64,000 nucleotides of DNA from Verrucomicrobiaceae bacterium (GTDB lineage: Bacteria > Verrucomicrobiota > Verrucomicrobiia > Verrucomicrobiales > Akkermansiaceae), in assembly GCA_027486655.1 (NCBI GenBank), contig JAIXOR010000026.1, forward strand, positions 1 through 64,000, given 5' to 3'. The notes below the pieces were generated by a model. It was given only the letters and a program-made list of their open reading frames with translations, was not told the DNA's origin and searched no databases. Positions within the stretch are counted from its first letter, which is position 1; the number at the start of each line of letters is the position of its first letter. Positions 1 to 64,000 of this stretch are shown here, piece after piece. Both the position numbers and the translations under genes were made by a program.

Positions 1-52
1 CGGCACGCAGCTTTTTGATGATCTCCTCGGGAGTGTGTCGTTTTCTTTTCAT
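1..52 (-). mobile_element. IS3-family transposase OrfA, N-terminal fragment cut by window edge
   Basis: Reading the minus strand from an ATG at 52-50 gives MKRKRHTPEEIIKKLRA before the window ends. This is the stereotyped start of OrfA, the helix-turn-helix subunit of IS3-family (IS407-like group) transposases, which begin with a basic MKRKR(H/F)TPEE(Q)I run. The rest of the element lies to the left, outside the window. I could not find the terminal inverted repeat with confidence; in this family it should lie within about 150 bases upstream of orfA, in 53-200. Whether the element is intact cannot be judged. Confidence 0.8.
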
Positions 53-498
53 GGGAGTCGGTGGCGCTCACGCGCCGGGACTCTCATAACCCATGGATCA
101 GTTCTTGGGGAGCATTCCAATGGGGGCGGAGCATACTTGGTCGGATGGGAGTTGCGCCGTGATGGGAAGCATGTGATGATTGATTCTTCAAAACCACATC
201 AGCCGCCAAGCTAATAGCGATAAACCACGGCTCTCAACGCCCATTACCGGGCTGGATTCGCCACCGGTTCCAGATCGCAATGCGCATGGTTCCGTTCACG
301 CCGTCGGGCTTCGTGACTTCAAATACTCCGCCATCACGGCCCTTCGGGCATTATCTCCAGCAGGCATGCCACACGTGGAATCGGAGCTTGCTTTCAGCGT
401 CATCGCGAGATCATCTTCCATGCATATGCTTTGTCATCTTGAATCGGGGCACCAGAGCCCGATCATTCTTTCTAGCTGAACCTCACCCACCTTATCGA
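53..498. other. Intergenic stretch beside the IS element, no supported gene
   Basis: About 450 bases between the transposase fragment and the first supported gene. Open frames here are short, overlap one another and show no recognisable protein pattern. The stretch should contain the outer end of the IS3-type element and the promoter of the membrane protein at 499, but neither could be placed. It is less GC-rich than the surroundings, which fits accessory or recently inserted DNA. Confidence 0.5.
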
Positions 499-966
499 AT
501 GCCGCTCGGAGAAATCATTGGTGAGGTCATCCTTCGCGCTGTGTTTGAACCCGTCCTTTGCGGACTGTCCTACTGGACGGGGTTTCTCATTCTCAAGACG
601 ATCTCACTCGGAGCCATCAGACTCGCGCCATTGACAAGCCTTGGAGAGAAGGGTCGGAACAAGCGGAAGTGGTATCAAGTCGATTGGAGCATCTGGCATC
701 ACTCGCCCAAACGCGGGCGGGCGCTCAAGGCCGAGTTTACTTGCTTGGTGGGGTGTCTGGTTTGGATTGCTGTTGGAATCGGGATTTTTCACGGCCTCCG
801 TTCCGACAAGCCCAATGCAACGAAGACTTCCATGCCGACGCATCATCAACAGCTTGTTCAATCCTCAATGGCCATGAGAGTGCCAGCCTTCATGCTACAA
901 TTGGAAATGCAGACTACGAGATTCACGAAAAGGTACGAGAGGTGGGCCGGGACGCTGGGTGGATAA
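499..966 (+). CDS. Small conserved-looking membrane protein, function unknown
   Basis: A 155-residue protein starting at the ATG at 499; the frame is open further upstream but that part is not protein-like. Residues 1-45 contain an amphipathic to hydrophobic segment (EIIGEVILRAVFEP... then a tyrosine/tryptophan-containing stretch). A basic loop (KGRNKRKWYQVDWSIW) follows, and a second clear membrane span lies near 80-100 (LVGCLVWIAVGIGIF). This two-span layout with a short cytoplasmic loop resembles small inner-membrane proteins of unknown role in many Gram-negatives. The last 45 residues are poorly hydrophobic and may be a divergent or frame-shifted tail. I do not recognise a named family. 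It sits between an IS fragment and the sulfatase gene on the other strand. Confidence 0.5.
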   Translation: MPLGEIIGEVILRAVFEPVLCGLSYWTGFLILKTISLGAIRLAPLTSLGEKGRNKRKWYQVDWSIWHHSPKRGRALKAEFTCLVGCLVWIAVGIGIFHGLRSDKPNATKTSMPTHHQQLVQSSMAMRVPAFMLQLEMQTTRFTKRYERWAGTLGG

Positions 967-1017
967 AGGTTGAGCCGAAGTGAGGTGCAGCGAGAAGGGC
1001 TTGAAGTCTGTGAGATA

Positions 1018-2334
1018 TCAGTTTGGGGCAGGACTTTTCGGAATGCCGCTGCCTTTCGCGGGCCACCAGGCGTCGAGTTTCTCGCGCAATCGGGCGACGT
1101 GCTCCCCTTCCCTTTCGGCGAGGTTTTGGGCTTCCTGCGGATCCTTGAAGATCTGATAGAGTTCGGGGGTTCCGTTTCCGGGAACGGGGAGGATGAGTTT
1201 CCATCCGTCGTTGATGATCCAGCGCCAGCGGAGGCTGGAGGCGGGGTTTTCCTGGTTCACGAAGTTGTGGGTGTAGCATTCGCCGAAGATCGGTCCGCGG
1301 GATTGGACGGCGGCCGGGTCCGCGAGGTCGATGCCGGGCAAGCCAGCGGGCGCTTGCACGCCGCAGGCCTTGAGCAAGGTGGGGAAGAGGTCGAGGGAGG
1401 TCACCGGGGTGTCGCTGATGGCGGGTTTCCACCTGGCGGGCCAGCGGATCATGATGGGGGTGCGCAGGCCCCCGTCGTAGGGGGAGAGTTTGGATTTCGG
1501 CGCGAAGCGGCCGGTCCCGGGGTCGGTGATCCATCCATTGTCGGCGACGTAAACGACGATGGTGTCTTTGGTGAGTCCTTCGCGATCGAGGTGGGAGAGG
1601 AGTTCGCCGCAGGTTTCATCGAACCAGTCGACCATGGCCCGGTATTTCGCGATGTGAAGAGAAGGGGCGGTGTCGCGGTATTTGGCGAGGATCCGGTCCG
1701 GCGGGGTGTGGGGGTCGTGAGGGAGCATCGGGGCATACCAGACGAAGAAGGGTTTCGAGTCCCGGCGGGCGTTGGAGATGAAGTCGAAGATGGGCTTCAT
1801 GGTCTTGCGGCCGATGTCGAGTCCCTCGTCGCCGTGGCGGCCGCCGTGGCTCATGCCTGAGGTGAATCCGCCGGTGCGGTAGTCGCCGAGCCACCATTTT
1901 CCGGTTTGCAGGCTTTCGTATCCCGCGCCGCCGAGCAGGCCCGGGAGGGTGGGCCATTCCTTGAGGTGGGCGATCATGCGTTCGCGTCCATCGGCAAAGG
2001 CCTTGGAGCGGTAGAACCGGGCCTGGGGCATTTCATCCGGCTTGGCAGGATCGTTGCAGGTGATGCGGTGCTCGTGGGGGTAGCGGCCGGTGATGATCGA
2101 GGCGAGGCTGGGGCAGCAGAGGCTGGATGGCACATAGCCGCGGGTGAAGGTGAGGCTTTCCGAGGCGAGCTTGTCGAGGTGCGGCGTCCGGATTTGAGGG
2201 TGCTTCATGAACCCGTAGTCGCCCCAATGGTGGTCGTCGGAAACGATCATCACGACATTGGGAGGGGCCGCGGCGGAGTGGAGGCAGGCGAAGAGGCACA
2301 GGGCCGCAGTGAGGAGCTTGGGTTTGAGGGACAT
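1018..2334 (-). CDS. Secreted arylsulfatase-type sulfatase (S1 family)
   Basis: A 438-residue sulfate-ester hydrolase with a signal peptide (about residues 1-23). Type I sulfatase landmarks appear in order: metal-binding VSDDHHWGDYG (residues 31-41), the formylglycine motif C73-C-P-S-L with the typical ASIITG tail, GKWWLGDYRTGG (compare GKWHLG), FVWYAPMLPHDPH, and VYVADNGWITDPG with a downstream lysine. These sulfatases desulfate polysaccharides or sulfated lipids in the periplasm or outside the cell. The canonical C-x-P-S-R motif has Leu77 instead of Arg. The change sits in an otherwise intact active-site helix, so the protein may still be matured, but this is unproven. It lies downstream of the LamG/PQQ gene on the same strand (185-base gap). 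Substrate cannot be told from the sequence. Confidence 0.93.
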   Translation of the reverse strand: MSLKPKLLTAALCLFACLHSAAAPPNVVMIVSDDHHWGDYGFMKHPQIRTPHLDKLASESLTFTRGYVPSSLCCPSLASIITGRYPHEHRITCNDPAKPDEMPQARFYRSKAFADGRERMIAHLKEWPTLPGLLGGAGYESLQTGKWWLGDYRTGGFTSGMSHGGRHGDEGLDIGRKTMKPIFDFISNARRDSKPFFVWYAPMLPHDPHTPPDRILAKYRDTAPSLHIAKYRAMVDWFDETCGELLSHLDREGLTKDTIVVYVADNGWITDPGTGRFAPKSKLSPYDGGLRTPIMIRWPARWKPAISDTPVTSLDLFPTLLKACGVQAPAGLPGIDLADPAAVQSRGPIFGECYTHNFVNQENPASSLRWRWIINDGWKLILPVPGNGTPELYQIFKDPQEAQNLAEREGEHVARLREKLDAWWPAKGSGIPKSPAPN

Positions 2335-2519
2335 GAGAATCGAGCAGGCTGTGGTGTCCGTGGCGTCCGGGGTTTTTCTGGGTTTCCCGGTTTCCTTTCA
2401 ATGCGCCGCAGTGCCAGGTGGGAATGGAGATGGCACGACTCTACGCAGCCAGAGCGAGTGGAATTACGGTTCCGTATCTCCCGCAAACTCGGGGAGAGGG
2501 CGGGCGGCGGGAGTGGCCT

Positions 2520-5500
2520 TCAGTTTTCGCTGAGCCGGGCGCGGAAGAAGGTGGAGTCCGCGGGTTTCGGGCCGGTGAGGGTATGAGGGCCACCGGGAAC
2601 GGGCAGGCCATGGTTTCCGGGGATGTTCCAAGGTTGCCATTGGAGAAGGTCCCCGGAGTGCTCGATGATGGCGGAGCGGTTCGGGGGAAGATCGAGCGTG
2701 AAGGAAGCCTGAGTGCCCTGGAGGGACACCGAGGGCCGAAGCAGCGAGGATCCGGACAAGGGATCGGTGCCGGCGAGGAACTCGGCCCGGTTGTTAGAAC
2801 CATCGCCATCCGGGTCTGCGCCTGGAGCGCCTTGCGGGCTGCTGACTGATAGAAACTCGGCCGTCCGCCATTGGTCGTAGGTCTGGCGTGCCGGGAGTTC
2901 GTTCTGGATCCACTCGGTGAGAAGGGCGACGCCGGCGGGATCGACCACATTGCTGCCGAGCGGCGGCATGCGGGTGAAGCCGTTGGAGGCGGCGGTGCGG
3001 TTGAGGAGGATCGATTGGGTGGTCGAGCCGGGGACGACGAGTTTATTGAGTGGATTGCCGCCGTTGTTGCTGGCGTTGCCGAGGATGAGTCCGGTCTGGT
3101 CGAGCGTGAGTTCGTGGCGACCGTCCCAGGCCGAGGGTGCGGCGGTGCCGCCGTCCATGTGGCAGTAGGCGCAGTTCACGGCGAGGTAGGACCGGACGCG
3201 GGCCTCGGCGGGGTAGTTCGTTTCATCCGGCCGCAGGTGGCGGGGCAGGAGGTGGGTGGAGTCCGGGTTGTTCGAGAAATAGCCGCCGTTTTCCAGCACA
3301 TCGATTTGATTGCCGCTGAAGCCCGGGACGAGGCTGGCGAGGTTGTATTGGCGGGTGTTCGAAGAGAGCGCGAATCCGGCCTGCGGTGTGTGGCAGGTCA
3401 TGCATTCGGAGCGGCTCGGGATGCGCCAGCGCTGGGTTTGCGGGGATCCGCCGACCGTGATGGTGAGATCGAAGTCCTCGCCGGGCTCGCCGACGAGAGT
3501 GGCCTCGGTGCCGGCTTCGTTCCACCGGTAGCTGACGCCGTAGGCACCGGTGGTGTTTTTCACGAGCAGCCGGGTTTCGAGGCGTTTGCGGGTTGCGGGA
3601 TTGCCGCGGGTGGTCTCGATGTCGAAGTGCTTCACCCAGATCTGGCCGGTGGGGAAGGTCCACTCGCCATCGCGCGACCAGGTGATTTTCGAGTTGGCAT
3701 CCGGCAGGGTGAACCAGCGGCGTTTGATCGCGTGATCGCTCCAGAAGGGCAGATTGATCTGATAGGGCAGCAGGCCGGGTGCGGGCGACAGGTCCGTTAG
3801 ATCGGCGAAAAGCCCAGTGGCTGTTAGAGTGGCGGGGTAGGTGCTGGTATCGGTGACGGTGGTGATGCGGCGGATGAGGTTGTCGTTGATATCGGCCATC
3901 AGGACATCGCCATTCGAGGGATCGCGGCCGAAGCCGACGATGCCGCCCTCGCCGAGGATGCGGTTGACGGTGGGCGGATTGCCGCCGTTGCGGACGAGCG
4001 ACCAGACATTACCGGAGTTATAGTCCGCGAAGATGTAGGCACCGGTGAGTGATGGCATGCGGGTGCCGCGATAGACGAGGCCGCCGGTGACGCTGGTGCC
4101 TTGGAAGGTGCCGCTGCCGCGTTGGTAGTCGTAGAGTGGATTGATGTGGGTGAAGCCGCCGGGAGCGCCGCCGACGGGTCCGGCGATCATGCCTTCCCGC
4201 CAGACCCAGCCGTAGTTGCCGCCCCGGGTGAGGACGTTGATTTCCTCGCGCGCGCCGCCGCCGACATCGCCGCACCAGAGCTCGCCGGTGGCGGGATCGA
4301 AAGAAAAGCGCCAGGGATTGCGCAGGCCAGCGGCCCAGAATTCCGTTCTAACCGAAGCGGGGGTCACCGCGATGCCATTGAAGGTGGTGGCGCCGACCCA
4401 GGGGTTGTCCGTCGGGATTTCGTAGGCGGGCAGGCCGCCGTGAAGGACGACGGCGGAATGGCTGTTAGGCGGGATGTTGGCATCGTCGGTGGCGGCGGGG
4501 TTTCCGGCGATCTCGGTGCCCTCAAGGTCCACGTCGATGCGGAGCATGCCGGCGAAGAAGTCTTTGTCGATGCGCTGGCTGTTGGCGTATTGGTCATTCT
4601 GGCCGCCTTCATCGCCGAGGGAGATGTAGAGGTAGCCATCGGGCCCGAAGTGGAGGTCGCCGCCGTTGTGGTTGTCAGCCTCGTCGGCCTGTTGGATGAG
4701 GACGCGTTCGGAAGCGAGGTTGGCGGTGGGCGTGGCGGTGGCCGGATTGTTGAGGGTGATGCGGGAGACGCGCTGGTGCCTCGCGCCGCCGATGGTGAGC
4801 GAGTAGAAGAGGAACACGTGGCCGTTGCTGGCGTAGTTCGGGTGGAAGGCCATGCCGAGCAGGCCGCATTCGCTGGTGGTGTTGAGGGCCTCGGCGGGGG
4901 TCCGGCCGTTGAAGAGCCCGCCGGCGGCGGCGCTCAGGGTGAGCACGGTGGAGGTGGTGGGAGAGGCGGCGGTGACGTTGGGAACCACGCGCAGCAGTCC
5001 GCCTTTTTCGCAGATGAAAACGCGCTGCGTGTCGCCGGGTGGCGAGGCGATGCAGACGGGTTGGTTGAACGAGAGTCCGGCAAAGGCATTGACCGCCTGG
5101 ATCGAAACCGGCGGCGGCGAGGCAGGGACCTGGAACGAGTTGTTAGGGATGCGGAGTTGGTTGGAAAACGTGAGTGTGACGGTGGCGGGCTGCGAGAGAC
5201 CACCCGCGCCGCCGACCGTGTAGGTGAATGAATCCGTGGCCGGGCTGCCAGTGTTGTGGGTGTAGAGGATGCTGCCGTTCGGGCTGACGGTGGCGGTGCC
5301 GAACTGGGGTGCCTGAACGATCGTGACCGAGGCCGGATCGAGGGTACCGCTGTCGTTTGCCAGCACGGCGATGCGGACCTTTTGCAGGCGGTGGAGCGTG
5401 GCGGCATCGGCCACGGTGACGGGTGGCGGGAAGTTGGGATTGGGGCCGGTGCTGATGTTGTTGAGGATCTCGGCGTGGGTGAGGGCGCGGCGGTAGATGC

Positions 5501-7100
5501 GCACCTCGTCGTAGGTGATGTTGGCGCAGGAGTCGTTGCCAAACTGCGAGCGGCCGAGCCAGTTGTTCACGTCCTCGACGGAGGAAAGTTTGAAGGGCAG
5601 GTCGCGGGTGGCGGCGAGGGTTCCGTTGAGATACCAGGCGAGCTGACCGCCGGCGGATCCGAACGACCCGGCTCCGTCGGTGAAGGTGATGGCGAAGTGG
5701 TGGCGGGTGCCGGTGGCGAGGGTGAGGTTGGTATCCGTGACCAGTTCGGTGCCCGCATCGATGCGGCCGGCGAGACGTTGCTGATTGGCGGTGGTGCCGC
5801 GGTTGAGGGCGAGCAGGAGATTGTCGCTGGAGGCGGTGGCCCCCGGGGCGGCGGTGGCGGTGTGAAGGATCTCGCCGGGAGCGGCTCCGGCCCCCTGGGC
5901 GGCGGCATTTCCTGTTAGATTGGTGCGGCCGAAGTCGATGATGCGCTGCCAGTTCCGCGCGGCGACCTGGGTGGCCCAGAGTTCCACGGTGAGGTTGGTT
6001 TTCGACGAGACGATGCCGTTGGGCAGATCGACGTAGGCGGAGATGGCGGACGGGGTTTGGTTTCCAGTGGTCGAGCCCGGCAGGGTGAGTGCGGTGCCGG
6101 AAAAGGTGGCCCCGTTTCCACGGACGGTGGCGGTGGCGCTGCCGACCAGATCCGGGATGGTGGAACCTGCGGTGGCGTTTCCCGAGGGATTGGAGAACGA
6201 CCAGCGGTGGACCATGTCGGACTGGGGTGGGACGGGGTTTGCCCCGGAGGCGAAACTTGCGGTGACTTCCGCGGCAGTCATCGCGTGGTCATAGACGCGG
6301 ACTTCGTTGTATGCGGCGTGCGTGTTGCGGTCGCCGCTCCAGTGCGAGCGTCCGAGCCAGTTGTTCACATCCTGGATCTGGTTGAGGCGGAAGCTGGTAT
6401 CGAGCGAGGCGACCAGCGTGCCGTTGCGATACCACGAGGCGCGCCCGCCGGTGGAGGCGAAGGCACCGACGCCGCTCTGGAAGGTGAGCACGTAGTGGTA
6501 TTCCGTGCCGGCGGTGGTGGCTAGGTTGGTATCGGAGATGCCGTATTGGCCGGTGGTGTCCCCTGCCCCGACTCCGTTGATGCGGGTTTCGAAGCGTTGC
6601 TGGCTGAGGCTGCCCGCGGTGTTGCGGGCGAGGGTGAGCGTGAAACCATCGAAGGAACTGGTGGTGCCGGGAGCGGTGGTGGCGAGCCCGGTGATCTCCC
6701 CCGGAGCGCCGAGTCCGTCGCCGGCCTGGGTGATGCGGCCGAAGTCGAGAAGCCGCTGGAACTGCTGGTAGCTGAGCGGAGTGGCCCAGATTTCCACGGT
6801 GAGATGGGTTTTCGAGGAAATCAGGCCGTTCGGCAGATCGATGTAGGCGGAGATCGAGGCCGGCGATTGGTTTCCGGTGGTGGTGCCCGGGAGGACGATC
6901 GAAGAGCCATTCGACGTCGCCCCGACGCCGCGGATGGTGGCGACCGCATTTCCGATGCTGTCGATCTGGGTGGAGCCGGATGCGACGGCACCTGACGGCT
7001 GATTGAATGACCAGCGGTGGACGAGATCGGCAAAAGCCATGGGACCAGCCAGGCATCCGGCGAACCAGCAGTGGAGGAGAGAAACGCGGCAGAGGGTCAT
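2520..7100 (-). CDS. Modular secreted LamG / PQQ-type sugar dehydrogenase / cytochrome c protein
   Basis: A 1526-residue exported protein. The start is set at the ATG at 7100 because it begins a clear signal peptide (MTLCRVSLLH...GPMAFA); an upstream GTG at 7142 is less likely. Domains: two LamG-like modules, each opening with VHRWSF (about 26-290 and 296-560); a VLANDSGTLDP Ig/cadherin-like module (560-650); a six-bladed glucose/sorbosone-dehydrogenase-like propeller (about 670-1080) with HFGPDGYLYISLGDEGG, GLRNPWRFSFDP and GGNYGWVWREG; then a cytochrome-like region with CMTCH (C1233) and CAYCH (C1310). The end has a DPDGDGSNNRAEFLAGTDP calcium-type repeat and a final domain closing in FFRARL. 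It probably oxidises sugars outside the cytoplasm and passes electrons to its own haems (inferred). PQQ binding is not proven. Confidence 0.87.
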   Translation of the reverse strand: MTLCRVSLLHCWFAGCLAGPMAFADLVHRWSFNQPSGAVASGSTQIDSIGNAVATIRGVGATSNGSSIVLPGTTTGNQSPASISAYIDLPNGLISSKTHLTVEIWATPLSYQQFQRLLDFGRITQAGDGLGAPGEITGLATTAPGTTSSFDGFTLTLARNTAGSLSQQRFETRINGVGAGDTTGQYGISDTNLATTAGTEYHYVLTFQSGVGAFASTGGRASWYRNGTLVASLDTSFRLNQIQDVNNWLGRSHWSGDRNTHAAYNEVRVYDHAMTAAEVTASFASGANPVPPQSDMVHRWSFSNPSGNATAGSTIPDLVGSATATVRGNGATFSGTALTLPGSTTGNQTPSAISAYVDLPNGIVSSKTNLTVELWATQVAARNWQRIIDFGRTNLTGNAAAQGAGAAPGEILHTATAAPGATASSDNLLLALNRGTTANQQRLAGRIDAGTELVTDTNLTLATGTRHHFAITFTDGAGSFGSAGGQLAWYLNGTLAATRDLPFKLSSVEDVNNWLGRSQFGNDSCANITYDEVRIYRRALTHAEILNNISTGPNPNFPPPVTVADAATLHRLQKVRIAVLANDSGTLDPASVTIVQAPQFGTATVSPNGSILYTHNTGSPATDSFTYTVGGAGGLSQPATVTLTFSNQLRIPNNSFQVPASPPPVSIQAVNAFAGLSFNQPVCIASPPGDTQRVFICEKGGLLRVVPNVTAASPTTSTVLTLSAAAGGLFNGRTPAEALNTTSECGLLGMAFHPNYASNGHVFLFYSLTIGGARHQRVSRITLNNPATATPTANLASERVLIQQADEADNHNGGDLHFGPDGYLYISLGDEGGQNDQYANSQRIDKDFFAGMLRIDVDLEGTEIAGNPAATDDANIPPNSHSAVVLHGGLPAYEIPTDNPWVGATTFNGIAVTPASVRTEFWAAGLRNPWRFSFDPATGELWCGDVGGGAREEINVLTRGGNYGWVWREGMIAGPVGGAPGGFTHINPLYDYQRGSGTFQGTSVTGGLVYRGTRMPSLTGAYIFADYNSGNVWSLVRNGGNPPTVNRILGEGGIVGFGRDPSNGDVLMADINDNLIRRITTVTDTSTYPATLTATGLFADLTDLSPAPGLLPYQINLPFWSDHAIKRRWFTLPDANSKITWSRDGEWTFPTGQIWVKHFDIETTRGNPATRKRLETRLLVKNTTGAYGVSYRWNEAGTEATLVGEPGEDFDLTITVGGSPQTQRWRIPSRSECMTCHTPQAGFALSSNTRQYNLASLVPGFSGNQIDVLENGGYFSNNPDSTHLLPRHLRPDETNYPAEARVRSYLAVNCAYCHMDGGTAAPSAWDGRHELTLDQTGLILGNASNNGGNPLNKLVVPGSTTQSILLNRTAASNGFTRMPPLGSNVVDPAGVALLTEWIQNELPARQTYDQWRTAEFLSVSSPQGAPGADPDGDGSNNRAEFLAGTDPLSGSSLLRPSVSLQGTQASFTLDLPPNRSAIIEHSGDLLQWQPWNIPGNHGLPVPGGPHTLTGPKPADSTFFRARLSEN

Positions 7101-7264
7101 GCTTGCGACGAGATGGATGGGGAGTTTCCTGGCAGTCGCCACCGACCGGCAGGATCGGGAATTCTATAATCGATTCCGGAAAACCTGCAATCGGAACCTT
7201 GGCAGAGGGCTCGACAGCGCGGGCCAAACCTTGCAGTTTTCGCGCAGCCAAACCCCAAGCACCC

Positions 7265-8353
7265 ATGTCCGACTTCCTCGTCATTCCCCGCCAAGATCAC
7301 GATGCCCTTGTTTCCAAAGCCTACCAATCGCGCGGCTACACCGCGGATGAGGCGGCGGAAGGAGCCAAGCTGGCCGCGGAGGCCGCCCGTCACGGGATCC
7401 GCACGCACCATGCGCTCAAGGCACTGCACCTCGACCATCTGTTCGGTTCGGCCGCAGGCGGCTGTGTTCCGGGCGCGGAAATCGAGGTGCTGACCTCGCG
7501 TTTCCCCGCTTCCGAGCGGTGGAATGCGAACAAGAAACTCGGGCAATCCGTGGCCTACCGGGCCATCGACCGCGCCATCGAGTTGGCGGATCAATTCGGC
7601 ATCGCCCAGATCGCGGTGGACAACGCGTTCCACTACCTTTGGGGCGGCGGCTATGTGATGGAGGCGGCGGAGCGTGGTTACTACGCCTACACCAACTGCA
7701 CCTCGGCCCTGGCGGAGGTGGTTCCCTTCGGCGGCAAGTTTCCGACGCTCGGCACCAACCCGCATTCGTGGGGCATTCCGAGCATGGAGGCCAATGGATT
7801 TCCGATCGTGATGGACTGGGCGACCTCGACCGTGGCGATGGGCCGCGTGCAGGCGCTCAAGCGTGAGGGCAAGCAACTGCCACCGGGAGCCGCCGTGGAC
7901 AAAGACGGCAACCCGACGCTCAACCCGGATGAAGTCGCCGCGCTTCTGCCCTTCGGCGGGCACAAGGGGTATGGCATGTCGTTGTTGAACGAGATCTTCG
8001 GCGGCCTGATCGGTGGTTCGCTGCCAACCATCCGCGGTCGCAAGCTGGAGACCGAAGGGGAAAAGAACACGCCGGTCTTCTACTTCCAGGTGATCCACCC
8101 GGACGCGATTTCCGGAGGGGATTTTGCCCGCGGACGCGACCAGATCCAGAATCTCAAGGCGGTGATCGACGACATCCTCGGCCACGGAAACGAAAAAGCC
8201 ATGTTGCCCGGCCAGCTCGAAGCCAACTCGCGAAAGACCTCCGACGCCGCAGGCGGGCTGCTGTTCACCGAAGCGGAGGTGGCCGAGTTCAACGAGATCA
8301 ATGCCGAGCTCGGGCTGCCCGCGTGGGAAGCATCGAAGCTGAAACGCGCTTGA
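7265..8353 (+). CDS. Ldh2-family (malate/L-lactate dehydrogenase type) NAD(P)-dependent oxidoreductase
   Basis: A 362-residue cytoplasmic enzyme of the YlbC/AllD/ComC malate/lactate dehydrogenase family (Ldh_2), which is unrelated to Rossmann-type lactate dehydrogenases. The start at 7265 gives the usual N-terminus. Family landmarks: HGIRTHHALKALHLDHL, the conserved VDNAFHYLWGGGYVMEAAERG, a TNCTSALAEVVPFGGKFPTLGTNPHSWGIP block that forms the nicotinamide site, VMDWATSTVAMGRV, and LLPFGGHKGYGMSLLNEI. Members reduce 2-oxoacids such as malate/oxaloacetate, ureidoglycolate or sulfolactate, and the substrate cannot be assigned here. It is divergent from the LamG/PQQ gene across a 164-base gap and 33 bases upstream of the hydrolase gene, so the two may be cotranscribed. 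Confidence 0.92.
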   Translation: MSDFLVIPRQDHDALVSKAYQSRGYTADEAAEGAKLAAEAARHGIRTHHALKALHLDHLFGSAAGGCVPGAEIEVLTSRFPASERWNANKKLGQSVAYRAIDRAIELADQFGIAQIAVDNAFHYLWGGGYVMEAAERGYYAYTNCTSALAEVVPFGGKFPTLGTNPHSWGIPSMEANGFPIVMDWATSTVAMGRVQALKREGKQLPPGAAVDKDGNPTLNPDEVAALLPFGGHKGYGMSLLNEIFGGLIGGSLPTIRGRKLETEGEKNTPVFYFQVIHPDAISGGDFARGRDQIQNLKAVIDDILGHGNEKAMLPGQLEANSRKTSDAAGGLLFTEAEVAEFNEINAELGLPAWEASKLKRA

Positions 8354-8386
8354 TGCCGCGAGCTGGATCGCCACGATGGCGATGCG

Positions 8387-9289
8387 ATGAGCCACAAGGG
8401 CGAGAAACCGGATCCGGGCGACAAACGCCGCACTCCCGCGTGGCTGCGCGGACTGCGGAGTCTTGCGTGGATCGTGGGAGTGCCTTTGCTTTGGATCACC
8501 GGCTGCCAATCCAGCCTGATCTATTTTCCCCGGTCTTATGACGAGGGGGAGAAGCGTGTTTGGCTGGAGGAAAGCGGAGGCCGGGTCCTCGACTATCAGA
8601 CATCGGAGGGTCGCCAGCGTGCATTCCTCCAAGGAAATCTCCGTTCGCCGAGAAACCTGTGGGTCGTCTGTGGTGGAAACGGATCGCTTGCTCTCGATTG
8701 GGCGGACTGGCTGAAGCAGCACGGGCCGGTGGAGGACGCGTTTCTGTTAGTGGACTACCCGGGTTACGGCGATTGCGAGGGCGCCCCGAACCCGGCGAGG
8801 ATCCGGGAGAACTTCAAGACGGTGGCGCCGCTCGCATGGCGGGAGATCGGTAGCAGCCCGGATCCCAGGCGGCTGCGCTTTTTCGGCCACAGCCTGGGGG
8901 GTGCGGCCTGCCTGATCGCCGCCTGCGAGCTTGGAATCCGTCGAGGAGTCCTGCTGGCACCGTTCACCAGCACCATGGAGATGAGTCGGGAAATGACAGG
9001 GCTTCCGCTGGGATTTCTGGTTCACCATCGTTTCGACAATCGGGCGCGCATCGGTGAGATCGCCGCCGGAGATGAGGCTGAGATCCTCATCCTTCACGGC
9101 ACGGACGACGAAGTGATCCCGGTGACCATGGCACGGACTCTCGCCCGCGAGTTTCCCGGGGCCGTCGAGCTCCTGGAGATCGAAAGAGGCCGGCACAACA
9201 CCGTCCAGATCCAGCATGCCGACCGCCTTGCCGAGGCCTTGAGGCGGATCGGCAAGGGTGGGACCGATCAGCGGCGGCCGCGGCCGTAG
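8387..9289 (+). CDS. Alpha/beta-hydrolase lipoprotein (BEM46/ABHD13-like)
   Basis: A 300-residue serine hydrolase with a basic N-terminus, one hydrophobic span and a lipobox-like ITGC at Cys40, suggesting membrane anchoring facing the periplasm. The alpha/beta-hydrolase triad is visible: nucleophile elbow G-H-S169-L-G-G, acid in LILHGTDDEVIP, and histidine in ERGRHNTVQ near the C-terminus. LVDYPGYGDCEGAPNP and an oxyanion-type CGGNGS complete the ABHD13/BEM46 pattern. Family members are esterases or thioesterases of mostly unknown substrate. The gene follows the Ldh2 gene closely and its 3' end overlaps the convergent helicase gene by 22 bases. Confidence 0.85.
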   Translation: MSHKGEKPDPGDKRRTPAWLRGLRSLAWIVGVPLLWITGCQSSLIYFPRSYDEGEKRVWLEESGGRVLDYQTSEGRQRAFLQGNLRSPRNLWVVCGGNGSLALDWADWLKQHGPVEDAFLLVDYPGYGDCEGAPNPARIRENFKTVAPLAWREIGSSPDPRRLRFFGHSLGGAACLIAACELGIRRGVLLAPFTSTMEMSREMTGLPLGFLVHHRFDNRARIGEIAAGDEAEILILHGTDDEVIPVTMARTLAREFPGAVELLEIERGRHNTVQIQHADRLAEALRRIGKGGTDQRRPRP

Positions 9290-10542
9290 CGGCGGCGGTT
9301 TCCCCCACCCCCTCCACCGGAAGCGGGTTTTGATGAGCCGGATTGGTGACCTCTTGATTTCGCACGGTCGTGGGAAAGGGCGAGTTCCTCGACGTGCCAA
9401 TTGTGATCATCCCAGCGAGGGATGGGCATCTTGATGGTTTTTTCGATCTCGCGGAGGAACTCGAGTTCATCCTCCGAGCAGAAGGAAACCGCCTTGCCCT
9501 CGGCACCCGCGCGGGCGGTGCGGCCGATGCGGTGGACGTAGGCTTCGGGCTCGTTGGGCAGATCGAAGTTCACCACCAGGCCGACGTCCTTCACGTCCAC
9601 ACCGCGGGCGGCGACGTCGGTGGCGACGAGGACCGGAGTGAGGCCTTTCTTGAATCGATCGAGCGCCTTCTCCCGCTGGGCCTGCGACTTGTTGCCATGG
9701 ATCGCATCCGCGGCAAAGCCAGCGGCGGTGAGGCTTTTGGCGAGCTTGTTGGCACCGTGTTTGGTGCGGCTGAAGACGATGGTGAGGTTCTGCCCCTGCA
9801 CACCGGCCTGGGCACGGAGGAGTTGTTCGAGGAGAGGACGTTTCGATTCGCGGGAGAGGAAGCAGATCTTCTGATCGATTTTCTCCGCGGTGGTCGATTG
9901 CGGGGCGATGCTGACGTGGGCCGGATCGCGCAGGATGGTGTTCGCCAGTTCGACGATGTTCGGAGCCAGGGTGGCGGAGAAGAACAGGGACTGGCGGCGC
10001 GCGGGCAGCAGGGAAACGATGCGTTTCACATCGCGCAGGAAACCCATGTCCAGCATGCGGTCCACCTCGTCGAGCACGAAGAACTCGACCTGGGAAAGGT
10101 CGACATGGCGTTGGTCGATGAGGTCGAGCAGGCGTCCCGGAGTGGCGACGAGCACATCCACGCCGCGGCGCATCGCATTGACCTGGGGCACTTGTCCCAC
10201 ACCGCCATAGATGAGCGTGTGGCTGAAGCGGACGTGGCGGCCGTATGTGGCGAAGCTCTTTCCGACCTGCGAGGCGAGCTCGCGGGTGGGAGCAAGCACC
10301 AGGGTGCGGCAGCAGCGGGAGCGGACCTGGGTCGGGCGATCGTGAAGCGCGTTGAGGATCGGCAGGGCGAATCCGGCGGTTTTTCCGGTGCCTGTCTGCG
10401 CACAGCCTAACAGGTCACGGCCTTCCAGCAGGAGCGGAATGGCCTGGGCCTGGATGGGCGAGGGCGTGGTGTATTCGAGTTCCTGGAGAACACGGTGGAG
10501 GGGCGCGGCCAGCGGCAGCGCCTCGAACGAGGTCGGGGTCAT
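9268..10542 (-). CDS. DEAD-box ATP-dependent RNA helicase (RhlE-like)
   Basis: A 424-residue RNA helicase with all core motifs: Q motif near residues 5-30 (SFEALPLAAPLHRVL...PSPIQAQAIP), Walker A AQTGTGKT, PTRELA, DEVDRMLD (the DEAD motif reads DEVD), SAT, then the second RecA domain with VFSRTKHGANKLAK, TDVAARGVD and HRIGRTARAG. A short basic, Gly-rich tail (SGGGGGGNRRRYGRGRR) is typical of RhlE-type proteins and binds RNA or the degradosome. These enzymes unwind structured RNA in ribosome assembly, mRNA decay or cold adaptation. The gene is preceded by a long hairpin-forming leader (10588-10630), which suggests control at RNA level. It overlaps the convergent hydrolase gene by 22 bases. Confidence 0.95.
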   Translation of the reverse strand: MTPTSFEALPLAAPLHRVLQELEYTTPSPIQAQAIPLLLEGRDLLGCAQTGTGKTAGFALPILNALHDRPTQVRSRCCRTLVLAPTRELASQVGKSFATYGRHVRFSHTLIYGGVGQVPQVNAMRRGVDVLVATPGRLLDLIDQRHVDLSQVEFFVLDEVDRMLDMGFLRDVKRIVSLLPARRQSLFFSATLAPNIVELANTILRDPAHVSIAPQSTTAEKIDQKICFLSRESKRPLLEQLLRAQAGVQGQNLTIVFSRTKHGANKLAKSLTAAGFAADAIHGNKSQAQREKALDRFKKGLTPVLVATDVAARGVDVKDVGLVVNFDLPNEPEAYVHRIGRTARAGAEGKAVSFCSEDELEFLREIEKTIKMPIPRWDDHNWHVEELALSHDRAKSRGHQSGSSKPASGGGGGGNRRRYGRGRR

Positions 10543-10793
10543 GGGGTCAAATTGCGGACCCGGCCCGATTGTGGGTGGTCCGCGGCGTCGATGAGCGATT
10601 ATGTTAGAACCTCAAACAATCTCTCATCGATGGAAGACCGGAAAAGGGCGGAGCCTTTCAAGCGGACCCGCGACGGCCTGAAACGACAGGCACGGCGGGA
10701 CCGATAGACGGATCCCGGCGGATGGCAAGCCAATTCCGACCCATATCCGGAGGAAATGCCGGAAAACCGGGCTGAAACCGTGGCTTCATCGAC
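10543..10793. other. Leader/intergenic region of the DEAD-box helicase
   Basis: Between the helicase start and the terminator of the Calx-beta gene no protein-like frame is seen. The region holds the helicase promoter (not confidently placed) and one striking inverted repeat at 10588-10630, listed separately. Confidence 0.5.
10588..10630 (-). promoter_or_regulatory. Long inverted repeat in the helicase 5' leader
   Basis: Arms TCGATGAGCGATT (10588-10600) and AATCTCTCATCGA (10618-10630) pair at 12 of 13 positions around a 17-base loop. The element ends 46 bases upstream of the helicase start codon and, if transcribed, would form a strong stem-loop in the mRNA leader. There is no T-run, so it is not a simple terminator. 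A structured leader could serve helicase autoregulation, as known for some cold-shock DEAD-box mRNAs. That role is inferred; the pairing is seen directly. Confidence 0.5.
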
Positions 10794-10828
10794 AAAAAAA
10801 GCGCCCGACCGCCGGGGCGGAGGGGCGC
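10794..10828 (-). terminator. Rho-independent terminator of the Calx-beta protein gene
   Basis: On the minus strand a hairpin with outer arms GCGCCC/GGGCGC and inner arms CCGCC/GGCGG is followed by seven T residues (A-run 10794-10800 on the plus strand). It lies 24 bases beyond the stop codon of the gene at 10852-11757, exactly where an intrinsic terminator is expected. Confidence 0.85.
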
Positions 10829-10851
10829 GTGAGGGAGGAAACGGGGATGGA

Positions 10852-11757
10852 TCACTCGTTGTCGCGGATCGTCACCATCGTGCTCGACTGGGGTCCAAGG
10901 AAGGCCTTGAAGCCTTGCGGATTGCTCAGTTGGATGGTGAAGGTGCGGGCGGCATCGTTGATATCGTTGTCCAGGATCGGGACGGTGATCGTCTTCTGGG
11001 TTTCCGCGTCGCCGAAGACGAGGGTGCCGCTGGTGGGAGTGAAGTCCGCGCTGCCGGCGGTGCCGTTCACGGTGGCGTAGTCCACGGTCACGCGGCCGTA
11101 TTTATTGGTATCGCGCCAGACCACCACGGAGACGGTTCCGGCGTTTTCATTCACGCTGGTGTTGGTGCGCTTGAAGACCACGCGGGGGGCGGCGTTGACG
11201 GTCAGCTTGGAGCCGGCCATGAACTTGAGCGTGCCAATCGAGGCCACCTGGGCGGGAGTGAGCTTGGGCTTGCTGGTGAACTTGACGTTGTTGACATCGA
11301 ACTTGCAGAGGCCGTTGTCGGCGATGGATGCGCTGACATTGAAGGAGATGGTCACCTTGCCGATGTTGGGCAGGGTTTTGGTTCCCGAGACCGGGATGTT
11401 CGCGAGCGTTCCGCCGAGTTTTCCATCGGTATCGAAGAAATCGCCGGAAAGCTGTTCGGACGATCCCTTCTTCACGAACTCGAGGAACTGGGCGATCGGC
11501 ATGCCCTGAGGCCCGAGGATGGAGCCAAGCACGGTGTTTGCCGGGCTTTTCACGCTGCCGACGAGGTCGTAGCGATAGGAGGCCGACTGGGCGACGAACT
11601 TGTCGACGCTGGTGGCGGCGATGGTTTTCCCGGGGCCGAATTCAGCGCCGGTGAGGATGACGCCGACGCGGCCGAAGGACTCCGCGCGGGCGGCGGAAAT
11701 GGACGCAAGCCCGAGGCAGACAAGCGCGGACTTGAGGGTGATGGAGGCGGATTTCAT
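10852..11757 (-). CDS. Secreted protein with C-terminal Calx-beta domain
   Basis: A 301-residue exported protein. The ATG at 11757 is chosen because it opens a signal peptide (MKSASITLKSALVCLGLASISAARA); the frame extends upstream to 11880 without a sensible N-terminus. Residues about 25-190 are an unrecognised beta-rich region. The last 110 residues match a Calx-beta domain: VNENAGTVSVVV, DYATVNGTAGSADFTPTSGTLVFGDAETQKTITVPILDN, FTIQLSNP, and the closing VTIRDNE. Calx-beta domains bind calcium and are common in adhesion and surface proteins. It is followed by its own terminator and is divergent from lpxC-fabZ (199-base gap). The role is unknown; a cell-surface structural or adhesive function is plausible. 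Confidence 0.8.
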   Translation of the reverse strand: MKSASITLKSALVCLGLASISAARAESFGRVGVILTGAEFGPGKTIAATSVDKFVAQSASYRYDLVGSVKSPANTVLGSILGPQGMPIAQFLEFVKKGSSEQLSGDFFDTDGKLGGTLANIPVSGTKTLPNIGKVTISFNVSASIADNGLCKFDVNNVKFTSKPKLTPAQVASIGTLKFMAGSKLTVNAAPRVVFKRTNTSVNENAGTVSVVVWRDTNKYGRVTVDYATVNGTAGSADFTPTSGTLVFGDAETQKTITVPILDNDINDAARTFTIQLSNPQGFKAFLGPQSSTMVTIRDNE

Positions 11758-11956
11758 GGAGTTGTTGGGGTAACGAGACGATGGGGTGTGGTTCGCATGG
11801 CCGGAAAGAAGACCCACGAACCGCGGGAAAACCAACCTCCAAGCGCATCGGGAGACTAAAAGGATTTGATTATCGGTCAATCCGATTCATCCGCAGACCG
11901 CCGGCAGGAAGATTCCGGCTTGATCAGAGCGGCCGGACTAGGGAACCTCGCCGCTC

Positions 11957-13270
11957 ATGTCAGCTGTCCAACACACCCTTGCCGGACCGGCCACGCTCGA
12001 GGGGACCTCCCTGCACACCGGCGAGAAAGTCACCCTTACGATCAAACCCGCTCCCGAGGACCACGGGTTCAAGTTCCGGCGCATCGATTTGCCCGACCAG
12101 CCGTTCATTGCGGCGGATGTCGAGAAAGTGCAGACCGTCGAACGCGCCACCACGCTGGCGGAGGGCTCGGTGAAGGTTCACACGGTGGAGCACGTCATTT
12201 CCGCCTTGACCGGCATGGGCGTGGACAACGCGCTGATCGAGATGGACGCCAACGAACCGCCGATCGGCGATGGTTCGTCGCGGCCCTATGTCGAGATGAT
12301 CAAGAAGGTGGGTCTTGTGCCGCAGAATGCGCTTCGCCGCGTCTGGGAGATCCGCGAGACGATGCACATCGAGACTGGCGATGGCACGCTGATCACCATC
12401 GTGCCGAGCAAGACCTTCCGGGTCTCCGTGACCAACGTGGGCCCCGAGGGCCGCTTCACCCAGTATTTCTCCGCGGAGGTTACCCCCGAGACTTACGAGC
12501 GGGAAATCTCGTCGGCCCGGACCTTTGTGTATTACGAAGACGTGAAGCCGCTTTTGGAGAAAGGCCTGATCAAGGGCGGCTCCCTGGAAAGCGCGGTGGT
12601 GATCCGTGGAAACGAGATCATGTCCAAGGAGCCGATGCGCTTCACCAACGAATTCGCCCGCCACAAGGCGCTCGACCTGATCGGCGATCTGATGCTGGCC
12701 GGGGTGCGGATTCTCGGCCACGTGATCGCGGTCAAGCCCGGGCATGGTCCGAACACCAAGATGGCGGCCAAGCTCAAGTCCGAATACATCCGGATGCGTT
12801 CCATGGTGCCGGCGGACGTGATCCTGCCCGTGGGCGAGAGCGTTCTGGACATCAACGAAGTTCTCAAGATCCTGCCGCATCGTTATCCGTTCCTCATGGT
12901 GGACCGCATTGTGGACTGCCTGAGCGAGACCAAGTGCACGGGCGTCAAGAACGTGACCATCAACGAGCCCTTCTTCCCCGGCCATTTCCCCGGGCATCCG
13001 ATCATGCCGGGCGTGCTCCAATTGGAGGCGATGGCTCAGGTATCATCCGTCCTGATGCTGAGGAAACCGGAAAACACAGGAAAAATCGGCTATTTCATGA
13101 GTGCGGACAACGTCAAGTGGCGCCGCCCCGTGCTGCCGGGAGACACGCTTTTCATCGAGACCGAGATCCTGAAGATGCGCGGCTCGATCGGTCAGACGCG
13201 CTGCCGCTGCCTTGTGAACGGCGAGGTGGTCTCCGAAGCCGAACTCAAGTTCGCGTTGATGGACCGCTGA
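11957..13270 (+). CDS. lpxC/fabZ: Bifunctional LpxC-FabZ: UDP-acyl-GlcNAc deacetylase / (3R)-hydroxyacyl-ACP dehydratase
   Basis: A 437-residue fusion joining the committed step of lipid A synthesis to a fatty-acid elongation enzyme. LpxC occupies about residues 1-290, with zinc-ligand motif VHTVEH (His79), catalytic-loop [17 protein letters not shown] and [15 protein letters not shown] (second zinc ligands His and Asp). FabZ follows (about 295-437) with [14 protein letters not shown] and the catalytic-helix block [19 protein letters not shown]. The two activities compete for (R)-3-hydroxyacyl-ACP, so joining them may balance lipid A against phospholipid. The fusion is known from Bacteroidota and some other phyla. 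The gene ends 12 bases from the convergent ccsA gene, with a hairpin covering both stops. Confidence 0.97.
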
Positions 13271-13286
13271 GGGAGAATCCCCTCAG
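13267..13286. terminator. Short hairpin spanning both stop codons of lpxC-fabZ and ccsA
   Basis: CTGAGGG (13267-13273) and CCCTCAG (13280-13286) are perfectly complementary around a six-base loop. The TGA stop of lpxC-fabZ (13268-13270) and the stop of the convergent ccsA (13283-13285 on the minus strand) are both inside the arms. No T-run follows, so terminator function is an inference. Confidence 0.45.
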
Positions 13287-15283
13287 ACGGAGGGCACGGA
13301 TGCCGCATTTCCCGCCTCGCGGGCGGGTTTGCGGGACATCTCGATGGCGCGGACGATGAAGCCGAAGATCAGCAATGCGGAGATCACCGCGTAGAAGGTC
13401 CAGATCGTGTTTTTGCCTGCGGTGAATCCGTAGTTGTGGAGGCCCACGCCGAGGAAGTTCACGTGCCACCATGAGAAAGTGACCACGATGGCGGTGAAGA
13501 GCGATGACAGGTGGATGCCCCAGCCGCGGATGTAGCCGCCGAGGCGGGCGTGCAGGATGGAGAGCGTCCACAGCACGATGAGCAAGGCCCCGTTTTCCTT
13601 CGGATCCCAGCCCCAGAATCGACCCCAGGAATAGTTCGCCCAGATGCCGCCGAGCACCGTGCCGACGAGCGAGAGGAACAAGGTGAAGCAGAGCATCCCG
13701 TAGACCGTGCGTGTCAGCGAGCGACGCAGGTCCTTGTCCTCGCCATCGAGGTTGAGACCGCGCATCAGGATGTAGCCGGCGGAGAGGAACGCGGAGAGCA
13801 GACCCGCCGAATATCCGAGAGTGATGGTGATCACGTGGGTGGTGAGCCAGAAGTTCGAGTCGAGCACAGCCACGAGCGGGTCCATGTGGTCCTTGGCGTC
13901 ACCGAGTTCAAAGCGCCGTGCGAGGATGATCAGGCCGGTGCCGATGATCGGGGCTATGCCGAGGGCGAAGCGGCGGCGGGTGAGCCACTCGACGAGGAGC
14001 GAGAAGAACACCACGGAGGTGGCGATGAAGATCACCGTGTCGTAGAGGTTTCCGACGGGCGGGCGCTCCATGATGATGCAGCGCTTCACGATGGCGATCG
14101 TGCAGTAGGCCAGACCGGCGAGGGTGGCGGCGACTGTGATCCACGAAAACACCCTGGCGGAGCGGCCGGAGCCCAGCGTCCACATTCCCAGCGCGGCGAT
14201 GGTGCCAATGAGGAACCAGACGAGCGCATAGAGGAACCAGTTCTTGTGATAGTAGGCAGCCTCAAGTGCCACGTGCCGGTATTCGCCACGGGTCGTGGCA
14301 CGCTCGACGAAGCGGTCCCGCGAGCTGATCAGCGCCTTGCGGAAGGCCGCCTCATCATCCACCGAGCGGGCCGTGGTTTCCAGCGACTTGATGTCCTCGA
14401 TGGCGGTTTCCGCCTGTTTGGATGCGCCGCTCATCACATCCATGATCGAGTTGCCCGCGCTCGACCAGGTGGTGGTTTCCCGGGTTGAGGGAGGAATGAT
14501 GAAAAGTCCGAATTTGGCGAAATTCGCGGCATCCAGCACCTGTTCCAGCAGGTCTCTCAGACGGGGCTCCATCGACTGCCCGCCGCCATGGCCGATCTGT
14601 GCACGGATGGTGGGTGCGGTGGTCATGAGCGCGCTGACGTCGGCGCGCTTGTCCGGTCCCCCGTTCTCGCCGGAGCCGCGGAGGATCACGCCGGAGCGAG
14701 CGAAGCTGAAGTAGCCGATGAGGCTCTCATACATCTGGAGATTGGCGGCGAGGTCGACGATCTGGTTCTGGATGGGATCGCGTTTCTTCGAATCGATGGG
14801 GCGATAGGTCTGGGCGAGTTCGCCGAGTTTGTCGCGTCCGGGCTCGATGTCCGCGTAGCTGTAGCGGTCCCGCTTGCCGCGGGTCTTCACGCCGATGGCT
14901 TCGAGCGCGGACGAGTTATCGATGCGGAAGGTCGGCTGATGGATGGAGAACTGCGGGCGGAACAAGGCATCGAGAAGCCAGGCCGTGGGCTTGAGTTTGA
15001 TCTCGCCGGAGCTTCCCTCGATCTTCATCGAGCGCGCACCGTGCAGGGCGAGCATGGTGAATCCGGCATAGGTGGAAAGCGGCTTGATGCGTCCGCCATC
15101 CTGAAGCGGCAGCGATTCGGCGGCGAGCAGGGTTTCCTCGGACCACGGCGTGTAGCCATCCACCTTGCGGACCTCGCCCTTGGGCAGGTTGTCCACCACG
15201 ACATTGTAGAGCACCGCGGCCAGCCCCAGCATGGCGAGGGCGGCGGCGATCCAGCGACCGGCTCGGAACGGGGCGTCAGACAT
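13283..15283 (-). CDS. ccsA: Cytochrome c maturation protein CcsA with large extracytoplasmic N-terminal region
   Basis: A 666-residue System II haem-handling protein. The C-terminal 340 residues carry about eight membrane spans and the haem-binding WWD-type signature (GGIWANYSWGRFWGWDPKENGALL), followed by the histidine-containing WWHVNFLGVGLH. The N-terminal half has one span (about 12-32) and a large hydrophilic domain beginning with SLPLQDGGRIKPLSTYAGFTMLALHG, a motif seen in long CcsA forms. CcsA carries haem across the membrane with ResB/CcsB and ligates it to apocytochromes. The start overlaps the end of the resB-like gene by eight bases, so the two are translationally coupled. The cytochromes encoded in this window (2520-7100 and 21885-23744) are likely clients. 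Confidence 0.92.
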   Translation of the reverse strand: MSDAPFRAGRWIAAALAMLGLAAVLYNVVVDNLPKGEVRKVDGYTPWSEETLLAAESLPLQDGGRIKPLSTYAGFTMLALHGARSMKIEGSSGEIKLKPTAWLLDALFRPQFSIHQPTFRIDNSSALEAIGVKTRGKRDRYSYADIEPGRDKLGELAQTYRPIDSKKRDPIQNQIVDLAANLQMYESLIGYFSFARSGVILRGSGENGGPDKRADVSALMTTAPTIRAQIGHGGGQSMEPRLRDLLEQVLDAANFAKFGLFIIPPSTRETTTWSSAGNSIMDVMSGASKQAETAIEDIKSLETTARSVDDEAAFRKALISSRDRFVERATTRGEYRHVALEAAYYHKNWFLYALVWFLIGTIAALGMWTLGSGRSARVFSWITVAATLAGLAYCTIAIVKRCIIMERPPVGNLYDTVIFIATSVVFFSLLVEWLTRRRFALGIAPIIGTGLIILARRFELGDAKDHMDPLVAVLDSNFWLTTHVITITLGYSAGLLSAFLSAGYILMRGLNLDGEDKDLRRSLTRTVYGMLCFTLFLSLVGTVLGGIWANYSWGRFWGWDPKENGALLIVLWTLSILHARLGGYIRGWGIHLSSLFTAIVVTFSWWHVNFLGVGLHNYGFTAGKNTIWTFYAVISALLIFGFIVRAIEMSRKPAREAGNAASVPSV

Positions 15284-16499
15284 GGCGTTTCTTGCGGGTG
15301 TTCGAGGACAGATAGGAGAAGAACCGGGTGAGGAAAGTGATCAACATGCCGAGGGTGACGATGTAGAGGCTGTATTCCGGCCACTTGTCCGCGGGGTTGC
15401 GGACGATTTCAAAGACCGAATACATCTTCTGCCCGGGGCCTGCGCCCGGAGGTCCGTAGCTGGCTTGGAAGAACGTGAGTCCCTCGTAGCGCATCGGCTC
15501 GTTCATCTGGATGGTGACCTTGGCCTCGCCGCCGTTTTCGATGCGGGTGATTTTGCTCACGAACTTCGAGGGCTTCATCGTTCCCGGATGGAAGTCCGCG
15601 GTGAACTCATCGAGCCTTACGGTGAAGGGCATGGGCCAGAGGCGCTTGCGCATGTCCACAGTGAAGATCCGGTCGCCCTCGCGCACGGTGAAGGGGTGGA
15701 AACTTGCGCCGGCGAGGATGAAGGGATCGTCCTTGCGGCCATCACGGCGGACCACCCGCGCATAGCAGGCCGCGGTGTTGGCCTCGGCGTTGATTTCACC
15801 GGGTTTCTCCATCAGATAGTAGCCATCCACCTGCCGCTGGCCCTTGTCCGGGGCACGCTCGGTGATCGATACCGGCGCGGCATGGGTGAGATAACCGGCG
15901 ATTTCGAGATCGAAGGGCAGGTTTGGCAGCTTGAAGGTCCGCGAGGCGCCGTCGGTGAGATCGTCGATCAGCTTGCCGCGGATGACGTGGATGTTGCCAG
16001 CCTTGCCGTCCTTGATCTCAGAAACCTCGACGACGTATTCGAAGTAGTCCTCTGCGGTGTTGCTGGACTCCCCTTCCCCGACGGCCATGTTGCCGCGTTC
16101 CGAGAAGTGGTGGGCGACTCCGCCGCCGATGAGCATGAGGATGATGCCGAGGTGGGAGATCAGGTTGCCGATGTGGGCGGCACCCTTGCGGATGCGGATC
16201 ACGCCGCCGAGGATCAGGTTGATGAGCAGAACCACTCCCACCCAGTAGCCTCCGGGCAGCGGCAGCGGGACGATCTTGCCCTTGATCTCGGGGAGGAGGA
16301 CCACCGAGCGCCAGTCGAAGTACTTGTTGAGGGTCGGATAGAGCCCGTTGTCGATCTGCTCCAGGGTGGCGAACCAGGTGAGCACGCCTAACAGCAGCAG
16401 CGTGACCGTGGCGAGGCCAAAGCCGGAGAAGAAGTCAAACAGGATGACCCCGATCGAGCGCGGTGCGCGTGGTGGTTTGTCTTCGGCGGTGTTCTCCAT
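15276..16499 (-). CDS. resB: Cytochrome c biogenesis protein ResB/CcsB
   Basis: A 407-residue System II partner of CcsA. Membrane spans occur near residues 20-45 (FFSGFGLATVTLLLLGVLTWFATLEQ, the ResB start motif), 85-105 (YWVGVVLLINLILGG), 112-130 and close to the C-terminus (YSLYIVTLGMLITFLTRFF). A long extracytoplasmic domain lies between them. The pattern YEGLTFFQASYGPPG near the end is typical of ResB. Together with the downstream, overlapping ccsA it forms the haem-translocating complex. It lies 36 bases downstream of a lipoprotein gene, so all three are probably one operon. Confidence 0.9.
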   Translation of the reverse strand: MENTAEDKPPRAPRSIGVILFDFFSGFGLATVTLLLLGVLTWFATLEQIDNGLYPTLNKYFDWRSVVLLPEIKGKIVPLPLPGGYWVGVVLLINLILGGVIRIRKGAAHIGNLISHLGIILMLIGGGVAHHFSERGNMAVGEGESSNTAEDYFEYVVEVSEIKDGKAGNIHVIRGKLIDDLTDGASRTFKLPNLPFDLEIAGYLTHAAPVSITERAPDKGQRQVDGYYLMEKPGEINAEANTAACYARVVRRDGRKDDPFILAGASFHPFTVREGDRIFTVDMRKRLWPMPFTVRLDEFTADFHPGTMKPSKFVSKITRIENGGEAKVTIQMNEPMRYEGLTFFQASYGPPGAGPGQKMYSVFEIVRNPADKWPEYSLYIVTLGMLITFLTRFFSYLSSNTRKKRHV

Positions 16500-16535
16500 G
16501 GTCGGTGGGTGCGGGCGCGGGCGAGATACGGAGCT

Positions 16536-17147
16536 TCACTCGGCCATCTTCAGGCCTTTGGAGAAATTCTCGAGAACCGGGCGGGCGGCGGTGACTTCCG
16601 CCTCCGGCCCGACCATTTTCACGGTGACGATCTGTCCGCCGATCGAGGCGACCACACCGGCCAGGGCGTATCCGGGTCTGGGCGGGGATCCCATGCCGGA
16701 CGCGTATTCGCCCTTGGCCTCCACCCAGGTGCCCGGAGTGCCGGCCAGTCCGACGGTGCGCATTTTCGCGAGGCCGGCGGCGTCCACTTCCGGCGCGCCG
16801 AACTGCTTGAGCCAGCGGTTCACGTTGTCGAGCACGCTGCCGGATGAAATGGACACCCAGACCTCGCCCATGCCGCTTTCTCCGAAGCGGTAGTTGAGCA
16901 GACGGAACTGGGAGGCGGGCAAGGCCAGCCAACCCTGCGGGGTCTCACCGGTCACCGGACTGGGTCTGGCATCGCGGAAACGTTCGTCGCTGGTGGCGTT
17001 CAGCTTGGGCGAAGCGTCGCGGGTGGTGGCGTCGCGGGTCTCGGTGACCACGACCTCGCTGCCGTTCTTGCGGCAGGACGTCATGGCGGCGAGGCAGCAG
17101 ATCAGGATGGTGGTTCGGCCGATCACGCCGGGGCGATACCCCTGCAT
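16536..17147 (-). CDS. Putative lipoprotein, first gene of the cytochrome-maturation operon
   Basis: A 203-residue protein with a lipobox-like LAAMTSC at the end of a hydrophobic signal, suggesting a membrane-anchored periplasmic lipoprotein. A Thr/Asp-rich linker follows. Then comes a compact domain (about 65-200) with GWLALPASQFRLLNYRFGE, GEVWVSISSG, NVNRWLKQFGAPEVD and TVGLAGTPGTWVEAKGEY. I do not recognise a characterised family, although this pattern recurs beside resB/ccsA genes in related bacteria as far as I recall. Position suggests a helper in cytochrome c maturation or periplasmic redox control (inference only). Confidence 0.75.
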   Translation of the reverse strand: MQGYRPGVIGRTTILICCLAAMTSCRKNGSEVVVTETRDATTRDASPKLNATSDERFRDARPSPVTGETPQGWLALPASQFRLLNYRFGESGMGEVWVSISSGSVLDNVNRWLKQFGAPEVDAAGLAKMRTVGLAGTPGTWVEAKGEYASGMGSPPRPGYALAGVVASIGGQIVTVKMVGPEAEVTAARPVLENFSKGLKMAE

Positions 17148-17270
17148 CCACCACCGCGCAAGTGGAAACGGGTAACCGACCGGCAGGGAAAACGCGGTCG
17201 AATCCCCCGCGGACGGGAATTCGGAGTGGCGGAAGGGCCATCGGAGGGCTTAGGCTCGGGGCCACCCGCC

Positions 17271-18197
17271 ATGCTTGCCTTCTCGACTTGTTGGAACAAC
17301 AGCCGCCACACCGATGGCGAGAGGATGATCGAGGAGATCGTGGAGCTCGGGTTTTCCCACATCGAGCTGTCCCACGGCATGACGATCGCCAAGCTGCCGG
17401 GCATCCGCAATGCCTTCCAGCGCGGGCTTTTCACCTGCTCGGGCGTGCACAACTACTTTCCCTCACCGGTGGAGGTGATGATCGACGCGCCGGACGCGTA
17501 TGAGTTCACCTCGCACCGCCCTTTTGACCGGCAGCGGGCCATGGAGATGACCCTGCGGACGCTGGATCTCGCGGCGGAGTTCGGTGCGAGGTATCTCGTG
17601 CTGCACATGGGCTCGGTGCCGTTGAACCCGAAGAAGTGGACCAAGCCGTTGACGGCCATGGTGGCGGAGGGACGGGCGCACGATGCGGACTTCATCAAGA
17701 CGCGGATCGCCTTTGTCAAAAAACGCGAGAAAACCGGGCCTCTGTATTTCAACCGCGCGATCGAGGCCTTGGAAAAGATTGCCGGCCATGCGGAAACGCT
17801 GGGCGTGCGGCTTGCGATCGAGTCGAGATCGAGGTTCGAGGACATGCCCACGGAGCGGGAAATGCTCGCGCTCCAGAAGCACTTCGCGGACTGCCCATGG
17901 GTCGGGTATTGGCACGACTTCGGGCACGTCCAGCTCAAGCACAACCTTGGCTTGCTGGATCACCACGAGTGGCTGGAACGCATCTCGCCCCACCTGATCG
18001 GCGGTCATGTTCACGACGTCGAGTGGCCGGCGCGGGACCATCGGGTTCCGTTCGGAGGCACACTGGATTATGCCTCGCTGCTGCGGTTTTTCCCGACGGG
18101 TTGCCCGCTGGTGTGGGAGCTCAGCCCGACGCGCGATGCGGACGAGATCCGGCAGGCATTGCTCCGCTGGCGGAGTGAGTTCCCGGAACGATCGTGA
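17271..18197 (+). CDS. TIM-barrel sugar phosphate isomerase/epimerase-type protein (AP endonuclease 2 fold)
   Basis: A 308-residue xylose-isomerase-like TIM barrel. The ATG at 17271 gives the standard first strand (MLAFSTCWNN); the frame is open upstream but without protein character. Metal-site patterns of the family are present: IEEIVELGFSHIELS, GARYLVLHMGSV, VRLAIESRSRFEDMPTE (Glu ligand), VGYWHDFGHVQLKHNLG (Asp/His) and IGGHVHDVEWPARDHRVPFGGTLDYASLL (His/Asp). Members isomerise sugars or sugar acids, or act on inositols. The substrate is unknown. It converges on the cysteine desulfurase gene, 13 bases apart. Confidence 0.85.
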   Translation: MLAFSTCWNNSRHTDGERMIEEIVELGFSHIELSHGMTIAKLPGIRNAFQRGLFTCSGVHNYFPSPVEVMIDAPDAYEFTSHRPFDRQRAMEMTLRTLDLAAEFGARYLVLHMGSVPLNPKKWTKPLTAMVAEGRAHDADFIKTRIAFVKKREKTGPLYFNRAIEALEKIAGHAETLGVRLAIESRSRFEDMPTEREMLALQKHFADCPWVGYWHDFGHVQLKHNLGLLDHHEWLERISPHLIGGHVHDVEWPARDHRVPFGGTLDYASLLRFFPTGCPLVWELSPTRDADEIRQALLRWRSEFPERS

Positions 18198-18213
18198 CCG
18201 GCGCGGGCGGTCA
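18195..18213. terminator. Hairpin built from two convergent stop codons
   Basis: TGACCG (18195-18200) and CGGTCA (18208-18213) pair perfectly around a seven-base GC loop. The first three and last three bases are the stop codons of the TIM-barrel gene (plus) and the cysteine desulfurase gene (minus). No T-run is present, so this is at best a weak bidirectional termination or 3'-end protecting element. Confidence 0.35.
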
Positions 18214-19365
18214 GGGCGGAGAGTAAACGACCACCGGGCCCACGCCACTGCCTTGGACACTGCGCAGTCTGGTGGCGGCGCGGACGACGCGATCGGCGGC
18301 CTCGATGGCTTCCGACAGGGTATTGAGCCGGGAGAAACTGAAGCGCAGGCTGGTCTTGGCGCGGGCTTCCGGGATGCCCATGGCGATCTGGACGTGGGAG
18401 GGTTTTTGTTTTCCCGTCATGCAGGCAGACCCTGCGGAGCAAGCAATGCCCGCCTCATCGAGCAGGATGAGCATGCCGGCGGCATCGCAGCCGTCGAAGG
18501 ACAAATGGCAGGTGTTAGGCAGGCGGCGGGATGGATCGCCATTGCGGGTCACACCGGTGAGGCCCGCCATCACGCGCGATTCGAAGGCATCCCGCAGTTC
18601 CGCGATGCGGCTTGCGGCGAGGTGGGCTTTGGCAAGCACGGCCGCCGCGCCCATGCCGACGATGCCCGCGGTGTTTTCCGTGCCACTGCGCCTGCCACCC
18701 TCCTGCCCGCCCCCTTTGAGGAGAGCTTCGAAACGCAGGCCACCGCGCACGAAGAGCGCGCCGACTCCCTTCGGCCCGTGGATCTTGTGGGCGGAAAGTG
18801 ATAACAGGTCCACGCCCAGGCTGCGCACATCGATCGGGATCTTGCCCGCCGCCTGCACCGCATCCGTGTGCAGTGGAATGCCGCGGCCACGGGCCAGTAT
18901 CGCCATTTCCTCCAGGGGCTGGATCACCCCGGTTTCGTTGTTGGCGGACATCACCGAGATCCATGCCGCCCCATCGAGCTGGCGTTCCAGGTCCGCGATA
19001 TCGAGCGCACCCGGGCCCTGCACGGCGACGTGCCGGATCTCACGTTGCAGGGATTCCGCGCAACGGAGAACGGCGCTGTGTTCGATCGCGCTGACCAGCG
19101 CGTGTCCCGGACCGGCGAGTTGATCGAGCGAGTGAAGCGCCGTGTTGGCGCTCTCGGTGCCTGAGCCGGTGAAGACGATCTCTTCCGGATTCGCGCCGAC
19201 GAGATCCGCGACCTGGGCGCGGGCCTGATCGATCGCACTGCGGGCCTGTTTCGCAGCGCGATACGATCCGGAGGGATTGGCGTGTCCGCCGCGCAGCCAG
19301 GGCATCATGGCATCGAGCACTTCCGGAAGGAGCGCGGTGGTCGCGTTGGCGTCCAGATCGATCAT
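18211..19365 (-). CDS. nifS: Cysteine desulfurase (NifS/IscS family)
   Basis: A 384-residue PLP enzyme that releases sulfur from cysteine as an enzyme-bound persulfide for iron-sulfur clusters and thio-cofactors. Motifs: MIDLDANATTALLPEVLDAM, FTGSGTESANTAL, AIEHSAVL, VMSANNETGVIQP, HTDAVQAAGKIPID, the PLP lysine in SAHKIHGPKGVGALF, RSGTENTAG, and the active-site cysteine in CSAGSACMTGKQKPSHV. The short GSAC loop places it with group I (IscS/NifS). No scaffold or ferredoxin gene is adjacent, so it is not in a classical isc operon. It is the last gene of a co-directional minus-strand run. The Fe-S enzyme BioB elsewhere in the window is a possible user of the sulfur. Confidence 0.93.
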   Translation of the reverse strand: MIDLDANATTALLPEVLDAMMPWLRGGHANPSGSYRAAKQARSAIDQARAQVADLVGANPEEIVFTGSGTESANTALHSLDQLAGPGHALVSAIEHSAVLRCAESLQREIRHVAVQGPGALDIADLERQLDGAAWISVMSANNETGVIQPLEEMAILARGRGIPLHTDAVQAAGKIPIDVRSLGVDLLSLSAHKIHGPKGVGALFVRGGLRFEALLKGGGQEGGRRSGTENTAGIVGMGAAAVLAKAHLAASRIAELRDAFESRVMAGLTGVTRNGDPSRRLPNTCHLSFDGCDAAGMLILLDEAGIACSAGSACMTGKQKPSHVQIAMGIPEARAKTSLRFSFSRLNTLSEAIEAADRVVRAATRLRSVQGSGVGPVVVYSPP

Positions 19366-19424
19366 GGCGCCAGCATCCTACCGCGCGGGCGGATGGCAAA
19401 GCCGAAAAACCCGGGGTCGCGCCC

Positions 19425-20360
19425 TCAGAGCAAGCCGTAGGCCCGGACCTCGGCGATCGTGTTCACGAGGAAGCGCCAGACCAGATCCCCGCTGGTGGCG
19501 GCATGGCGCAGCCACTCACGGGCGAAGTCCCTGGCATTGAGCAGCGGGGTTTCCTCGGCGATGCAGAACAGGCCGATGAGCACGAGCAGGTTGGCGAAGT
19601 AAATCACGACCAGCGAGAGGAAGGTGCCGTTCTCCTTCAAGTCCGGTTGGTCGCGCGGGATCATCCACAGCGTCCAGACCATGTGAAAGGTCCAGGTGAG
19701 CCCCATCAGCGCGTAGAACGCGAGATCCCACCCGGCCTCAAGGCTCGTGCTGAGGCGGATGACGCCGTAGAACATCGCGAAGACCACCGACCAGAACGGC
19801 ACGAAGTAGGGCGAGAGCGCGATCAGCAGATTGGTCTTGTTGGTGGTGATGTAACCACCCTCGGCGGAGACATGGAAATCGGTCACTTTTCCGCGGAAAA
19901 GGAGCACGAAGACGGCATGGGTGAGTTCATGACCCAGCACGTAGAGATAGAGAAAGAAGGTCTTGAGAAGGCCGGAGGCAAACCAGCCGATCATCAACAG
20001 CATGCCGGTGGCGAAGTACCAGAACTCCGCGCTTTGCCAGAACCCCTGTTGGACGGTGGCGCGGAGGAACCTTGCGAGGAAGGTCCAGGTGGTCACCCAA
20101 CACAAGGGCAGGAGGATCAGGGCAAACAACCAACGGGTGAGCCTCCGCATCCAGGCCACCGAAAACGCGGACTCCGGCTCCTCCACGGCGGCGATCGCGG
20201 CGCGGATCGACTTGAGCTCCCTCCTTCCGCTGCGCCGGTTCGCCTGATCGTGGGCACGGCGGTTGAGCGACTGAAGCGACTGGAACCAAAGCGGCGAGCT
20301 TTGCCGCGGCCTGGACCATGGCACCTGTTTGCTTCGTGGGGTTTTCGACTTCCTCGCCAT
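19425..20360 (-). CDS. Polytopic membrane protein with HExxH motif (M50-like metalloprotease candidate)
   Basis: A 311-residue protein with a basic N-terminal 60 residues and about six hydrophobic segments from residue 75 onward. The third span contains VLGHELTHAVFVLL (His144, Glu145, His148), the HExxH zinc signature inside a membrane helix, as in site-2 proteases. RGKVTDFHVSAEGGYITTNKTN follows, resembling the beta-hairpin region of M50 proteins. LIALSPYFVPFWSV is next, but the classical third ligand motif (NxxPxxxLDG) is not obvious. It is therefore either a divergent intramembrane protease or a conserved M50-like protein of unknown activity. It lies between the DUF1552 and cysteine desulfurase genes on the same strand. 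Confidence 0.7.
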   Translation of the reverse strand: MARKSKTPRSKQVPWSRPRQSSPLWFQSLQSLNRRAHDQANRRSGRRELKSIRAAIAAVEEPESAFSVAWMRRLTRWLFALILLPLCWVTTWTFLARFLRATVQQGFWQSAEFWYFATGMLLMIGWFASGLLKTFFLYLYVLGHELTHAVFVLLFRGKVTDFHVSAEGGYITTNKTNLLIALSPYFVPFWSVVFAMFYGVIRLSTSLEAGWDLAFYALMGLTWTFHMVWTLWMIPRDQPDLKENGTFLSLVVIYFANLLVLIGLFCIAEETPLLNARDFAREWLRHAATSGDLVWRFLVNTIAEVRAYGLL

Positions 20361-20456
20361 GCTCCGGATCGGGAGCTGGAGACTATTTCGGGAACCTTAA
20401 ATAATCAAGCGACAAGCCAAAATGTTCGCAACCCATTGATTTCCAGAAACAAACCA

Positions 20457-21857
20457 TCAGATCCCGCGCAGTCCCGTGGTCGCATCGGCGAGCTTCGGAG
20501 TCGGTGCCCCGGCGAGGTCGAGCATGGAGAGCCACAAGGAACAAAGCGGCGTGCCTTCATCGAATTCCAGGTGCCTGCCGGTCCGGAGCTGGTTGCCCGC
20601 CTTGCCGGCGAGCACGACGGGCACGTTGCGCGGGTTGTGCGAGTTTCCATCGCGGATCGGCGAACCGAAGGCGACCATCGAGTGATCGAGCAAGGTCCCC
20701 TCGCCTTCGCGGATTTCCTTCATGCGGCCAAGCATGTAGGCGTATTGCTCGGCGTGCCAGCGGTTGATCTTCTCGTATTGGTCCAGCTGGTCGCCGTTGT
20801 TCTGGTGATGGGAGATCGAATGGTGGCCGCCGTTGACGCCATCGATGAAGGAGAAGTTCCGGTTTGTCACATCATTGCCGAACATGAAGGTGGCCACCCG
20901 GGTGGAATCCGACCAGAACGCGAGCACCATCAGATCGAGCATGATCTTCGAGTGTTCGCCGTGATCGAAGCGCGGCAGCGAATTGAGTTCCTCCTCACGG
21001 GAGGCCTTGCCCATGGCTTTCGAGATCCGTTTATCCAGGGCATCCAGTTGCTTGAGCATTTCGGGAGAAAGGTTCTCTCCAGCACCGAGCTGGCGGGCCT
21101 CCTGGGAAATCCGGCGCTCCACCTCACGGACGGATTCCAGATACTGTTCGAGCTTCTGTTTGTCGGCGGCCCCGAGCCGGGCCTGGAGGCGCTTGGCGTC
21201 GTCGCGCACGAGATCGAGCACCGACTGTTGGTCGGCATCCTGTTTCCTGCCATCGGCGGAGCGGGTGCGGAACAAGCGGTCGAAGGCGACGCGCGGGTTG
21301 ATCTCGCATGGCAGGGGCACCGTGGGGGTCTTCCACGAGATGTGGGAGGCGTAGAGGCGGGTGTAGTTGACGTTTGTATCGATGCCGGTGGCGACGGGCT
21401 CGGTTCCGAGTTCGAGCGAGGGCAGCTTGGTTTCAGCGCCGAGCCGTTGGGCGGCGATCTGATCCATCGAGATGCCGCCCGCGTTGATGTCGCTGCCGGT
21501 GGTCTTGGCGATGGTGGTTCCGGTGAGCCAGCCACCGGTTTTCACGTAGTGGCCATCTCCGGAAAACGAGGCCTTGTTTTGAAGACCGGTGAGGATGAGG
21601 AGATCCTCGCGATGGGCCTCCAGCGGCGAGAGGATGGGCGAGAGCTTGAAGCGCGATCCCGAGCCCTCGGGCGTCCAGCGGTCTTCGCGCACGCCATTGG
21701 GCATGTAGAGCAAGGCCATGCGCACCGGCACCCCGCCACCGGTGCGGGCCATCACGGGGCGCATGGCGTCGAGCACGGGCAGGGCAAGCGTGGCGCCAAG
21801 CCCGCGGAGGAAGGTCCGGCGTTGGAGGTGCCAGCGTTGGGTCTGGATGTGGGCCAT
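20457..21857 (-). CDS. Tat-exported DUF1552 protein
   Basis: A 466-residue protein with a twin-arginine type signal (RRTFLRGLGATLALP, residues 13-27) followed by the DUF1552 pattern: VRMALLYMPNGVREDRWTPEG, LSPILSPLEAHREDLLILTGLQNKA, GHYVKTGGWLTGT, SMDQIAAQRLGAETKLPSLELG and HHSISHHQNNGDQLDQYEKINRWHAEQ. DUF1552 proteins are typical of Planctomycetota and Verrucomicrobiota and are almost always encoded beside a PSD/DUF1592 cytochrome protein, as here (27-base gap). The Tat signal implies folding with a cofactor before export. Biochemical function is unknown; an extracytoplasmic oxidative or hydrolytic role coupled to the cytochrome partner is inferred. Confidence 0.9.
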   Translation of the reverse strand: MAHIQTQRWHLQRRTFLRGLGATLALPVLDAMRPVMARTGGGVPVRMALLYMPNGVREDRWTPEGSGSRFKLSPILSPLEAHREDLLILTGLQNKASFSGDGHYVKTGGWLTGTTIAKTTGSDINAGGISMDQIAAQRLGAETKLPSLELGTEPVATGIDTNVNYTRLYASHISWKTPTVPLPCEINPRVAFDRLFRTRSADGRKQDADQQSVLDLVRDDAKRLQARLGAADKQKLEQYLESVREVERRISQEARQLGAGENLSPEMLKQLDALDKRISKAMGKASREEELNSLPRFDHGEHSKIMLDLMVLAFWSDSTRVATFMFGNDVTNRNFSFIDGVNGGHHSISHHQNNGDQLDQYEKINRWHAEQYAYMLGRMKEIREGEGTLLDHSMVAFGSPIRDGNSHNPRNVPVVLAGKAGNQLRTGRHLEFDEGTPLCSLWLSMLDLAGAPTPKLADATTGLRGI

Positions 21858-21884
21858 GGTTCGGGATCTTTCGGGTTCAGGATT

Positions 21885-23744
21885 TCAACGGGCGGAGGAG
21901 CGGTATTGGAAGGGTTTGGAGGCGACCACGGCGTGCACGAGGGGCCGGAACTTCAGGTCATTGGCGCGGAGCGAGCGGACCAGATCGGAGACCACCGCCT
22001 CGTCATAGTATTCCAGCGGACGCCCCAGCGAGTAGCCTAACAGTTTACGCGCGAGGTTGCGGAGAAACAAGTCGTCCGATGATGCCAGCAGGCTCTTGAG
22101 CTCGGCGGGAGTGGAGAACGTGATGTCCCCCGGCAGGGTGGCGAGGGAATCCACCGCTTGGCCGTTGGCATCCTTTTCGCGCCAGCGTCCGATCGCATCG
22201 AAGTTCTCAAGCCCGAATCCCAGCGGATCGATCTTCTCGTGACAACCGGCGCAGCTGGGTTTGGTGCGGTGGATCTCGAGTTGCTTGCGGAACGAAAGGC
22301 CTTCCGAGGACTTGTCATCCGCGGGCAGCACCCCTGCATCCGGCGGGGGTGGCGGCGGCGGGGTTCCCAGCAGGTTGTCGAGGATCCACTTGCCGCGTTT
22401 CACGGGGCTGGTGCGAAGCGGCATGGAGGTCACGGTGAGGATGGACGCGTGACCGATCACACCGCCGCGGTTCGGATCCGTGAGCGGAACCTTGCGCAGC
22501 TTGTCCCCGCTGACGCCGCCGATGCCGTAATGGCGGGCGAGTTCCTCGTTGAGAAACGTGTAGTCCGCCTGGAGCAGGTCGCTGACCGGCCGGTTTCCGC
22601 GGATGATGTGGTTGAAGAACTCAACCGACTCCCGATACATCGCCATGCGCAGCGATGGGGTGAAGGTGGGGAAGCGCTTTTCATCCGGCTCGGCCACCTC
22701 GCGAAGTTCGTCGAAGCCAAGCCACTGCCCGGCGAAGTGGCGGGACAAGGTCTCCGAACGCGGATCATCCAACATGCGGTCCACCTCCGCGGCGAGCACG
22801 GCGGGATCGTTGAGCTTGCCCTCGTCGGCAAGTTTGAATAGCCGGCGATCCGGCATCGAAGCCCAGAGGAAATAGGACAGGCGCGTGGCGAGTTCGAAGG
22901 GAGAGATGCGCCACTCCGACTGACCGGCCTTGTCCTCCTCGATGCGGAACAGGAAGGCGGGATGCAACAGAAGCGACTGCAAGGGCGCGCGCATGGCCAC
23001 CTCGTAGGATTGCCCGGCGGCGATGTTCCGGTTGAACAGCGCAAGCATGGACGAGAGATCGTCCGTGGTGATCCTGCGGCGGAACGCGAGCGACGCGTGA
23101 TACTGGAGCGTGGCCCTCGCAGCAGCCTCCGGCGGGGTGCCTTCGCCGGGTTTGGAAACGAGCACGCGATCGAGCAAGGGCGCTGAAGCGTAGATCGACT
23201 CGATGATCCTGCGCGAGGCGGCGAAGTACTTCTCCATCAGCACGGGAGGGATGAAGAGCGAGTCCCCGACATTGTCGAAGCCTTCCCCGCCCGCGCCATC
23301 GGCCGGGAAATCGCGGCCGGGGGCGAAGTTCACGCCGAACAGGTCGCGAATGGTGTAGTTGTATTCGTTGCGGTTGAGCCTGCGGATTGTGATGCGGCCG
23401 GGATTTCGGGGAAAATCGCCGGATTCGAGCTTGGCCAGCACCGTCTTGATCTCCCGGACCATCGCCTTGCGCTCCTCATCGGTAGGCAGCACATCGACAT
23501 CGTCCTCGGGAGGCATGTCGCCGGTCTCGATCTGGCGGGCGATGTTTTCAAGGAACCGGTGATGGCGGAGAGCGGAGTCCGAGGATGTGAGGTGATGCAC
23601 CTCGATGCCGCCCTTCTGCTTCATCTCCCCATGGCACTCGTAGCAGTGTTTTTGGAGAAGCGGCGTGGCGACCCGCGCGAAGTCGTCGGCGCGGGAAACA
23701 AGGAACCCGCAGATCAGGAAAATCACTGGAAGACAGGAGCGCAC
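21885..23744 (-). CDS. Planctomycete-type cytochrome c (PSD1-DUF1592 family) protein
   Basis: A 619-residue exported protein with a signal peptide (1-19) and a CYECH haem motif at residues 34-38 followed by GEMKQKGG, the planctomycete cytochrome C start. The DUF1587/1592/1588/1585 chain follows: NRNEYNYTIRDLFGV, FRRRITTDDLSSMLALF, LPHPAFLFR-like HPAFLFRIEED, LATRLSYFLWASMPD, HFAGQWLGFDELREV, GVIGHASILTVTSMPLRTSPVKRGKWIL with a run of seven prolines, a second haem motif SCAGCHEKIDPLGF, and YSLGRPLEYYDE. It probably passes electrons to the partner DUF1552 protein or to the respiratory chain. The gene is 36 bases after fmt, so the pair may be cotranscribed with housekeeping genes. Confidence 0.92.
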   Translation of the reverse strand: MRSCLPVIFLICGFLVSRADDFARVATPLLQKHCYECHGEMKQKGGIEVHHLTSSDSALRHHRFLENIARQIETGDMPPEDDVDVLPTDEERKAMVREIKTVLAKLESGDFPRNPGRITIRRLNRNEYNYTIRDLFGVNFAPGRDFPADGAGGEGFDNVGDSLFIPPVLMEKYFAASRRIIESIYASAPLLDRVLVSKPGEGTPPEAAARATLQYHASLAFRRRITTDDLSSMLALFNRNIAAGQSYEVAMRAPLQSLLLHPAFLFRIEEDKAGQSEWRISPFELATRLSYFLWASMPDRRLFKLADEGKLNDPAVLAAEVDRMLDDPRSETLSRHFAGQWLGFDELREVAEPDEKRFPTFTPSLRMAMYRESVEFFNHIIRGNRPVSDLLQADYTFLNEELARHYGIGGVSGDKLRKVPLTDPNRGGVIGHASILTVTSMPLRTSPVKRGKWILDNLLGTPPPPPPPDAGVLPADDKSSEGLSFRKQLEIHRTKPSCAGCHEKIDPLGFGLENFDAIGRWREKDANGQAVDSLATLPGDITFSTPAELKSLLASSDDLFLRNLARKLLGYSLGRPLEYYDEAVVSDLVRSLRANDLKFRPLVHAVVASKPFQYRSSAR

Positions 23745-23780
23745 CGGATGCCCCGGAACGAAGCACCGTATCCCGATCTT

Positions 23781-24701
23781 TCAAACGAACTTTTCCGGCT
23801 TGCGGCCGCGCAGGTAGTCGGCGGCGGACATGCGTTTTCCGCCATCCGGCTGGACCTGGAACAGCTCGAGCGCCCCATCCGCGCAGCCGACCAAAAGCCG
23901 GCCGTCCGCAATCTCCAAAGCCCCCGGTGCGAGGTCCAAGTCGAGCGGCCGCGTGGGCGGGAAGATTTTGAGGCGCTTTTCCGTGGCACCTTCGATGGCC
24001 CCGGTGAAGGTGCCCGGCCATGGATCGTAGGCACGGATGCGGCGTTCAATGGCGGCGGCGGACTGGTTCCAATCGATCCTGCCATCGCCGCGTTCGAGTT
24101 TCGGGATGTAGGAAACGAGCGCCGGATCCTGAACCGTGCGGGTGGCGTTGCCGGAGCCCAGCAGCTCCAAGGTCTCAACCAGCACCTCGGCGGCGAGGTC
24201 GGCGAGGCGGTCGTGGAGCGAGCCACCGGTTTCCTCCGGATGGATCGGGATCGAGCGTTTGAGGATGATGTCTCCGGCGTCCAACTCGCGCACCACGTGC
24301 ATGGCGGTGATGCCGGTCTCCGGATCCCCGGCATCGATCGCCGCCTGGATGCAGGCCGCGCCGCGGAAACGGGGAAGCAAAGAGGCGTGCAGATTGATGA
24401 TGGCGGATGACGGCAGGGTGAGGATGTTTTTACGGAGGATCTGGCCGTAGGCCATGACCACGGCCACCTCGGGTCCGAGGGCGGCGAGTTCTTCGGCGCA
24501 GTCACCGATCGTTTCCGGCTGGAAAACCGGGATCCCGGCGGCGAGTGCCTCGGTCTTGATGAGCGGAGGCATCAGGACCTGATGACGCCCCACCGGCTTG
24601 TCCGGCTGGGTGACCAGCGCGATCGGGGTTTTCCCCTCGGCGAGCAGGCGCCGGAAGGAAGGCAGGGCGATGTCCCCGGTGGCGATGAAAAGGATGCGCA
24701 T
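23781..24701 (-). CDS. fmt: Methionyl-tRNA formyltransferase
   Basis: A 306-residue enzyme that formylates Met-tRNA(fMet) using 10-formyl-THF. It begins directly with the conserved MRILFIATGDIALPSFRRL (the usual start is R[I/V]VFxGTPxFA). It has LVTQPDKPVGR and the catalytic IINLHASLLPRFRGAACIQAAI, which holds the Asn-His and SLLP loop. TGITAMHVVRELDAGDIILKR and the C-terminal anticodon-arm domain (YDPWPGTFT...) follow. No peptide deformylase gene is adjacent. It is 11 bases after the adenylate kinase gene, in a minus-strand run of core genes. Confidence 0.95.
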   Translation of the reverse strand: MRILFIATGDIALPSFRRLLAEGKTPIALVTQPDKPVGRHQVLMPPLIKTEALAAGIPVFQPETIGDCAEELAALGPEVAVVMAYGQILRKNILTLPSSAIINLHASLLPRFRGAACIQAAIDAGDPETGITAMHVVRELDAGDIILKRSIPIHPEETGGSLHDRLADLAAEVLVETLELLGSGNATRTVQDPALVSYIPKLERGDGRIDWNQSAAAIERRIRAYDPWPGTFTGAIEGATEKRLKIFPPTRPLDLDLAPGALEIADGRLLVGCADGALELFQVQPDGGKRMSAADYLRGRKPEKFV

Positions 24702-24712
24702 CCGCCGTTCCG

Positions 24713-25348
24713 TTAGACCAACTGGCTGCTCATGCGCTGATAGAGCGGCAGTTGGAGAATGCGCTGGATGATCTCGCCCACCACCTTGACGGGCGGCTGG
24801 GTGGCATCGATGTCGAGCACCTTTTCCGAGGGGTAATAGGCGAGAATCGGTTTGGTTTCCGCCTCGTAAGTGGCGATGCGCTGGTTGATCACCTTGTCGC
24901 TCGCATCATCGATGCGGTTGTCCTTGAGGGCCCGTTTGCGCATGCGGCGGGCGAGTTCGTCCCGGTTCGGGCAGGACAGGTGGAAAATCTGATGGACCTC
25001 GATATGGCGGTCCAGCAGTTCGGCCTGGCGGACGTTGCGCGGAATGCCGTCGAGGATGAGGCAGTCGATGTCCGGCTTGTAAATGTGGGTGTCCGCGAGG
25101 TTGTCGATCTGGGCCTTCCAGAGATCGATGGTGAGTTCATCGGGAACCAGTTCGCCGCGGCTCGAGTATTCAACGAACTGCCGGCCAAGGGCGGTGCGGG
25201 TGTCGAGAGAGCGGAACACGTCACCACAGGCGCAGTGGAAAAAGCGCGGGATGGATCCGAGGATCTTGCCTTGGGTGCCCTTGCCCGAGCCCGGGGCGCC
25301 GAGCATGAGGATGGCAGGTCGTTTCGCGGGTGTTTCGATAGCGCTCAT
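24713..25348 (-). CDS. adk: Adenylate kinase / nucleoside monophosphate kinase
   Basis: A 211-residue P-loop kinase. The ATG at 25348 (MSAIETPAKRPAILML) is preferred to an upstream in-frame ATG at 25408. Motifs: GAPGSGKGTQGKIL (P-loop), HCACGDVFRSLDTRTALG (NMP-binding), ELVPDELTIDLW, LILDGIPRNVRQAELLD (adenine-binding DG(F/I)PR), and RRMRKRALKDNRIDDASDKVINQRIATYEAETKPILAYY (R-x-DD and Y-x-x-x-T-x-P pattern). The LID is short, without a zinc-binding insert. The sequence is divergent from the textbook Adk (IPR instead of FPR), so a second canonical adk elsewhere in the genome is possible. It interconverts AMP and ATP with ADP. Confidence 0.87.
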   Translation of the reverse strand: MSAIETPAKRPAILMLGAPGSGKGTQGKILGSIPRFFHCACGDVFRSLDTRTALGRQFVEYSSRGELVPDELTIDLWKAQIDNLADTHIYKPDIDCLILDGIPRNVRQAELLDRHIEVHQIFHLSCPNRDELARRMRKRALKDNRIDDASDKVINQRIATYEAETKPILAYYPSEKVLDIDATQPPVKVVGEIIQRILQLPLYQRMSSQLV

Positions 25349-25404
25349 CGGAAAGCGGGTTTCATAGCTTCCGCCCGGGCAGGCTGCAAGCGTGGATCGA
25401 TCCA

Positions 25405-26259
25405 TCATCCGGCGGATGCCGCGAGGAAAACCAGCACCGGCACGATCAGCGCCGCATCGGCAAGCACGCGGAGCGCACGCAGCGAGAACATCGCGCGCCG
25501 GCGGTTCAGCAGATAGAGCAGCGCGGCCCCCGTGAGGATGGCGTAGAAGAATGGCCGGGATGACATGTCCTGCACGGCAAAAACGAGCGCCGCGATGCCG
25601 AGAAGGACCAGCGGCATGGTGAGGGTGAGTTCGTCCCTTGCACGCACCTCGATATCAGAGCTGCGTGCGGCATGTTCCCACAGGTCGATGGCGCAGATGT
25701 TCAACACGCAAAGCACGGCGAAGCAGACGAACTCACGTGACGTCAGCAGGTCGTCCAACCCGTATTCATAACGATACAGGTGGGCGGTCATGGCCGTGCC
25801 GAAGGCAAAGGTGATTCCGGCGATGGAGTTCTTCATCACCGGGGTCTCGTTGGGATCCTGGGACGAGAGCATGGACAGCCCGAAGAACCCGGCCACCAGC
25901 ACCCCGCCTAGCAGAAGGTTCATGTAAATGGCCACCGGCATGCGGGTGATCACGATGGCCACCGCGGCCACCAGGGCGGCCAGCACGCCGAAGGTGAAGA
26001 AGCGCCTGTGCCGGAGGTGGAAACGATGGCGCTCCTCAAGGGATCCGGGCAGGGCGCCGGCCATCGAAACGTCCAGCAAACGATCCGCCACATAGATGAT
26101 CCAGACCGCGAGTCCGAGACTCACGTAGGCCTCCCACGGGTGGTATCCGAGCCGCCAGGTTTTCGCGAAAACATGCAGCCATGCGATCGCCACCAGAGGA
26201 GCGTCCAGGCTCAACAGGTTGGGATAGAGCCATAGCGGCTTGCGCGAGTCCTCCGGCAC
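25405..26259 (-). CDS. Polytopic membrane protein, possibly UbiA-like
   Basis: A roughly 284-residue integral membrane protein with eight or nine predicted spans and a few charged loops. The start is uncertain. The GTG at 26259 is listed, while the longer frame from an ATG at 26388 would overlap the upstream gene by 74 bases. WIIYVADRLLDV in the second span places acidic residues in a D-x3-D arrangement reminiscent of the first aspartate motif of UbiA prenyltransferases, and ICAIDLWEHAARSSDIEVRARDELTLTM could be the second acidic loop. The match is weak and function is unassigned. Neighbours are DJ-1/PfpI and adenylate kinase genes on the same strand. Confidence 0.6.
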   Translation of the reverse strand: MPEDSRKPLWLYPNLLSLDAPLVAIAWLHVFAKTWRLGYHPWEAYVSLGLAVWIIYVADRLLDVSMAGALPGSLEERHRFHLRHRRFFTFGVLAALVAAVAIVITRMPVAIYMNLLLGGVLVAGFFGLSMLSSQDPNETPVMKNSIAGITFAFGTAMTAHLYRYEYGLDDLLTSREFVCFAVLCVLNICAIDLWEHAARSSDIEVRARDELTLTMPLVLLGIAALVFAVQDMSSRPFFYAILTGAALLYLLNRRRAMFSLRALRVLADAALIVPVLVFLAASAG

Positions 26260-26314
26260 GACGCGCGGAACATCCCCGAGGCCGCGCCGCAACGCAAGCC
26301 GATTGCGGCATGTC

Positions 26315-26848
26315 TCATGCCATGATTTCTCCGGCGATCCTTGCCGCCAGATCCCCGCCACCGAGGAAGGACACCAGAGCCAGCGCAAAATCCATGGCCG
26401 TTCCCGCCCCGCGTGAGGTGATCAAATTCCCGTCAACAACCACACGCTCGTCCAGTCCGCCACCCAACTCGGAGCGCACCGAGTGGTAGGCTGTGAATTT
26501 CCTGCCCTCCAGCAAACCGGCATCCATCAACACCAGCGGCGCGGCGCAGATCGCCGCCACCGGCTTTCCTGCAGAGGCAAAAGCCTTCGCGAGCGCGGCC
26601 GGCCTTCCGTCCGCACGCAGGGAAGCCACCCCCGGGCCGCCGGGAAGGAAGAGCAGATCAAAATCGGCCGCCGACTCATCGGACAACAAACGATCCGCCT
26701 CCATGCGGATGCCGCAACGCCCGACCAGCGTCCGTTCCGCGAGTGAAGCCATCACCACCTCAAAGCCCGCACGCCGCAGCAAGTCGACAGGGGCCACGGT
26801 CTCGATCTCCTCGAAACCAGCCGTTAGCAGGCAAAGCACACGTTTCAT
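26315..26848 (-). CDS. DJ-1/PfpI-family protein (YajL/ThiJ-like)
   Basis: A 177-residue single-domain protein. The ATG at 26848 gives the normal family start (MKRVLCLLTAGFEEIETV, with the conserved Glu in GFEEIE). The nucleophile-elbow cysteine lies in PVAAICAAPLVLMDAGLLEG, preceded by LLFLPGGPGVASLRAD; TAYHSVRSELGGG and VVDGNLITSRGAGTAMDFALALV complete the YajL/DJ-1 signature. Members protect against oxidative and carbonyl stress or act as glyoxalase/deglycase-type enzymes; the exact activity is debated. It is 17 bases after trpS. Confidence 0.9.
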   Translation of the reverse strand: MKRVLCLLTAGFEEIETVAPVDLLRRAGFEVVMASLAERTLVGRCGIRMEADRLLSDESAADFDLLFLPGGPGVASLRADGRPAALAKAFASAGKPVAAICAAPLVLMDAGLLEGRKFTAYHSVRSELGGGLDERVVVDGNLITSRGAGTAMDFALALVSFLGGGDLAARIAGEIMA

Positions 26849-26865
26849 GGGAACAGGAACGATCC

Positions 26866-27831
26866 TCAAATCAATCCCACCGCACGCCGAACGCGTTGGA
26901 GCACTTTGGCGGATTCCTCGCGGGCACGCGCCGCTCCATCGGCCAGCACGCGATCGACGTAAGCAGGATCTGCCGCGATCGCCGCACGTCGCTCGCGCAT
27001 CGGCGCGAAGTAGTCCCAGTAGGCCTCGGCAAGGCGTTTCTTCAAATCGCCATAACCGACGCCGCCGCGTTCATGATCGTCGATCATCGATTGATGATCC
27101 GCCTCGCTCGCGAACAGCTTGTGCAGGGCGAGAATCGTCGAGTTTTCCACCGGTTTCGGCTCCTCCACGGGCGTGGAGTCGGTGGTGATCCTCATGATGA
27201 GTTTTTTCAGCGGCTTCTCCTCGCCGAAGATGGGCAGGGTGTTGCCATAGCTCTTGCTCATCTTGCGGCCGTCCAGTCCGATGACGATGGCGGTGTCCTC
27301 GCGGATGATCGGATCAGGCAGCACGGCGGTGCCATCGCCATAGGTTTCATTGAGCTTCACCGCCAGATCACGCGTCACTTCGAGGTGCTGTTTCTGATCC
27401 TTGCCCACCGGCACCTGATTGGAATCGTAAAGCAGGATGTCCGCCGCCATCAGCACCGGATAGGCGAACAGCCCGTGATTGGCTGCGATGCCCTGGGCGG
27501 TCTTGTCCTTGTAAGAGTGGCATTTGTTGAGAAGGCCCATCGGACAGATCGTCGAGAGGATCCAGGCGAGTTCATTGACCTCGGGCACTGCGCTCTGGCG
27601 GAAAAACACCGCGCGTTCGGGGTCCAGACCGCAGGCCAGGAAATCGATGGCCAGTTCCCTCACATTCTCCCTCAGCGCGGCGGGATTCTGCGATGAAGTC
27701 ATCGCATGATAATCCGCGATGAAATAAAAGGCCTCACCCTGGTCCTGAAGCCTAACGGCAGGTTCCATCGCACCGAAATAGTTGCCGACGTGGAGTTTGC
27801 CGCTGGGTTGGAGGCCGGTGAGAATGCGCAT
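26866..27831 (-). CDS. trpS: Tryptophanyl-tRNA synthetase
   Basis: A 321-residue class I synthetase that charges tRNA(Trp). The start at 27831 gives MRILTGLQPSGKLHVGNYFGAM, with the HIGH-like motif KLHVGN. YFIADYHAMTS, the AADILLYDSNQVPVGKDQKQHLEVTRDLA block and GRKMSKSYGNTLPIF (KMSKS) follow. An in-frame ATG four codons upstream (27843) is possible. It is the first gene of a long minus-strand run (trpS, DJ-1/PfpI, membrane protein, adk, fmt, and perhaps onward). Upstream is the lipoate-ligase-like gene, 53 bases away on the same strand. Confidence 0.96.
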   Translation of the reverse strand: MRILTGLQPSGKLHVGNYFGAMEPAVRLQDQGEAFYFIADYHAMTSSQNPAALRENVRELAIDFLACGLDPERAVFFRQSAVPEVNELAWILSTICPMGLLNKCHSYKDKTAQGIAANHGLFAYPVLMAADILLYDSNQVPVGKDQKQHLEVTRDLAVKLNETYGDGTAVLPDPIIREDTAIVIGLDGRKMSKSYGNTLPIFGEEKPLKKLIMRITTDSTPVEEPKPVENSTILALHKLFASEADHQSMIDDHERGGVGYGDLKKRLAEAYWDYFAPMRERRAAIAADPAYVDRVLADGAARAREESAKVLQRVRRAVGLI

Positions 27832-27884
27832 GGCGCGGAGCATGGAATCCGCTCCGGGAATCGGTCAAGCGGCATGCTGCACCC

Positions 27885-28622
27885 TCAGCGCACGCGCGGC
27901 CGCCCGCTGGTCCACAACGGATCCGCATAGCGCTCCGCCACCCTCGCCGCCAACCAATCTCCCGGCACCTCGATCTCCTCGATGGAGACCCGCCCCGCCA
28001 AGCGTCCTGCCAACAAAGCCGCGAGCCGCCCACGATCCAACCCGTCGCGCAGATCCACCGATCCCTGATGCAGCAGCCCGCGCCGGGTCCTCCTCTGACC
28101 GGCCCCGGCGATCTTGACGCCGCCGGGACTCACCAGGTCATGCCCCACCGGATTCCGGAAACAGAGGGCAGCACCGGTTTCATCATCCCCTTGGGAAAGC
28201 CGGACCTCCTCCCCCATGTCCCGCAGCGCATCCGCCAGGGCCTCGTGGATAAGACGGTAGCTCTCCGCACCTTTCGCCAGCGCCAGGGCACTGCCAACCG
28301 GTGAAACCAACGTGTAGGTCCAATCCCGCCGATGATCCACCGTGCCCCCACCGGTCCATCGCCTCACCCAGGACAGACCGGGCAAGGAAACCCGCGCTGC
28401 CTCCAGATCCCCGAAGTATCCCACGCTCCCCCACTCGCCCCGCCAGGCGTAAACGCGAAGCACCGGCTCGTTCCGCGTCTCCAAAAGCCACTCGTCCACC
28501 GCCATCGCCTCGGGTCCCGGCCGCAGGACGGGATCCAACCACAGGCCGACTCGATCAAAAACCACGCCCCCTGATACCTCCGACAGGCCGATCCGCAATC
28601 CGGATTTCCACCCCCACCCCAC
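27885..28622 (-). CDS. Lipoate-protein ligase A-like / octanoyltransferase-like protein
   Basis: A 245-residue BPL/LplA/LipB-superfamily protein. Motifs: GPEAMAVDEWLLE (substrate-binding N-terminus), RVYAWRGEWGSVGYFGD, the diagnostic RRWTGGGTVDH loop, WTYTLVSPV, CFRNPVGHDLVSPGGVKIAGAGQRRTRRGLLHQGSVDL (catalytic lysine and QRR...HQGS). Relatives attach lipoyl or octanoyl groups to 2-oxoacid dehydrogenases or the glycine cleavage H protein. The start is uncertain: the GTG at 28622 is the longest choice, while homology begins only around residue 25. It is divergent from the PEP-CTERM gene. Confidence 0.82.
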   Translation of the reverse strand: MGWGWKSGLRIGLSEVSGGVVFDRVGLWLDPVLRPGPEAMAVDEWLLETRNEPVLRVYAWRGEWGSVGYFGDLEAARVSLPGLSWVRRWTGGGTVDHRRDWTYTLVSPVGSALALAKGAESYRLIHEALADALRDMGEEVRLSQGDDETGAALCFRNPVGHDLVSPGGVKIAGAGQRRTRRGLLHQGSVDLRDGLDRGRLAALLAGRLAGRVSIEEIEVPGDWLAARVAERYADPLWTSGRPRVR

Positions 28623-28703
28623 GCGATGACGTCATGGCCCGAAACCGATTTTCGCGCATCTTCTGATCGTCAGCCTTTCCTGACTATCAATCCACCGGAT
28701 CCC

Positions 28704-29273
28704 ATGAAGCTCCGCACGCTAGCCACACTCATCGCGTCCATCGGTCTCGCCGCCACCGCCGAGGCCGCCACGCTCGTTTCCGCCCTCAACATCAACCGCA
28801 ACGGCGGCACCGCCACGGGCTCCTTCGTGAACAACGAACTCCCCGGCTTCGTCCTCACCGCCAGCCAGGGCCGGATCTCGATCCGCTCCAACTCCTCGAA
28901 CCCCGCCTTCCAATGGCAGTTCCTCCTCAACGGAAACGGCGAGACGCCCCTGCGGACCGCACCCACCATCGACCTCACGGAGTCCCTCACCTTCTCCGGC
29001 GGTCCCGTCCGGATTTTTGAAAACGCGATCCCCCTGAGTGCCGATCGATTCAACCCGGACCCGGTTTATTTCCTCATCGGCCAGGTGAACGGCAGCTTCC
29101 ATGCCTTCGAGGTGGCCCGTTGGGCGAGCGGGCCCACCGACCGACTCCGCTTCTACGGGGTTCAGGACGTCACGTTCATCGATTCCAACGCCGTCATTCC
29201 CGTCCCGGAACCCGGCGCGGCCGCCATCGGGTTGCTCGGCACGGCCCTCCTGCTGATCCGCCGGCGGCCTTGA
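28704..29273 (+). CDS. PEP-CTERM-anchored exported protein
   Basis: A 189-residue protein with a signal peptide (MKLRTLATLIASIGLAATAEA; this ATG is preferred to one at 28626). The sorting signal at the extreme C-terminus consists of VPEPGAAAIGLLGTALLLIRRRP: the PEP motif, a hydrophobic span and a basic end. Such proteins are processed by exosortase and are linked to extracellular polysaccharide or surface display; no exosortase is in this window. The central part is beta-rich (SFVNNELPGFVLTASQGRISI, PVRIFENAIPLSADRF) without a recognised domain. It is the only PEP-CTERM protein seen here. Confidence 0.88.
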   Translation: MKLRTLATLIASIGLAATAEAATLVSALNINRNGGTATGSFVNNELPGFVLTASQGRISIRSNSSNPAFQWQFLLNGNGETPLRTAPTIDLTESLTFSGGPVRIFENAIPLSADRFNPDPVYFLIGQVNGSFHAFEVARWASGPTDRLRFYGVQDVTFIDSNAVIPVPEPGAAAIGLLGTALLLIRRRP

Positions 29274-29338
29274 AAACCGGCGCGAAGTTCCCGCTTCGCC
29301 ATCCTTGCATTCCGCGGAGTCCTCGCCACCTTCCGCGC

Positions 29339-30154
29339 ATGTCCATCGCGCCCAAGCCGCAGAGCGCCCTGCTCATCGTCGGTCACGGATCCACCGAGAA
29401 TCCGGATTCCTCCACGCCCTACTTCGACCACGCCGACGAGATCCGCCGCCGCGGCCTTTTTGCCGAGGTCCACTGCTGCTTCTGGAAAGAGGAACCTTCG
29501 ATGCGCGAGGCCCTTTACATGATCGATGCGGACGACATCTACGTCGTCCCGGATTTCATCAGCGAGGGCTACTTCACCCAGGACGTCATCCCGCGCGAGC
29601 TCCGCATCACCGGGCCCAGTACCGTGGTCGCCGGGAAAACCCTGCACTACTGCCTGCCCGTCGGCGTCCATCCGTCGATGACCGGCCTCATCCTCCGCCG
29701 CGCCCGCGAGGTCGCCCCGGGCCTCGACCCCGCGCAGACCACCCTGATCATCACAGGCCACGGCACCGGGCTGAACCAGAACTCGACCAAAGCCATCCGC
29801 GACCAGGTCGATCAGATCCTCGCCGCCGGCGCAGGCTATGCCGCCGTGCTCGACGCCTACATGGAGGAACAACCGTTCATCGCCGAGTGGGACCAACTCG
29901 CCGCCACTCCCAACGTTGTCGTGGTCCCCTTTTTCATCTCGGACGGCCTCCATTCCTATCAGGACATCCCCGTCCTCCTCGGCATCGAACCCGAAGTAGG
30001 CCCCGCCGCCAGCCAGCGCGAGGTCTTCCGCCACAACCCCCACCACCTCCGCGGCAAGACCCTGTTCTACAGCTCGGCCATCGGCACCGAACGCCTCATC
30101 GCCGATGTCATCCTCGATCAGGTGCGCGACTTCGACATCGCCCACAGGCCCTGA
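29339..30154 (+). CDS. cbiX: CbiX-type sirohydrochlorin chelatase (two-domain)
   Basis: A 271-residue class II chelatase with two CbiX halves. The first has ALLIVGHGSTENPDS (metal-binding His16) and VHCCFWKEEPSMREAL; the second has TLIITGHGTGLNQNSTKAIRDQV and VVVVPFFISDGLHSYQDIPVLLG. Such enzymes insert cobalt or iron into sirohydrochlorin for B12 or sirohaem. The following gene encodes a DR2241-type Fe-S protein only 43 bases downstream. In Deinococcus DR_2241 the two parts are, to my knowledge, one polypeptide, so the pair probably works as a complex. No other tetrapyrrole genes are in the window, so the metal is undetermined. Confidence 0.87.
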   Translation: MSIAPKPQSALLIVGHGSTENPDSSTPYFDHADEIRRRGLFAEVHCCFWKEEPSMREALYMIDADDIYVVPDFISEGYFTQDVIPRELRITGPSTVVAGKTLHYCLPVGVHPSMTGLILRRAREVAPGLDPAQTTLIITGHGTGLNQNSTKAIRDQVDQILAAGAGYAAVLDAYMEEQPFIAEWDQLAATPNVVVVPFFISDGLHSYQDIPVLLGIEPEVGPAASQREVFRHNPHHLRGKTLFYSSAIGTERLIADVILDQVRDFDIAHRP

Positions 30155-30197
30155 AAACCCGCTCTTTCCACACCCTTTCCCGGATTTCCCTGAAACC

Positions 30198-30878
30198 ATG
30201 TCCCTCACCCACGAATTGCGCAACCTCCTCCGATCCGGCGTCCACCGCATCGGCGAACTGGAGATCCAAGCCGATGTTTATGGCTACCCTTACGTGATCT
30301 GCCATCACCTCGATGCCGAGCTTTCCACCGAGCCCGCGCTCGGCGGATTGGATCACCACGAAGGCCCCGAGGCGGCCCGCGATCTCTCGACCTATTCGGA
30401 GGACGGCAGCTACCGCTTCGCGAAAGGCCAGACCAACCTGAAGCGCGGCTGGGTGATGACCCTGGAAGACGAGGCGGAGCTGAGACAAGCGCTCGACCAG
30501 TTCTACCCGGCCTCGCTGGGACTCGATGTGGCGAGGCGCAAGGGCAGCCTCGAAGTCGAGCACCTGCGGGACAAGCTCAACCGCCAGACCGGCATGTACC
30601 GCTTCGCCCGCAGCATCAGCGATGCGGGGGCCCAGGACCTCGTCCGCAAAGTCTGCGGACCGGCCCACCAATGCGCCCGCAGGATCCTCTGGCAGATCGA
30701 TGCCGAGACCCCGCTTGAGGACAGCGAGGCCAGTCGCTACGCGGGCATCCCCGGCGACCTTCCGGAGACCGAGGCCATCCCCCTGCTCTGCCGCGAGGCC
30801 TGCAACCACTTCGTCGCCGAGTGCCGAAAAGTCGCCAAAGCCGAGTTCGAGGCCAAACAGGCTGCCAACCCGGGCTGA
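30198..30878 (+). CDS. DR2241-type 4Fe-4S cluster protein, partner of CbiX
   Basis: A 226-residue protein matching the C-terminal part of DR2241-like chelatases. Features: GWVMTLEDEAELRQALDQFYPASLG, the VARRKGSLEVEHLRDKLNRQTGMYR block, and the cysteine pattern C-x6-C (VCGPAHQCARRILW) followed by C-x3-C-x6-C (LLCREACNHFVAEC), which suits a 4Fe-4S cluster. The downstream bidirectional terminator closes the two-gene unit with cbiX. The cluster may regulate or assist metal insertion, since a redox-sensing role for Fe-S clusters in CbiX is discussed in the literature; this is inference for the present case. Confidence 0.8.
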   Translation: MSLTHELRNLLRSGVHRIGELEIQADVYGYPYVICHHLDAELSTEPALGGLDHHEGPEAARDLSTYSEDGSYRFAKGQTNLKRGWVMTLEDEAELRQALDQFYPASLGLDVARRKGSLEVEHLRDKLNRQTGMYRFARSISDAGAQDLVRKVCGPAHQCARRILWQIDAETPLEDSEASRYAGIPGDLPETEAIPLLCREACNHFVAECRKVAKAEFEAKQAANPG

Positions 30879-30940
30879 AGCGATCCGAGGATGGATCCAA
30901 CAGACCGTTTGCCTGCGGGCGGCGAACCTGTCAGAAACCA

Positions 30941-30973
30941 AAAAAAGGCCGCCGGAATCACCGGCGGCCTTTT
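30941..30973. terminator. Bidirectional Rho-independent terminator
   Basis: Perfect nine-base arms GGCCGCCGG (30947-30955) and CCGGCGGCC (30961-30969) around the loop AATCA, with an A-run upstream and a T-run downstream. It lies between the convergent DR2241-type gene and the FKBP gene and can serve both. Confidence 0.93.
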
Positions 30974-31001
30974 GGTTGGAATCGTTGGAAGTCGGCGAAC
31001 C

Positions 31002-31856
31002 TTACTCACCGGCCGGAGCACCACCCGGTGCGCCCTGGGGCATCGGGAAGGGCATGCCACCTTCGGGAGCGGCGGGAGCGTCCTGGATCTTCACGAGCTC
31101 GAGTTCGAAAATGAGCGTGGAGTTCGGTCCGATGTCGGAGCTGCGGCGCTCCTCACCGTAAGCGAGGCCGGAGGGCAGGAAGAGCTTCCATTTGGCACCC
31201 ACCGGCATGGTGGTGAGGGCTTCCTTGAAGCCTTCGACGACCTGGAGGGTCATCGGCACGGGCTCGCCTTCCGGAGAGGCGTCGAACTGCTTGCCGCTGA
31301 TGAGCGTGCCCTTGTAGTTCACCATGAACTGCTTGTTGTCCTCAGCACCTTCCTTGGGAGCGACGTATTTTTCCTCACCGCCCTTGGCGAGCACCTCATA
31401 CTGGAGGCCGCTCTTGGTGGTGATCACGCCTTCGCGCTTGCCGTTTTCCTCGAGGAATTTCTTGCCGGCTTCCAGGTTGGCGGCGGCGAGCTCCTTCTCA
31501 CGGGATTGGAGCATTTCACCGAGGGCCTGCATGGCGGCCTGGAGCTTGGCTTCCTCCATCTCCGGCTTGCCACCCTTGAGCGCGGCCATGAAGCCCTTCA
31601 TGAAGGTTTCCCCCTCAAGATCCTCGGCACCCACACCGAAGCGGCCGAATTGCTGGGCAAAGGTGCTGCCGGTGCGGAAACCGAGCGCATAGGACGAATC
31701 CGCCTTGATCACGGCAGGATCGAGCTTCGGCTTGGCGGGAACCTCGATCGGCGGAGTGGTGGCCTCGGCTTTGGTGGCATCGGCGGCCGGCGTCTGGGCG
31801 GATGTGGTGGCGGCAAGGCCAAGAGCCAGAGCGCCGGGAATGAATTTGCGAATCAT
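31002..31856 (-). CDS. Secreted FKBP-type peptidyl-prolyl cis-trans isomerase
   Basis: A 284-residue isomerase. The ATG at 31856 opens a signal peptide (MIRKFIPGALALGLAATTSA); the frame is open upstream without protein character. The N-terminal helical dimerisation domain of FkpA/Mip type covers about 35-150 (SSYALGFRTGSTFAQQFG, ... KKFLEENGKREGVITTKSGLQYEVL). The FKBP fold follows (VNYKGTLISGKQFDAS, VVEGFKEALTTMPVGAKWKLFLPSGLAYGEERRSSDIGPNSTLIFELELV). It has a Pro/Gly-rich tail. It assists folding of periplasmic or outer-membrane proteins, which fits the very large exported proteins in this genome. Confidence 0.93.
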   Translation of the reverse strand: MIRKFIPGALALGLAATTSAQTPAADATKAEATTPPIEVPAKPKLDPAVIKADSSYALGFRTGSTFAQQFGRFGVGAEDLEGETFMKGFMAALKGGKPEMEEAKLQAAMQALGEMLQSREKELAAANLEAGKKFLEENGKREGVITTKSGLQYEVLAKGGEEKYVAPKEGAEDNKQFMVNYKGTLISGKQFDASPEGEPVPMTLQVVEGFKEALTTMPVGAKWKLFLPSGLAYGEERRSSDIGPNSTLIFELELVKIQDAPAAPEGGMPFPMPQGAPGGAPAGE

Positions 31857-31965
31857 GTTGATGGTGGGAAAGGCGCGGAGCCTAAAAAGACAATTCCACG
31901 CTGTCGAGAACGGGTTTTCGCGAATCCGGCGCGGTCGACCAGCCCGGAAAACCCTTCCCAGCCCC

Positions 31966-33312
31966 TCAACGCTGAAGGCCGGGCACCCGCTGGCGGAGGG
32001 CGGGTTCGAGTCCGGATTCATCCGCCCACTTCCGGGCCGCGGCGGCGTCCATTCTCGCCCACCGCTGAAGGATCGCGGCAAGGGCATCATCACGGCGGCC
32101 GGGCTCGGCAATGGAACGGGCCATGGCGATGCCTTCCGGAGGATCCGCCTCACCAAGCACGGCGGAGGCCACGGATTTCAGCGAATCGGTGGCTTCCCCG
32201 GGCGGCTGTTGCTTCACCCAGGACCCCAGCGTATCGGGCGAAACTGCGGTCCAGGTGCGCACGGCATCATCGAGGGCCTCGGTTTGTTCGTGAGAATCCG
32301 GCAGGCTCAAGGTCCATGCCACGGCCTTCTCCGGCTCGGACCCGGCCCACCCCGCAGCAATCGCTGGAATGGCCTCGCTTCGGGTGTCCCCTGCCGGAAA
32401 ACGCGCCGCCCAATCCGCGGCAGCCTGGGGATCCACCCCGGCCCACAATGAGAGCAGACGCGCGGCGGCGGCGACTTGCCGATCCCCCTCCAGCTTCATG
32501 ACCCACTGCGATGCAGCGGCGGGATCCTGCGCTCCCCATGCGCCGATCAGGGACTCGGACAAAGCCTCGGCCGCGGGGTCGCCGGACTTCGATTCCACCC
32601 AGGCGGCGGCTTCTTCCGGCGAGCGGGCACACCACTCGGCGGCGATCATGGCGAGCCCGTCCTCACGGCGTGCGGGATCCTTGGATTGCTCCGCCCAGCG
32701 CACCGCCGCTTCGGGATCCCGGGCGACCCAGGCCCCCAGCAGCACCTGCGTGGCTCCGTCGGAAAGCACACCATTCGGCAAGGCCCCGACCCATTCCGCC
32801 GCAGCGGCGGGATCACTGAGCGCCCAGACACCCGCGATGCTCGCAAACGAGGCACCGGCCACCGGTCCTGTTAGATTCTCCCGTGCCCAGCGGGCCGCCT
32901 CGGCCGGGGCCTTTTCCGCCCAACCGGAAAGCGCGGCTGCAACGGCCTCGCCACGCAGCGTGCCGGCCGTCAAGGATCGCGCCGCTTCCAACGCGGCCGC
33001 CGGATCCTCCGCGCCCCACGATTTCATCAAGTCCAGCGTGGCGGACGCCCGTTCGGCATAACTCCGCATTTCCCGGGTGGCAGCCCACCCGGCGGCGTGA
33101 TCGACCTTGGCAGGATCGCGGCGCCTGCTCCCGGCCCCCGAGTCCGCCCCGGCAAGCGCGGCATTCCTCGCGGGTGCAGCAGCGGAACCGGCAGCAGCCA
33201 CCGGGGTTTCACCGCTTCCGGAAACTCCGCGCATGCCAAGATAAGTCGCGGCTCCTCCGGCGAGGAAACCGGCAATCAATAACAATAGGGGCGATCTGGA
33301 AATCCGGCTCAT
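31966..33312 (-). CDS. Exported alpha-solenoid protein with ~33-residue Trp repeats
   Basis: A 448-residue protein starting with a hydrophobic anchor (SPLLLLIAGFLAGGAATYLG, residues 7-26) and an Ala/Gly-rich linker. From about residue 75 to the end it consists of nine or ten helical repeats of 33-34 residues with the core h-x-x-W-[AV]-x-x-D-P-x-x-A-x-x-W-h (for example IGAWGAQDPAAASQWV, LSLWAGVDPQAAADWA). The regular pairs of helices resemble TPR/SEL1-type solenoids, but the tryptophan and D-P positions are distinctive and I do not know a characterised member. Such proteins are frequent in this phylum. A protein-binding scaffold at the membrane is likely. Confidence 0.75.
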   Translation of the reverse strand: MSRISRSPLLLLIAGFLAGGAATYLGMRGVSGSGETPVAAAGSAAAPARNAALAGADSGAGSRRRDPAKVDHAAGWAATREMRSYAERASATLDLMKSWGAEDPAAALEAARSLTAGTLRGEAVAAALSGWAEKAPAEAARWARENLTGPVAGASFASIAGVWALSDPAAAAEWVGALPNGVLSDGATQVLLGAWVARDPEAAVRWAEQSKDPARREDGLAMIAAEWCARSPEEAAAWVESKSGDPAAEALSESLIGAWGAQDPAAASQWVMKLEGDRQVAAAARLLSLWAGVDPQAAADWAARFPAGDTRSEAIPAIAAGWAGSEPEKAVAWTLSLPDSHEQTEALDDAVRTWTAVSPDTLGSWVKQQPPGEATDSLKSVASAVLGEADPPEGIAMARSIAEPGRRDDALAAILQRWARMDAAAARKWADESGLEPALRQRVPGLQR

Positions 33313-33331
33313 GGTCGTCTGTTCTAACAAA

Positions 33332-33362
33332 ACGGGACCCCCGCGCAGGGCGGGAGTCCCGT
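33332..33362 (-). terminator. Terminator of the acidic repeat protein gene
   Basis: On the minus strand ACGGGAC...GTCCCGT form the outer arms and TCCCGC/GCGGGG inner ones, followed by TTTTGTT. It lies 45 bases past the stop codon at 33407 and just before the start of the solenoid gene. Confidence 0.75.
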
Positions 33363-33406
33363 GGTGATTGTCATGGATGCGGGATCAACATCCCGGGAGG
33401 TGAAGT

Positions 33407-34408
33407 TCAGTCCTTTTCGTCCTCATCCTCATCCTTGTCGTCGTCGTCATCCGCGTCGTCGACGTCGTCTCCGTCGTCGTCGTCGTCTTCATCGTCGTTG
33501 TATCCGTCGCCGTCGTCGTCCTCATCGAGGTCACGGCCTTTGCCGTCGCCGTCGCAGTCGTCGTCGTCGTCGTCGGACCTGCCGTCGCCATCGATGTCAT
33601 CTTCATCGGCGTCATCGTCCTTGCGGCCGTCGCCGTCGCAATCGTCTTCGTCGATGTCGTCATCGTCGAGTCCGTCGCCGTCGAGGTCGTCCTCGTCGAG
33701 GTCATCGTCGTCGCGGCCGTCACCGTCGATATCGTCCTCGTCGATGTCATCGTCGTCGAGTCCGTCACCATCGATGTCGTCTTCGTCGAGGTCGGAGTCG
33801 TCGAGGCTGTCGCCGTCGATGTCGCTTTCGGAGATGGCATCATCGACCACGCCGTCGCCGTCGATGTCGCCTTCGCTGTCGGAGGCGTCGTTCACGCCGT
33901 CACCGTCGATGTCGAGCTCGGAAAGATCATCGTCATCGCGACCGTCGCCATCGATGTCGTCTTCCTTGGCCGAACTGTCACGGCGGCCGTCGCCATCGAT
34001 ATCCGCTTCAGTGGCGGAATCATCGTCGCGGTTGTCGCCGTCGATGTCGTCTTCCACCTTCGAACCGTCCTTGTAGGAATCGCCGTCGATGTCTTTCTCG
34101 TTGTCGGCATCGTCATCGCGACGGTCGCCGTCGATGTCGTCTTCATTGGGATCGTCGTTGCGGAGGCGGTCGCCGACGTATTTGCCCTTGAGCGGCCCGC
34201 TTTTGCAGACGCCGCCATCCACGTTGAGGTCGTCGCCATTGAGGGTGCCGTCGCCGTCGACGTCGGGGTCGACGATGTTGGCGATGCCGTCGGCATCGAG
34301 GTCACGGGGGCCGGCCTGGACCTGGGCGACGCCGAAGGAGGCGGCGGTCGCTGCGGCAATGGCGATTCCCCGGAAGGAGCGGGAGAAACGGGTGCGTTTC
34401 GGTTTCAT
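33407..34408 (-). CDS. Extremely acidic exported protein with 13 tandem DxDGDGxxD repeats
   Basis: A 333-residue protein with a signal peptide (about 1-32, ending VAQVQA). After a thrombospondin-3-like lead (DLDADGIANIVDPDVDGDG), residues 89-283 are thirteen head-to-tail 15-residue units of the type E-D-D-I-D-G-D-G-R-D-D-D-D-L-D in strict register. The remaining 50 residues are almost pure Asp/Glu/Gly. D-x-D-G-D-G-x-x-D is the EF-hand/dockerin-type calcium loop, so one protein could bind many calcium ions. No enzymatic domain is present. It has its own sigma70-like promoter and terminator, so it is a single-gene unit. A surface calcium store, adhesin spacer or biomineral-related role is possible but unproven. 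Confidence 0.8.
   Translation of the reverse strand: MKPKRTRFSRSFRGIAIAAATAASFGVAQVQAGPRDLDADGIANIVDPDVDGDGTLNGDDLNVDGGVCKSGPLKGKYVGDRLRNDDPNEDDIDGDRRDDDADNEKDIDGDSYKDGSKVEDDIDGDNRDDDSATEADIDGDGRRDSSAKEDDIDGDGRDDDDLSELDIDGDGVNDASDSEGDIDGDGVVDDAISESDIDGDSLDDSDLDEDDIDGDGLDDDDIDEDDIDGDGRDDDDLDEDDLDGDGLDDDDIDEDDCDGDGRKDDDADEDDIDGDGRSDDDDDDCDGDGKGRDLDEDDDGDGYNDDEDDDDDGDDVDDADDDDDKDEDEDEKD
33560..34144 (-). repeat. 13 x 45-bp coding tandem repeat
   Basis: The DNA for the 13 units has a 45-base period dominated by GTCGTC/GATGTC-type trinucleotides on the plus strand. Units keep reading frame and length exactly, while codons between units vary. This suggests selection on the protein repeat rather than very recent slippage. 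Confidence 0.85.
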
Positions 34409-34479
34409 GACAAGATGGGTGTGAGGTTTTGTTAGGTTTCAGGGACAATCAACATCGCTGCGGATGCTGATTGACCCTG

Positions 34480-34507
34480 TCTATACAATGGATTCGCCGA
34501 AAGCCAA
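34480..34507 (-). promoter_or_regulatory. Sigma70-like promoter of the acidic repeat gene
   Basis: On the minus strand TTGGCT (34507-34502) and TATAGA (34485-34480) are separated by 16 bases, giving a leader of about 65 bases before the ATG at 34408. It is among the better promoter matches in this window. A palindromic site lies just upstream. Confidence 0.5.
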
Positions 34508-34526
34508 AAGAAACTTTCGTGTCAGG

Positions 34527-34542
34527 GTAACAAGTCTGTTAC
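34527..34542. promoter_or_regulatory. Operator-like palindrome GTAACA-N4-TGTTAC
   Basis: GTAACA (34527-34532) and TGTTAC (34537-34542) are perfectly inverted around AGTC. The site sits 20 bases upstream of the -35 element of the acidic repeat gene and 35 bases past the end of bioB, a normal position for an activator. The binding protein is unknown. Confidence 0.4.
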
Positions 34543-34576
34543 ACCATCGCGTAATTCACAACCAAGCCATTGACTT

Positions 34577-35626
34577 TCAACAACAACCCGCCTTCGAGCA
34601 GCTTGAGGCGGGCGCCGGGGCGAAGTCGCTCTCACCGCAGCAGGGGCTGGCGGGGAGGTCGGGATCGATGGCGGGAGCCTCCAGCGAGAGATTCGGCTCC
34701 AGGGTGGCGAGGCCGAGCTTGGCGAGCAATGCACGGTCCTTTTCCATGCCCGGATTGTCTGCGGTGAGGAGCTTTTCTCCGTAGAAGATCGAGTTGGCAC
34801 CGGCATAGAAGCAGAGCGCCTGGATCTCGTCCGAGAGACGGGTGCGGCCGGCCGAAAGACGGACCTTGGCACCGGGCACGGCGATGCGGGCACAGGCGAT
34901 CATGCGAACGAGGTCGAAGGGATCGACCTGCGGGTTTTCCGCGAGCGGGGTGCCCGGCATGGGCATGAGCGAGTTGATCGGCACGCTCTCGGGCTGCGGG
35001 TTGAAGCTGGAAATCACCTCGAGCAGGCGGAGGCGGTCGGCGATGGTCTCGCTGAGGCCGAGAATGCCACCGCAGCACACCGAGATCCCGGCGTCCTGGA
35101 CGTTGCGGATGGTGCGCAGACGGTCCTCATAGGTGTGGGTGGTGACGATGTTCGGATAGTGTTCCGGCGAGGTGTCGAGATTGTGGTTGTAGGCGGTGAC
35201 TCCGGCGTCGCGGAGTTGCTTGGCCTCCTCGGGGCCGAGCTCGCCGAGGGTCACGCAGACCTCCATGCCCAGCGTGGACACACCGCGGACGATGTCGAGG
35301 ACCTGCTCGAAACGCGGGGTGCCACCGCGCACACCTTTCCAAGCCGCTCCCATGCAGAAACGGGTGGAGCCTCCTTCCCGGGCGGCGCGGGCGTGTTGCA
35401 TGACTTCCTCGCGCTCCATCAGCACGTGGCTCTCCAGCTCGGTCTTGTAGCGGGCGGCCTGGGCGCAGTAGGAACAATCCTCGGAACAACCGCCGGTTTT
35501 GATCGAAAGCAGGGTGCAAAGCTGGATCTTGCCATCGGGCCAGTGCGTCTCGTGAACCTCGTGGGCGCGCTTGAGGAGGTCGAAGAATGGCAGCGAGTGG
35601 AGTTCCTGGAGTTCGGCGAAAGTCAT
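34577..35626 (-). CDS. bioB: Biotin synthase
   Basis: A 349-residue radical-SAM enzyme that inserts sulfur into dethiobiotin. The ATG at 35626 gives MTFAELQELHSLPFFDLL, the usual N-terminus. The radical-SAM cluster motif C47-x3-C51-x2-C54 (CSEDCSYCAQ) is followed by AAWKGVRGGTPRFEQVLDIV, YNHNLDTSPEHYPNIVTTHTYEDRL, CCGGILGLSE, INSLMPMPGTPL and RLSAGRTRLSDE with FYAGANSIFYGEKLLTADNPG. The C-terminus has an unusual cysteine-rich tail (CC...SSCSKAGCC) beyond the family end. No other bio genes or BirA-type operator are adjacent. It is divergent from the feo operon; the Fe-S demand links it only loosely to iron uptake. Confidence 0.95.
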   Translation of the reverse strand: MTFAELQELHSLPFFDLLKRAHEVHETHWPDGKIQLCTLLSIKTGGCSEDCSYCAQAARYKTELESHVLMEREEVMQHARAAREGGSTRFCMGAAWKGVRGGTPRFEQVLDIVRGVSTLGMEVCVTLGELGPEEAKQLRDAGVTAYNHNLDTSPEHYPNIVTTHTYEDRLRTIRNVQDAGISVCCGGILGLSETIADRLRLLEVISSFNPQPESVPINSLMPMPGTPLAENPQVDPFDLVRMIACARIAVPGAKVRLSAGRTRLSDEIQALCFYAGANSIFYGEKLLTADNPGMEKDRALLAKLGLATLEPNLSLEAPAIDPDLPASPCCGESDFAPAPASSCSKAGCC

Positions 35627-35786
35627 GGTGGCGTTGGCTTGGGAGTGACTAGCGCGGATGCAAGCCGCTTGAAAACCACATAGCAAGGATTGAGCAGCGA
35701 AAAGCGCATCCTGCCGATCCGCCACGGGCTCGGCGGGCGGATCGCGGAAACTTGGAACGGGATCCGCTTGTTCGCGAGAAATCCCC

Positions 35787-35815
35787 TTGCAAATTAGCCA
35801 AGGCTAATTTATTTA
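35787..35815 (+). promoter_or_regulatory. Iron-dependent-regulator (DtxR-type) operator over the feo promoter
   Basis: AAATTAGCC (35791-35799) and GGCTAATTT (35802-35810) are perfect nine-base inverted arms around two bases. The TTAGcc...ggCTAA core matches the style of DtxR/IdeR boxes (TTAGGnnnnnnCCTAA-like). A weak sigma70-like pair, TTGCAA (35787-35792) and TATTTA (35810-35815) with 17-base spacing, encloses it, so bound repressor would block RNA polymerase. The next gene starts 20 bases downstream and itself encodes a DtxR-like repressor, which predicts iron-dependent autoregulation. The palindrome is seen; the regulator assignment is inferred. Confidence 0.75.
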
Positions 35816-35829
35816 CCCAAAGCATATTC

Positions 35830-36780
35830 ATGAAACGTTTTCCGAAAAGCCAGGCCGAGAGCAGCCGCGAGCGGATCGAGGACGCGCTGAAGCATCTTCT
35901 GGACTGCGATGAATCCGGCCGCGGGGCGACCTTGGAGAGCCTGGCGGGAGCGCTGGGCAAGCCGCGGCAGGTGGCGGCGGAAGTGCTGGGCGAGCTGCGC
36001 GGGCGTGGCTTGGCGGGAGCTTTGGGAGACAGCCACCGGTTGACGGAGGATGGCAGGGTTTATGCGCTGCAGGTGGTGCGCAGTCACCGGCTGTATGAGA
36101 CCTGGCTGGCACGGGAAACCGGGACCCCGGCGGACAGCTGGCACCGGGAGGCGCACAAGGCGGAGCATTTGATGAATCCGGACGAGGTGGATGCGTTGGC
36201 GGACCTTCTCAACCATCCGCGCTTCGATCCCCACGGCGATCCGATTCCGACGCGCGAGGGTCATCTGCCGAAGCGATCGCTCGTTTCCCTGGCCTCGTGG
36301 CCGGATGAGGAGGCTGGGCACGTCGAGCACATCGAGGATGAGCCCGAGGCGCTTTTCCGCAGGATCCAAACGCTGGGGCTGGCGCCGGGCACCCGGCTGG
36401 ATGGCGCGTTGCATCTGGCCGATGGATCGGTGGAGTGCACGGTGGAAGGCCGCCGGCTTATCGTGCCATCCGCACTGGCCTCGTTGATTCATCTGGAGCG
36501 CCTGGACGAGCCGGATCACCGGCCGGAAGGCCTGCACCGTCTCTCCGATCTGCCCATCGGCGGGGATGCCGTCGTTTACTCGCTCTCCCCATCCTGCAAC
36601 GGTGCGGAAAGGCGCAGGCTTCTGGACCTGGGTGTGGTGCCTGGCACGCGGATCCATTGTGAGTTCGCCAGCCCGTTCGGATCGCCCCGCAGTTACCTCA
36701 TCCGCGGTGCCCTGATCGCCCTGCGAAACCAGCAGGCGGAACGCATCCTCGTCCACCCACCCGCATCCTCCCCGCCATGA
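35830..36780 (+). CDS. DtxR-family metalloregulator fused to FeoA domain(s)
   Basis: A 316-residue protein; the ATG at 35830 follows the operator directly. Residues 15-75 are a winged helix (ATLESLAGALGKPRQVAAEVLGELRGRGL). Residues 76-143 are the DtxR metal-binding and dimerisation domain: VVRSHRLYETWLAR, then WHREAHKAEHLMNPDEVDAL with His105, His109, Glu112 and His113, and PHGDPIP. His109 replaces the Cys102 ligand of DtxR. Two SH3-like FeoA-type domains follow (about 150-225 and 235-308); the second is canonical (LSDLPIGGDAVVYSL, RRRLLDLGVVPGTRI, LIRGALIALRNQQAERILV). DtxR itself has one such domain. The protein may therefore both repress the operon and act as its FeoA subunit. Its stop overlaps the next start (ATGA). 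Confidence 0.88.
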   Translation: MKRFPKSQAESSRERIEDALKHLLDCDESGRGATLESLAGALGKPRQVAAEVLGELRGRGLAGALGDSHRLTEDGRVYALQVVRSHRLYETWLARETGTPADSWHREAHKAEHLMNPDEVDALADLLNHPRFDPHGDPIPTREGHLPKRSLVSLASWPDEEAGHVEHIEDEPEALFRRIQTLGLAPGTRLDGALHLADGSVECTVEGRRLIVPSALASLIHLERLDEPDHRPEGLHRLSDLPIGGDAVVYSLSPSCNGAERRRLLDLGVVPGTRIHCEFASPFGSPRSYLIRGALIALRNQQAERILVHPPASSPP

Positions 36781-37592
36781 ACACGCCCGATCCCCATGCC
36801 CCCGGCGAGGCCTGCCTCACCTGCCCGTCCCGTTTCAGCCAGCTCCGCAAACTCGGCCTGCGGGTGGGGGAAAGCGACTTCGTGATCGCCCTGGCCGGCA
36901 ACCCGAACACCGGCAAGACCACGGTTTTCAATGCCCTCACCGGCCTGCGCATGCACACCGGGAACTGGCCTGGAAAGACCATTTCCCGCGCGGAGGGGGC
37001 CTTTTCCTACGACGACAAGCGCTACAAGATCGTCGACCTTCCCGGCACCTATTCCCTGCTCTCCGCATCGCCCGATGAGGAGGTCGCGCGCTCGTTCCTG
37101 CTTTTTGGCCGGCCCGATGCCACCGTCATGGTCGCGGACGCCACCTGCATGGAACGGAACCTCAACCTGATCCTCCAGGTGCTCCAGATCACCCGCCGCG
37201 CCGTGCTCTGCCTGAACCTGATGGACGAGGCCCGCGCCCATGGGATCGAGATCGACGTGCGAAATCTCGCCCGTGACCTCGGTGTGCCCGTGATTCCCTG
37301 CTCCGCCCGCTCCGGCGAGGGCATTCCCGAGTTGCTCAAGGAAATCGCGATCATCGCCACCCGCCCGGACACGCCGGAACCGAGGCGACTCCCGCTCGAG
37401 GTGCCCGGACTCCGCGGCGCGCTCGACCGCGTCGAGTCGGAGCTCCGGGAGGCCTTCCCGCTGCTGCCCCAGCCGCGATGGGTGGCACTGCGATTGTTGG
37501 AAGGCGACCGCGAGATCATGGATGCCGTCCGCTCCGGAGAAATCGGAGCGCTGGCGGAACCCGTTGCCATCCCCTCCACCCTGAGTGCCTGA
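36777..37592 (+). CDS. feoB: FeoB GTPase (G-domain) subunit, separate from the channel
   Basis: A 271-residue soluble protein equal to the N-terminal part of FeoB. All G motifs are visible: G1 GNPNTGKT, G2 TGNWPGKT, G3 VDLPGTYSLL, G4 NLMD, G5 CSARSGEG, followed by the helical GDI region (VPGLRGALDRVESELREAF, WVALRLLEGD). No membrane span is present. The N-terminus carries a C-x-x-C pair (EACLTCPS) not found in standard FeoB. It overlaps the DtxR-FeoA gene by four bases and is followed after nine bases by the membrane half. In most bacteria both halves are one ~770-residue protein. Confidence 0.93.
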   Translation: MNTPDPHAPGEACLTCPSRFSQLRKLGLRVGESDFVIALAGNPNTGKTTVFNALTGLRMHTGNWPGKTISRAEGAFSYDDKRYKIVDLPGTYSLLSASPDEEVARSFLLFGRPDATVMVADATCMERNLNLILQVLQITRRAVLCLNLMDEARAHGIEIDVRNLARDLGVPVIPCSARSGEGIPELLKEIAIIATRPDTPEPRRLPLEVPGLRGALDRVESELREAFPLLPQPRWVALRLLEGDREIMDAVRSGEIGALAEPVAIPSTLSA

Positions 37593-37601
37593 ACTCCCGC
37601 C

Positions 37602-39011
37602 ATGAAGCATCCGGAAGACGTGATCCGAAGCGCCGAGGAACTCCGCTGGCAGCTCCCGCAAAACCTGCACGACCGCATCGCCGAGTCGATCTACGGCGAG
37701 GCGGCCCGCATCGCTTCCCGCTCGATCCGCCGCAATGGATCGTCCCGCCGCCTGGTCTGGCAGCAGAAGCTCGACCGCATCCTGACCCACCCGTGGACCG
37801 CCTTTCCGATCATGGTGCTGGTGCTCGGAGTGATCCTCTGGCTGACGATCGTCGGTGCCAACGTGCCATCCGGCATGCTCGCCACCCTGCTCGTCGATCA
37901 GGGCCACGCGTTGCTCTCCGGATGGTTCGCGGCGGCGGGTGCTCCGGTTTGGCTCAAAGGCCTGCTCGTCGATGGCATGTATCTCGCCACCGCCTGGGTG
38001 ATCGCGGTGATGCTGCCGCCAATGGCGATTTTCTTCCCCTGCTTCACCCTGCTGGAAGACTTCGGATTCCTGCCCCGCGTGGCCTTCAATCTCGATCGTG
38101 TGTTTCAAAAAGCCGGAGCACACGGCAAACAGGCACTGACCATGGCCATGGGCCTCGGTTGCAACGCCGCAGGGGTGGTCGCCACCCGCATCATCGACTC
38201 GCCGCGCGAGCGACTCATCGCGATCCTCACCAACAATTTCTCGCTCTGCAACGGCCGCTGGCCCACCCAGATCCTCATGGCGGGCGTCTTCATCGGCACC
38301 CTGGCCCCCAAAGGCTGGGGCGGCAGCATCGCCGCACTCTCTGTGCTGGTGGTCGCGCTGTTAGGTTTCGGTTTCGCCCTGCTCACCTCCTGGCTGCTCG
38401 CGCGCACCCTCCTCCGCGGCGAGGCCACCTCGTTCAGCCTGGAGCTTCCGCCTTATCGTCCACCGAATTTCTGGAAAACCCTCTACACCTCGTTGATCGA
38501 CCGCACCCTGATCGTGCTGTGGCGCGCCGTGGTCTTTGCCCTGCCCGCGGGAGCGGCCATCTGGCTTTGCGCGAATGTCTCCATCGGCGGGCAAAGCGCT
38601 GCGGCCTGGTTCGTGCAGTTTGCCGATCCGCTCGCCTGGGTGATGGGCCTCACCGGCGTGATTCTGCTGGCCTACATCGTCGCCATTCCTGCCAACGAGA
38701 TCGTCGTTCCCACCATTCTCATGCTCACCGTGCTCGTCACCGGTGCCAGCGGCGGCGCGGGGGCCGGTGTGATGTTTGAGACCGATGACGAATCCGTGCG
38801 CGCCATCCTCACCGCAGGCGGATGGACCACTCTCACCGCCGTCTGCCTCATGCTCTTCAGCCTCTGCCACAATCCCTGCTCCACGACCATTTACACCATC
38901 TACAAGGAGACGCGCAGTTTCAAATGGACCACCGTCTCGGTCGTGATGCCCCTGGCCATCGGCTTTGTTCTCTGCTCGACGGTCGCTGCGGTCTGGCGCT
39001 GGCTGGCTTGA
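37602..39011 (+). CDS. feoB: FeoB membrane (Fe2+ transporter) subunit, separate from the GTPase
   Basis: A 469-residue polytopic protein equal to the C-terminal part of FeoB. About eight spans carry the gate motifs: FFPCFTLLEDFGFLPRVAFNLD, the cysteine in MGLGCNAAGVVATRI, the ELPPYRPP linker, and FSLCHNPCSTTIYTIYKE near the end. The first 55 residues (DRIAESIYGEAARIAS) match the linker that normally joins GTPase and channel, so the break falls in the linker. A separate ATG and short gap show a genuine gene split rather than a recent frameshift. It imports ferrous iron into the cytoplasm. Confidence 0.93.
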   Translation: MKHPEDVIRSAEELRWQLPQNLHDRIAESIYGEAARIASRSIRRNGSSRRLVWQQKLDRILTHPWTAFPIMVLVLGVILWLTIVGANVPSGMLATLLVDQGHALLSGWFAAAGAPVWLKGLLVDGMYLATAWVIAVMLPPMAIFFPCFTLLEDFGFLPRVAFNLDRVFQKAGAHGKQALTMAMGLGCNAAGVVATRIIDSPRERLIAILTNNFSLCNGRWPTQILMAGVFIGTLAPKGWGGSIAALSVLVVALLGFGFALLTSWLLARTLLRGEATSFSLELPPYRPPNFWKTLYTSLIDRTLIVLWRAVVFALPAGAAIWLCANVSIGGQSAAAWFVQFADPLAWVMGLTGVILLAYIVAIPANEIVVPTILMLTVLVTGASGGAGAGVMFETDDESVRAILTAGGWTTLTAVCLMLFSLCHNPCSTTIYTIYKETRSFKWTTVSVVMPLAIGFVLCSTVAAVWRWLA

Positions 39012-39100
39012 GGAAAACCTCGCGCGGGCAAGGCTGGAAACTTCGCAATCCTTCCAGGTTGATCCCGCCAGACCCCGGAGTTAGCGTCCCCGGCAGCCGC

Positions 39101-39679
39101 ATGGATCCACGGGAAACCACAGATGCCGATTTTTCCGGGCAGTTCACCACCGAGCGCCTGCTCCCGCTGGCTTATGACGAGCTGAGACGCCTCGCCGCCG
39201 CCCGCCTGCTCGGCGGAGTCAAGGGCATGACGCTGCAACCCACCGCCCTGGTGCACGAGGCCTGGATCCGCCTCTCTGCGAAAATCGACCGCAGTTGGGA
39301 AAGCCGCGAACATTTCCTCAATGCCGCCGCGCTCACCATGCGCCGCATCCTGATGGACCGCGCCCGCCAGAAAGCCAGCATCCGCCACGGCGGCGGCGAG
39401 ATCCCACTGCCTAGCACCGCCGACACGCCAGACCTCAGCGCGGACGAACGCCTTCTGCTCGTCGAGGAAAGCCTCAGCCGCTTCGAGGCGGAGAATCCGG
39501 AGGACAGCCGCATCGTGGTTCTCAAGTTCTTCGCCGGACTCACCAATCAGGAAGTCGCGGACTCGCTCGGCGTGAATGAGAAAACCGTGCGCCGGAAGTG
39601 GATGATGGCCAAGGCAAGGCTCTTCCAGATCCTCACCGAGATCGAATACCAGCGCGATCATCCCGCCGCCTCCGCATGA
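39101..39679 (+). CDS. ECF-type RNA polymerase sigma factor
   Basis: A 192-residue sigma-70-like factor of the Acidobacteria/Verrucomicrobia-type ECF family. Region 2 has LLPLAYDELRRLAAARLLGG and PTALVHEAWIRLS; HFLNAAALTMRRILMDRARQKASIRHGG leads to region 4 with LSRFEAENPEDSRIVVLKFFAGLTNQEVADSLGVNEKTVRRKWMMAKARLF. Its TGA overlaps the ATG of the kinase gene (ATGA), so the two are translationally coupled. No anti-sigma factor is present. In this group the kinase is believed to control sigma activity, so an externally triggered phosphorylation switch is likely. The downstream PATR gene is a candidate target. Confidence 0.9.
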   Translation: MDPRETTDADFSGQFTTERLLPLAYDELRRLAAARLLGGVKGMTLQPTALVHEAWIRLSAKIDRSWESREHFLNAAALTMRRILMDRARQKASIRHGGGEIPLPSTADTPDLSADERLLLVEESLSRFEAENPEDSRIVVLKFFAGLTNQEVADSLGVNEKTVRRKWMMAKARLFQILTEIEYQRDHPAASA

Positions 39680-41955
39680 ACCCCGAGGATTCCACGGAGA
39701 TCGATGAAGTGCTCTTCGATGCCGCACTCGGCATCGATACCCAGGATTCCCGGGAAGCGTTCTTCGACCTGATCCGAGATGGCGACCCAGCCCTTTCGGA
39801 ACGCCTGCGCGCTTTGGCCACCCTCCAGACGCGGGCGGACCGTTTTTTCCGCATGGCCCAGGGCGCGCTCACCACCGTGGCCACCGAGACCGGGCAGGAG
39901 CTCATCGATCAAGATCCCTCACCACTTCAGGCCAACGATGCCCCCCGCCCGGCCCACGAGGAACCCGGCGGCCGGATCGGTCGCTACCAACTGGAATCCC
40001 GCATCGGCGAAGGCGGCTGCGGCGTCGTCTACCTCGCGGAGCAACTCGAACCGGTCCGCCGCAAGGTCGCCCTCAAGGTCATCCGGCTCGGCATGGATAC
40101 CGAGCGCGTCATCACCCGTTTCGAAATGGAGCGGCAGTCTCTCGCGCTGATGGATCACCCGAACATCGCCCGCGTGCTCGATGGCGGCGCAACGGATTCC
40201 GGACGCCCGTATTTCGTCATGGAATGGGTGCGAGGCCCGCGGATCACCGATTTCTGTGATGCCCACCATCTCGGCATCCGCCAGCGCATCGACCTTTTCA
40301 TCGAGGTTTGCAAAGGCATCCAGCACGCCCACCAGAAAGGAGTGATTCACCGGGACATCAAACCCTCGAACATCCTCATCGACGAATCCGGCGATCACTG
40401 CCCGAAGATCATCGACTTCGGCATCGCAAAAGCCATCTCCGGCGCAAGTGTGGCCGATACCCAGTTCTCCGCCCAGGACCAGTTCCTCGGCACCCCCGCC
40501 TACATGAGCCCCGAACAGGCGGACCGGCGCGAACGCGACATCGACACCCGCAGCGATGTCTACAGCCTCGGCATGCTGCTCTATGAACTGCTGGCCGGCC
40601 GGCCGCCCTTTGATTCCGCGCAGCTCTCCAACGCGGGGATCCAGGAAACCCTGCGCATCCTTTCCGAGGAGGACCCACCCCTCCCCTCCGCCTTGGTCGC
40701 ATCGATGAACTCCGAGGAGCGGGCTGGAATCGCCTCCCGCCGTGGCGTCGATCCGGCCAGGCTAAGCTCCTCGCTCGCGGGAGACCTCGATTCGGTGGTG
40801 ATGAAGGCGATCGAGAAAAACCGCTCGGACCGCTACGAGACGGTCAATGGGCTCGTCATGGACTTGCAGCGCTACATCGGACACGAGCCGGTGATCGCCC
40901 GCCCCGCAAAGCGCGCCTATCTGTTCCGAAAGTTCGTCCAGCGAAACCGCATCGCCGTCGGCGCGACCACCGCCGTGCTTGTCTCCCTGCTGCTGGGTCT
41001 CGGCAGCGCGTTTTCCTACTACCTCAAGGAACGCCACGCCGTGGAGGAACAAGTGCGCCTCCGCACGCTTGCCGATCTCGCCCATGCCAACGAATTGAAA
41101 CGCCTCGCCGAGGCCCGTGTCTGGGAGGAGTTCGCCCACGTTTCCGTCCTCCTCAGCGAAGGCCGCACCCAGGAGGCCGATGAACAACTTCGCAAAACCC
41201 CGCTCGCATCGATCCAGCTCACCCCGCAATCCGCCTCGGTCCTGCGCTCGCTTGGAAACTGGAACTCACTCCGCGGACGCTGGCCCCAGGCCGCCGAGTG
41301 CTTCCAGATGCTCATCAAGGCAGACGACCTGAACCAAGGCGCGACCCTCAGCGACTCGCTCGATGTGGTCGCCATCGCCTGCGTCCTCATCGAGGGCGGA
41401 TCGATCGACGCATTCAGGAAGTTCCGCGACTGGTCGATCGACCGCTACGCGTTTTCCGGCTCGGCGAATGATGCCTCGCGCCTGCTGCACTCGATTCTCA
41501 TCGTGCCGATGGACCGGCCGACCCTGGAACGGCTCGCCCCGCTCAAGGCGGTCTTGGCTGAACCCGGATTCAACAAAAACCTGCCCCGCTCCAGCCGGGA
41601 TCGGGAACTCGCCATCTGGCGCGCGTTTGGCATCGCCCTGCTGGAATACCGCCTCGGAAACCACGAAGAGGCCCGGAAATGGACGGAGCTGGGCCTTTCC
41701 TTCGAAGACCGCAGGGATTACATCTCCGGGGCCCTCGATCCGATCCTGGCCATGGCCTGCCACCACCTCGGAGACAAAACCACCGCCCGCGCCGCCCTCG
41801 ACCGCTGCGCCGCACGCATCGACAAGGCCTTCGCCCCGGAACTCCCCGCCGCATACGAGCCGTTCGGGAAATTCCAGGGATTCTGGTGGGACTGGATCAT
41901 CGCCCGCATCCTGTTCCACGAGGCGGACGAGCTGATCCGCCCCGGCGCGCGCTGA
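39676..41955 (+). CDS. Transmembrane Ser/Thr protein kinase coupled to ECF sigma factor
   Basis: A 759-residue Hanks-type kinase. Residues 1-100 are a helical region. The kinase domain spans about 103-390: GEGGCGVVYLAEQ (ATP loop), VALKVIRL (Lys134), HRDIKPSNILID (catalytic loop, 225-236), DFGIAKAI (247-254), GTPAYMSPEQADRR and SDVYSLGMLLYELLAGRPPF. One membrane span (about 424-446, AVGATTAVLVSLLLGLGSAF) is followed by a roughly 310-residue region, presumably outside the membrane, with tetratricopeptide-like helices (LRSLGNWNSLRGRWPQAAECFQML). This layout with the upstream coupled sigma gene suggests a sensor relaying an outside signal to transcription. A hairpin terminator follows. Confidence 0.92.
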   Translation: MNPEDSTEIDEVLFDAALGIDTQDSREAFFDLIRDGDPALSERLRALATLQTRADRFFRMAQGALTTVATETGQELIDQDPSPLQANDAPRPAHEEPGGRIGRYQLESRIGEGGCGVVYLAEQLEPVRRKVALKVIRLGMDTERVITRFEMERQSLALMDHPNIARVLDGGATDSGRPYFVMEWVRGPRITDFCDAHHLGIRQRIDLFIEVCKGIQHAHQKGVIHRDIKPSNILIDESGDHCPKIIDFGIAKAISGASVADTQFSAQDQFLGTPAYMSPEQADRRERDIDTRSDVYSLGMLLYELLAGRPPFDSAQLSNAGIQETLRILSEEDPPLPSALVASMNSEERAGIASRRGVDPARLSSSLAGDLDSVVMKAIEKNRSDRYETVNGLVMDLQRYIGHEPVIARPAKRAYLFRKFVQRNRIAVGATTAVLVSLLLGLGSAFSYYLKERHAVEEQVRLRTLADLAHANELKRLAEARVWEEFAHVSVLLSEGRTQEADEQLRKTPLASIQLTPQSASVLRSLGNWNSLRGRWPQAAECFQMLIKADDLNQGATLSDSLDVVAIACVLIEGGSIDAFRKFRDWSIDRYAFSGSANDASRLLHSILIVPMDRPTLERLAPLKAVLAEPGFNKNLPRSSRDRELAIWRAFGIALLEYRLGNHEEARKWTELGLSFEDRRDYISGALDPILAMACHHLGDKTTARAALDRCAARIDKAFAPELPAAYEPFGKFQGFWWDWIIARILFHEADELIRPGAR

Positions 41956-41984
41956 GAGCGCCCGAAGCGCCCGCATGGGCAGGA

Positions 41985-42017
41985 CGAAAAAAATGTCCGG
42001 CGCAATGTCCGGATTTT
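41985..42017 (+). terminator. Probable terminator of the sigma/kinase operon
   Basis: An A-run, TCCGG (41994-41998) and CCGGA (42007-42011) as arms around an eight-base loop, then six T residues. It lies 30 bases past the kinase stop and before the PATR gene. Confidence 0.55.
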
Positions 42018-42100
42018 TTCCGGAATTTCGTCTGCATTGAGGAAGCCTGCGATTCAGGCCTCTCCGCCCCCTGCCTCCAAACCCAAGCTCCCATCGATCC

Positions 42101-45100
42101 ATGAAACCCAAATATCGTCTGATCGCTCGCAACGGCCTCCGCACCCTGGCTCTCGCCGCTCCCTTGGCCGCCCTCACGGCATCCGCTGCTTCAATCACTT
42201 GGAACAACACCGGCACGGACTTTTCTTCCACCTCCAGCTGGGCTGGTGGCGTGACCCCGGGCAACGCGGACGTCGCTACGTTTTCCGGTGCCCGCGTGAC
42301 CAACCCCACCCTTTCCGCACCCGCAGCTGTCCGCGGACTCTCCTTCACCGATGCTGCCGCTTCCTCCTACTCCATCACCGGAAGCACGCTCACCCTCGGC
42401 ATCCAGGGCATCGACGCCAGCGCCGTCACCTCCGGATCCAACACCCTCTCCAGCAACCTCACCCTCGCATCGGGCACCCAGATCTGGAAAGTCGGAACCG
42501 GATCCACCCTCACCGTCAGCCCCGCCACCTTCACCCGCACCACGGGCGCCACCCTTCGCATCGACAAGTCCACCGTCACCGGAACCCTGTCGACCGGCAC
42601 ACTCACCACCACCAACGGAATCCTCGGTGCCTGGTCGAGCGTCAGCAGCTCGGGCACCTCGGCCAACAATTCCGCCAACGGTAACACCTACGCCACCGTC
42701 AGCGCCGGCAGCATCGTCCCCTACACCTCCGCCACCTCCCAGACCCTCACTACGGCCTGGGGCGGCATCGCTTCAGGCGGCACCGGCACCATCAACCACG
42801 ACATCAGTTCCGCAGGCACCCTCGGGGCCACAGGTCTGGGACGAAACGTCAACACCCTCCGCTACACCGGCACTGGAGCCAGGCAGCCCGGCAACAACGG
42901 AGGAGACCTGCTCACGACCAACGGCATCATGAACAGCGGCTCGGGGACCTTCACGCTCGGCAGAAACGGCGCGAACGTGACCAATGATTTCTCCTTCGGC
43001 ATCCTCGTCGGCTCCACCAACGAGCTCGTTCTCGCCCCGATGTCCGCGGACATTGCGCTCTACAGCTTCATCAGGAACAACGGCACCAATGTCGGCAATG
43101 TGACGGTTGCCGGAAACAACAAGGTCGAGCTTGGCGGAGTCAATACCTACACCGGTGCCACCACCATCGGCAGCGGCACGCTTCAACTGAGCGGCTCCGG
43201 CTCCATCAATAGCTCCAGCGGGATCAACATCAATGGCATCAACGCGAAGTTCCTCCATACCGGAACCGTCGTCTCCACCCCGCCCGTCGCTCTTAATCAA
43301 GGCTCGCTCGACGGCACCGGCACCCTCGGTGCCGTGACCGTGGCGGACAACTCCTCCGCCGTCATCACCCACGGCAACGGCGGTTCGGCCGCCCTCACCC
43401 TCGGCGCACTGACCTTCAACGGTGACGCCACCGTCAATCTCAACGTCGCGGCCGGCGCGGGCCTCAAGGTGAACGGCGCCCTCACCACCACTCCGGCGAA
43501 CGGGCAGGTGGTCCTCAACGTGCCGAACATCGTCCCCAACGGACTCGTCAATCTCATCAACTTCGGCACCTTCAGCGGCAACCCCACGGACTTCACGGCG
43601 AATCTGACCGGCCTCGGCGCCCGCCAGATTGCCGGACCGGTGCAACTCAATGGCTCCAACATCGCCGTCAACATCAGCGGTGAAAGCATCGTCTGGACCG
43701 GTGCCAACGACGACGTCTGGCAAACCGCCACCACCGGAGACGACTCCGCCCCTAACAACTGGGCCCGCAAGACCGCGCAGACCGCCACCAACTTCTGGGC
43801 AGCGGACACGGTCGAGTTCAACGACACTTACAACCTCGGCAGCGGTCCCGTCGCCGTCACCCAGAACAGCGTCTTCCTCGGCGCGGCCGTCAGCCCGGCC
43901 ACCACTTCGTTCAACAACTCCGCCATCGATTACACCCTTTCCGGCTCGCCCATCGCCGCCGGCTCTCTGGTGAAGTCCGGCACCGGCACCGTCACGCTGC
44001 TCAACGCAAACACCTACAACGGAACCACCACCATCAGCCAGGGTGTGCTCCAACTCGGATCCGGCACCACCGATGGCAGCCTCCCGGCCGCCTCCGCCGT
44101 CACCAACAACGCCAGCCTCGTCTACAACCTCGGCGGCAACCAAACCGCCGCCAACCTCATCACCGGCACCGGATCCGTCACCAAGAAGGGCTTCGGCACC
44201 CTCACCCTCACCGGTGCCAACACCTACTCCGGCGGAACCTCGGTCCAGCAGGGACTTCTCGTCGCCAGCAGCAACAGCATGAACGGAGGCCCCATCAGCA
44301 TCGATAGCGGAGCCACCCTCACCTTCACCGGATTCAACCAGATCAGCACCAGCACCGTCACCGGTTCCGGGCTCATCCTCAACAACACCGCCAACACCAT
44401 CGTTTTCGCGGGAGACCACTCCGGATTCACCGGCACCTTCGTTCATAACAGCGCCACCACCAACACGCAGTTCAACAGCGCACTCGCCGCCAGCCCGAAT
44501 GCGGACTACACGCTCACCGCCGGTGAAATCATCTTCGCCGCCGCAGGAGATTACACAGTGACATTCGGCTCTCTCGGCAGCGCCGCCGGAAACATCCGCG
44601 GTGCAAACGCCGCCGTTTCCGCCGGCACCACCACCATCGAGGTCGGAAACCTCAATCTCAACTCCACCATCGCCGGCAATTTCAACAACGGCGGTGCCAA
44701 AATCCTCGCCCTCCAGAAGGTCGGCACCGGCATCCTCACCCTCAGCGGAGGTGCCAACTACACCGGCCCCACCAACGTCCTAGCCGGCTCCCTCGTCTTC
44801 ACCAACACCCCCAAGAACCTCGTCGGCAGCGCCTTCACGGTCGCCGATGGCGCGTCCCTCGGGGTCAAGGCCGCCGCCGCCGGGACCACCATACTGACCA
44901 ACGCCAGTCTCACGCTCGGTGCCAGCAACCTTGCCTTCGACTTCAGCGGCCTCAATCCCACCGCCCCACAGATCATCACCGGGACACTCACGCTCAACGG
45001 CGCGGTCACTCCCGACTTCTTCAACATCTCCGCACTCGGCTCCGGATCCTACAAGTTGATCGATTACACCACACTCGCTGGCACCGGCTCTTTCCCCGGC

Positions 45101-47020
45101 GGGTCGATCGCCGTGGGCAACCGCGCCACCGCCACCATCGTGAACAACACGGTGGACACCTCCATCGATCTGGTCGTCACCTCGGATGTGCCGAAGTGGA
45201 CAGGCCTCGACAACGGCCAGTGGCTCGCCGGATCCACCGGATCCAACAAGAACTGGAAACTCGGAATCTCCGGAACCGCCACCGACTACATCGATGACGA
45301 CCAGGTGCTCTTCGACGACAGCGCCACCGGCACCCGTGCCATCGTGATCGACTCCGCAAACGTCCTTCCCGCCAGCACCATCTTCAACACCGCCGCCAGC
45401 GACTACTCAGTCACCGGCACTTCAGGCATCGCTTCCGGCAGCCTCACCAAGTCCGGCAGCGGACTCGTCACCCTCGCCACCACCAACACCTACGCCGGCC
45501 CCACCGTCATCAACGCGGGAACCCTCCAACTCGGAAACGGAACCGTGAACGGCAGCATCTCCAGCACGGCCTCGGTCACCAACAACGGCACCCTGTCCTT
45601 CAACCTCGCCGGGGATTCCACCGCCCCCTATCCGATTTCCGGAACGGGCTCACTGGTGAAATCCGGACCCGGAACCCTCACGCTCTCCGGAGCCAACTCG
45701 AGCTCGGGCGGACTCAATCTCAGCGGCGGAGCGATCACCCTGCTCGGCGCGGGCTCGCCGGGCACCGGGGCCATCTCGCTGGCCGGCGGAACCACGTTGA
45801 ACATCAACACCGGCGTCGCCCTCAACCAAACGATCACCGGCTCCGGAGCCATCGTTAATACGGGCACCCTTACCAATACCGCCGACTTCTCCGGTTTCTC
45901 GGGCACCTTCACTCATAACAGCCAGTTTGTATCGGTGGCCTTCAACACGGCGAACAGCACCAGCGCCACGGCGGCCTATCAGATCGCAAGCCCGCAGGGA
46001 TCGATCCAGGGCATGATCGCCGGTGGCAATGGCAACTACACGCTTCAGCTGGGCTCTCTCAGCGGCGTCGCCAACTCGCTGTTCCGCGGCGGCAATACGG
46101 CCACCGGTCTCACCACCCTGGAAATCGGCAACCTCGGTACAGACACCGAGTTCGCAGGCTCGATCAATAATGGTGTGACCAAATCGCTTGCCCTCACCAA
46201 GGTGGGATCCGGAACCCTCACTCTCTCCGGTGCCTCCAACTATTCCGGAGCCACCCTTGTGAACGCCGGAACCCTCAGCGTGACCGGCAGCCTCACCGCC
46301 TCCGCATCCGTCACGGTCGGATCCGGTGCCACCCTCGGCGGCTCCGGCACCATCACCTCCGCAGTCACCGCCAGCGGCACCATCGCCCCGGGCGCAGGTG
46401 CAGGCACCTTGACCACCGGTGCCGTCACCCTCACCGGCACGCTCGCCATCGAGATCGACGGAGCCACCGGCGACAAGCTCGTGTCCTCCGGAGCCATCGA
46501 CCTCACCGGATCCTCGCTCACCGTCAACCTTCTTGGCGGCGGCTTCACCGGCCCCTCCTATGTCATCGCCGAGGGCACCAGCATCACCGGCACCTTCGCC
46601 AGCATCCCCTCCGGATATTCGGTCAACATCGTTTCCGGCGGAGCCGGTCAACAAGCGGTGCTAACCTCCTCCGCGAGCGGATACTCGTCCTGGGCCGCCA
46701 CCAACGCCGGAGGCCAGACCGCGGATCTCGACTTCGACGGCGACGGCGTGGCCAACGGTGTGGAGTACTTCATGAACGCCGCCCCGGGCTTCACCGCCAA
46801 CCCGAGCCTCGTCGGCGGTGCCGTCACCTGGACCAATGGCGGAAACATCGCCCCGGGCGAGTATGGCACGCAGTTCGTCGTCCAGACATCCAGCGACCTC
46901 TCCACCTGGACGGATGTGCCGGTCGGCAGCCTCACGACCAATACCAGCAGCACCCTCACCTACACCCTGCCTGGCGGTCCGGGATCCAGCTTCGTTCGCT
47001 TGAAAGTGGCCGCAAACTGA
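42101..47020 (+). CDS. Giant exported protein with PATR (autotransporter-associated beta strand) repeats
   Basis: A 1639-residue protein with a signal peptide (about 1-32, TLALAAPLAALTASA) followed by ITWNNTGTDFSSTSSWAGGVTPGNADVATFSG. It contains many passenger-associated repeats of the form LVKSGTGTVTLLNANTYNGTTTISQGVLQLG. Low-complexity Ser/Thr/Gly/Asn composition suits a beta-helix passenger. No C-terminal autotransporter beta-barrel is present. Instead a DLDFDGDGVANGVEYFMNA calcium-type motif leads into a roughly 70-residue domain (VQTSSDLSTWTDVPV...) ending in SSFVRLKV. It probably works as a surface or matrix protein. It lies downstream of the sigma/kinase pair, which may control it. 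Confidence 0.88.
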   Translation: MKPKYRLIARNGLRTLALAAPLAALTASAASITWNNTGTDFSSTSSWAGGVTPGNADVATFSGARVTNPTLSAPAAVRGLSFTDAAASSYSITGSTLTLGIQGIDASAVTSGSNTLSSNLTLASGTQIWKVGTGSTLTVSPATFTRTTGATLRIDKSTVTGTLSTGTLTTTNGILGAWSSVSSSGTSANNSANGNTYATVSAGSIVPYTSATSQTLTTAWGGIASGGTGTINHDISSAGTLGATGLGRNVNTLRYTGTGARQPGNNGGDLLTTNGIMNSGSGTFTLGRNGANVTNDFSFGILVGSTNELVLAPMSADIALYSFIRNNGTNVGNVTVAGNNKVELGGVNTYTGATTIGSGTLQLSGSGSINSSSGININGINAKFLHTGTVVSTPPVALNQGSLDGTGTLGAVTVADNSSAVITHGNGGSAALTLGALTFNGDATVNLNVAAGAGLKVNGALTTTPANGQVVLNVPNIVPNGLVNLINFGTFSGNPTDFTANLTGLGARQIAGPVQLNGSNIAVNISGESIVWTGANDDVWQTATTGDDSAPNNWARKTAQTATNFWAADTVEFNDTYNLGSGPVAVTQNSVFLGAAVSPATTSFNNSAIDYTLSGSPIAAGSLVKSGTGTVTLLNANTYNGTTTISQGVLQLGSGTTDGSLPAASAVTNNASLVYNLGGNQTAANLITGTGSVTKKGFGTLTLTGANTYSGGTSVQQGLLVASSNSMNGGPISIDSGATLTFTGFNQISTSTVTGSGLILNNTANTIVFAGDHSGFTGTFVHNSATTNTQFNSALAASPNADYTLTAGEIIFAAAGDYTVTFGSLGSAAGNIRGANAAVSAGTTTIEVGNLNLNSTIAGNFNNGGAKILALQKVGTGILTLSGGANYTGPTNVLAGSLVFTNTPKNLVGSAFTVADGASLGVKAAAAGTTILTNASLTLGASNLAFDFSGLNPTAPQIITGTLTLNGAVTPDFFNISALGSGSYKLIDYTTLAGTGSFPGGSIAVGNRATATIVNNTVDTSIDLVVTSDVPKWTGLDNGQWLAGSTGSNKNWKLGISGTATDYIDDDQVLFDDSATGTRAIVIDSANVLPASTIFNTAASDYSVTGTSGIASGSLTKSGSGLVTLATTNTYAGPTVINAGTLQLGNGTVNGSISSTASVTNNGTLSFNLAGDSTAPYPISGTGSLVKSGPGTLTLSGANSSSGGLNLSGGAITLLGAGSPGTGAISLAGGTTLNINTGVALNQTITGSGAIVNTGTLTNTADFSGFSGTFTHNSQFVSVAFNTANSTSATAAYQIASPQGSIQGMIAGGNGNYTLQLGSLSGVANSLFRGGNTATGLTTLEIGNLGTDTEFAGSINNGVTKSLALTKVGSGTLTLSGASNYSGATLVNAGTLSVTGSLTASASVTVGSGATLGGSGTITSAVTASGTIAPGAGAGTLTTGAVTLTGTLAIEIDGATGDKLVSSGAIDLTGSSLTVNLLGGGFTGPSYVIAEGTSITGTFASIPSGYSVNIVSGGAGQQAVLTSSASGYSSWAATNAGGQTADLDFDGDGVANGVEYFMNAAPGFTANPSLVGGAVTWTNGGNIAPGEYGTQFVVQTSSDLSTWTDVPVGSLTTNTSSTLTYTLPGGPGSSFVRLKVAAN

Positions 47021-47034
47021 GACATCCTTCCCAC

Positions 47035-47062
47035 GGGTGCCGTCCGTCCGAGGGCGGCACCC
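47035..47062. terminator. GC-rich hairpin after the PATR gene
   Basis: GGGTGCCG and CGGCACCC are perfect eight-base arms (47035-47042, 47055-47062) starting 15 bases past the stop codon. There is no T-run, so it may be a Rho-aided terminator or a 3'-end protective structure. Confidence 0.4.
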
Positions 47063-47208
47063 GATGCATCACGCAAGTCTCTCCGAATGCAGGCTGAGGA
47101 TGCCTTTGCATCCATCGCCGCACACCCTGTCCCATCGTTCACCACCCGGGCGAATCCACCCGCCCCATCCTTTTGCTTTCCCCTCCACTTCGCCTTCACC
47201 CGCTCCGC

Positions 47209-50124
47209 ATGACATCCACCCGCCACGTTGTTTCCGCGCTTCTTCTGTTAGCCTCCTGCGCCAGCCTCCGCGCGGACCTGACCTATGTGGATGCCACCAC
47301 CACCAACACCACCCTCGCCAACGGCAACGCCTTCAACCCGCCGGTCAACGCCACCACCGGAGCCGATAACAATTGGGAACAGCGCTCGTTCGGATCCGGA
47401 GGCACCATCTTCGAGGCCGGGGGCGAAAACGCCGCCGAAAACGCTCCGGAAATCCGGACCACGATCACCGGTCTCAGCCCCGGGGCCACTTACACCGTAT
47501 TCGCTTGTTTCTGGGATCCAGTCGGCACCGGTGAGGACTGGAACATCCGTGCCGCAGGATCCTCGAATGCCGGGGCCAACCCGATCTTTTCCGCCGCAGA
47601 CGCCATCGGCGAACTCAGCTCCACCGCCGCAGTCACGGCCAGCACGCAAACCTACGCCACCGCACCCACGATCTTCCTCGAAAGCTCGCGCGCACTGCTC
47701 GCCGCCCCCATCGGCACGCTCACCGCAAACGCCTCGGGAAACCTCAGCGTGTTCATCGACGATCGCCCCGCCACCACCTCCGTGAACCTGCGGACTTGGT
47801 ACGATGGCCTCGCTTTCGAACTCGCCGCTCCGGCACCCAATACCATCGCTTACGTGGATGCCAACACCACCAACACCAAACGCTGGGACAACCTCACCTT
47901 CGCGCCAACACCCGACGGGGTCAGCGGCGCGGACAACAACTGGGAAACCCGCAACCTCGGCAATGGCGCCAGCGTCTTTGAATCCAACGCGGAAGCCGCG
48001 GAAAACGCACCCCTGCTCGTCACCACGCTCACCGGACTCACTCCCAACACCCAGTACTTGCTCTACACCTACTTCTGGGATGCAGGCACCGGCAACTGGC
48101 GCGTGAAATCCTCATTGAAAACCGCTGATATCCGGGACAACGGCACGCCTACCAACCTCTCCGACGATTTCCTCCCCACCTCGCCCACCACCTACTTCAC
48201 CGCGGACAACAACGACGCCGGCAATGCCACCGATGCCCCACCCGCATCCGGCAGTTCTTTCGCCACCGCCCCGCTCCTGACCGAAGGAGACCGCACCCTC
48301 ATGCAGGCCACCCTCGGCACCGCCACCAGCGACGCCAACGGCCGCATTTCCATCTACGTCGACGATCTTTCCGGAGTCGACCAATCCCGCCGCACCTGGT
48401 TCGACGGAGTCGGCTACAAACTCGCCCTGCCCCTCTCACCCACCGCGGATGAGGACGGCGACGGACTGCCAAACGGCCAGGAGACCACCCTCGGCACCAA
48501 TCCCTATCTCGTCGATACCGACGGTGACAACTACAACGACGCCGCGGAAGTCGCCGCCGGGTCCGATCCCCTCAACGCCTCCTCCATCCCGCCGCTGCCC
48601 GGCAACGCGCTGGTCATGACCAACAACGGCGCATGGACCTGGTTCAATGACGAACGCGCCATCTTCCATCGGGGATCTCTTTTCATCGGATACGTCCTCA
48701 ACAACGGGCAATACGGAGTCACCCGCTACAATCCGGCCACCAATGAGAGCTCGGACATGATCATCAGCACCGCCACCTCCCAGCAGCAGGATGATCACAA
48801 CAACCCGTCCATCACTCCGCTCCCGGACGGACGCCTCATGGTCCTCTACGCCAAGCACCTCGGCGGATCGCAGTTCTATCAGCGCACCTCCCTCGTCCCC
48901 CTGCCCTCGTCCAATGCGGACTGGGGTCCGGAAATCGTCCGCCCGCTCACTGCAAACAACACTTACAACAACACCTACCTGCTCACCGGAGAGTCCAACC
49001 GGATCTATAACTTTCATCGCAATATCAACTTCAACCCCACCATCACCCTCTCCAACGACCTCGGTGCCACTTGGGAAGCCTCCATCCCCTTCATCGAGGT
49101 CGGCAGCGGCGGCGTGCGCCCCTACCCGCGCTACTGCTCGAACGGCAGCAACCGCATCGACCTGATCTACACCGACGGCCACCCGCGCGATGTGGACAAC
49201 TCGATCTATCACATGTTCTATCAGGCAGGAACCTTCCGCAAAACCGACGGCACCCTGATCGACAGTTTTTCCAATCTTCCTCTGGATCACCAGGGCGGCC
49301 AGCGCGGCTCCGTCGTCTACCCATACTCCGCCGCGGCCTGGGGCCCTGGCCAGGGACCGAACGACTGGATTCCCGGCGCACGGGGCTGGACCTGGGACAT
49401 CCATTACGGCCGGGACGGTCACCCGGTCTGCGTCTTCCAGGTGCAGACGGGAACCGATGCCACCTGGGCCAGCTCCCGCATCTTCTATTACTACGCCCGC
49501 TGGACCGGCACCGAGTGGCGCAGGCGCTTCATCGCCCGGGCCGGACGCGGCATCTACGCCGCCGAGTCCGACTACGGCGGCGGCATGTGCCTCGACCCCT
49601 CAAACCCGGACGTCGTTTACATCTCGTCCAACGCCGCAGACCCCTTCAATCTCGGGGATATCTCCAACGTTACCCTCAATGCAAACGCCCGCTACGAGAT
49701 CTACCGCGGCGTCACCAACGATGGCGGACTCACGTTCAGTTGGACCCCCGTCACCACCAACTCCGCCTCGGACAACCTTCGCCCCATCATCCCGGAGAAC
49801 ACCCCCTTTGACCAGACGCTGCTTTGGTTCAACGGCACCTACAATTCCTACACCACCTACGATACCCGCGTGCTTGCCATCCTGCGCAATCCGCTCCAAC
49901 TGAAAAACTCGTCGTTCTCCCCAGCCTCCAACTCCGGCACCCTGCAATGGAGCTCCTCCCCCGGCTGGCGCTACCGCATAACCGGCTCGGCCGACCTCAA
50001 CGGCTTTTCCATCCCGGTCACCTCCGGCATCGACTCCCAGGGCGACACCACCAGTCATACCTTTCCCTTCCCCTCCCCGCTCCAGAACGCCAACCGGGCC
50101 TTCTTCCGCGTGGAAACCGAGTGA
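47209..50124 (+). CDS. Secreted BNR_4-type beta-propeller protein, probable polysaccharide-active enzyme
   Basis: A 971-residue exported protein. The ATG at 47209 opens a signal peptide (VVSALLLLASCASLRA; the LLASC could also be a lipobox). Two related modules beginning LTYVDATTTNTT and IAYVDANTTNTK (about 25-210 and 215-410) are followed by DEDGDGLPNGQETTLGTNPYLVDTDGDNYND (calcium-type repeats). A large propeller domain (about 465-900) has the BNR_4 pattern: WTWFNDERAIFHRGSLFIGYV, QQQDDHNNPSITPLPDGRLMVLYAKH, GVRPYPRYCSNGSNRIDLIYTDGHPRD. Related propellers include ulvan-lyase-like and glycan-active proteins. The C-terminus ends in AFFRVETE. The sulfatase at 1018 could act in the same polysaccharide context, but the link is speculative. 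Confidence 0.82.
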   Translation: MTSTRHVVSALLLLASCASLRADLTYVDATTTNTTLANGNAFNPPVNATTGADNNWEQRSFGSGGTIFEAGGENAAENAPEIRTTITGLSPGATYTVFACFWDPVGTGEDWNIRAAGSSNAGANPIFSAADAIGELSSTAAVTASTQTYATAPTIFLESSRALLAAPIGTLTANASGNLSVFIDDRPATTSVNLRTWYDGLAFELAAPAPNTIAYVDANTTNTKRWDNLTFAPTPDGVSGADNNWETRNLGNGASVFESNAEAAENAPLLVTTLTGLTPNTQYLLYTYFWDAGTGNWRVKSSLKTADIRDNGTPTNLSDDFLPTSPTTYFTADNNDAGNATDAPPASGSSFATAPLLTEGDRTLMQATLGTATSDANGRISIYVDDLSGVDQSRRTWFDGVGYKLALPLSPTADEDGDGLPNGQETTLGTNPYLVDTDGDNYNDAAEVAAGSDPLNASSIPPLPGNALVMTNNGAWTWFNDERAIFHRGSLFIGYVLNNGQYGVTRYNPATNESSDMIISTATSQQQDDHNNPSITPLPDGRLMVLYAKHLGGSQFYQRTSLVPLPSSNADWGPEIVRPLTANNTYNNTYLLTGESNRIYNFHRNINFNPTITLSNDLGATWEASIPFIEVGSGGVRPYPRYCSNGSNRIDLIYTDGHPRDVDNSIYHMFYQAGTFRKTDGTLIDSFSNLPLDHQGGQRGSVVYPYSAAAWGPGQGPNDWIPGARGWTWDIHYGRDGHPVCVFQVQTGTDATWASSRIFYYYARWTGTEWRRRFIARAGRGIYAAESDYGGGMCLDPSNPDVVYISSNAADPFNLGDISNVTLNANARYEIYRGVTNDGGLTFSWTPVTTNSASDNLRPIIPENTPFDQTLLWFNGTYNSYTTYDTRVLAILRNPLQLKNSSFSPASNSGTLQWSSSPGWRYRITGSADLNGFSIPVTSGIDSQGDTTSHTFPFPSPLQNANRAFFRVETE

Positions 50125-50615
50125 AGCCGCGAGACAAAAGGCAAAACTTGCACGAATCCCGGAGCTGATCGGATTAATTTCGAGGAAAACCACACGCACC
50201 GCTTGCCGCAGACGCCTGTGTCCCTGGGCCAAGGGTTGAAATTCCCACGTCCGAATCCGATGATGGCGTTGATTCGGAGGATGCGTAGGTTCTAGCCACC
50301 GGCTAGAATGATGCACCTTTTGCAGCTTTTCATTCAGGTTCCAACGCTCGCTTCTTGCCGCGGCGGCTGCTGCTCTGGAGTCTGAGCGGGAGGTCGGCAA
50401 AATTGATGACCGTTCCTGCGAATACCCAGACCCATTCCATCCGCACCAATCCGCCGGCTCATTCTCAGCCGCACCGCCAATCCATCACGTAGTACACCGT
50501 GATGGCCGGACTCGCCCGCAGGATCTCACCCTCAACACTTGCCGAAAAGGGGCGGCGAATTGCTCCTTCAACCAACCCGCCCACCGCAATCATCGCTGAT
50601 TCCAAACCGTTCACT
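50125..50615. other. Intergenic region with CTAG palindrome
   Basis: Nearly 500 bases without a supported gene. The one clear structure is the inverted repeat TTCTAGCC-ACC-GGCTAGAA at 50290-50308. The region also must hold the promoter of the PliI gene, which was not located. Confidence 0.5.
50290..50308. repeat. Perfect palindrome TTCTAGCC-ACC-GGCTAGAA
   Basis: Eight-base perfect arms with a three-base spacer, containing CTAG twice, a tetramer usually rare in bacterial DNA. Flanks GGATGCGTAGG and TGATGCACC are partly inverted too. No T-run follows. It may be an operator, a REP-like unit or an RNA hairpin. Confidence 0.5.
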
Positions 50616-51215
50616 ATGAAACACGCCACTGTCACCCGCCTGCTCAAAATCTCCGGCTTGACCTCGATTCTTTCCGCAACGTTCGCACACGCGGCAGATG
50701 AGACCGCAGAAGCCGCCGGATTCAACAAAGAGCTCTCCCTCCAAGGCATCACCTTCCATGTCACTTGTGCCAACAAGGGTTCCATCAACCATGTGAAAAT
50801 CCACCCGAAGGGACTCACGGCAGACAACTCAGCCATCAAAACCGAAGTCGACGGTTCCGTGACCGGAGCGGAGGTCGCCGATCTCAACTCGGACGGCTCA
50901 CCCGAGATTTATGTTTTCACCCAAAGCGCGGGAAGCGGCTCCTACGGCAGCGTGATCGCCTATGCCGCCAACCAGAAGAAATCCCTTGGCCAGATCACAC
51001 TTCCAGAGCTTTCAGAGCACAAGAAGGCCGCGAAGGGCTATCAAGGGCACGATGAATTTGCCATTGTAGAGAATCGCTTGGTCCGCCGCTTCAAGCTTTA
51101 CGAAGAAAAGGACGCAAACTCCAAACCCACCGGTAAAACCCGCCAGATTTCCTACCGTCTCCACGCCGGGGAAGCCGGATGGATCCTGCGCGCGGAGCCT
51201 TTCACCGATATCTGA
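50616..51215 (+). CDS. pliI: Periplasmic inhibitor of I-type lysozyme (PliI)
   Basis: A 199-residue exported protein; the ATG at 50616 opens a signal peptide ending in AHAADE. The mature part matches Aeromonas PliI closely in pattern: ELSLQGITFHVTCANKGSINHVKI, IKTEVDGSVTGAEVADLNSDGSPEIYVF, the hallmark QSAGSGSYGSVIAYAANQKKSLGQI, LPELSEHKKAAKGYQGHDEFAIVENRLVRRFKLYEE, and a basic KPTGKTRQISYRLHAGEAGW end. PliI blocks invertebrate-type lysozyme by inserting a loop into the active site, which suggests contact with invertebrate hosts or grazers. It is followed after 30 bases by an EF-hand lipoprotein gene. Confidence 0.92.
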   Translation: MKHATVTRLLKISGLTSILSATFAHAADETAEAAGFNKELSLQGITFHVTCANKGSINHVKIHPKGLTADNSAIKTEVDGSVTGAEVADLNSDGSPEIYVFTQSAGSGSYGSVIAYAANQKKSLGQITLPELSEHKKAAKGYQGHDEFAIVENRLVRRFKLYEEKDANSKPTGKTRQISYRLHAGEAGWILRAEPFTDI

Positions 51216-51245
51216 TTCCGACCTCTCATCCAGCCTATCCACGCC

Positions 51246-51644
51246 ATGCACTTGAAATCCATCCAGCCCGCGCTCGTCTCGCTCCTGCTTGCCAGTTGCG
51301 CCGCCAGTCCCGGTCTCAAAACCTTTCGCTCCCTTGATTCGAATCGTGATGGTGAAGTCACCGAGCACGAGTTCGCTTCGAACATCAACACACGGTCTTT
51401 CCAATTCCTCGACACCAACGCCGATGCCGCTATCAGCGCTCCGGAATGGAAGAACAAGGAGACGGGAAGCGCCTCGCTCGATCTCTTCCGCGCGATGGAC
51501 ACCGATCAAAATGGTTCGATCAGCACTGCCGAGTTCTCCGCCAACCCTGGGAGCAAAAAGCGCCGGGAGATTGCAGGCATCTTCCACACCCTGGATCGGG
51601 ACCACGACGGTGGCCTGAGTTGGGCTGAAGTTTCCGGTTCCTGA
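51246..51644 (+). CDS. EF-hand calcium-binding putative lipoprotein
   Basis: A 132-residue protein with a lipobox-like LLASCAAS near residue 17. Four EF-hand-type loops follow: DSNRDGEVTEHEF, DTNADAAISAPEW (Gly replaced), DTDQNGSISTAEF and DRDHDGGLSWAEV. It should bind up to three or four calcium ions at the cell envelope. It lies between pliI and an unknown exported protein, with 30- and 22-base gaps, so the three genes probably form one transcript. Confidence 0.85.
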   Translation: MHLKSIQPALVSLLLASCAASPGLKTFRSLDSNRDGEVTEHEFASNINTRSFQFLDTNADAAISAPEWKNKETGSASLDLFRAMDTDQNGSISTAEFSANPGSKKRREIAGIFHTLDRDHDGGLSWAEVSGS

Positions 51645-51666
51645 TCCATCAAACCCACAAGCCACC

Positions 51667-52371
51667 ATGAAACTCACAACGCTTTCCCGCCTCACCGCTC
51701 CCGTGATTGCCGTCGCTTTGGCCATGCCCGCTCATGCGGACTCCTACTATGGCTATCAGGAGAAGGATCATCACGGAGAAAAACACCACCTCAGCAACAC
51801 CGAAAAAGCGGTCGCTGGTGTGCTCATTGCCGGCATCGCCGTCGCTGCCGTAAAATCGGCGTCCGCTCAAAGCCCGCAGGGCGCTCCTCCTCAGGTTCAT
51901 TACGCGCCGCCACAGCCGGCCTGCGGCGGACATGACAACACCGTCATCGTCAGGATCCGCGGAGCAGACGGCGGCCCGGTTCCGATTTATCTTCACCGCT
52001 CCGGGAATGGTTTTATCGGTCCGCGCGGCGAATACTACGCTTCGCTCCCAAGCGCCAAAACCCTGGGGAACGTTTATGGAGCGGGAGCACAGCCAACGGC
52101 TGAGCCTCGGCCGGTTGTCCACGTCGAACAGGGCCGCATCCAGGTGACCCGGGCAGGCAGGCTATTGTGCGTCCTGCGGCCTGCCATGCCCAATGTCGAA
52201 CAATTCAGATTGGTCAACCACAACCAGCAGCTCGTTGTGAAATCACGAGGAGGTCATGGGCCGTCTTCGGTCGAACTCTTCAACCTGAGCAACGGTTCGC
52301 TGGATGACAAAATCCTCGGCTTCGCCATTCGCAACGGCCAACCGAAGTGGGCCAAGGGCATGGAGGATTGA
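51667..52371 (+). CDS. Exported protein of unknown function in the pliI cluster
   Basis: A 234-residue protein with a signal peptide (AVALAMPAHA), a His-rich segment (YQEKDHHGEKHHLSNTEKA), a hydrophobic stretch (VAGVLIAGIAVAAV) and a Pro/Gln-rich linker. The C-terminal domain (about 88-234) contains VIVRIRGADGGPVPIYLHRSGNGFIGPRGEYYASLPS and a GGHGPSSVELFNLSNGSLDDKILGFAIRNGQPKWA end. The pattern ADGGPVPIxLxRxGxGFxGPRGEYY looks like a conserved small domain, but I cannot name it. The membrane stretch suggests envelope location. Confidence 0.7.
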   Translation: MKLTTLSRLTAPVIAVALAMPAHADSYYGYQEKDHHGEKHHLSNTEKAVAGVLIAGIAVAAVKSASAQSPQGAPPQVHYAPPQPACGGHDNTVIVRIRGADGGPVPIYLHRSGNGFIGPRGEYYASLPSAKTLGNVYGAGAQPTAEPRPVVHVEQGRIQVTRAGRLLCVLRPAMPNVEQFRLVNHNQQLVVKSRGGHGPSSVELFNLSNGSLDDKILGFAIRNGQPKWAKGMED

Positions 52372-52735
52372 GGAGGAATTGCATTTCAAGGGCCGATCGC
52401 TCCCGTCCATTACAAAATCCCGGCTTTCCAGATGCAAGGTTTCGGCTACTAGTGCCCCTATGCAAGAGGGCCGCCGCTTCCCTTGTCCGCTGTACCCATC
52501 TGCGTCTGTTCCTTGGACAGTATTTGTTCTACTACATGTGCATCTCACTGCCTCCGGTATGGTTCGGCCTCTTCGCTTTCCTGACCCACTGAAATCCGCC
52601 AGGGACTTCCGGCTCCCGAGCGCTTGATCAAACTCAACGAGATCGCCATCACCCAGATGCGCACGCTCTTGGCGGATACGAACCTGAAACGGCTGGTATG
52701 ATGAACTGAAAGACCCAAACCACCGCCAATGATGG
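52372..52735. other. Non-coding/degenerate stretch after the pliI cluster
   Basis: No complete gene. At about 52585-52700 a stop-to-stop frame reads PTEIRQGLPAPERLIKL followed by NEIAITQMRTLLADTNLKRLV and a double stop. It is well formed like a protein C-terminus but has no start, so it may be the tail of a lost gene. I could not identify the family. Its neighbour downstream is another gene tail (HsdM-like). Confidence 0.4.
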
Positions 52736-52738
52736 AGC

Positions 52739-52819
52739 GGGCTTTCAGCCCTCGGATCTGTTTGGGACTCATGACCTGGGGCCTTGCCCCAGGCTGGTAT
52801 GGGAGCGGGCCGTTGGCCC
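52739..52819. repeat. REP-like cluster of three GC hairpins with three-base loops
   Basis: Three perfect stem-loops in 81 bases: GGGCT-TTC-AGCCC (52739-52751), CCTGGGGC-CTT-GCCCCAGG (52775-52793) and GGGCC-GTT-GGCCC (52807-52819). The spacing words GGAGCGG and AGGCTGGTATGGGAGCGG recur between them. This is the style of repetitive extragenic palindromes mobilised by REP-associated tyrosine (IS200-like) transposases. Only this copy is in the window, so repetition in the genome is presumed from form. Confidence 0.65.
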
Positions 52820-52825
52820 TGTCTC

Positions 52826-52960
52826 AACACCTATCAGCACCGGAAGGAGGAAACACGCTACCCCCGGCGCGTGGACATGGCGGAGAACGAGAAGGACATC
52901 CGCGCCGCTGCGGAGAAGCACAATGCCTTCCTGAAGGAACTGGGATTGCCTTTGATCTGA
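52826..52960 (+). pseudogene. Deleted remnant of type I restriction-modification methylase HsdM (C-terminus)
   Basis: Reading from 52826 gives NTYQHRKEETRYPRRVDMAE, then NEKDIRAAAEKHNAFLKELGLPLI and a stop at 52958. The first part resembles the TYxxRxEexRYsRRVxM(E)EI segment of HsdM, and the end matches the usual HsdM terminus (KHNxFLKELGLP). The NDFNLNISRY segment that normally lies between is missing, so the piece carries an internal deletion and lacks the catalytic domain. It abuts a REP-like element, suggesting loss of a restriction system in this spot. Confidence 0.6.
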
Positions 52961-53063
52961 ACCGGAAGGCAAGGTAACAAAGAAGCATGGATTGAATGCT
53001 TGGAATGCCAAGCCCCCCGGCCATGCGGCTTGACCGCCGGGGCGGCTGGGGTGAGGTTGGGGC

Positions 53064-54344
53064 ATGAGAGATCTCACCCACCCTGCGGAGCGTTTGGTCC
53101 AGGCGATGGCCCGGATTTATCAGTATCGGATGACGACGACCTCGGGGGGCAACCTGTCGATCCGGGATGAGGATGGATCGATCTGGATCACCCCGGCGCG
53201 GGTGGACAAGGGGGCCTTGCGGGTGGAGGACATCGTGAGGGTGCTGCCGGATGGCAGCACGGAAGGCAGGCACCGGCCGTCCTCGGAGTTTCCCTTCCAC
53301 CTGCGGATCTATCAGGAGCGGCCGGATCTGCGGGCGATCGTGCACGCGCATCCGGTGGCCTTGGTGGCCTTCAGCATTTGCGGGGGCACGCCGGACACAC
53401 GGCTATTCGCCAAGGCGAGGTCGGTGTGCGGAGAGGTGGGCTTCGCGCCGTATGCGCTGCCGGGCAGCGAGTTGCTGGGCGAGCGGATCGCGGAGGTGTT
53501 TGCGAGGGGGCACGACTGCGTGATGCTGGAGAACCACGGCGTGGTGGTGGGGGGCTTGGATTTTCCGGATGCGTTCCGGCGTTTCGAGTCGCTGGAGTTC
53601 GTGGCGAAGACGGTGGTGAAGGCGCGGGCACTCGGGGAGGTGAGGTATCTGGACGAGCAACGTCTCGGCATCGCCGCCACGGCGGGGCCGGAGGCGGAGG
53701 AATTCGACCCCGGCCCGGCCACCAGCGGCGAGCAGGCGTTGCGGCGGGACTTGTGCGAGTTCATCCGCCGCGGCTATCACCAGCGGCTGCTTACGGCGAA
53801 TGCAGGCAGTTTCTCGGCGAGGCTGGATGCGGATACCTTTTTGATCAGCACCCAGTTGGTGGACCGCGCGACGATCCAGCCGGCCGAGCTGGCCTTGATC
53901 CGCGGCGGCAGGTGCGAGCGTGGGTCGCGGCCCAGCCGGGCTTGGAAACTCCACGAGCTGATCTATCAGCGGCATCCCTCGATCCGTGCGATCGTCAATG
54001 CGACGCCGGTGAACGCAACCGCGTTTTCCGCATCGGCCCTGCGGCTGGACACGCGGACCATCCCGGAGAGCTACATTTTCCTGAGGGATGTGGCGGTGCT
54101 GCCCTTTTCCTGGGTGTATGAGGCCCCGGAGAAGATCGCGGAGGCGATGACGCCGGAGTTTCCGATCGCGCTCATCGAGAACGACTGCGCGTTGGTGCTC
54201 GGGACCTCGATCCTGGATGCCTTCGACCGCCTCGAAGTGCTCGAATCCACAGCGGAGGCGGTGATCCTGAGCCAGGCGCTCGGCGAGGTGCGGCCGATGG
54301 GCGATGCGGTGATCGACGAGCTGGTGGAGGCGTTTCTTTCCTGA
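53064..54344 (+). CDS. Tandem class II aldolase/adducin-domain protein
   Basis: A 426-residue protein with two class II aldolase/adducin domains. The first (about 5-210) is complete: MTTTSGGNLSIRDEDG, SSEFPFHLRIY (Glu), AIVHAHPVALVAF (zinc ligands His93 and His95) and CVMLENHGVVVGG (third His). The second (about 225-420) keeps the fold pattern (TANAGSFSARLDADTFLIS, HELIYQRHPSIRAIVNATPVNATAF, IALIENDCALVLG), but HAHP reads NATP and ENHG reads ENDC, so its zinc site is lost. The family includes fuculose- and ribulose-phosphate aldolases or epimerases. A catalytic first half with a structural second half is likely. The substrate is unknown. Confidence 0.88.
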   Translation: MRDLTHPAERLVQAMARIYQYRMTTTSGGNLSIRDEDGSIWITPARVDKGALRVEDIVRVLPDGSTEGRHRPSSEFPFHLRIYQERPDLRAIVHAHPVALVAFSICGGTPDTRLFAKARSVCGEVGFAPYALPGSELLGERIAEVFARGHDCVMLENHGVVVGGLDFPDAFRRFESLEFVAKTVVKARALGEVRYLDEQRLGIAATAGPEAEEFDPGPATSGEQALRRDLCEFIRRGYHQRLLTANAGSFSARLDADTFLISTQLVDRATIQPAELALIRGGRCERGSRPSRAWKLHELIYQRHPSIRAIVNATPVNATAFSASALRLDTRTIPESYIFLRDVAVLPFSWVYEAPEKIAEAMTPEFPIALIENDCALVLGTSILDAFDRLEVLESTAEAVILSQALGEVRPMGDAVIDELVEAFLS

Positions 54345-54395
54345 ACGGAGGCCGTTTTCCTTGCCCCTTGGGAAAGGCCGCGCCACCCTCCGGGC

Positions 54396-55793
54396 GTGGC
54401 GGAGGAACTGGAGATCGACCCGAAGACGGAGTTGGTGCGCGCGCTGGATGCGGCGGACGGCTCCGCGCTGCTGGCCGCCGCCGGGGATGTGCACTACGCC
54501 GACCTTGCCTCGCTTTACGAGAATCTGGACGACGAGCAGCGCGACCGCCTGCTTAAGACGATCGGCCCGGAGATGGCCACGGACGTGATCGCGGAGCTCC
54601 CGGACACGCTGATCGAGGAGGCCCTGAACCATTTCAAGCCGGCCCAGCTGCGGGTTTTGTTAGGGAACCTCTCGGACGACGACCGCGTGGACGTCTTCCA
54701 GGTGGTCAGCGAGGAGGCCCAGGTGAGGTTTTTCAGCCTGCTGGGCCCCCGGGACAAGGAACTGACGCGCAGCCTGCTCAAGTACGAGGAGGACACCGCG
54801 GGCGGCCGGATGACCACCCGCATCGGCCGGATCACCGCGGACATGACGGTGAAGCAGGCGATCACCGTGCTGCGCCGGGACCGTGAGGACACGGAGACGC
54901 TGGCGCGCATTTTCGTGGTGGACGAGGAAGGGCGCCTGGTGGGGAAAATCCGCCTGCGCGACCTCGCCTTCAGCACCTGGGACACGCCGATACGCGACAT
55001 CATGGAGGAGGCGGACGAGTTCATCCTCGCCACCGCCGACCAGGAGGAGGCCGCTCGCACGCTTTCCAAGTATGACCTCATCGTGCTGCCCGTGGTGGAT
55101 GAGTTCCACCACCTGCTGGGCGTGCTGACCTATGACGACGCTCTTGAGATTCTCCAGGAGGAGTCCACGGAGGACATCGAGAAGCTGGCGGCCATCGGTG
55201 GTGACCAATCGGAGGTCACCTACCTGAACACGAGTGTGGGCGTGCAGTACCGCCGCCGTGTGACCTGGCTGATCGGGCTGGCTTTTGTATCGATCGCCTC
55301 GGGCTATGTGATGTTCCGCTTCAGCGAGATCCTTTCCCAGGCCTTCGTGCTCTCGTTGTTTCTGCCGATGGTGGTGGCGGCGGGTGGCAACTCGGGCGGG
55401 CAGGCGGCAACCATGGTCATCCGGGCGATGGCCTTGGGAGAGATCAGCACGGGCAACGCACTGCGCATCGCCTGGAAGGAGGCGCGCACCGGGCTTTTCC
55501 TCGGGCTTTCGCTGGGCCTGGCGATCGCCGCATTCATCACGCTGGTGCTGCCCCAACTTCAGAACGGGACCGGCGGACCCTTCGATTTCCCGCATCTCGC
55601 CTTCGCAGTGGCGGCATCGATCACGGTGCAGGTGCTCTCCGCGACGGTGCTCGGGGCGCTTTTGCCGATCTGCGCGCGGGCCATCAAACTCGACCCGGCG
55701 GTGGTATCCGCCCCCTCGCTGGCATCGACCGTGGATGTGTCCGGGATGTTGATTTACTTCACCACCGCCGGTGCGATCCTGAATCTGCGCTGA
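54396..55793 (+). CDS. mgtE: Magnesium transporter MgtE
   Basis: A 465-residue Mg2+ channel with a GTG start at 54396. Domains: acidic N-domain (about 20-130, LLKTIGPEMATDVIAELP, FQVVSEEAQVRFF, LLKYEEDTAGGRMTT), two CBS domains (about 135-265, with VVDEEGRLVGKIRLRDLA and VLPVVDEFHHLLGVLTYDDAL) and five membrane spans from about 290. The pore motifs PMVVAAGGNSGGQAATMVIRAMA and PAVVSAPSLASTVDVSGMLIYF are present. Cytoplasmic magnesium closes the gate through the N and CBS domains. The 51-base gap to the aldolase gene leaves no room for an M-box riboswitch. Confidence 0.95.
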   Translation: MAEELEIDPKTELVRALDAADGSALLAAAGDVHYADLASLYENLDDEQRDRLLKTIGPEMATDVIAELPDTLIEEALNHFKPAQLRVLLGNLSDDDRVDVFQVVSEEAQVRFFSLLGPRDKELTRSLLKYEEDTAGGRMTTRIGRITADMTVKQAITVLRRDREDTETLARIFVVDEEGRLVGKIRLRDLAFSTWDTPIRDIMEEADEFILATADQEEAARTLSKYDLIVLPVVDEFHHLLGVLTYDDALEILQEESTEDIEKLAAIGGDQSEVTYLNTSVGVQYRRRVTWLIGLAFVSIASGYVMFRFSEILSQAFVLSLFLPMVVAAGGNSGGQAATMVIRAMALGEISTGNALRIAWKEARTGLFLGLSLGLAIAAFITLVLPQLQNGTGGPFDFPHLAFAVAASITVQVLSATVLGALLPICARAIKLDPAVVSAPSLASTVDVSGMLIYFTTAGAILNLR

Positions 55794-55802
55794 GCGGTGG
55801 AT

Positions 55803-58800
55803 CTAACCGATTTGCCGCCACATCTCCTCGATGCGTTTTTCGGAGACTTTGGAAATGCAGGGCACGTCCGGTGCGAAGAGCGAGACACGCAGCTCCTCCA
55901 AGGCCCAGCCATGAGGCCAGAGGGTGGGATCATCCGGAGTGGCCGTCCAACGGACAAACCAGGGCGTCCAGAGCCGTCGCAGGCGCTCCATTTTCTCCAG
56001 ATCCTTGACGATCGGAAGCGACTTGATCCTGCCGAGGCGCGAGCGGATGGCCCGCAGGCGTCTCGGGTAATCGAGCAGACCGCGGTATCCGGCATGCCAG
56101 GCAAAGCGCTGGCGGAAGAGCCACATGAGTTGCTCGTCGAGGTCGGCGGAGATTTCGCCAAGGTTGCGGTCGTTGTGGTTGGCGGCGATCCATGAACGAA
56201 CCTCGGGGAGGATTTCCAGCGTCTCATCGAGACTGGCACCGATGCGGGTGGCCGCCTCATGCCAGCCGCCGCGGGCCCGCTCGGCGAGTTGGCGGAATCC
56301 ATCAGGCGACGAAGGGAACACCCCGCCGGCGGCGCCTTCCGCGGTGAGCAGGCTGAGATCGTCCATCGTGGTCCCACCCGCACCGAGGCGCGGGAGTTCC
56401 ACACGGGCCATCAAACCGAGTGGGAATTTCTTCAACAAATGCTCCACCGGGTGGGTGGAGGCGATGCGCAGCAGGCGCGCGCCACCGGCGCGGTGAGACT
56501 CGGCAGCCATGGCGGCGCACGAATACGCCCGGATTCCCACGGATTTACCCTCATCCACCAAGGCGGGAAACGCGGGACCACCCGGTGTCTCGACGCGGGC
56601 AGGCAAGGCCTCACCATCCCAGGAACTCAAGCCGCTGCGCTCAAGGTCCGCATTGGCCGCAGCCTCGAAGCGGACCCGCATGCGGTCGGCAAGCTGGAGC
56701 TTGAGGAGATCCACATCCGTCCCCATGGCGAGCTCCGCCCCATCATCGTCGCAGACCCACACCTTGGTGACGAGGTGTTCCGGCAGTCTGGAGAAATCAA
56801 ACTCCTCCGGCGGCACGACCGCGCCGTTGCGCTCCCGCATGTGTTCCGAGAGCGCTTCCCGGATGGGTCCGTCCTTCGGAGCGAACCGCCAGAGGTCCGC
56901 AAAGCTCTCCGCCGCTGCGGCGATCGGCTGGCAGATGCGGCGGTAGTCCTTGGGCAGCGAACGCAGCAGGATCTCCGCCCGTTCCAACAAATGGCCGTCC
57001 ACGCCCCATCCCGGCAGCCAGGCGGGCAGGCCCGGGAGCTGGTCGACGTGCACGCCGATGGTGACGCCGTCGTCCCGTTCGCCCTGTCTGGCGTGGTAGT
57101 AGAGGGTGTATTCGCGGCCCTCGTGATGCAGTGCATCCGGGAAGCCGTCGAGGCCGAGCGAGTCAAGGTCCTCATCGAGCACATCCGCGACGGAAAGCAT
57201 GAGCGAGTCCTCATTTCCAGCGAGCCACTTGTGGAAGGCGGCCGCCGTGTGGATGTCCTCGGGCACACGCTGCTCGAAAAAGCGGCAGACCGCCTCTTCG
57301 CTCCACAAACCGCCGGGCCGCCGGAGTTTCTCCTCGATGCCGGTGATCGTGCCGCGCATCTCGTCCAGATGATCCATGAAGCGGCAGCGCTTGCGGATGC
57401 CTCCGCCTAACAGACCTTCCCGAAGAAACACCGAACGCGCCACCTTCGCATCCACCCGACCGTAGTGCACCCTGCGGCCGGCGATCACCGGAAGCCCGCC
57501 GCAGATCACCGTTTCCTTGCCATACACCGCGCCCTGCCGCTCGTCCCAGTGCGCCTCGCCATAGCGGCTGCGGCACAGGTGCGGGGCCACCTGCTCGACC
57601 CACTGCGGGTCGATCCGCGCCACGCGCCTCGCCCACAGCCGTGAGGTTTCGACCAACTCCATGGCCATCACCCACTCCCATCGCTTGGGAATCCCGAAGA
57701 GCCCGGATCCCGGAAAGACGGCGAAGAAACCACCGGATGCACTTCGGTAAGCCTTGTTCTCGCGATCCCAGAGCCCGAACTGCCGGGGCACGCCCGCCAG
57801 CAACGCGCGGTGCAGCGCCGCATAGGGAGGCGGACCATCCGGAATGCGCAGTGGGCCGGTTTTCCACTCGCGTTCGAGCAGATCGGACAGCTCATCCGCC
57901 ACATTTCCCCACTCCATGACACGGCGCATGTTGAGCCAGGTGGAAGCCGCGAACTTGCGCAGGGCATTCCGTTTCCATCGCCCGCGCTCGTCGCGAAACG
58001 CCGAAACATCCTTCCACATGCGCAGGATGCCCATGAAATCGCTGTCGCCGTCCTTCCACCGCGCATGGGCCTGGTCCGCCTCGCGGGTTTTCTCCGCAGG
58101 GCGCTCTCGCGGGTCGTTGGACTCAAGCGCGGCGATGATCGGAAGCATCTCGGCAAGGCACTGCTCCTTGCGCGCCTCGATCAACATACGCCCGAGACGC
58201 GGATCCACCGGCAACCGGGAAATCTTGCGCCCGTAATCCGTTAGATTCCGGTCGCGATCCAGCGCGTCCACCTCGCGGAGCGTCCGATAGCCCTCGGAGA
58301 CCGCTTTGGGCGAGGGTGCATCGAGAAAGGGAAACTCCTCGATGTCCGGCAATCCCAAGGCCTTCATCCGCAGAATCACGCCGGCCAGGGAACTGCGGCG
58401 GATCTCGGGATCGGAGAATTCCGGGCGCTCCTCCAGCTCCGTCTCATCATAAAGCCTCACGCAGATCCCCTCGCGCACCCGCCCGCAGCGGCCCTTGCGC
58501 TGGCGGGCGCTCGCCCGGCTCACCGGCTCCACCTGCAAGCGTTGCACGCCTTTCCCCGGACTCCACCGACTCACTCGCGCCATGCCGGAGTCGATCACGC
58601 AGGCGATCCTTGGAATCGTCAGCGAAGTCTCGGCCACATTGGTTGCCAGAATGATCCGCCGGAGACTGCCCGGCTGGAAGACCCTCTGCTGGTCGGCAAG
58701 CCCCAGCCGCGCAAACAGAGAAAGCACTTCAGTGCCCGGATACCGCCGGCCATCCAGCACCTCGGCACACTCGCGGATCTCGCGCTCTCCGGGAAGGAAC

Positions 58801-59495
58801 ACCAGCACGTCGCCGCGGGGCTCGACGCCGGAAAGCCACTCCACGGCACGCGCCACCTGCTGCGGCAAGTCCTCATCGTCCTGTGCCGGGAGAAACACCT
58901 CCTCGACCGGAAACATCCGCCCGGGTGCCTCGATCACCGGAACCGGCCGCTCTTCGGAGCCGAAAAACGTGGCGAACGAACCCGCATCGAGCGTGGCGGA
59001 TGAGATCACCAGTTTCAGATCCGGGCGTCGCTCCAAAAGGCGCTTCAGATAGCCGAGCAGGAAATCGATGTTCAGTGATCGCTCGTGGGCCTCATCGAGA
59101 ATCAAAGCCGCATACTGCCGCAGGTCGGGATCCCCCTGGGTCTCCGCCAAGAGAATCCCATCGGTCATGAATTTGATCCTCGTCTCACGGGAGGTCTTGT
59201 CCTCAAAGCGCACCTGATACCCTACAAACTCTCCCAGCGGCACCGCGAGCTCCTCCGCCACGCGTTTCGCCACGCTCGCCGCCGCCAGCCGCCGGGGCTG
59301 CGTGCACCCTACCCGCCCTCCACCCTCGCCCAAGGCCTCCGCCACCATCTTCGGCAACTGCGTGGTCTTGCCGGAGCCCGTGTCACTCACCACCACCAGC
59401 ACCTGGGATGTCTTCAAGGCATCAAGAATCCCGCCCCGGTGCTCCACCACCGGCAGCTCTCGTGGATAACTCCAATTTCCTGAAAATACCGTCAT
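55803..59495 (-). CDS. hrpA: ATP-dependent RNA helicase HrpA (DEAH family)
   Basis: A 1230-residue DEAH/RHA helicase of normal HrpA length. The ATG at 59495 (MTVFSGNWSYPRELPVVEHR) is chosen over an upstream in-frame start at 59516. Motifs: SDTGSGKTTQLPKM, TQPRRLAAASVAKRVAEE, LILDEAHERSLNIDFLLGYLK, SATLD, LVFLPGERE, ATNVAETSLTIP and RKGRCGRVREG. The OB-fold/DUF1605 region follows, then the long C-terminal DUF3418 domain (RIDPQWVEQVAPHL, ...RLRRLWTPWFVRW). HrpA acts on stalled or structured mRNA and translating ribosomes. It converges on mgtE, nine bases apart. Confidence 0.95.
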   Translation of the reverse strand: MTVFSGNWSYPRELPVVEHRGGILDALKTSQVLVVVSDTGSGKTTQLPKMVAEALGEGGGRVGCTQPRRLAAASVAKRVAEELAVPLGEFVGYQVRFEDKTSRETRIKFMTDGILLAETQGDPDLRQYAALILDEAHERSLNIDFLLGYLKRLLERRPDLKLVISSATLDAGSFATFFGSEERPVPVIEAPGRMFPVEEVFLPAQDDEDLPQQVARAVEWLSGVEPRGDVLVFLPGEREIRECAEVLDGRRYPGTEVLSLFARLGLADQQRVFQPGSLRRIILATNVAETSLTIPRIACVIDSGMARVSRWSPGKGVQRLQVEPVSRASARQRKGRCGRVREGICVRLYDETELEERPEFSDPEIRRSSLAGVILRMKALGLPDIEEFPFLDAPSPKAVSEGYRTLREVDALDRDRNLTDYGRKISRLPVDPRLGRMLIEARKEQCLAEMLPIIAALESNDPRERPAEKTREADQAHARWKDGDSDFMGILRMWKDVSAFRDERGRWKRNALRKFAASTWLNMRRVMEWGNVADELSDLLEREWKTGPLRIPDGPPPYAALHRALLAGVPRQFGLWDRENKAYRSASGGFFAVFPGSGLFGIPKRWEWVMAMELVETSRLWARRVARIDPQWVEQVAPHLCRSRYGEAHWDERQGAVYGKETVICGGLPVIAGRRVHYGRVDAKVARSVFLREGLLGGGIRKRCRFMDHLDEMRGTITGIEEKLRRPGGLWSEEAVCRFFEQRVPEDIHTAAAFHKWLAGNEDSLMLSVADVLDEDLDSLGLDGFPDALHHEGREYTLYYHARQGERDDGVTIGVHVDQLPGLPAWLPGWGVDGHLLERAEILLRSLPKDYRRICQPIAAAAESFADLWRFAPKDGPIREALSEHMRERNGAVVPPEEFDFSRLPEHLVTKVWVCDDDGAELAMGTDVDLLKLQLADRMRVRFEAAANADLERSGLSSWDGEALPARVETPGGPAFPALVDEGKSVGIRAYSCAAMAAESHRAGGARLLRIASTHPVEHLLKKFPLGLMARVELPRLGAGGTTMDDLSLLTAEGAAGGVFPSSPDGFRQLAERARGGWHEAATRIGASLDETLEILPEVRSWIAANHNDRNLGEISADLDEQLMWLFRQRFAWHAGYRGLLDYPRRLRAIRSRLGRIKSLPIVKDLEKMERLRRLWTPWFVRWTATPDDPTLWPHGWALEELRVSLFAPDVPCISKVSEKRIEEMWRQIG

Positions 59496-59791
59496 GGCCA
59501 AACTCGCGGGACGCAAACCGTTGGCGCATCGACAAGGCTTGGCAATCGCCGATTCCGGATTCTACCGAAACCAAGGCATTCACGATGCCCGAAGCACCTT
59601 GGCACACTTCCACCACCCGCGCCTCCGTGATCGCGTAATGGGTTTTGATGCGCGCTGTGTCATAACGGCCGTGTGCGAGATCGTCCGCTTGGATTTTCCA
59701 TCTCCGATGGAGGAAACAAAAGGGTTGATTTGGCACGTTTCGCGCCGCATTAGTCCTACCGTCTCCCCCCTACATCCCCCCACTCCCCCCC

Positions 59792-62700
59792 ATGAAAAGC
59801 ATCGCAAGGTTTCTTTGCGCCCTGGCTGCCGCCTTGGCCGTTACCGTCGGCGTGACCTCCGGCCAAGGATCGGAAGCACCTGTTAGAATCCTGCCTCTCG
59901 GCGATTCGCTGACGACGGGCCTCAGCACGAACAGCGTTCCCGGTGCCTACCGCAACCGCCTGCACACCCTCCTCTCCGGCGCGGGCTACAACGTCGACTT
60001 CGTGGGAACCTTCACGGACAGCGGCAACCCGGGACTGCCGGACACCAATCATCAGGGACTTGGCAGTGCGCGGATCGATCAGATCCAGTCGAATCTCTCG
60101 GCTTGGTTGAATGCATCGGATGATCCCGACGTGGTGCTGCTGCTCATCGGGACCAATGACTTCTGGCAGAACTATCAACTCTCCGGCGTGCAGACACGCC
60201 TTTCGAACCTGATCTCGGACATCGCCGTTCGCCGGCCCTTCGCGAAGATCATCGTTTCCGGACTCCCGCTCCGAACCGACAGCTCGGCCATTCAAGGCCA
60301 GCAAAGCGCTTTCTCCAGCGCCATCCCCGGCATCGTCGCCCAGCAGGTCGCACTCGGCCGCCAGGTCAGCTACCTCGATCTGTCCAACACGCTCAGTCCC
60401 TCGGACCTCACGATCGACGGCGTCCACCCCAATGCCGCGGGTTATGGAAAAATCGGCGACGCATGGTTCACCGCCGTGGCCGGGGTCATCTCGCCCAAGG
60501 GCACTTCCAATCCGCCCGTGCTTGCACGCGTCGGCGATGTGACCAGCCCGACCCAGATCCCCGTGGTGTTCAGCAAACCGGTTTCGGACGCCTCCGCCTC
60601 CGCCTCGAATTTCACCATTTCCGGTGGCGTGACCATTTCGGGTGCCTCGATCGATCCATCCAAACGCGTCATCACCCTCACCACCAGCGCGGTCACTCCG
60701 GGCGTGGTTTACACGCTCACCGCATCCAACGTCCGCGACCGCACGGTGGCCCAGAACCCGATTGCCCCGGGCTCCATGGTCAGCTTCTCGATGACGGCCA
60801 TCGACAACGGAAGCTTCGAGAACAACTACGCCGGCTGGACCACCACCGGCAATCAGGAGATCAAGAATTCCTCACCCTACACCGCCACCAACGGCACGCG
60901 CATCGCCGCATTCAACACCGGGCAGAATCCGCCGAACGGCACACTCTCGCGCACCTTCTCCACCACGGTCGGCCAGATCTATCAGCTTTCCTTTGACTAC
61001 GGTGCCTTCGGCTACACCGGATCCGAACAACGCATCCGCACCGTGGTCCAGGGCAACACCAGCCTGGTCAATGACACCGCGTCGGTCTTCGGCATCGGCG
61101 GCGGCGGAACCCGCTGGCTGCCTCGCGCATACACGTTCACCGCCAACAGCGCGACCACCAGCCTCACCTTCACCGATCTTTCGCCCACCAGCGACAGCAT
61201 CGACCTCGTCCTCGACAACGTCCGCATCGCACCGGTCACCGGACGCACGCTCGCCGTGACCTCCACTCCGACCAGCGGCGCGCCGATGACCCTCAGCCCG
61301 GCGGACATGTTCAACGCGGGATCCGGCAACACCGGACTCATCCGCCAGTTTGCCGATGGCGCCACGGTCACCATCACCGCACCCACCACCCATGCCGGAG
61401 TGAACTTCCTCAAGTGGCAGCGCAACGGTGTCGACGTCCCCGGCTCCGTTCCTTCCATCACGGTAACGATGAACTCGGATCAGGCGCTCAACGCGTTCTA
61501 CGGATCCAACCTGGCCCCCGTGGCCGCTGCCGATGCCTACTCCACCGCAGCCGGAACCCCCCTCACCATCCCGGCCGGCGGAGTGCTTACCAATGACACC
61601 GATCCGGACGGCGGCAGCTTGAGTGCGCTCGTCAACGCTCCTCCGATCAATGGTTCGCTCAGTCTCGCCGCCAATGGAGGTTTCACCTACACCCCGGCCG
61701 GCGGATTCACCGGAACGGATTCATTCACCTACCGCGCCAGTGACGGGGTCTCCGACTCCAACGTCGTCACCGTGAGCATCACCGTGGGCTCCGGGGCAAG
61801 TGCCAACCTGATCCAGAATGGCAGCTTCGAGTCCAACCTCACGTCCTGGACCAACAGCGGCAACATGCTCATCCAGTCCGCCAGTCCCTACGCGCCCACC
61901 AACGGCACCCGCCTCCTCGCCTTCAACGCCGCCCAGCTCACCCCGAACGGCGTTCTTTCCCAGTCCTTCCCCACCGTTTCCGGCAGGACCTATCAACTCG
62001 CTTTCGACGCCGGCGTCCTCGCTTACAACACCAGCGCGCAACGCATGCAGGTGACCGTCGATGGATCGTCCAACCTCCTCACCCGCACCATTGACATCAC
62101 CGGCATCGGCGGCGGTGCCACGCGCTGGCTGCCCCAGTCGTTCACCTTCACCGCCAACAGCAGCAACACCACCCTCAGCTTCCGCGACCAGTCCACCACC
62201 TCCAACGGTCTGGACCTCGTTCTCGACAACGTGCGCGTCATCGGCAGCACCACCAATCACGCGGTGACGGTGGCATCCATGCCCACCTCCGGGTTGCTCA
62301 TCGCCGTCAGCCCGCCCGACCAGGCTTCCCTCGCTGGAGCCGCCACCAGCTTCACTCGCAGTTACGCGGAAGGCACCATCATCAACCTCAGCGCACCTCC
62401 GCTTTCGGGGGCCACCGCCTTCGTGAAATGGCAACGGAATGGAAACGACCTGGCCAGCACACGCAATGTGAGCGTCACGATCGATGCGCCAATGACCCTC
62501 ACCGCGATCTACGGCAACAATGCCGCACCGATCGCCACCAACGACAGCTACTCGACCGCGGTCAACACGCCACTCGTCATCCCCGCACCCGGCGTCCTCG
62601 GAAATGACACGGACGCGGACCTGAACCCACTCACCTCCTCCATCGTCGCCGCAGCCTCACGCGGATCGGTCGTCCTCAATACCGATGGCGGCTTCACCTA

Positions 62701-64000
62701 CACGCCGGAAACCGACTACACTGGCCCCGTCACCTTCACTTACCGCGCCAACGACGGTTCTTCCAACTCGAACACCGCCACCGTCGAGATCAACGTGCTG
62801 CCCGTCAGCCCGGGCACCATCACCAATGGCAGCTTCGAACTTGGCGAGGCCGGATGGACGATGAGCGGCAACCGCCTGGTCATCGACACCCAGACGCCTT
62901 ACGTCCCTACCGATGGATCAAAACTCATGGTCTTCAACGGTGCGCAGAGCACGCCCAATGCGGTCATTTCCCAGACCTTCACCACCATCCAAGGCCAAGC
63001 CTACGTGCTGAACCTCGACGCGGGAGTCATCGGTGCCGCCGGATCGCAGCAAAGGCTGCAGGTCGGCATCACCGGAAACTCGACCTTGGTATCCTCCCTA
63101 GAAACCCTGACCGGCACCGGAATCGGAGCCGCAAACTGGAGCGCAAGGAGCTATGCGTTCGTCGCCAACAGCAACAGCACCACGCTCACCCTCTCCGACT
63201 TGTCCACCACATCGGACACCGTGGACCTTCTCATCGACAATGTGCGTCTCGCCACCGGCAACGCCCGCACGCTTGTAGTCAACTCATCCACCTCATCGGG
63301 CGTCGGCATCACTGCATCCCCCGCCGACATCAACGCAAATGGCGATGGCACCACCTCCTTCACCCGCTATTACAACGACGGCACCAGCGTCACACTCACT
63401 GCTCCCGCCACCGCCGGCGGTGGTTCCTTCCTGAAGTGGCAGAAGAACGGATCGGATCTCTCCACCAATCCAGCCCTCACCCTGACCATCGACGCGAACA
63501 CCACGCTGACAGCCGTGTTTGCCGAAAACACCGCTCCATCCGCCAATACGGACACCTACAACGCGGAAATCGACAGCGCCCTCAATGTGGCCGCTCCCGG
63601 CGTGCTCGGAAACGATACCGATACCGAATCCCAGCCACTCACCGCCACCCTCGTGACCGGACCGACGAACGGAACCGTCACTCTGAACAGCAATGGCGGG
63701 TTCACCTATACCCCGAACACTGGATACACCGGTCCGGATTCCTTCACCTATCGTGCCAACGACGGATTCACCAACTCGGCGAACGCCACGGTCAACCTTA
63801 CGGTGAACAACATCGCCCAGGGAACCCTCGTCAACGGCTCCTTCGAAGATGGCTCCAACGGCTGGACCATCACGGGCAACCACTTCATCGTCGATGAAGC
63901 CGCTCCCTACCTTGCAACCGACGGTTCGAAACTCGTCGTTTCCAACGGAGGCAACCAGAGCCCCAACGCGGTCTTCTCCCAATCCTTCGCCACCTCGGTC
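59792..64000 (+). CDS. Giant SGNH/GDSL hydrolase with tandem ~336-residue modules, runs off window
   Basis: The frame is open from the ATG at 59792 to the window end (1403 codons, no stop), so the gene is incomplete here. A signal peptide (MKSIARFLCALAAALAVTVGVTSG) leads to an SGNH esterase domain (about 30-230): GDSLTTG (Ser39), LLIGTNDFW, and DGVHPNAAGY. A VFSKPVSDASASASNFTISGG Ig-like segment follows. Then three complete modules and the start of a fourth begin at NGSFE (60806, 61817, 62825, 63833). Each has a galactose-binding-like sandwich (ending TxDxxDLxxDNVRI), an InlB-B/FKWQRNG repeat and a cadherin-like VLxNDTDxDxxxL...GGFTYTP...DSFTYRA domain. It probably deacylates polysaccharide at the surface. 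The 5' leader has unusual C runs (59765-59790). Confidence 0.88.
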   Translation, partial: MKSIARFLCALAAALAVTVGVTSGQGSEAPVRILPLGDSLTTGLSTNSVPGAYRNRLHTLLSGAGYNVDFVGTFTDSGNPGLPDTNHQGLGSARIDQIQSNLSAWLNASDDPDVVLLLIGTNDFWQNYQLSGVQTRLSNLISDIAVRRPFAKIIVSGLPLRTDSSAIQGQQSAFSSAIPGIVAQQVALGRQVSYLDLSNTLSPSDLTIDGVHPNAAGYGKIGDAWFTAVAGVISPKGTSNPPVLARVGDVTSPTQIPVVFSKPVSDASASASNFTISGGVTISGASIDPSKRVITLTTSAVTPGVVYTLTASNVRDRTVAQNPIAPGSMVSFSMTAIDNGSFENNYAGWTTTGNQEIKNSSPYTATNGTRIAAFNTGQNPPNGTLSRTFSTTVGQIYQLSFDYGAFGYTGSEQRIRTVVQGNTSLVNDTASVFGIGGGGTRWLPRAYTFTANSATTSLTFTDLSPTSDSIDLVLDNVRIAPVTGRTLAVTSTPTSGAPMTLSPADMFNAGSGNTGLIRQFADGATVTITAPTTHAGVNFLKWQRNGVDVPGSVPSITVTMNSDQALNAFYGSNLAPVAAADAYSTAAGTPLTIPAGGVLTNDTDPDGGSLSALVNAPPINGSLSLAANGGFTYTPAGGFTGTDSFTYRASDGVSDSNVVTVSITVGSGASANLIQNGSFESNLTSWTNSGNMLIQSASPYAPTNGTRLLAFNAAQLTPNGVLSQSFPTVSGRTYQLAFDAGVLAYNTSAQRMQVTVDGSSNLLTRTIDITGIGGGATRWLPQSFTFTANSSNTTLSFRDQSTTSNGLDLVLDNVRVIGSTTNHAVTVASMPTSGLLIAVSPPDQASLAGAATSFTRSYAEGTIINLSAPPLSGATAFVKWQRNGNDLASTRNVSVTIDAPMTLTAIYGNNAAPIATNDSYSTAVNTPLVIPAPGVLGNDTDADLNPLTSSIVAAASRGSVVLNTDGGFTYTPETDYTGPVTFTYRANDGSSNSNTATVEINVLPVSPGTITNGSFELGEAGWTMSGNRLVIDTQTPYVPTDGSKLMVFNGAQSTPNAVISQTFTTIQGQAYVLNLDAGVIGAAGSQQRLQVGITGNSTLVSSLETLTGTGIGAANWSARSYAFVANSNSTTLTLSDLSTTSDTVDLLIDNVRLATGNARTLVVNSSTSSGVGITASPADINANGDGTTSFTRYYNDGTSVTLTAPATAGGGSFLKWQKNGSDLSTNPALTLTIDANTTLTAVFAENTAPSANTDTYNAEIDSALNVAAPGVLGNDTDTESQPLTATLVTGPTNGTVTLNSNGGFTYTPNTGYTGPDSFTYRANDGFTNSANATVNLTVNNIAQGTLVNGSFEDGSNGWTITGNHFIVDEAAPYLATDGSKLVVSNGGNQSPNAVFSQSFATSV

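Follow-up and report, generated by a model that had tools for sequence, protein, structure and literature searches.

A DtxR-derived FeoA protein encoded beside a two-protein FeoB: a candidate metal-sensing transporter subunit in a Verrucomicrobiaceae bacterium

A 64,000-nucleotide stretch of a Verrucomicrobiaceae genome (hereafter the window) carries a three-gene operon encoding a DtxR-type protein with two C-terminal FeoA domains (hereafter the twin) and a FeoB transporter made as two proteins. We lean slightly towards reading it as a FeoB2-type metal-import operon, with Mn(II) as the most likely substrate and Mn/Fe as a possible one, that is controlled by MntR and in which the twin serves as the metal-sensing FeoA subunit of FeoB. 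Comparison of predicted proteins shows that the twin has a second domain of FeoA type, a conserved metal-binding and dimerization core and an unconserved DNA surface, and that a membrane helix is predicted in most of its relatives. The twin thus looks like a DNA-binding metal sensor whose DNA-reading surface has apparently been lost, and it may regulate the transporter rather than genes.

In the mechanism that we propose, the DtxR-derived product of the first gene would have been turned into the transporter’s metal-sensing FeoA subunit, with its FeoA domain probably seated on FeoB. Cytosolic metal would fill the twin dimer, the FeoA domain would hold the FeoB GTPase differently and import would be slowed or stopped, providing feedback at the protein level, while transcription would be switched separately by a metal-loaded, 142-residue MntR, encoded unlinked on contig C30 of the same genome, binding to the palindrome over the promoter. 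A broader proposal, to which we give not quite even chances, is that of a widespread DtxR-derived family in which a repressor became a metal-sensing FeoA subunit: the DNA surface would have been lost, the dimer kept and the operon’s own FeoA taken over, with most members seated in the membrane, import throttled at the protein level and another DtxR protein reading TTAG-N6-CTAA.

Operon layout and the two-protein FeoB

Features of the operon (window coordinates)
Feature	Position	Strand	Detail
Possible promoter core	35787..35815	+	TTGCAA, 17 nt, TATTTA, palindrome in between; inferred from the sequence
Operator-like perfect palindrome	35791..35810	.	core TTAGCCAAGGCTAA at 35794-35807
Twin protein (DtxR-FeoA-FeoA), 316 aa	35830..36780	+	domain matches; AlphaFold2 model, pLDDT 93.6
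Position of the DNA-recognition helix, aa 45-52	35962..35985	+	P R Q V A A E V; no PF01325 match
Metal-binding/dimerization domain, aa 72-141	36043..36252	+	PF02742, E 1.5e-23
First FeoA/SH3 domain, aa 152-226, DtxR type	36283..36507	+	
Second FeoA domain, aa 232-311, true FeoA type	36523..36762	+	PF04023; structural match
FeoB GTPase protein, 271 aa	36777..37592	+	FeoB_N plus part of FeoB_Cyto
FeoB channel protein, 469 aa	37602..39011	+	Gate, FeoB_C

The twin and GTPase genes share an ATGA overlap at 36777-36780, in agreement with the single operon seen in a first-pass annotation of this DNA, and 9 nt separate the GTPase and channel genes. FeoB_N, Gate and FeoB_C are all present, spread over two polypeptides; the GTPase protein matches FeoB structure entry 3k53 (E 2.1e-53), and a search of the PDB at E 0.01 returned no sequence relative of the channel protein. 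The same annotation had placed the break in the natural linker, correctly so, since fused FeoB relatives carry a stretch of variable length at the split point. To the alternative of a single FeoB broken by sequencing error or pseudogene formation, for which we found no supporting point, we attach practically no probability: a split FeoB is found in several phyla, at 75 of the 111 loci that we compared, and in all seven members of the window’s clade (channel identity to the window 83–87%), and both proteins are conserved among relatives. These independent split relatives exclude the frame-joining error that had been named as a possible refutation.

The other such possibility was a second, full-length FeoB with a separate FeoA carrying the iron phenotype. 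At the sequence level such a pair exists, as contig C66 of the same genome encodes a FeoA (PF04023, E 8.7e-9) directly before a full-length FeoB. Among the open-access papers listed in our searches, we found none on split FeoB or membrane-bound DtxR-FeoA proteins; a study of Feo evolution, which refers to a single protein with a pair of FeoA-like domains, gave no hit for “split”, “DtxR” or “Verrucomicrobi” (PMC8749426).

A conserved metal core, an altered DNA surface and a FeoA tail

The fusion of a DtxR regulator to two FeoA/SH3-type domains, proposed earlier, is borne out by the PF02742 match, found in all 75 twins tested, and by the two FeoA stretches. His86, Glu90, His105, Glu112, His113 and His135 are invariant in 102 of 102 aligned proteins. 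Alignment to an IdeR fragment places His109 of the window protein at the Cys102 position, as had been noted, and Asp18 at the Met10 position; relatives carry Glu, His or Asp at the former (99/102) and Asp at the latter (100/102), a composition that we count in favor of manganese. As aligned, the primary site of the window protein contains no thiol or thioether (Met/Cys) ligand. It consists of Asp18, His109, Glu112 and His113, three of which are the same in the Asp, Cys, Glu, His site of the Porphyromonas gingivalis MntR (PgMntR) type, with His replacing Cys; furthermore, Lys takes the place of Glu11, as in Deinococcus radiodurans DR2539.

The iron specificity assumed in the first-pass annotation is therefore unsupported, given a site lacking Met or Cys and a nearest characterized relative that stands beside a manganese transporter (PMC4805248). 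An importer with Fe(II) as main substrate and signal, a reading that cuts across all others, seems doubtful to us. Membership of the FeoB family speaks for it, as does the reported response of DR2539 to both Mn and Fe (PMC3327659), but the composition of the aligned site argues against it, as do the separate FeoAB system and three Fur-family places in the genome and the structural matches of the window protein, which are headed by Mn-dependent repressors, though with the iron-dependent IdeR close behind.

The DNA-recognition position has diverged where the metal core has not. At 25 loci with both a twin and a canonical DtxR, identity in the metal/dimer domain is 0.621 among twins and 0.619 among canonical proteins, whereas in the recognition helix it is 0.196 versus 0.553; within the clade of seven, the twins show 0.494 in the helix and 0.807 in the dimer domain. 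The helix of the window protein is unlike the S-x-A-S-V-T/S of canonical neighbors. PF01325, the DtxR helix-turn-helix (HTH) family, matched at E 0.001 only 3 of the 75 twins tested (95 in all), but every one of the 23 canonical DtxRs tested out of the 25 at these loci. A home-made HTH profile likewise had no match in the window protein; no twin exceeded 30 bits with it, whereas 13 of the 16 other DtxR ORFs held out from its training reached at least 58 bits (45/48 with training loci included). Against the loss of DNA reading stands the winged-helix fold, which the AlphaFold2 model of the window protein retains. Surface charge was considered as a further line of evidence: the charge of the DNA-binding face is lower in the twin than in the canonical protein at 23 of 25 loci, which holds for the family; the argument does not extend to the window protein, because the net charge of its helix 3 and wing (+2) equals that of its own genome’s MntR.

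An N-terminal membrane helix is predicted in 69 of 92 twins, and none in the window protein, which counts against our preferred reading at this locus. The helix bears on a further alternative, inferred in the first-pass annotation, in which the twin would be both repressor and FeoA subunit, with FeoB occupancy competing with DNA binding. We regard this dual role as distinctly improbable, even though the second domain is of true FeoA type, the DtxR fold is present and Chlamydia YtgC-YtgR offers a DtxR domain on a membrane transporter with a reported repressor role (PMC5599777): it requires DNA binding, which the recognition surface makes less credible, and a membrane helix in relatives would make shuttling to DNA less easy.

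The second FeoA domain superimposes on Bacteroides fragilis FeoA (7r7b; Z 13.9, rmsd 1.4 over 74 residues) and matches the free FeoA of sister operons. In a survey of plus-strand ORFs, free FeoA at 12 loci without the fused protein scores 64–100 bits with a profile of the second domain and at most 18 with one of the first; the 95 loci with the fused protein yielded a single weak free FeoA of the second type (22 bits, L112). Both profiles missed the C66 feoA of the window’s own genome, which Pfam matched. All 16 twins found in a survey of 387 genomes of the phylum, with up to five candidates scored per genome, adjoin a FeoB of the window type, and a search of 393 genomes of the order of P. gingivalis gave seven matches, of which L196 and L197 come from small genomes. 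The covalent linkage of FeoA to a metal-sensing dimer hints directly at the part that FeoA may play for FeoB, namely metal feedback on the GTPase, for which the natural two-protein FeoB provides a test system; it also cautions that “metal-dependent transcriptional regulators” annotated beside feoB may not regulate transcription.

The palindrome and its candidate reader

The palindrome, AAATTAGCC-AA-GGCTAATTT (9-2-9), had been described as near-perfect and of DtxR-box style. It is indeed a palindrome, and a perfect one, with arms 100% complementary, but it does not match the classic TTAGG-N6-CCTAA at up to two mismatches, a pattern found twice in the window against a higher chance mean of 5.35; it fits instead a TTAG-N6-CTAA footprint common to relatives across phyla. 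Its description as an operator-like box overlapping the promoter is upheld, with the promoter core itself a tentative assignment: a sigma-70 consensus scan found no promoter, and the clade members L017 and L018 also carry the CTTGC and TATTTACC stretches. Of the 101 regulators examined, 30 have TTAG-N6-CTAA upstream, against a mean of 0.51 in shuffles, and no other gap length between 0 and 15 occurs in more than three loci. TTAG-N6-CTAA is close to the start of a separate dtxR gene in 15 of 25 loci, and in L020 it separates the twin gene from a divergent classical mntR.

At up to three mismatches the palindrome is absent from 100 window shuffles (mean 0) and has one site in the 5.33-Mb genome, so that our search for a regulon ended with this site; a reversed control pattern also has one. 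The box core occurs once (reversed control, 4), and no box with up to one mismatch was found in the loci read around Nramp, MntR or FeoAB. Being unique and not near the MntR or Nramp genes, the core fits a local regulator equally well, which weighs against control by MntR. In the window’s clade (n = 7), the box is present in five of five genomes with a second DtxR, a separate MntR, and missing in two of two without, of which L076 retains a decayed copy in place; these two are drafts, one 88% complete and the other of unstated completeness. Over 65 genomes the association is weak: the box is present in 28 genomes with and 2 without a second DtxR, and absent from 26 with and 9 without (one-sided p 0.041), and on the tree the link is not significant (9 independent pairs), a further point against our reading. 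This count does not include 21 loci whose operon contains a canonical dtxR; adding them as box-absent gives p 0.18, and scoring the box at the canonical gene too gives p 0.020.

The box could also serve the twin itself. In a self-regulated manganese importer of the PgMntR kind, the Mn-loaded twin would bind the palindrome and the second FeoA domain would merely stabilize it. This reading draws on the box standing directly before the twin gene, on the retained fold and above all on PgMntR, which reportedly bound its own promoter specifically in vitro at roughly 0.7–1 uM and lost binding without its second FeoA domain (PMC4805248), the main counter-evidence to our proposal. We nevertheless judge it unlikely in view of the missing canonical helix residues and PF01325 match, the clade genomes in which a twin alone was found and no box, and the presence, for 38 of the 92 twins, of a canonical DtxR no more than 3 kb away (weak in two cases). 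The “self-regulated” operon of the first-pass annotation thus finds no support, as the recognition helix is not conserved and the box is more likely to be read by a separate MntR.

Comparison with known systems

Canonical FeoAB, exemplified by the genome’s own copy (L023) and by the B. fragilis FeoA-FeoB fusion (PMC8980893), likewise has FeoA directly before the FeoB GTPase and comprises FeoB_N, Gate and FeoB_C, but in the window FeoA is the tail of a DtxR-type sensor and FeoB is split. The channel motifs also differ, with NNFSLCNGRWP and IPANEIV in the window and APWMSCSARLP and AAREVF in the genome’s own canonical FeoB. Among Mn-dependent repressors, DR2539 (8pw0) matches the window protein in fold over residues 4–147 (Z 20.9) and 5zr6 does so over residues 15–225 (Z 21.8), and both have an Asp, Lys, His, Glu pattern in common with the window protein; unlike it, they have no second FeoA domain, and the aligned DR2539 fragment has a canonical recognition helix.

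In Chlamydia YtgC-YtgR, too, a DtxR domain is tied to a metal importer, albeit to an ABC permease rather than FeoB, with no FeoA domains and with a membrane tether that has no counterpart in the window protein; according to a review, cleavage releases YtgR, which binds DNA (PMC5599777). The twin profile finds a match in ten verrucomicrobial ABC-3-DtxR fusions (L199-L206) over a region that starts near its membrane helix and takes in the dimer domain, and none of these fusions has a PF01325 match (0/10); if our proposal is true, such a role of DtxR domains would be a general one among metal importers.

The closest characterized relative is the manganese system of P. gingivalis, PgMntR (PG1044) and FB2/FeoB2 (PG1043). 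PgMntR, reported as a promoter-binding regulator, likewise joins a DtxR protein to two C-terminal FeoA domains in an operon with a FeoB-type transporter, a layout that the window twin reproduces with its DtxR core, two FeoA domains and a gene adjoining FeoB; it has Asp at the Met10 position, as in the window protein, and Cys108 where the latter has His109 (PMC4805248).

Operon layout and the divided FeoB

All elements of the operon described in the first-pass annotation, namely the palindrome, the DtxR-FeoA-FeoA fusion gene (hereafter the twin), the GTPase gene with its ATGA overlap and the channel gene, were recovered at all their coordinates, and the break in FeoB does fall in a natural linker as proposed, in a stretch whose length varies among fused relatives. 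A search of the 5.33-Mb genome that allowed up to 3 mismatches gave a single site for the palindrome and a single one for a reversed control pattern. Because its intergenic region is common to the operon and the divergent biotin synthase-like gene, the palindrome could also affect the latter.

Features of the window and of relatives' loci (L-numbers)
Feature	Position	Strand	Remark
Palindrome	arms 35791-35799 and 35802-35810		upstream of three + strand genes; arms match perfectly
Twin gene, DtxR-FeoA-FeoA, 316 aa	35830-36780	+	
FeoB GTPase gene, 271 aa	36777-37592	+	start overlaps twin gene end by ATGA
FeoB channel gene, 469 aa	37602-39011	+	
Biotin synthase-like gene (by inspection)	34577-35725	-	divergent from operon
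ORF with long D-x-D-x-D-G acidic repeat run	33407-34408	-	like calcium-binding repeats (by inspection)
ECF-type sigma factor, then large Ser/Thr kinase-like protein (ORF inspection)	39101-41955	+	just downstream of operon
MntR-like short ORF (140-aa frame)	L055:5599-6018	+	directly 3' of FeoB channel gene; weak HTH score, 26.8
Two ABC-3-DtxR permease genes	L205:1113-2468 and 2387-3841	-	side by side; separate canonical DtxR nearby
Putative TerC-like membrane protein	L023:8048-8923	-	few kb from the window genome's canonical feoAB

We compared 111 loci, some of them cut by contig ends: the window, sets of 6 and 24, and the best 80 of at least 570 confirmed relatives. In 75 of them the FeoB GTPase and channel are read from different frames, and in 36 from a single frame (74 versus 34 without three duplicates); the labels of split loci include Verrucomicrobiota, Bacteroidota, Chloroflexota, Acidobacteriota, Calditrichota, Ignavibacteriota and other groups. 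A tree of 108 channels requires at least 11 changes between split and fused states, 6 of them forced by starred branches, and puts the window in an all-split clade of 7. The nearest rows include the named relatives L076 and L078, by which the window would belong to Akkermansiaceae, Verrucomicrobiota. Of the 90 positions of the FeoB_Cyto profile, only 8-49 match in the window's GTPase and, in L137, whose FeoB is fused, only 1-46. Given the many independent split loci, the variable-length stretch at the break and the partial FeoB_Cyto match in both forms, the split is genuine and usual within this FeoB subfamily. In L085 and L099 the halves are 579 and 683 nt apart; the gap is below 100 nt in the remaining listed split loci.

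The second FeoA domain and its free counterpart

In type, the twin's second FeoA domain corresponds to the free FeoA of sister operons. We searched the + strand ORFs of the 111 loci with profiles of the first and the second domain. Of the 16 loci devoid of a twin, 12 (L059, L061, L064, L066-L071, L114, L118, L146) yielded a free FeoA, to which the second-domain profile gave 64-100 bits and the first-domain profile at most 18; in the remaining four (L080, L099, L101, L116) the GTPase lies near a contig end, and L080 carries the apparent tail of a cut twin gene. Among the + strand ORFs of the 95 twin loci, the sole free FeoA match of the second-domain type reaches 22 bits (L112). The gene order dtxR with one FeoA, free feoA and fused feoB is shared by L066-L071, six genomes from the same family as the window (genus code g13, which we infer to be Akkermansia). 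In the AlphaFold2 model of the twin (pLDDT 93.6), residues 236-311 fit B. fragilis FeoA 7r7b (Z 13.9, rmsd 1.4).

In 387 genomes of the phylum, surveyed with at most five candidates scored per genome so that further copies could be missed, the twin (E below 1e-90) was found in 16, every time on the contig of, and beside, this FeoB type; the channel (E 1e-60) was found in 25, comprising those 16, the six of L066-L071 and 3 with a free FeoA. The combination of two FeoA-like domains in one protein is already mentioned in a paper on Feo evolution (PMC8749426).

DNA-reading surface, predicted membrane anchor and operator-like box

At the level of sequence, the DNA-reading surface of the twins is not conserved. 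Pfam searches of 75 of the 95 twins and 23 of the 25 canonical DtxRs (the ordinary type encoded beside them) matched PF02742 and FeoA in every protein, and the DtxR HTH family PF01325 (E 0.001) in 3/75 twins versus 23/23 canonical DtxRs of the same loci. At the 25 loci with both proteins, mean pairwise identity for twin versus canonical DtxR is 0.196 versus 0.553 in the recognition helix, 0.158 versus 0.439 in the wing and 0.621 versus 0.619 in the metal/dimer domain; among the 7 members of the window's clade, identity is lowest, of the stretches measured, in the recognition helix (0.494), followed by the wing (0.583), dimer domain (0.807) and second FeoA (0.821). A canonical-HTH profile found nothing above 10 bits in the window protein or any of the 23 twins lacking a membrane anchor, more than 10 bits in 28 of the 69 anchored ones (maximum 30.1) and at least 58 bits in 45 of 48 other DtxR ORFs of the loci. 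Of these 48, 32 come from loci that built the profile; the 16 held-out ones comprise 13 with at least 58 bits and three with 18-27.

We scored as an anchor any hydrophobic segment with a mean Kyte-Doolittle value of 1.6 or more over 17 residues that lies ahead of the HTH and after the first possible start codon. So predicted, it is present in 69 of 92 twins, often beginning M-x-D-P-x-x-A-L-L and ending F-W-P-x-x-G before basic residues, and absent from the window protein and 22 others. The score is reached by 2 of 33 canonical DtxRs, in each case within the part of the frame that precedes the likely start, and the trait requires only two changes on the channel tree.

The winged-helix fold of the window twin is predicted intact in the AlphaFold2 model, and alignment places Pro45, Gln47 and Glu51 at IdeR positions 37, 39 and 43, which we take to touch DNA; IdeR variants P39G and Q43A appear in the titles of solved structures. 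A dual or even purely repressor role of the window twin is possible if the DNA binding of PgMntR, the closest characterised relative, from the P. gingivalis Mn system, holds there too. The main contrary fact to a transporter role is that PgMntR bound its own promoter in vitro at ~0.7-1 uM, also without metal, and required its second FeoA domain to do so (PMC4805248); the window protein, moreover, has no anchor, and its helix 3/wing DNA face keeps a charge of +2, the same as that of the genome's own MntR.

The footprint common to the relatives, TTAG-N6-CTAA, is exact in 30 of 101 upstream regions (28 distinct sites, a few near-duplicate loci included), versus a mean of 0.51 and a maximum of 3 in 100 rounds of letter shuffling; its density is 1.02 per kb upstream versus 0.031 in the rest of the loci, and no other gap from 0 to 15 occurs in more than 3 loci. 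The box lies near the start of canonical dtxR in 15 of the 25 loci that encode one. Of 92 twins, 38 have a canonical DtxR no more than 3 kb away (a weak one in two cases), and at L020 the box is flanked by the divergent gene of a classical MntR. Counted by PF02742 in 65 genomes, another DtxR is present in 28 and absent from 2 with the box, and present in 26 and absent from 9 without it (one-sided Fisher p 0.041); a tree-aware test of this association was not significant. The set omits 21 loci with canonical dtxR in the operon, and the genome-wide result depends on how these are scored: p is 0.18 if they are entered as lacking the box, and 0.020 if a box at the canonical gene is counted too (14/21). 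In the window's clade, a small sample, the box occurs in 5/5 genomes with a second DtxR and in 0/2 without, both of the latter drafts. At L076 the box flanks are kept and one half-site has decayed.

Probable metal preference and a possible sensor at the transporter

An alignment of 102 proteins, seven single-FeoA ones and three duplicates included, has Asp at the Met10 position in 100; at the Cys102 position it has Glu in 65, His in 18, Asp in 16, Cys in 2 and Asn in 1. The best fold matches of the twin are Mn-dependent repressors, with the iron-dependent IdeR close behind. PgMntR binds Mn tightly, is partnered with the Mn transporter FB2 and has its DNA complex loosened by Fe (PMC4805248), and DR2539, which like the window protein has Lys at the Glu11 position, is described as responding to Mn and Fe (PMC3327659). 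In view of the ligand positions, the fold matches, the PgMntR-FB2 pair and DR2539, Mn is likelier than Fe as the metal of the system, and mixed sensing is possible. Some Firmicutes Feo clusters are reported to group with the P. gingivalis Mn transporter (PMC8749426).

Elsewhere, on contig C66, the window genome encodes in sequence terms a FeoA (PF04023, E 8.7e-9) followed by a second, full-length FeoB, a pair that the first-pass annotation had set against its own reading should it carry the iron phenotype; an Nramp protein, a classical 142-aa MntR and three Fur-family places are present as well. The first-pass observation of the operon is confirmed, and the interpretation given with it is supported in part only. 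What makes the operon notable is less its split FeoB, common in the subfamily, than its DtxR-family sensor, which seems to have turned transporter subunit. We propose that, with Mn plentiful, MntR at the palindrome would shut off transcription, that the ATGA overlap would have the twin made in step with the GTPase, and that the twin would dimerise and bind cytosolic metal while its FeoA tail would set FeoB GTPase activity.

Frames of roughly 435 aa or more in ~30 verrucomicrobial genomes also match the twin profile, over a stretch that starts close to the membrane helix and extends across the dimer domain. Ten of these proteins, from eight genomes, are ABC-3 metal permeases that carry a DtxR domain at the C-terminus, with PF00950 and PF02742 in 10/10 and PF01325 in 0/10; a canonical DtxR with PF01325 was found in 2 of the 8 permease stretches read (L199-L206), namely the two longest, L205 and L206. 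These verrucomicrobial proteins resemble Chlamydia YtgC-YtgR, the studied fusion of a metal permease to a DtxR domain; cleavage and DNA binding are reported for it, as are orthologues in 11 phyla (PMC5599777).
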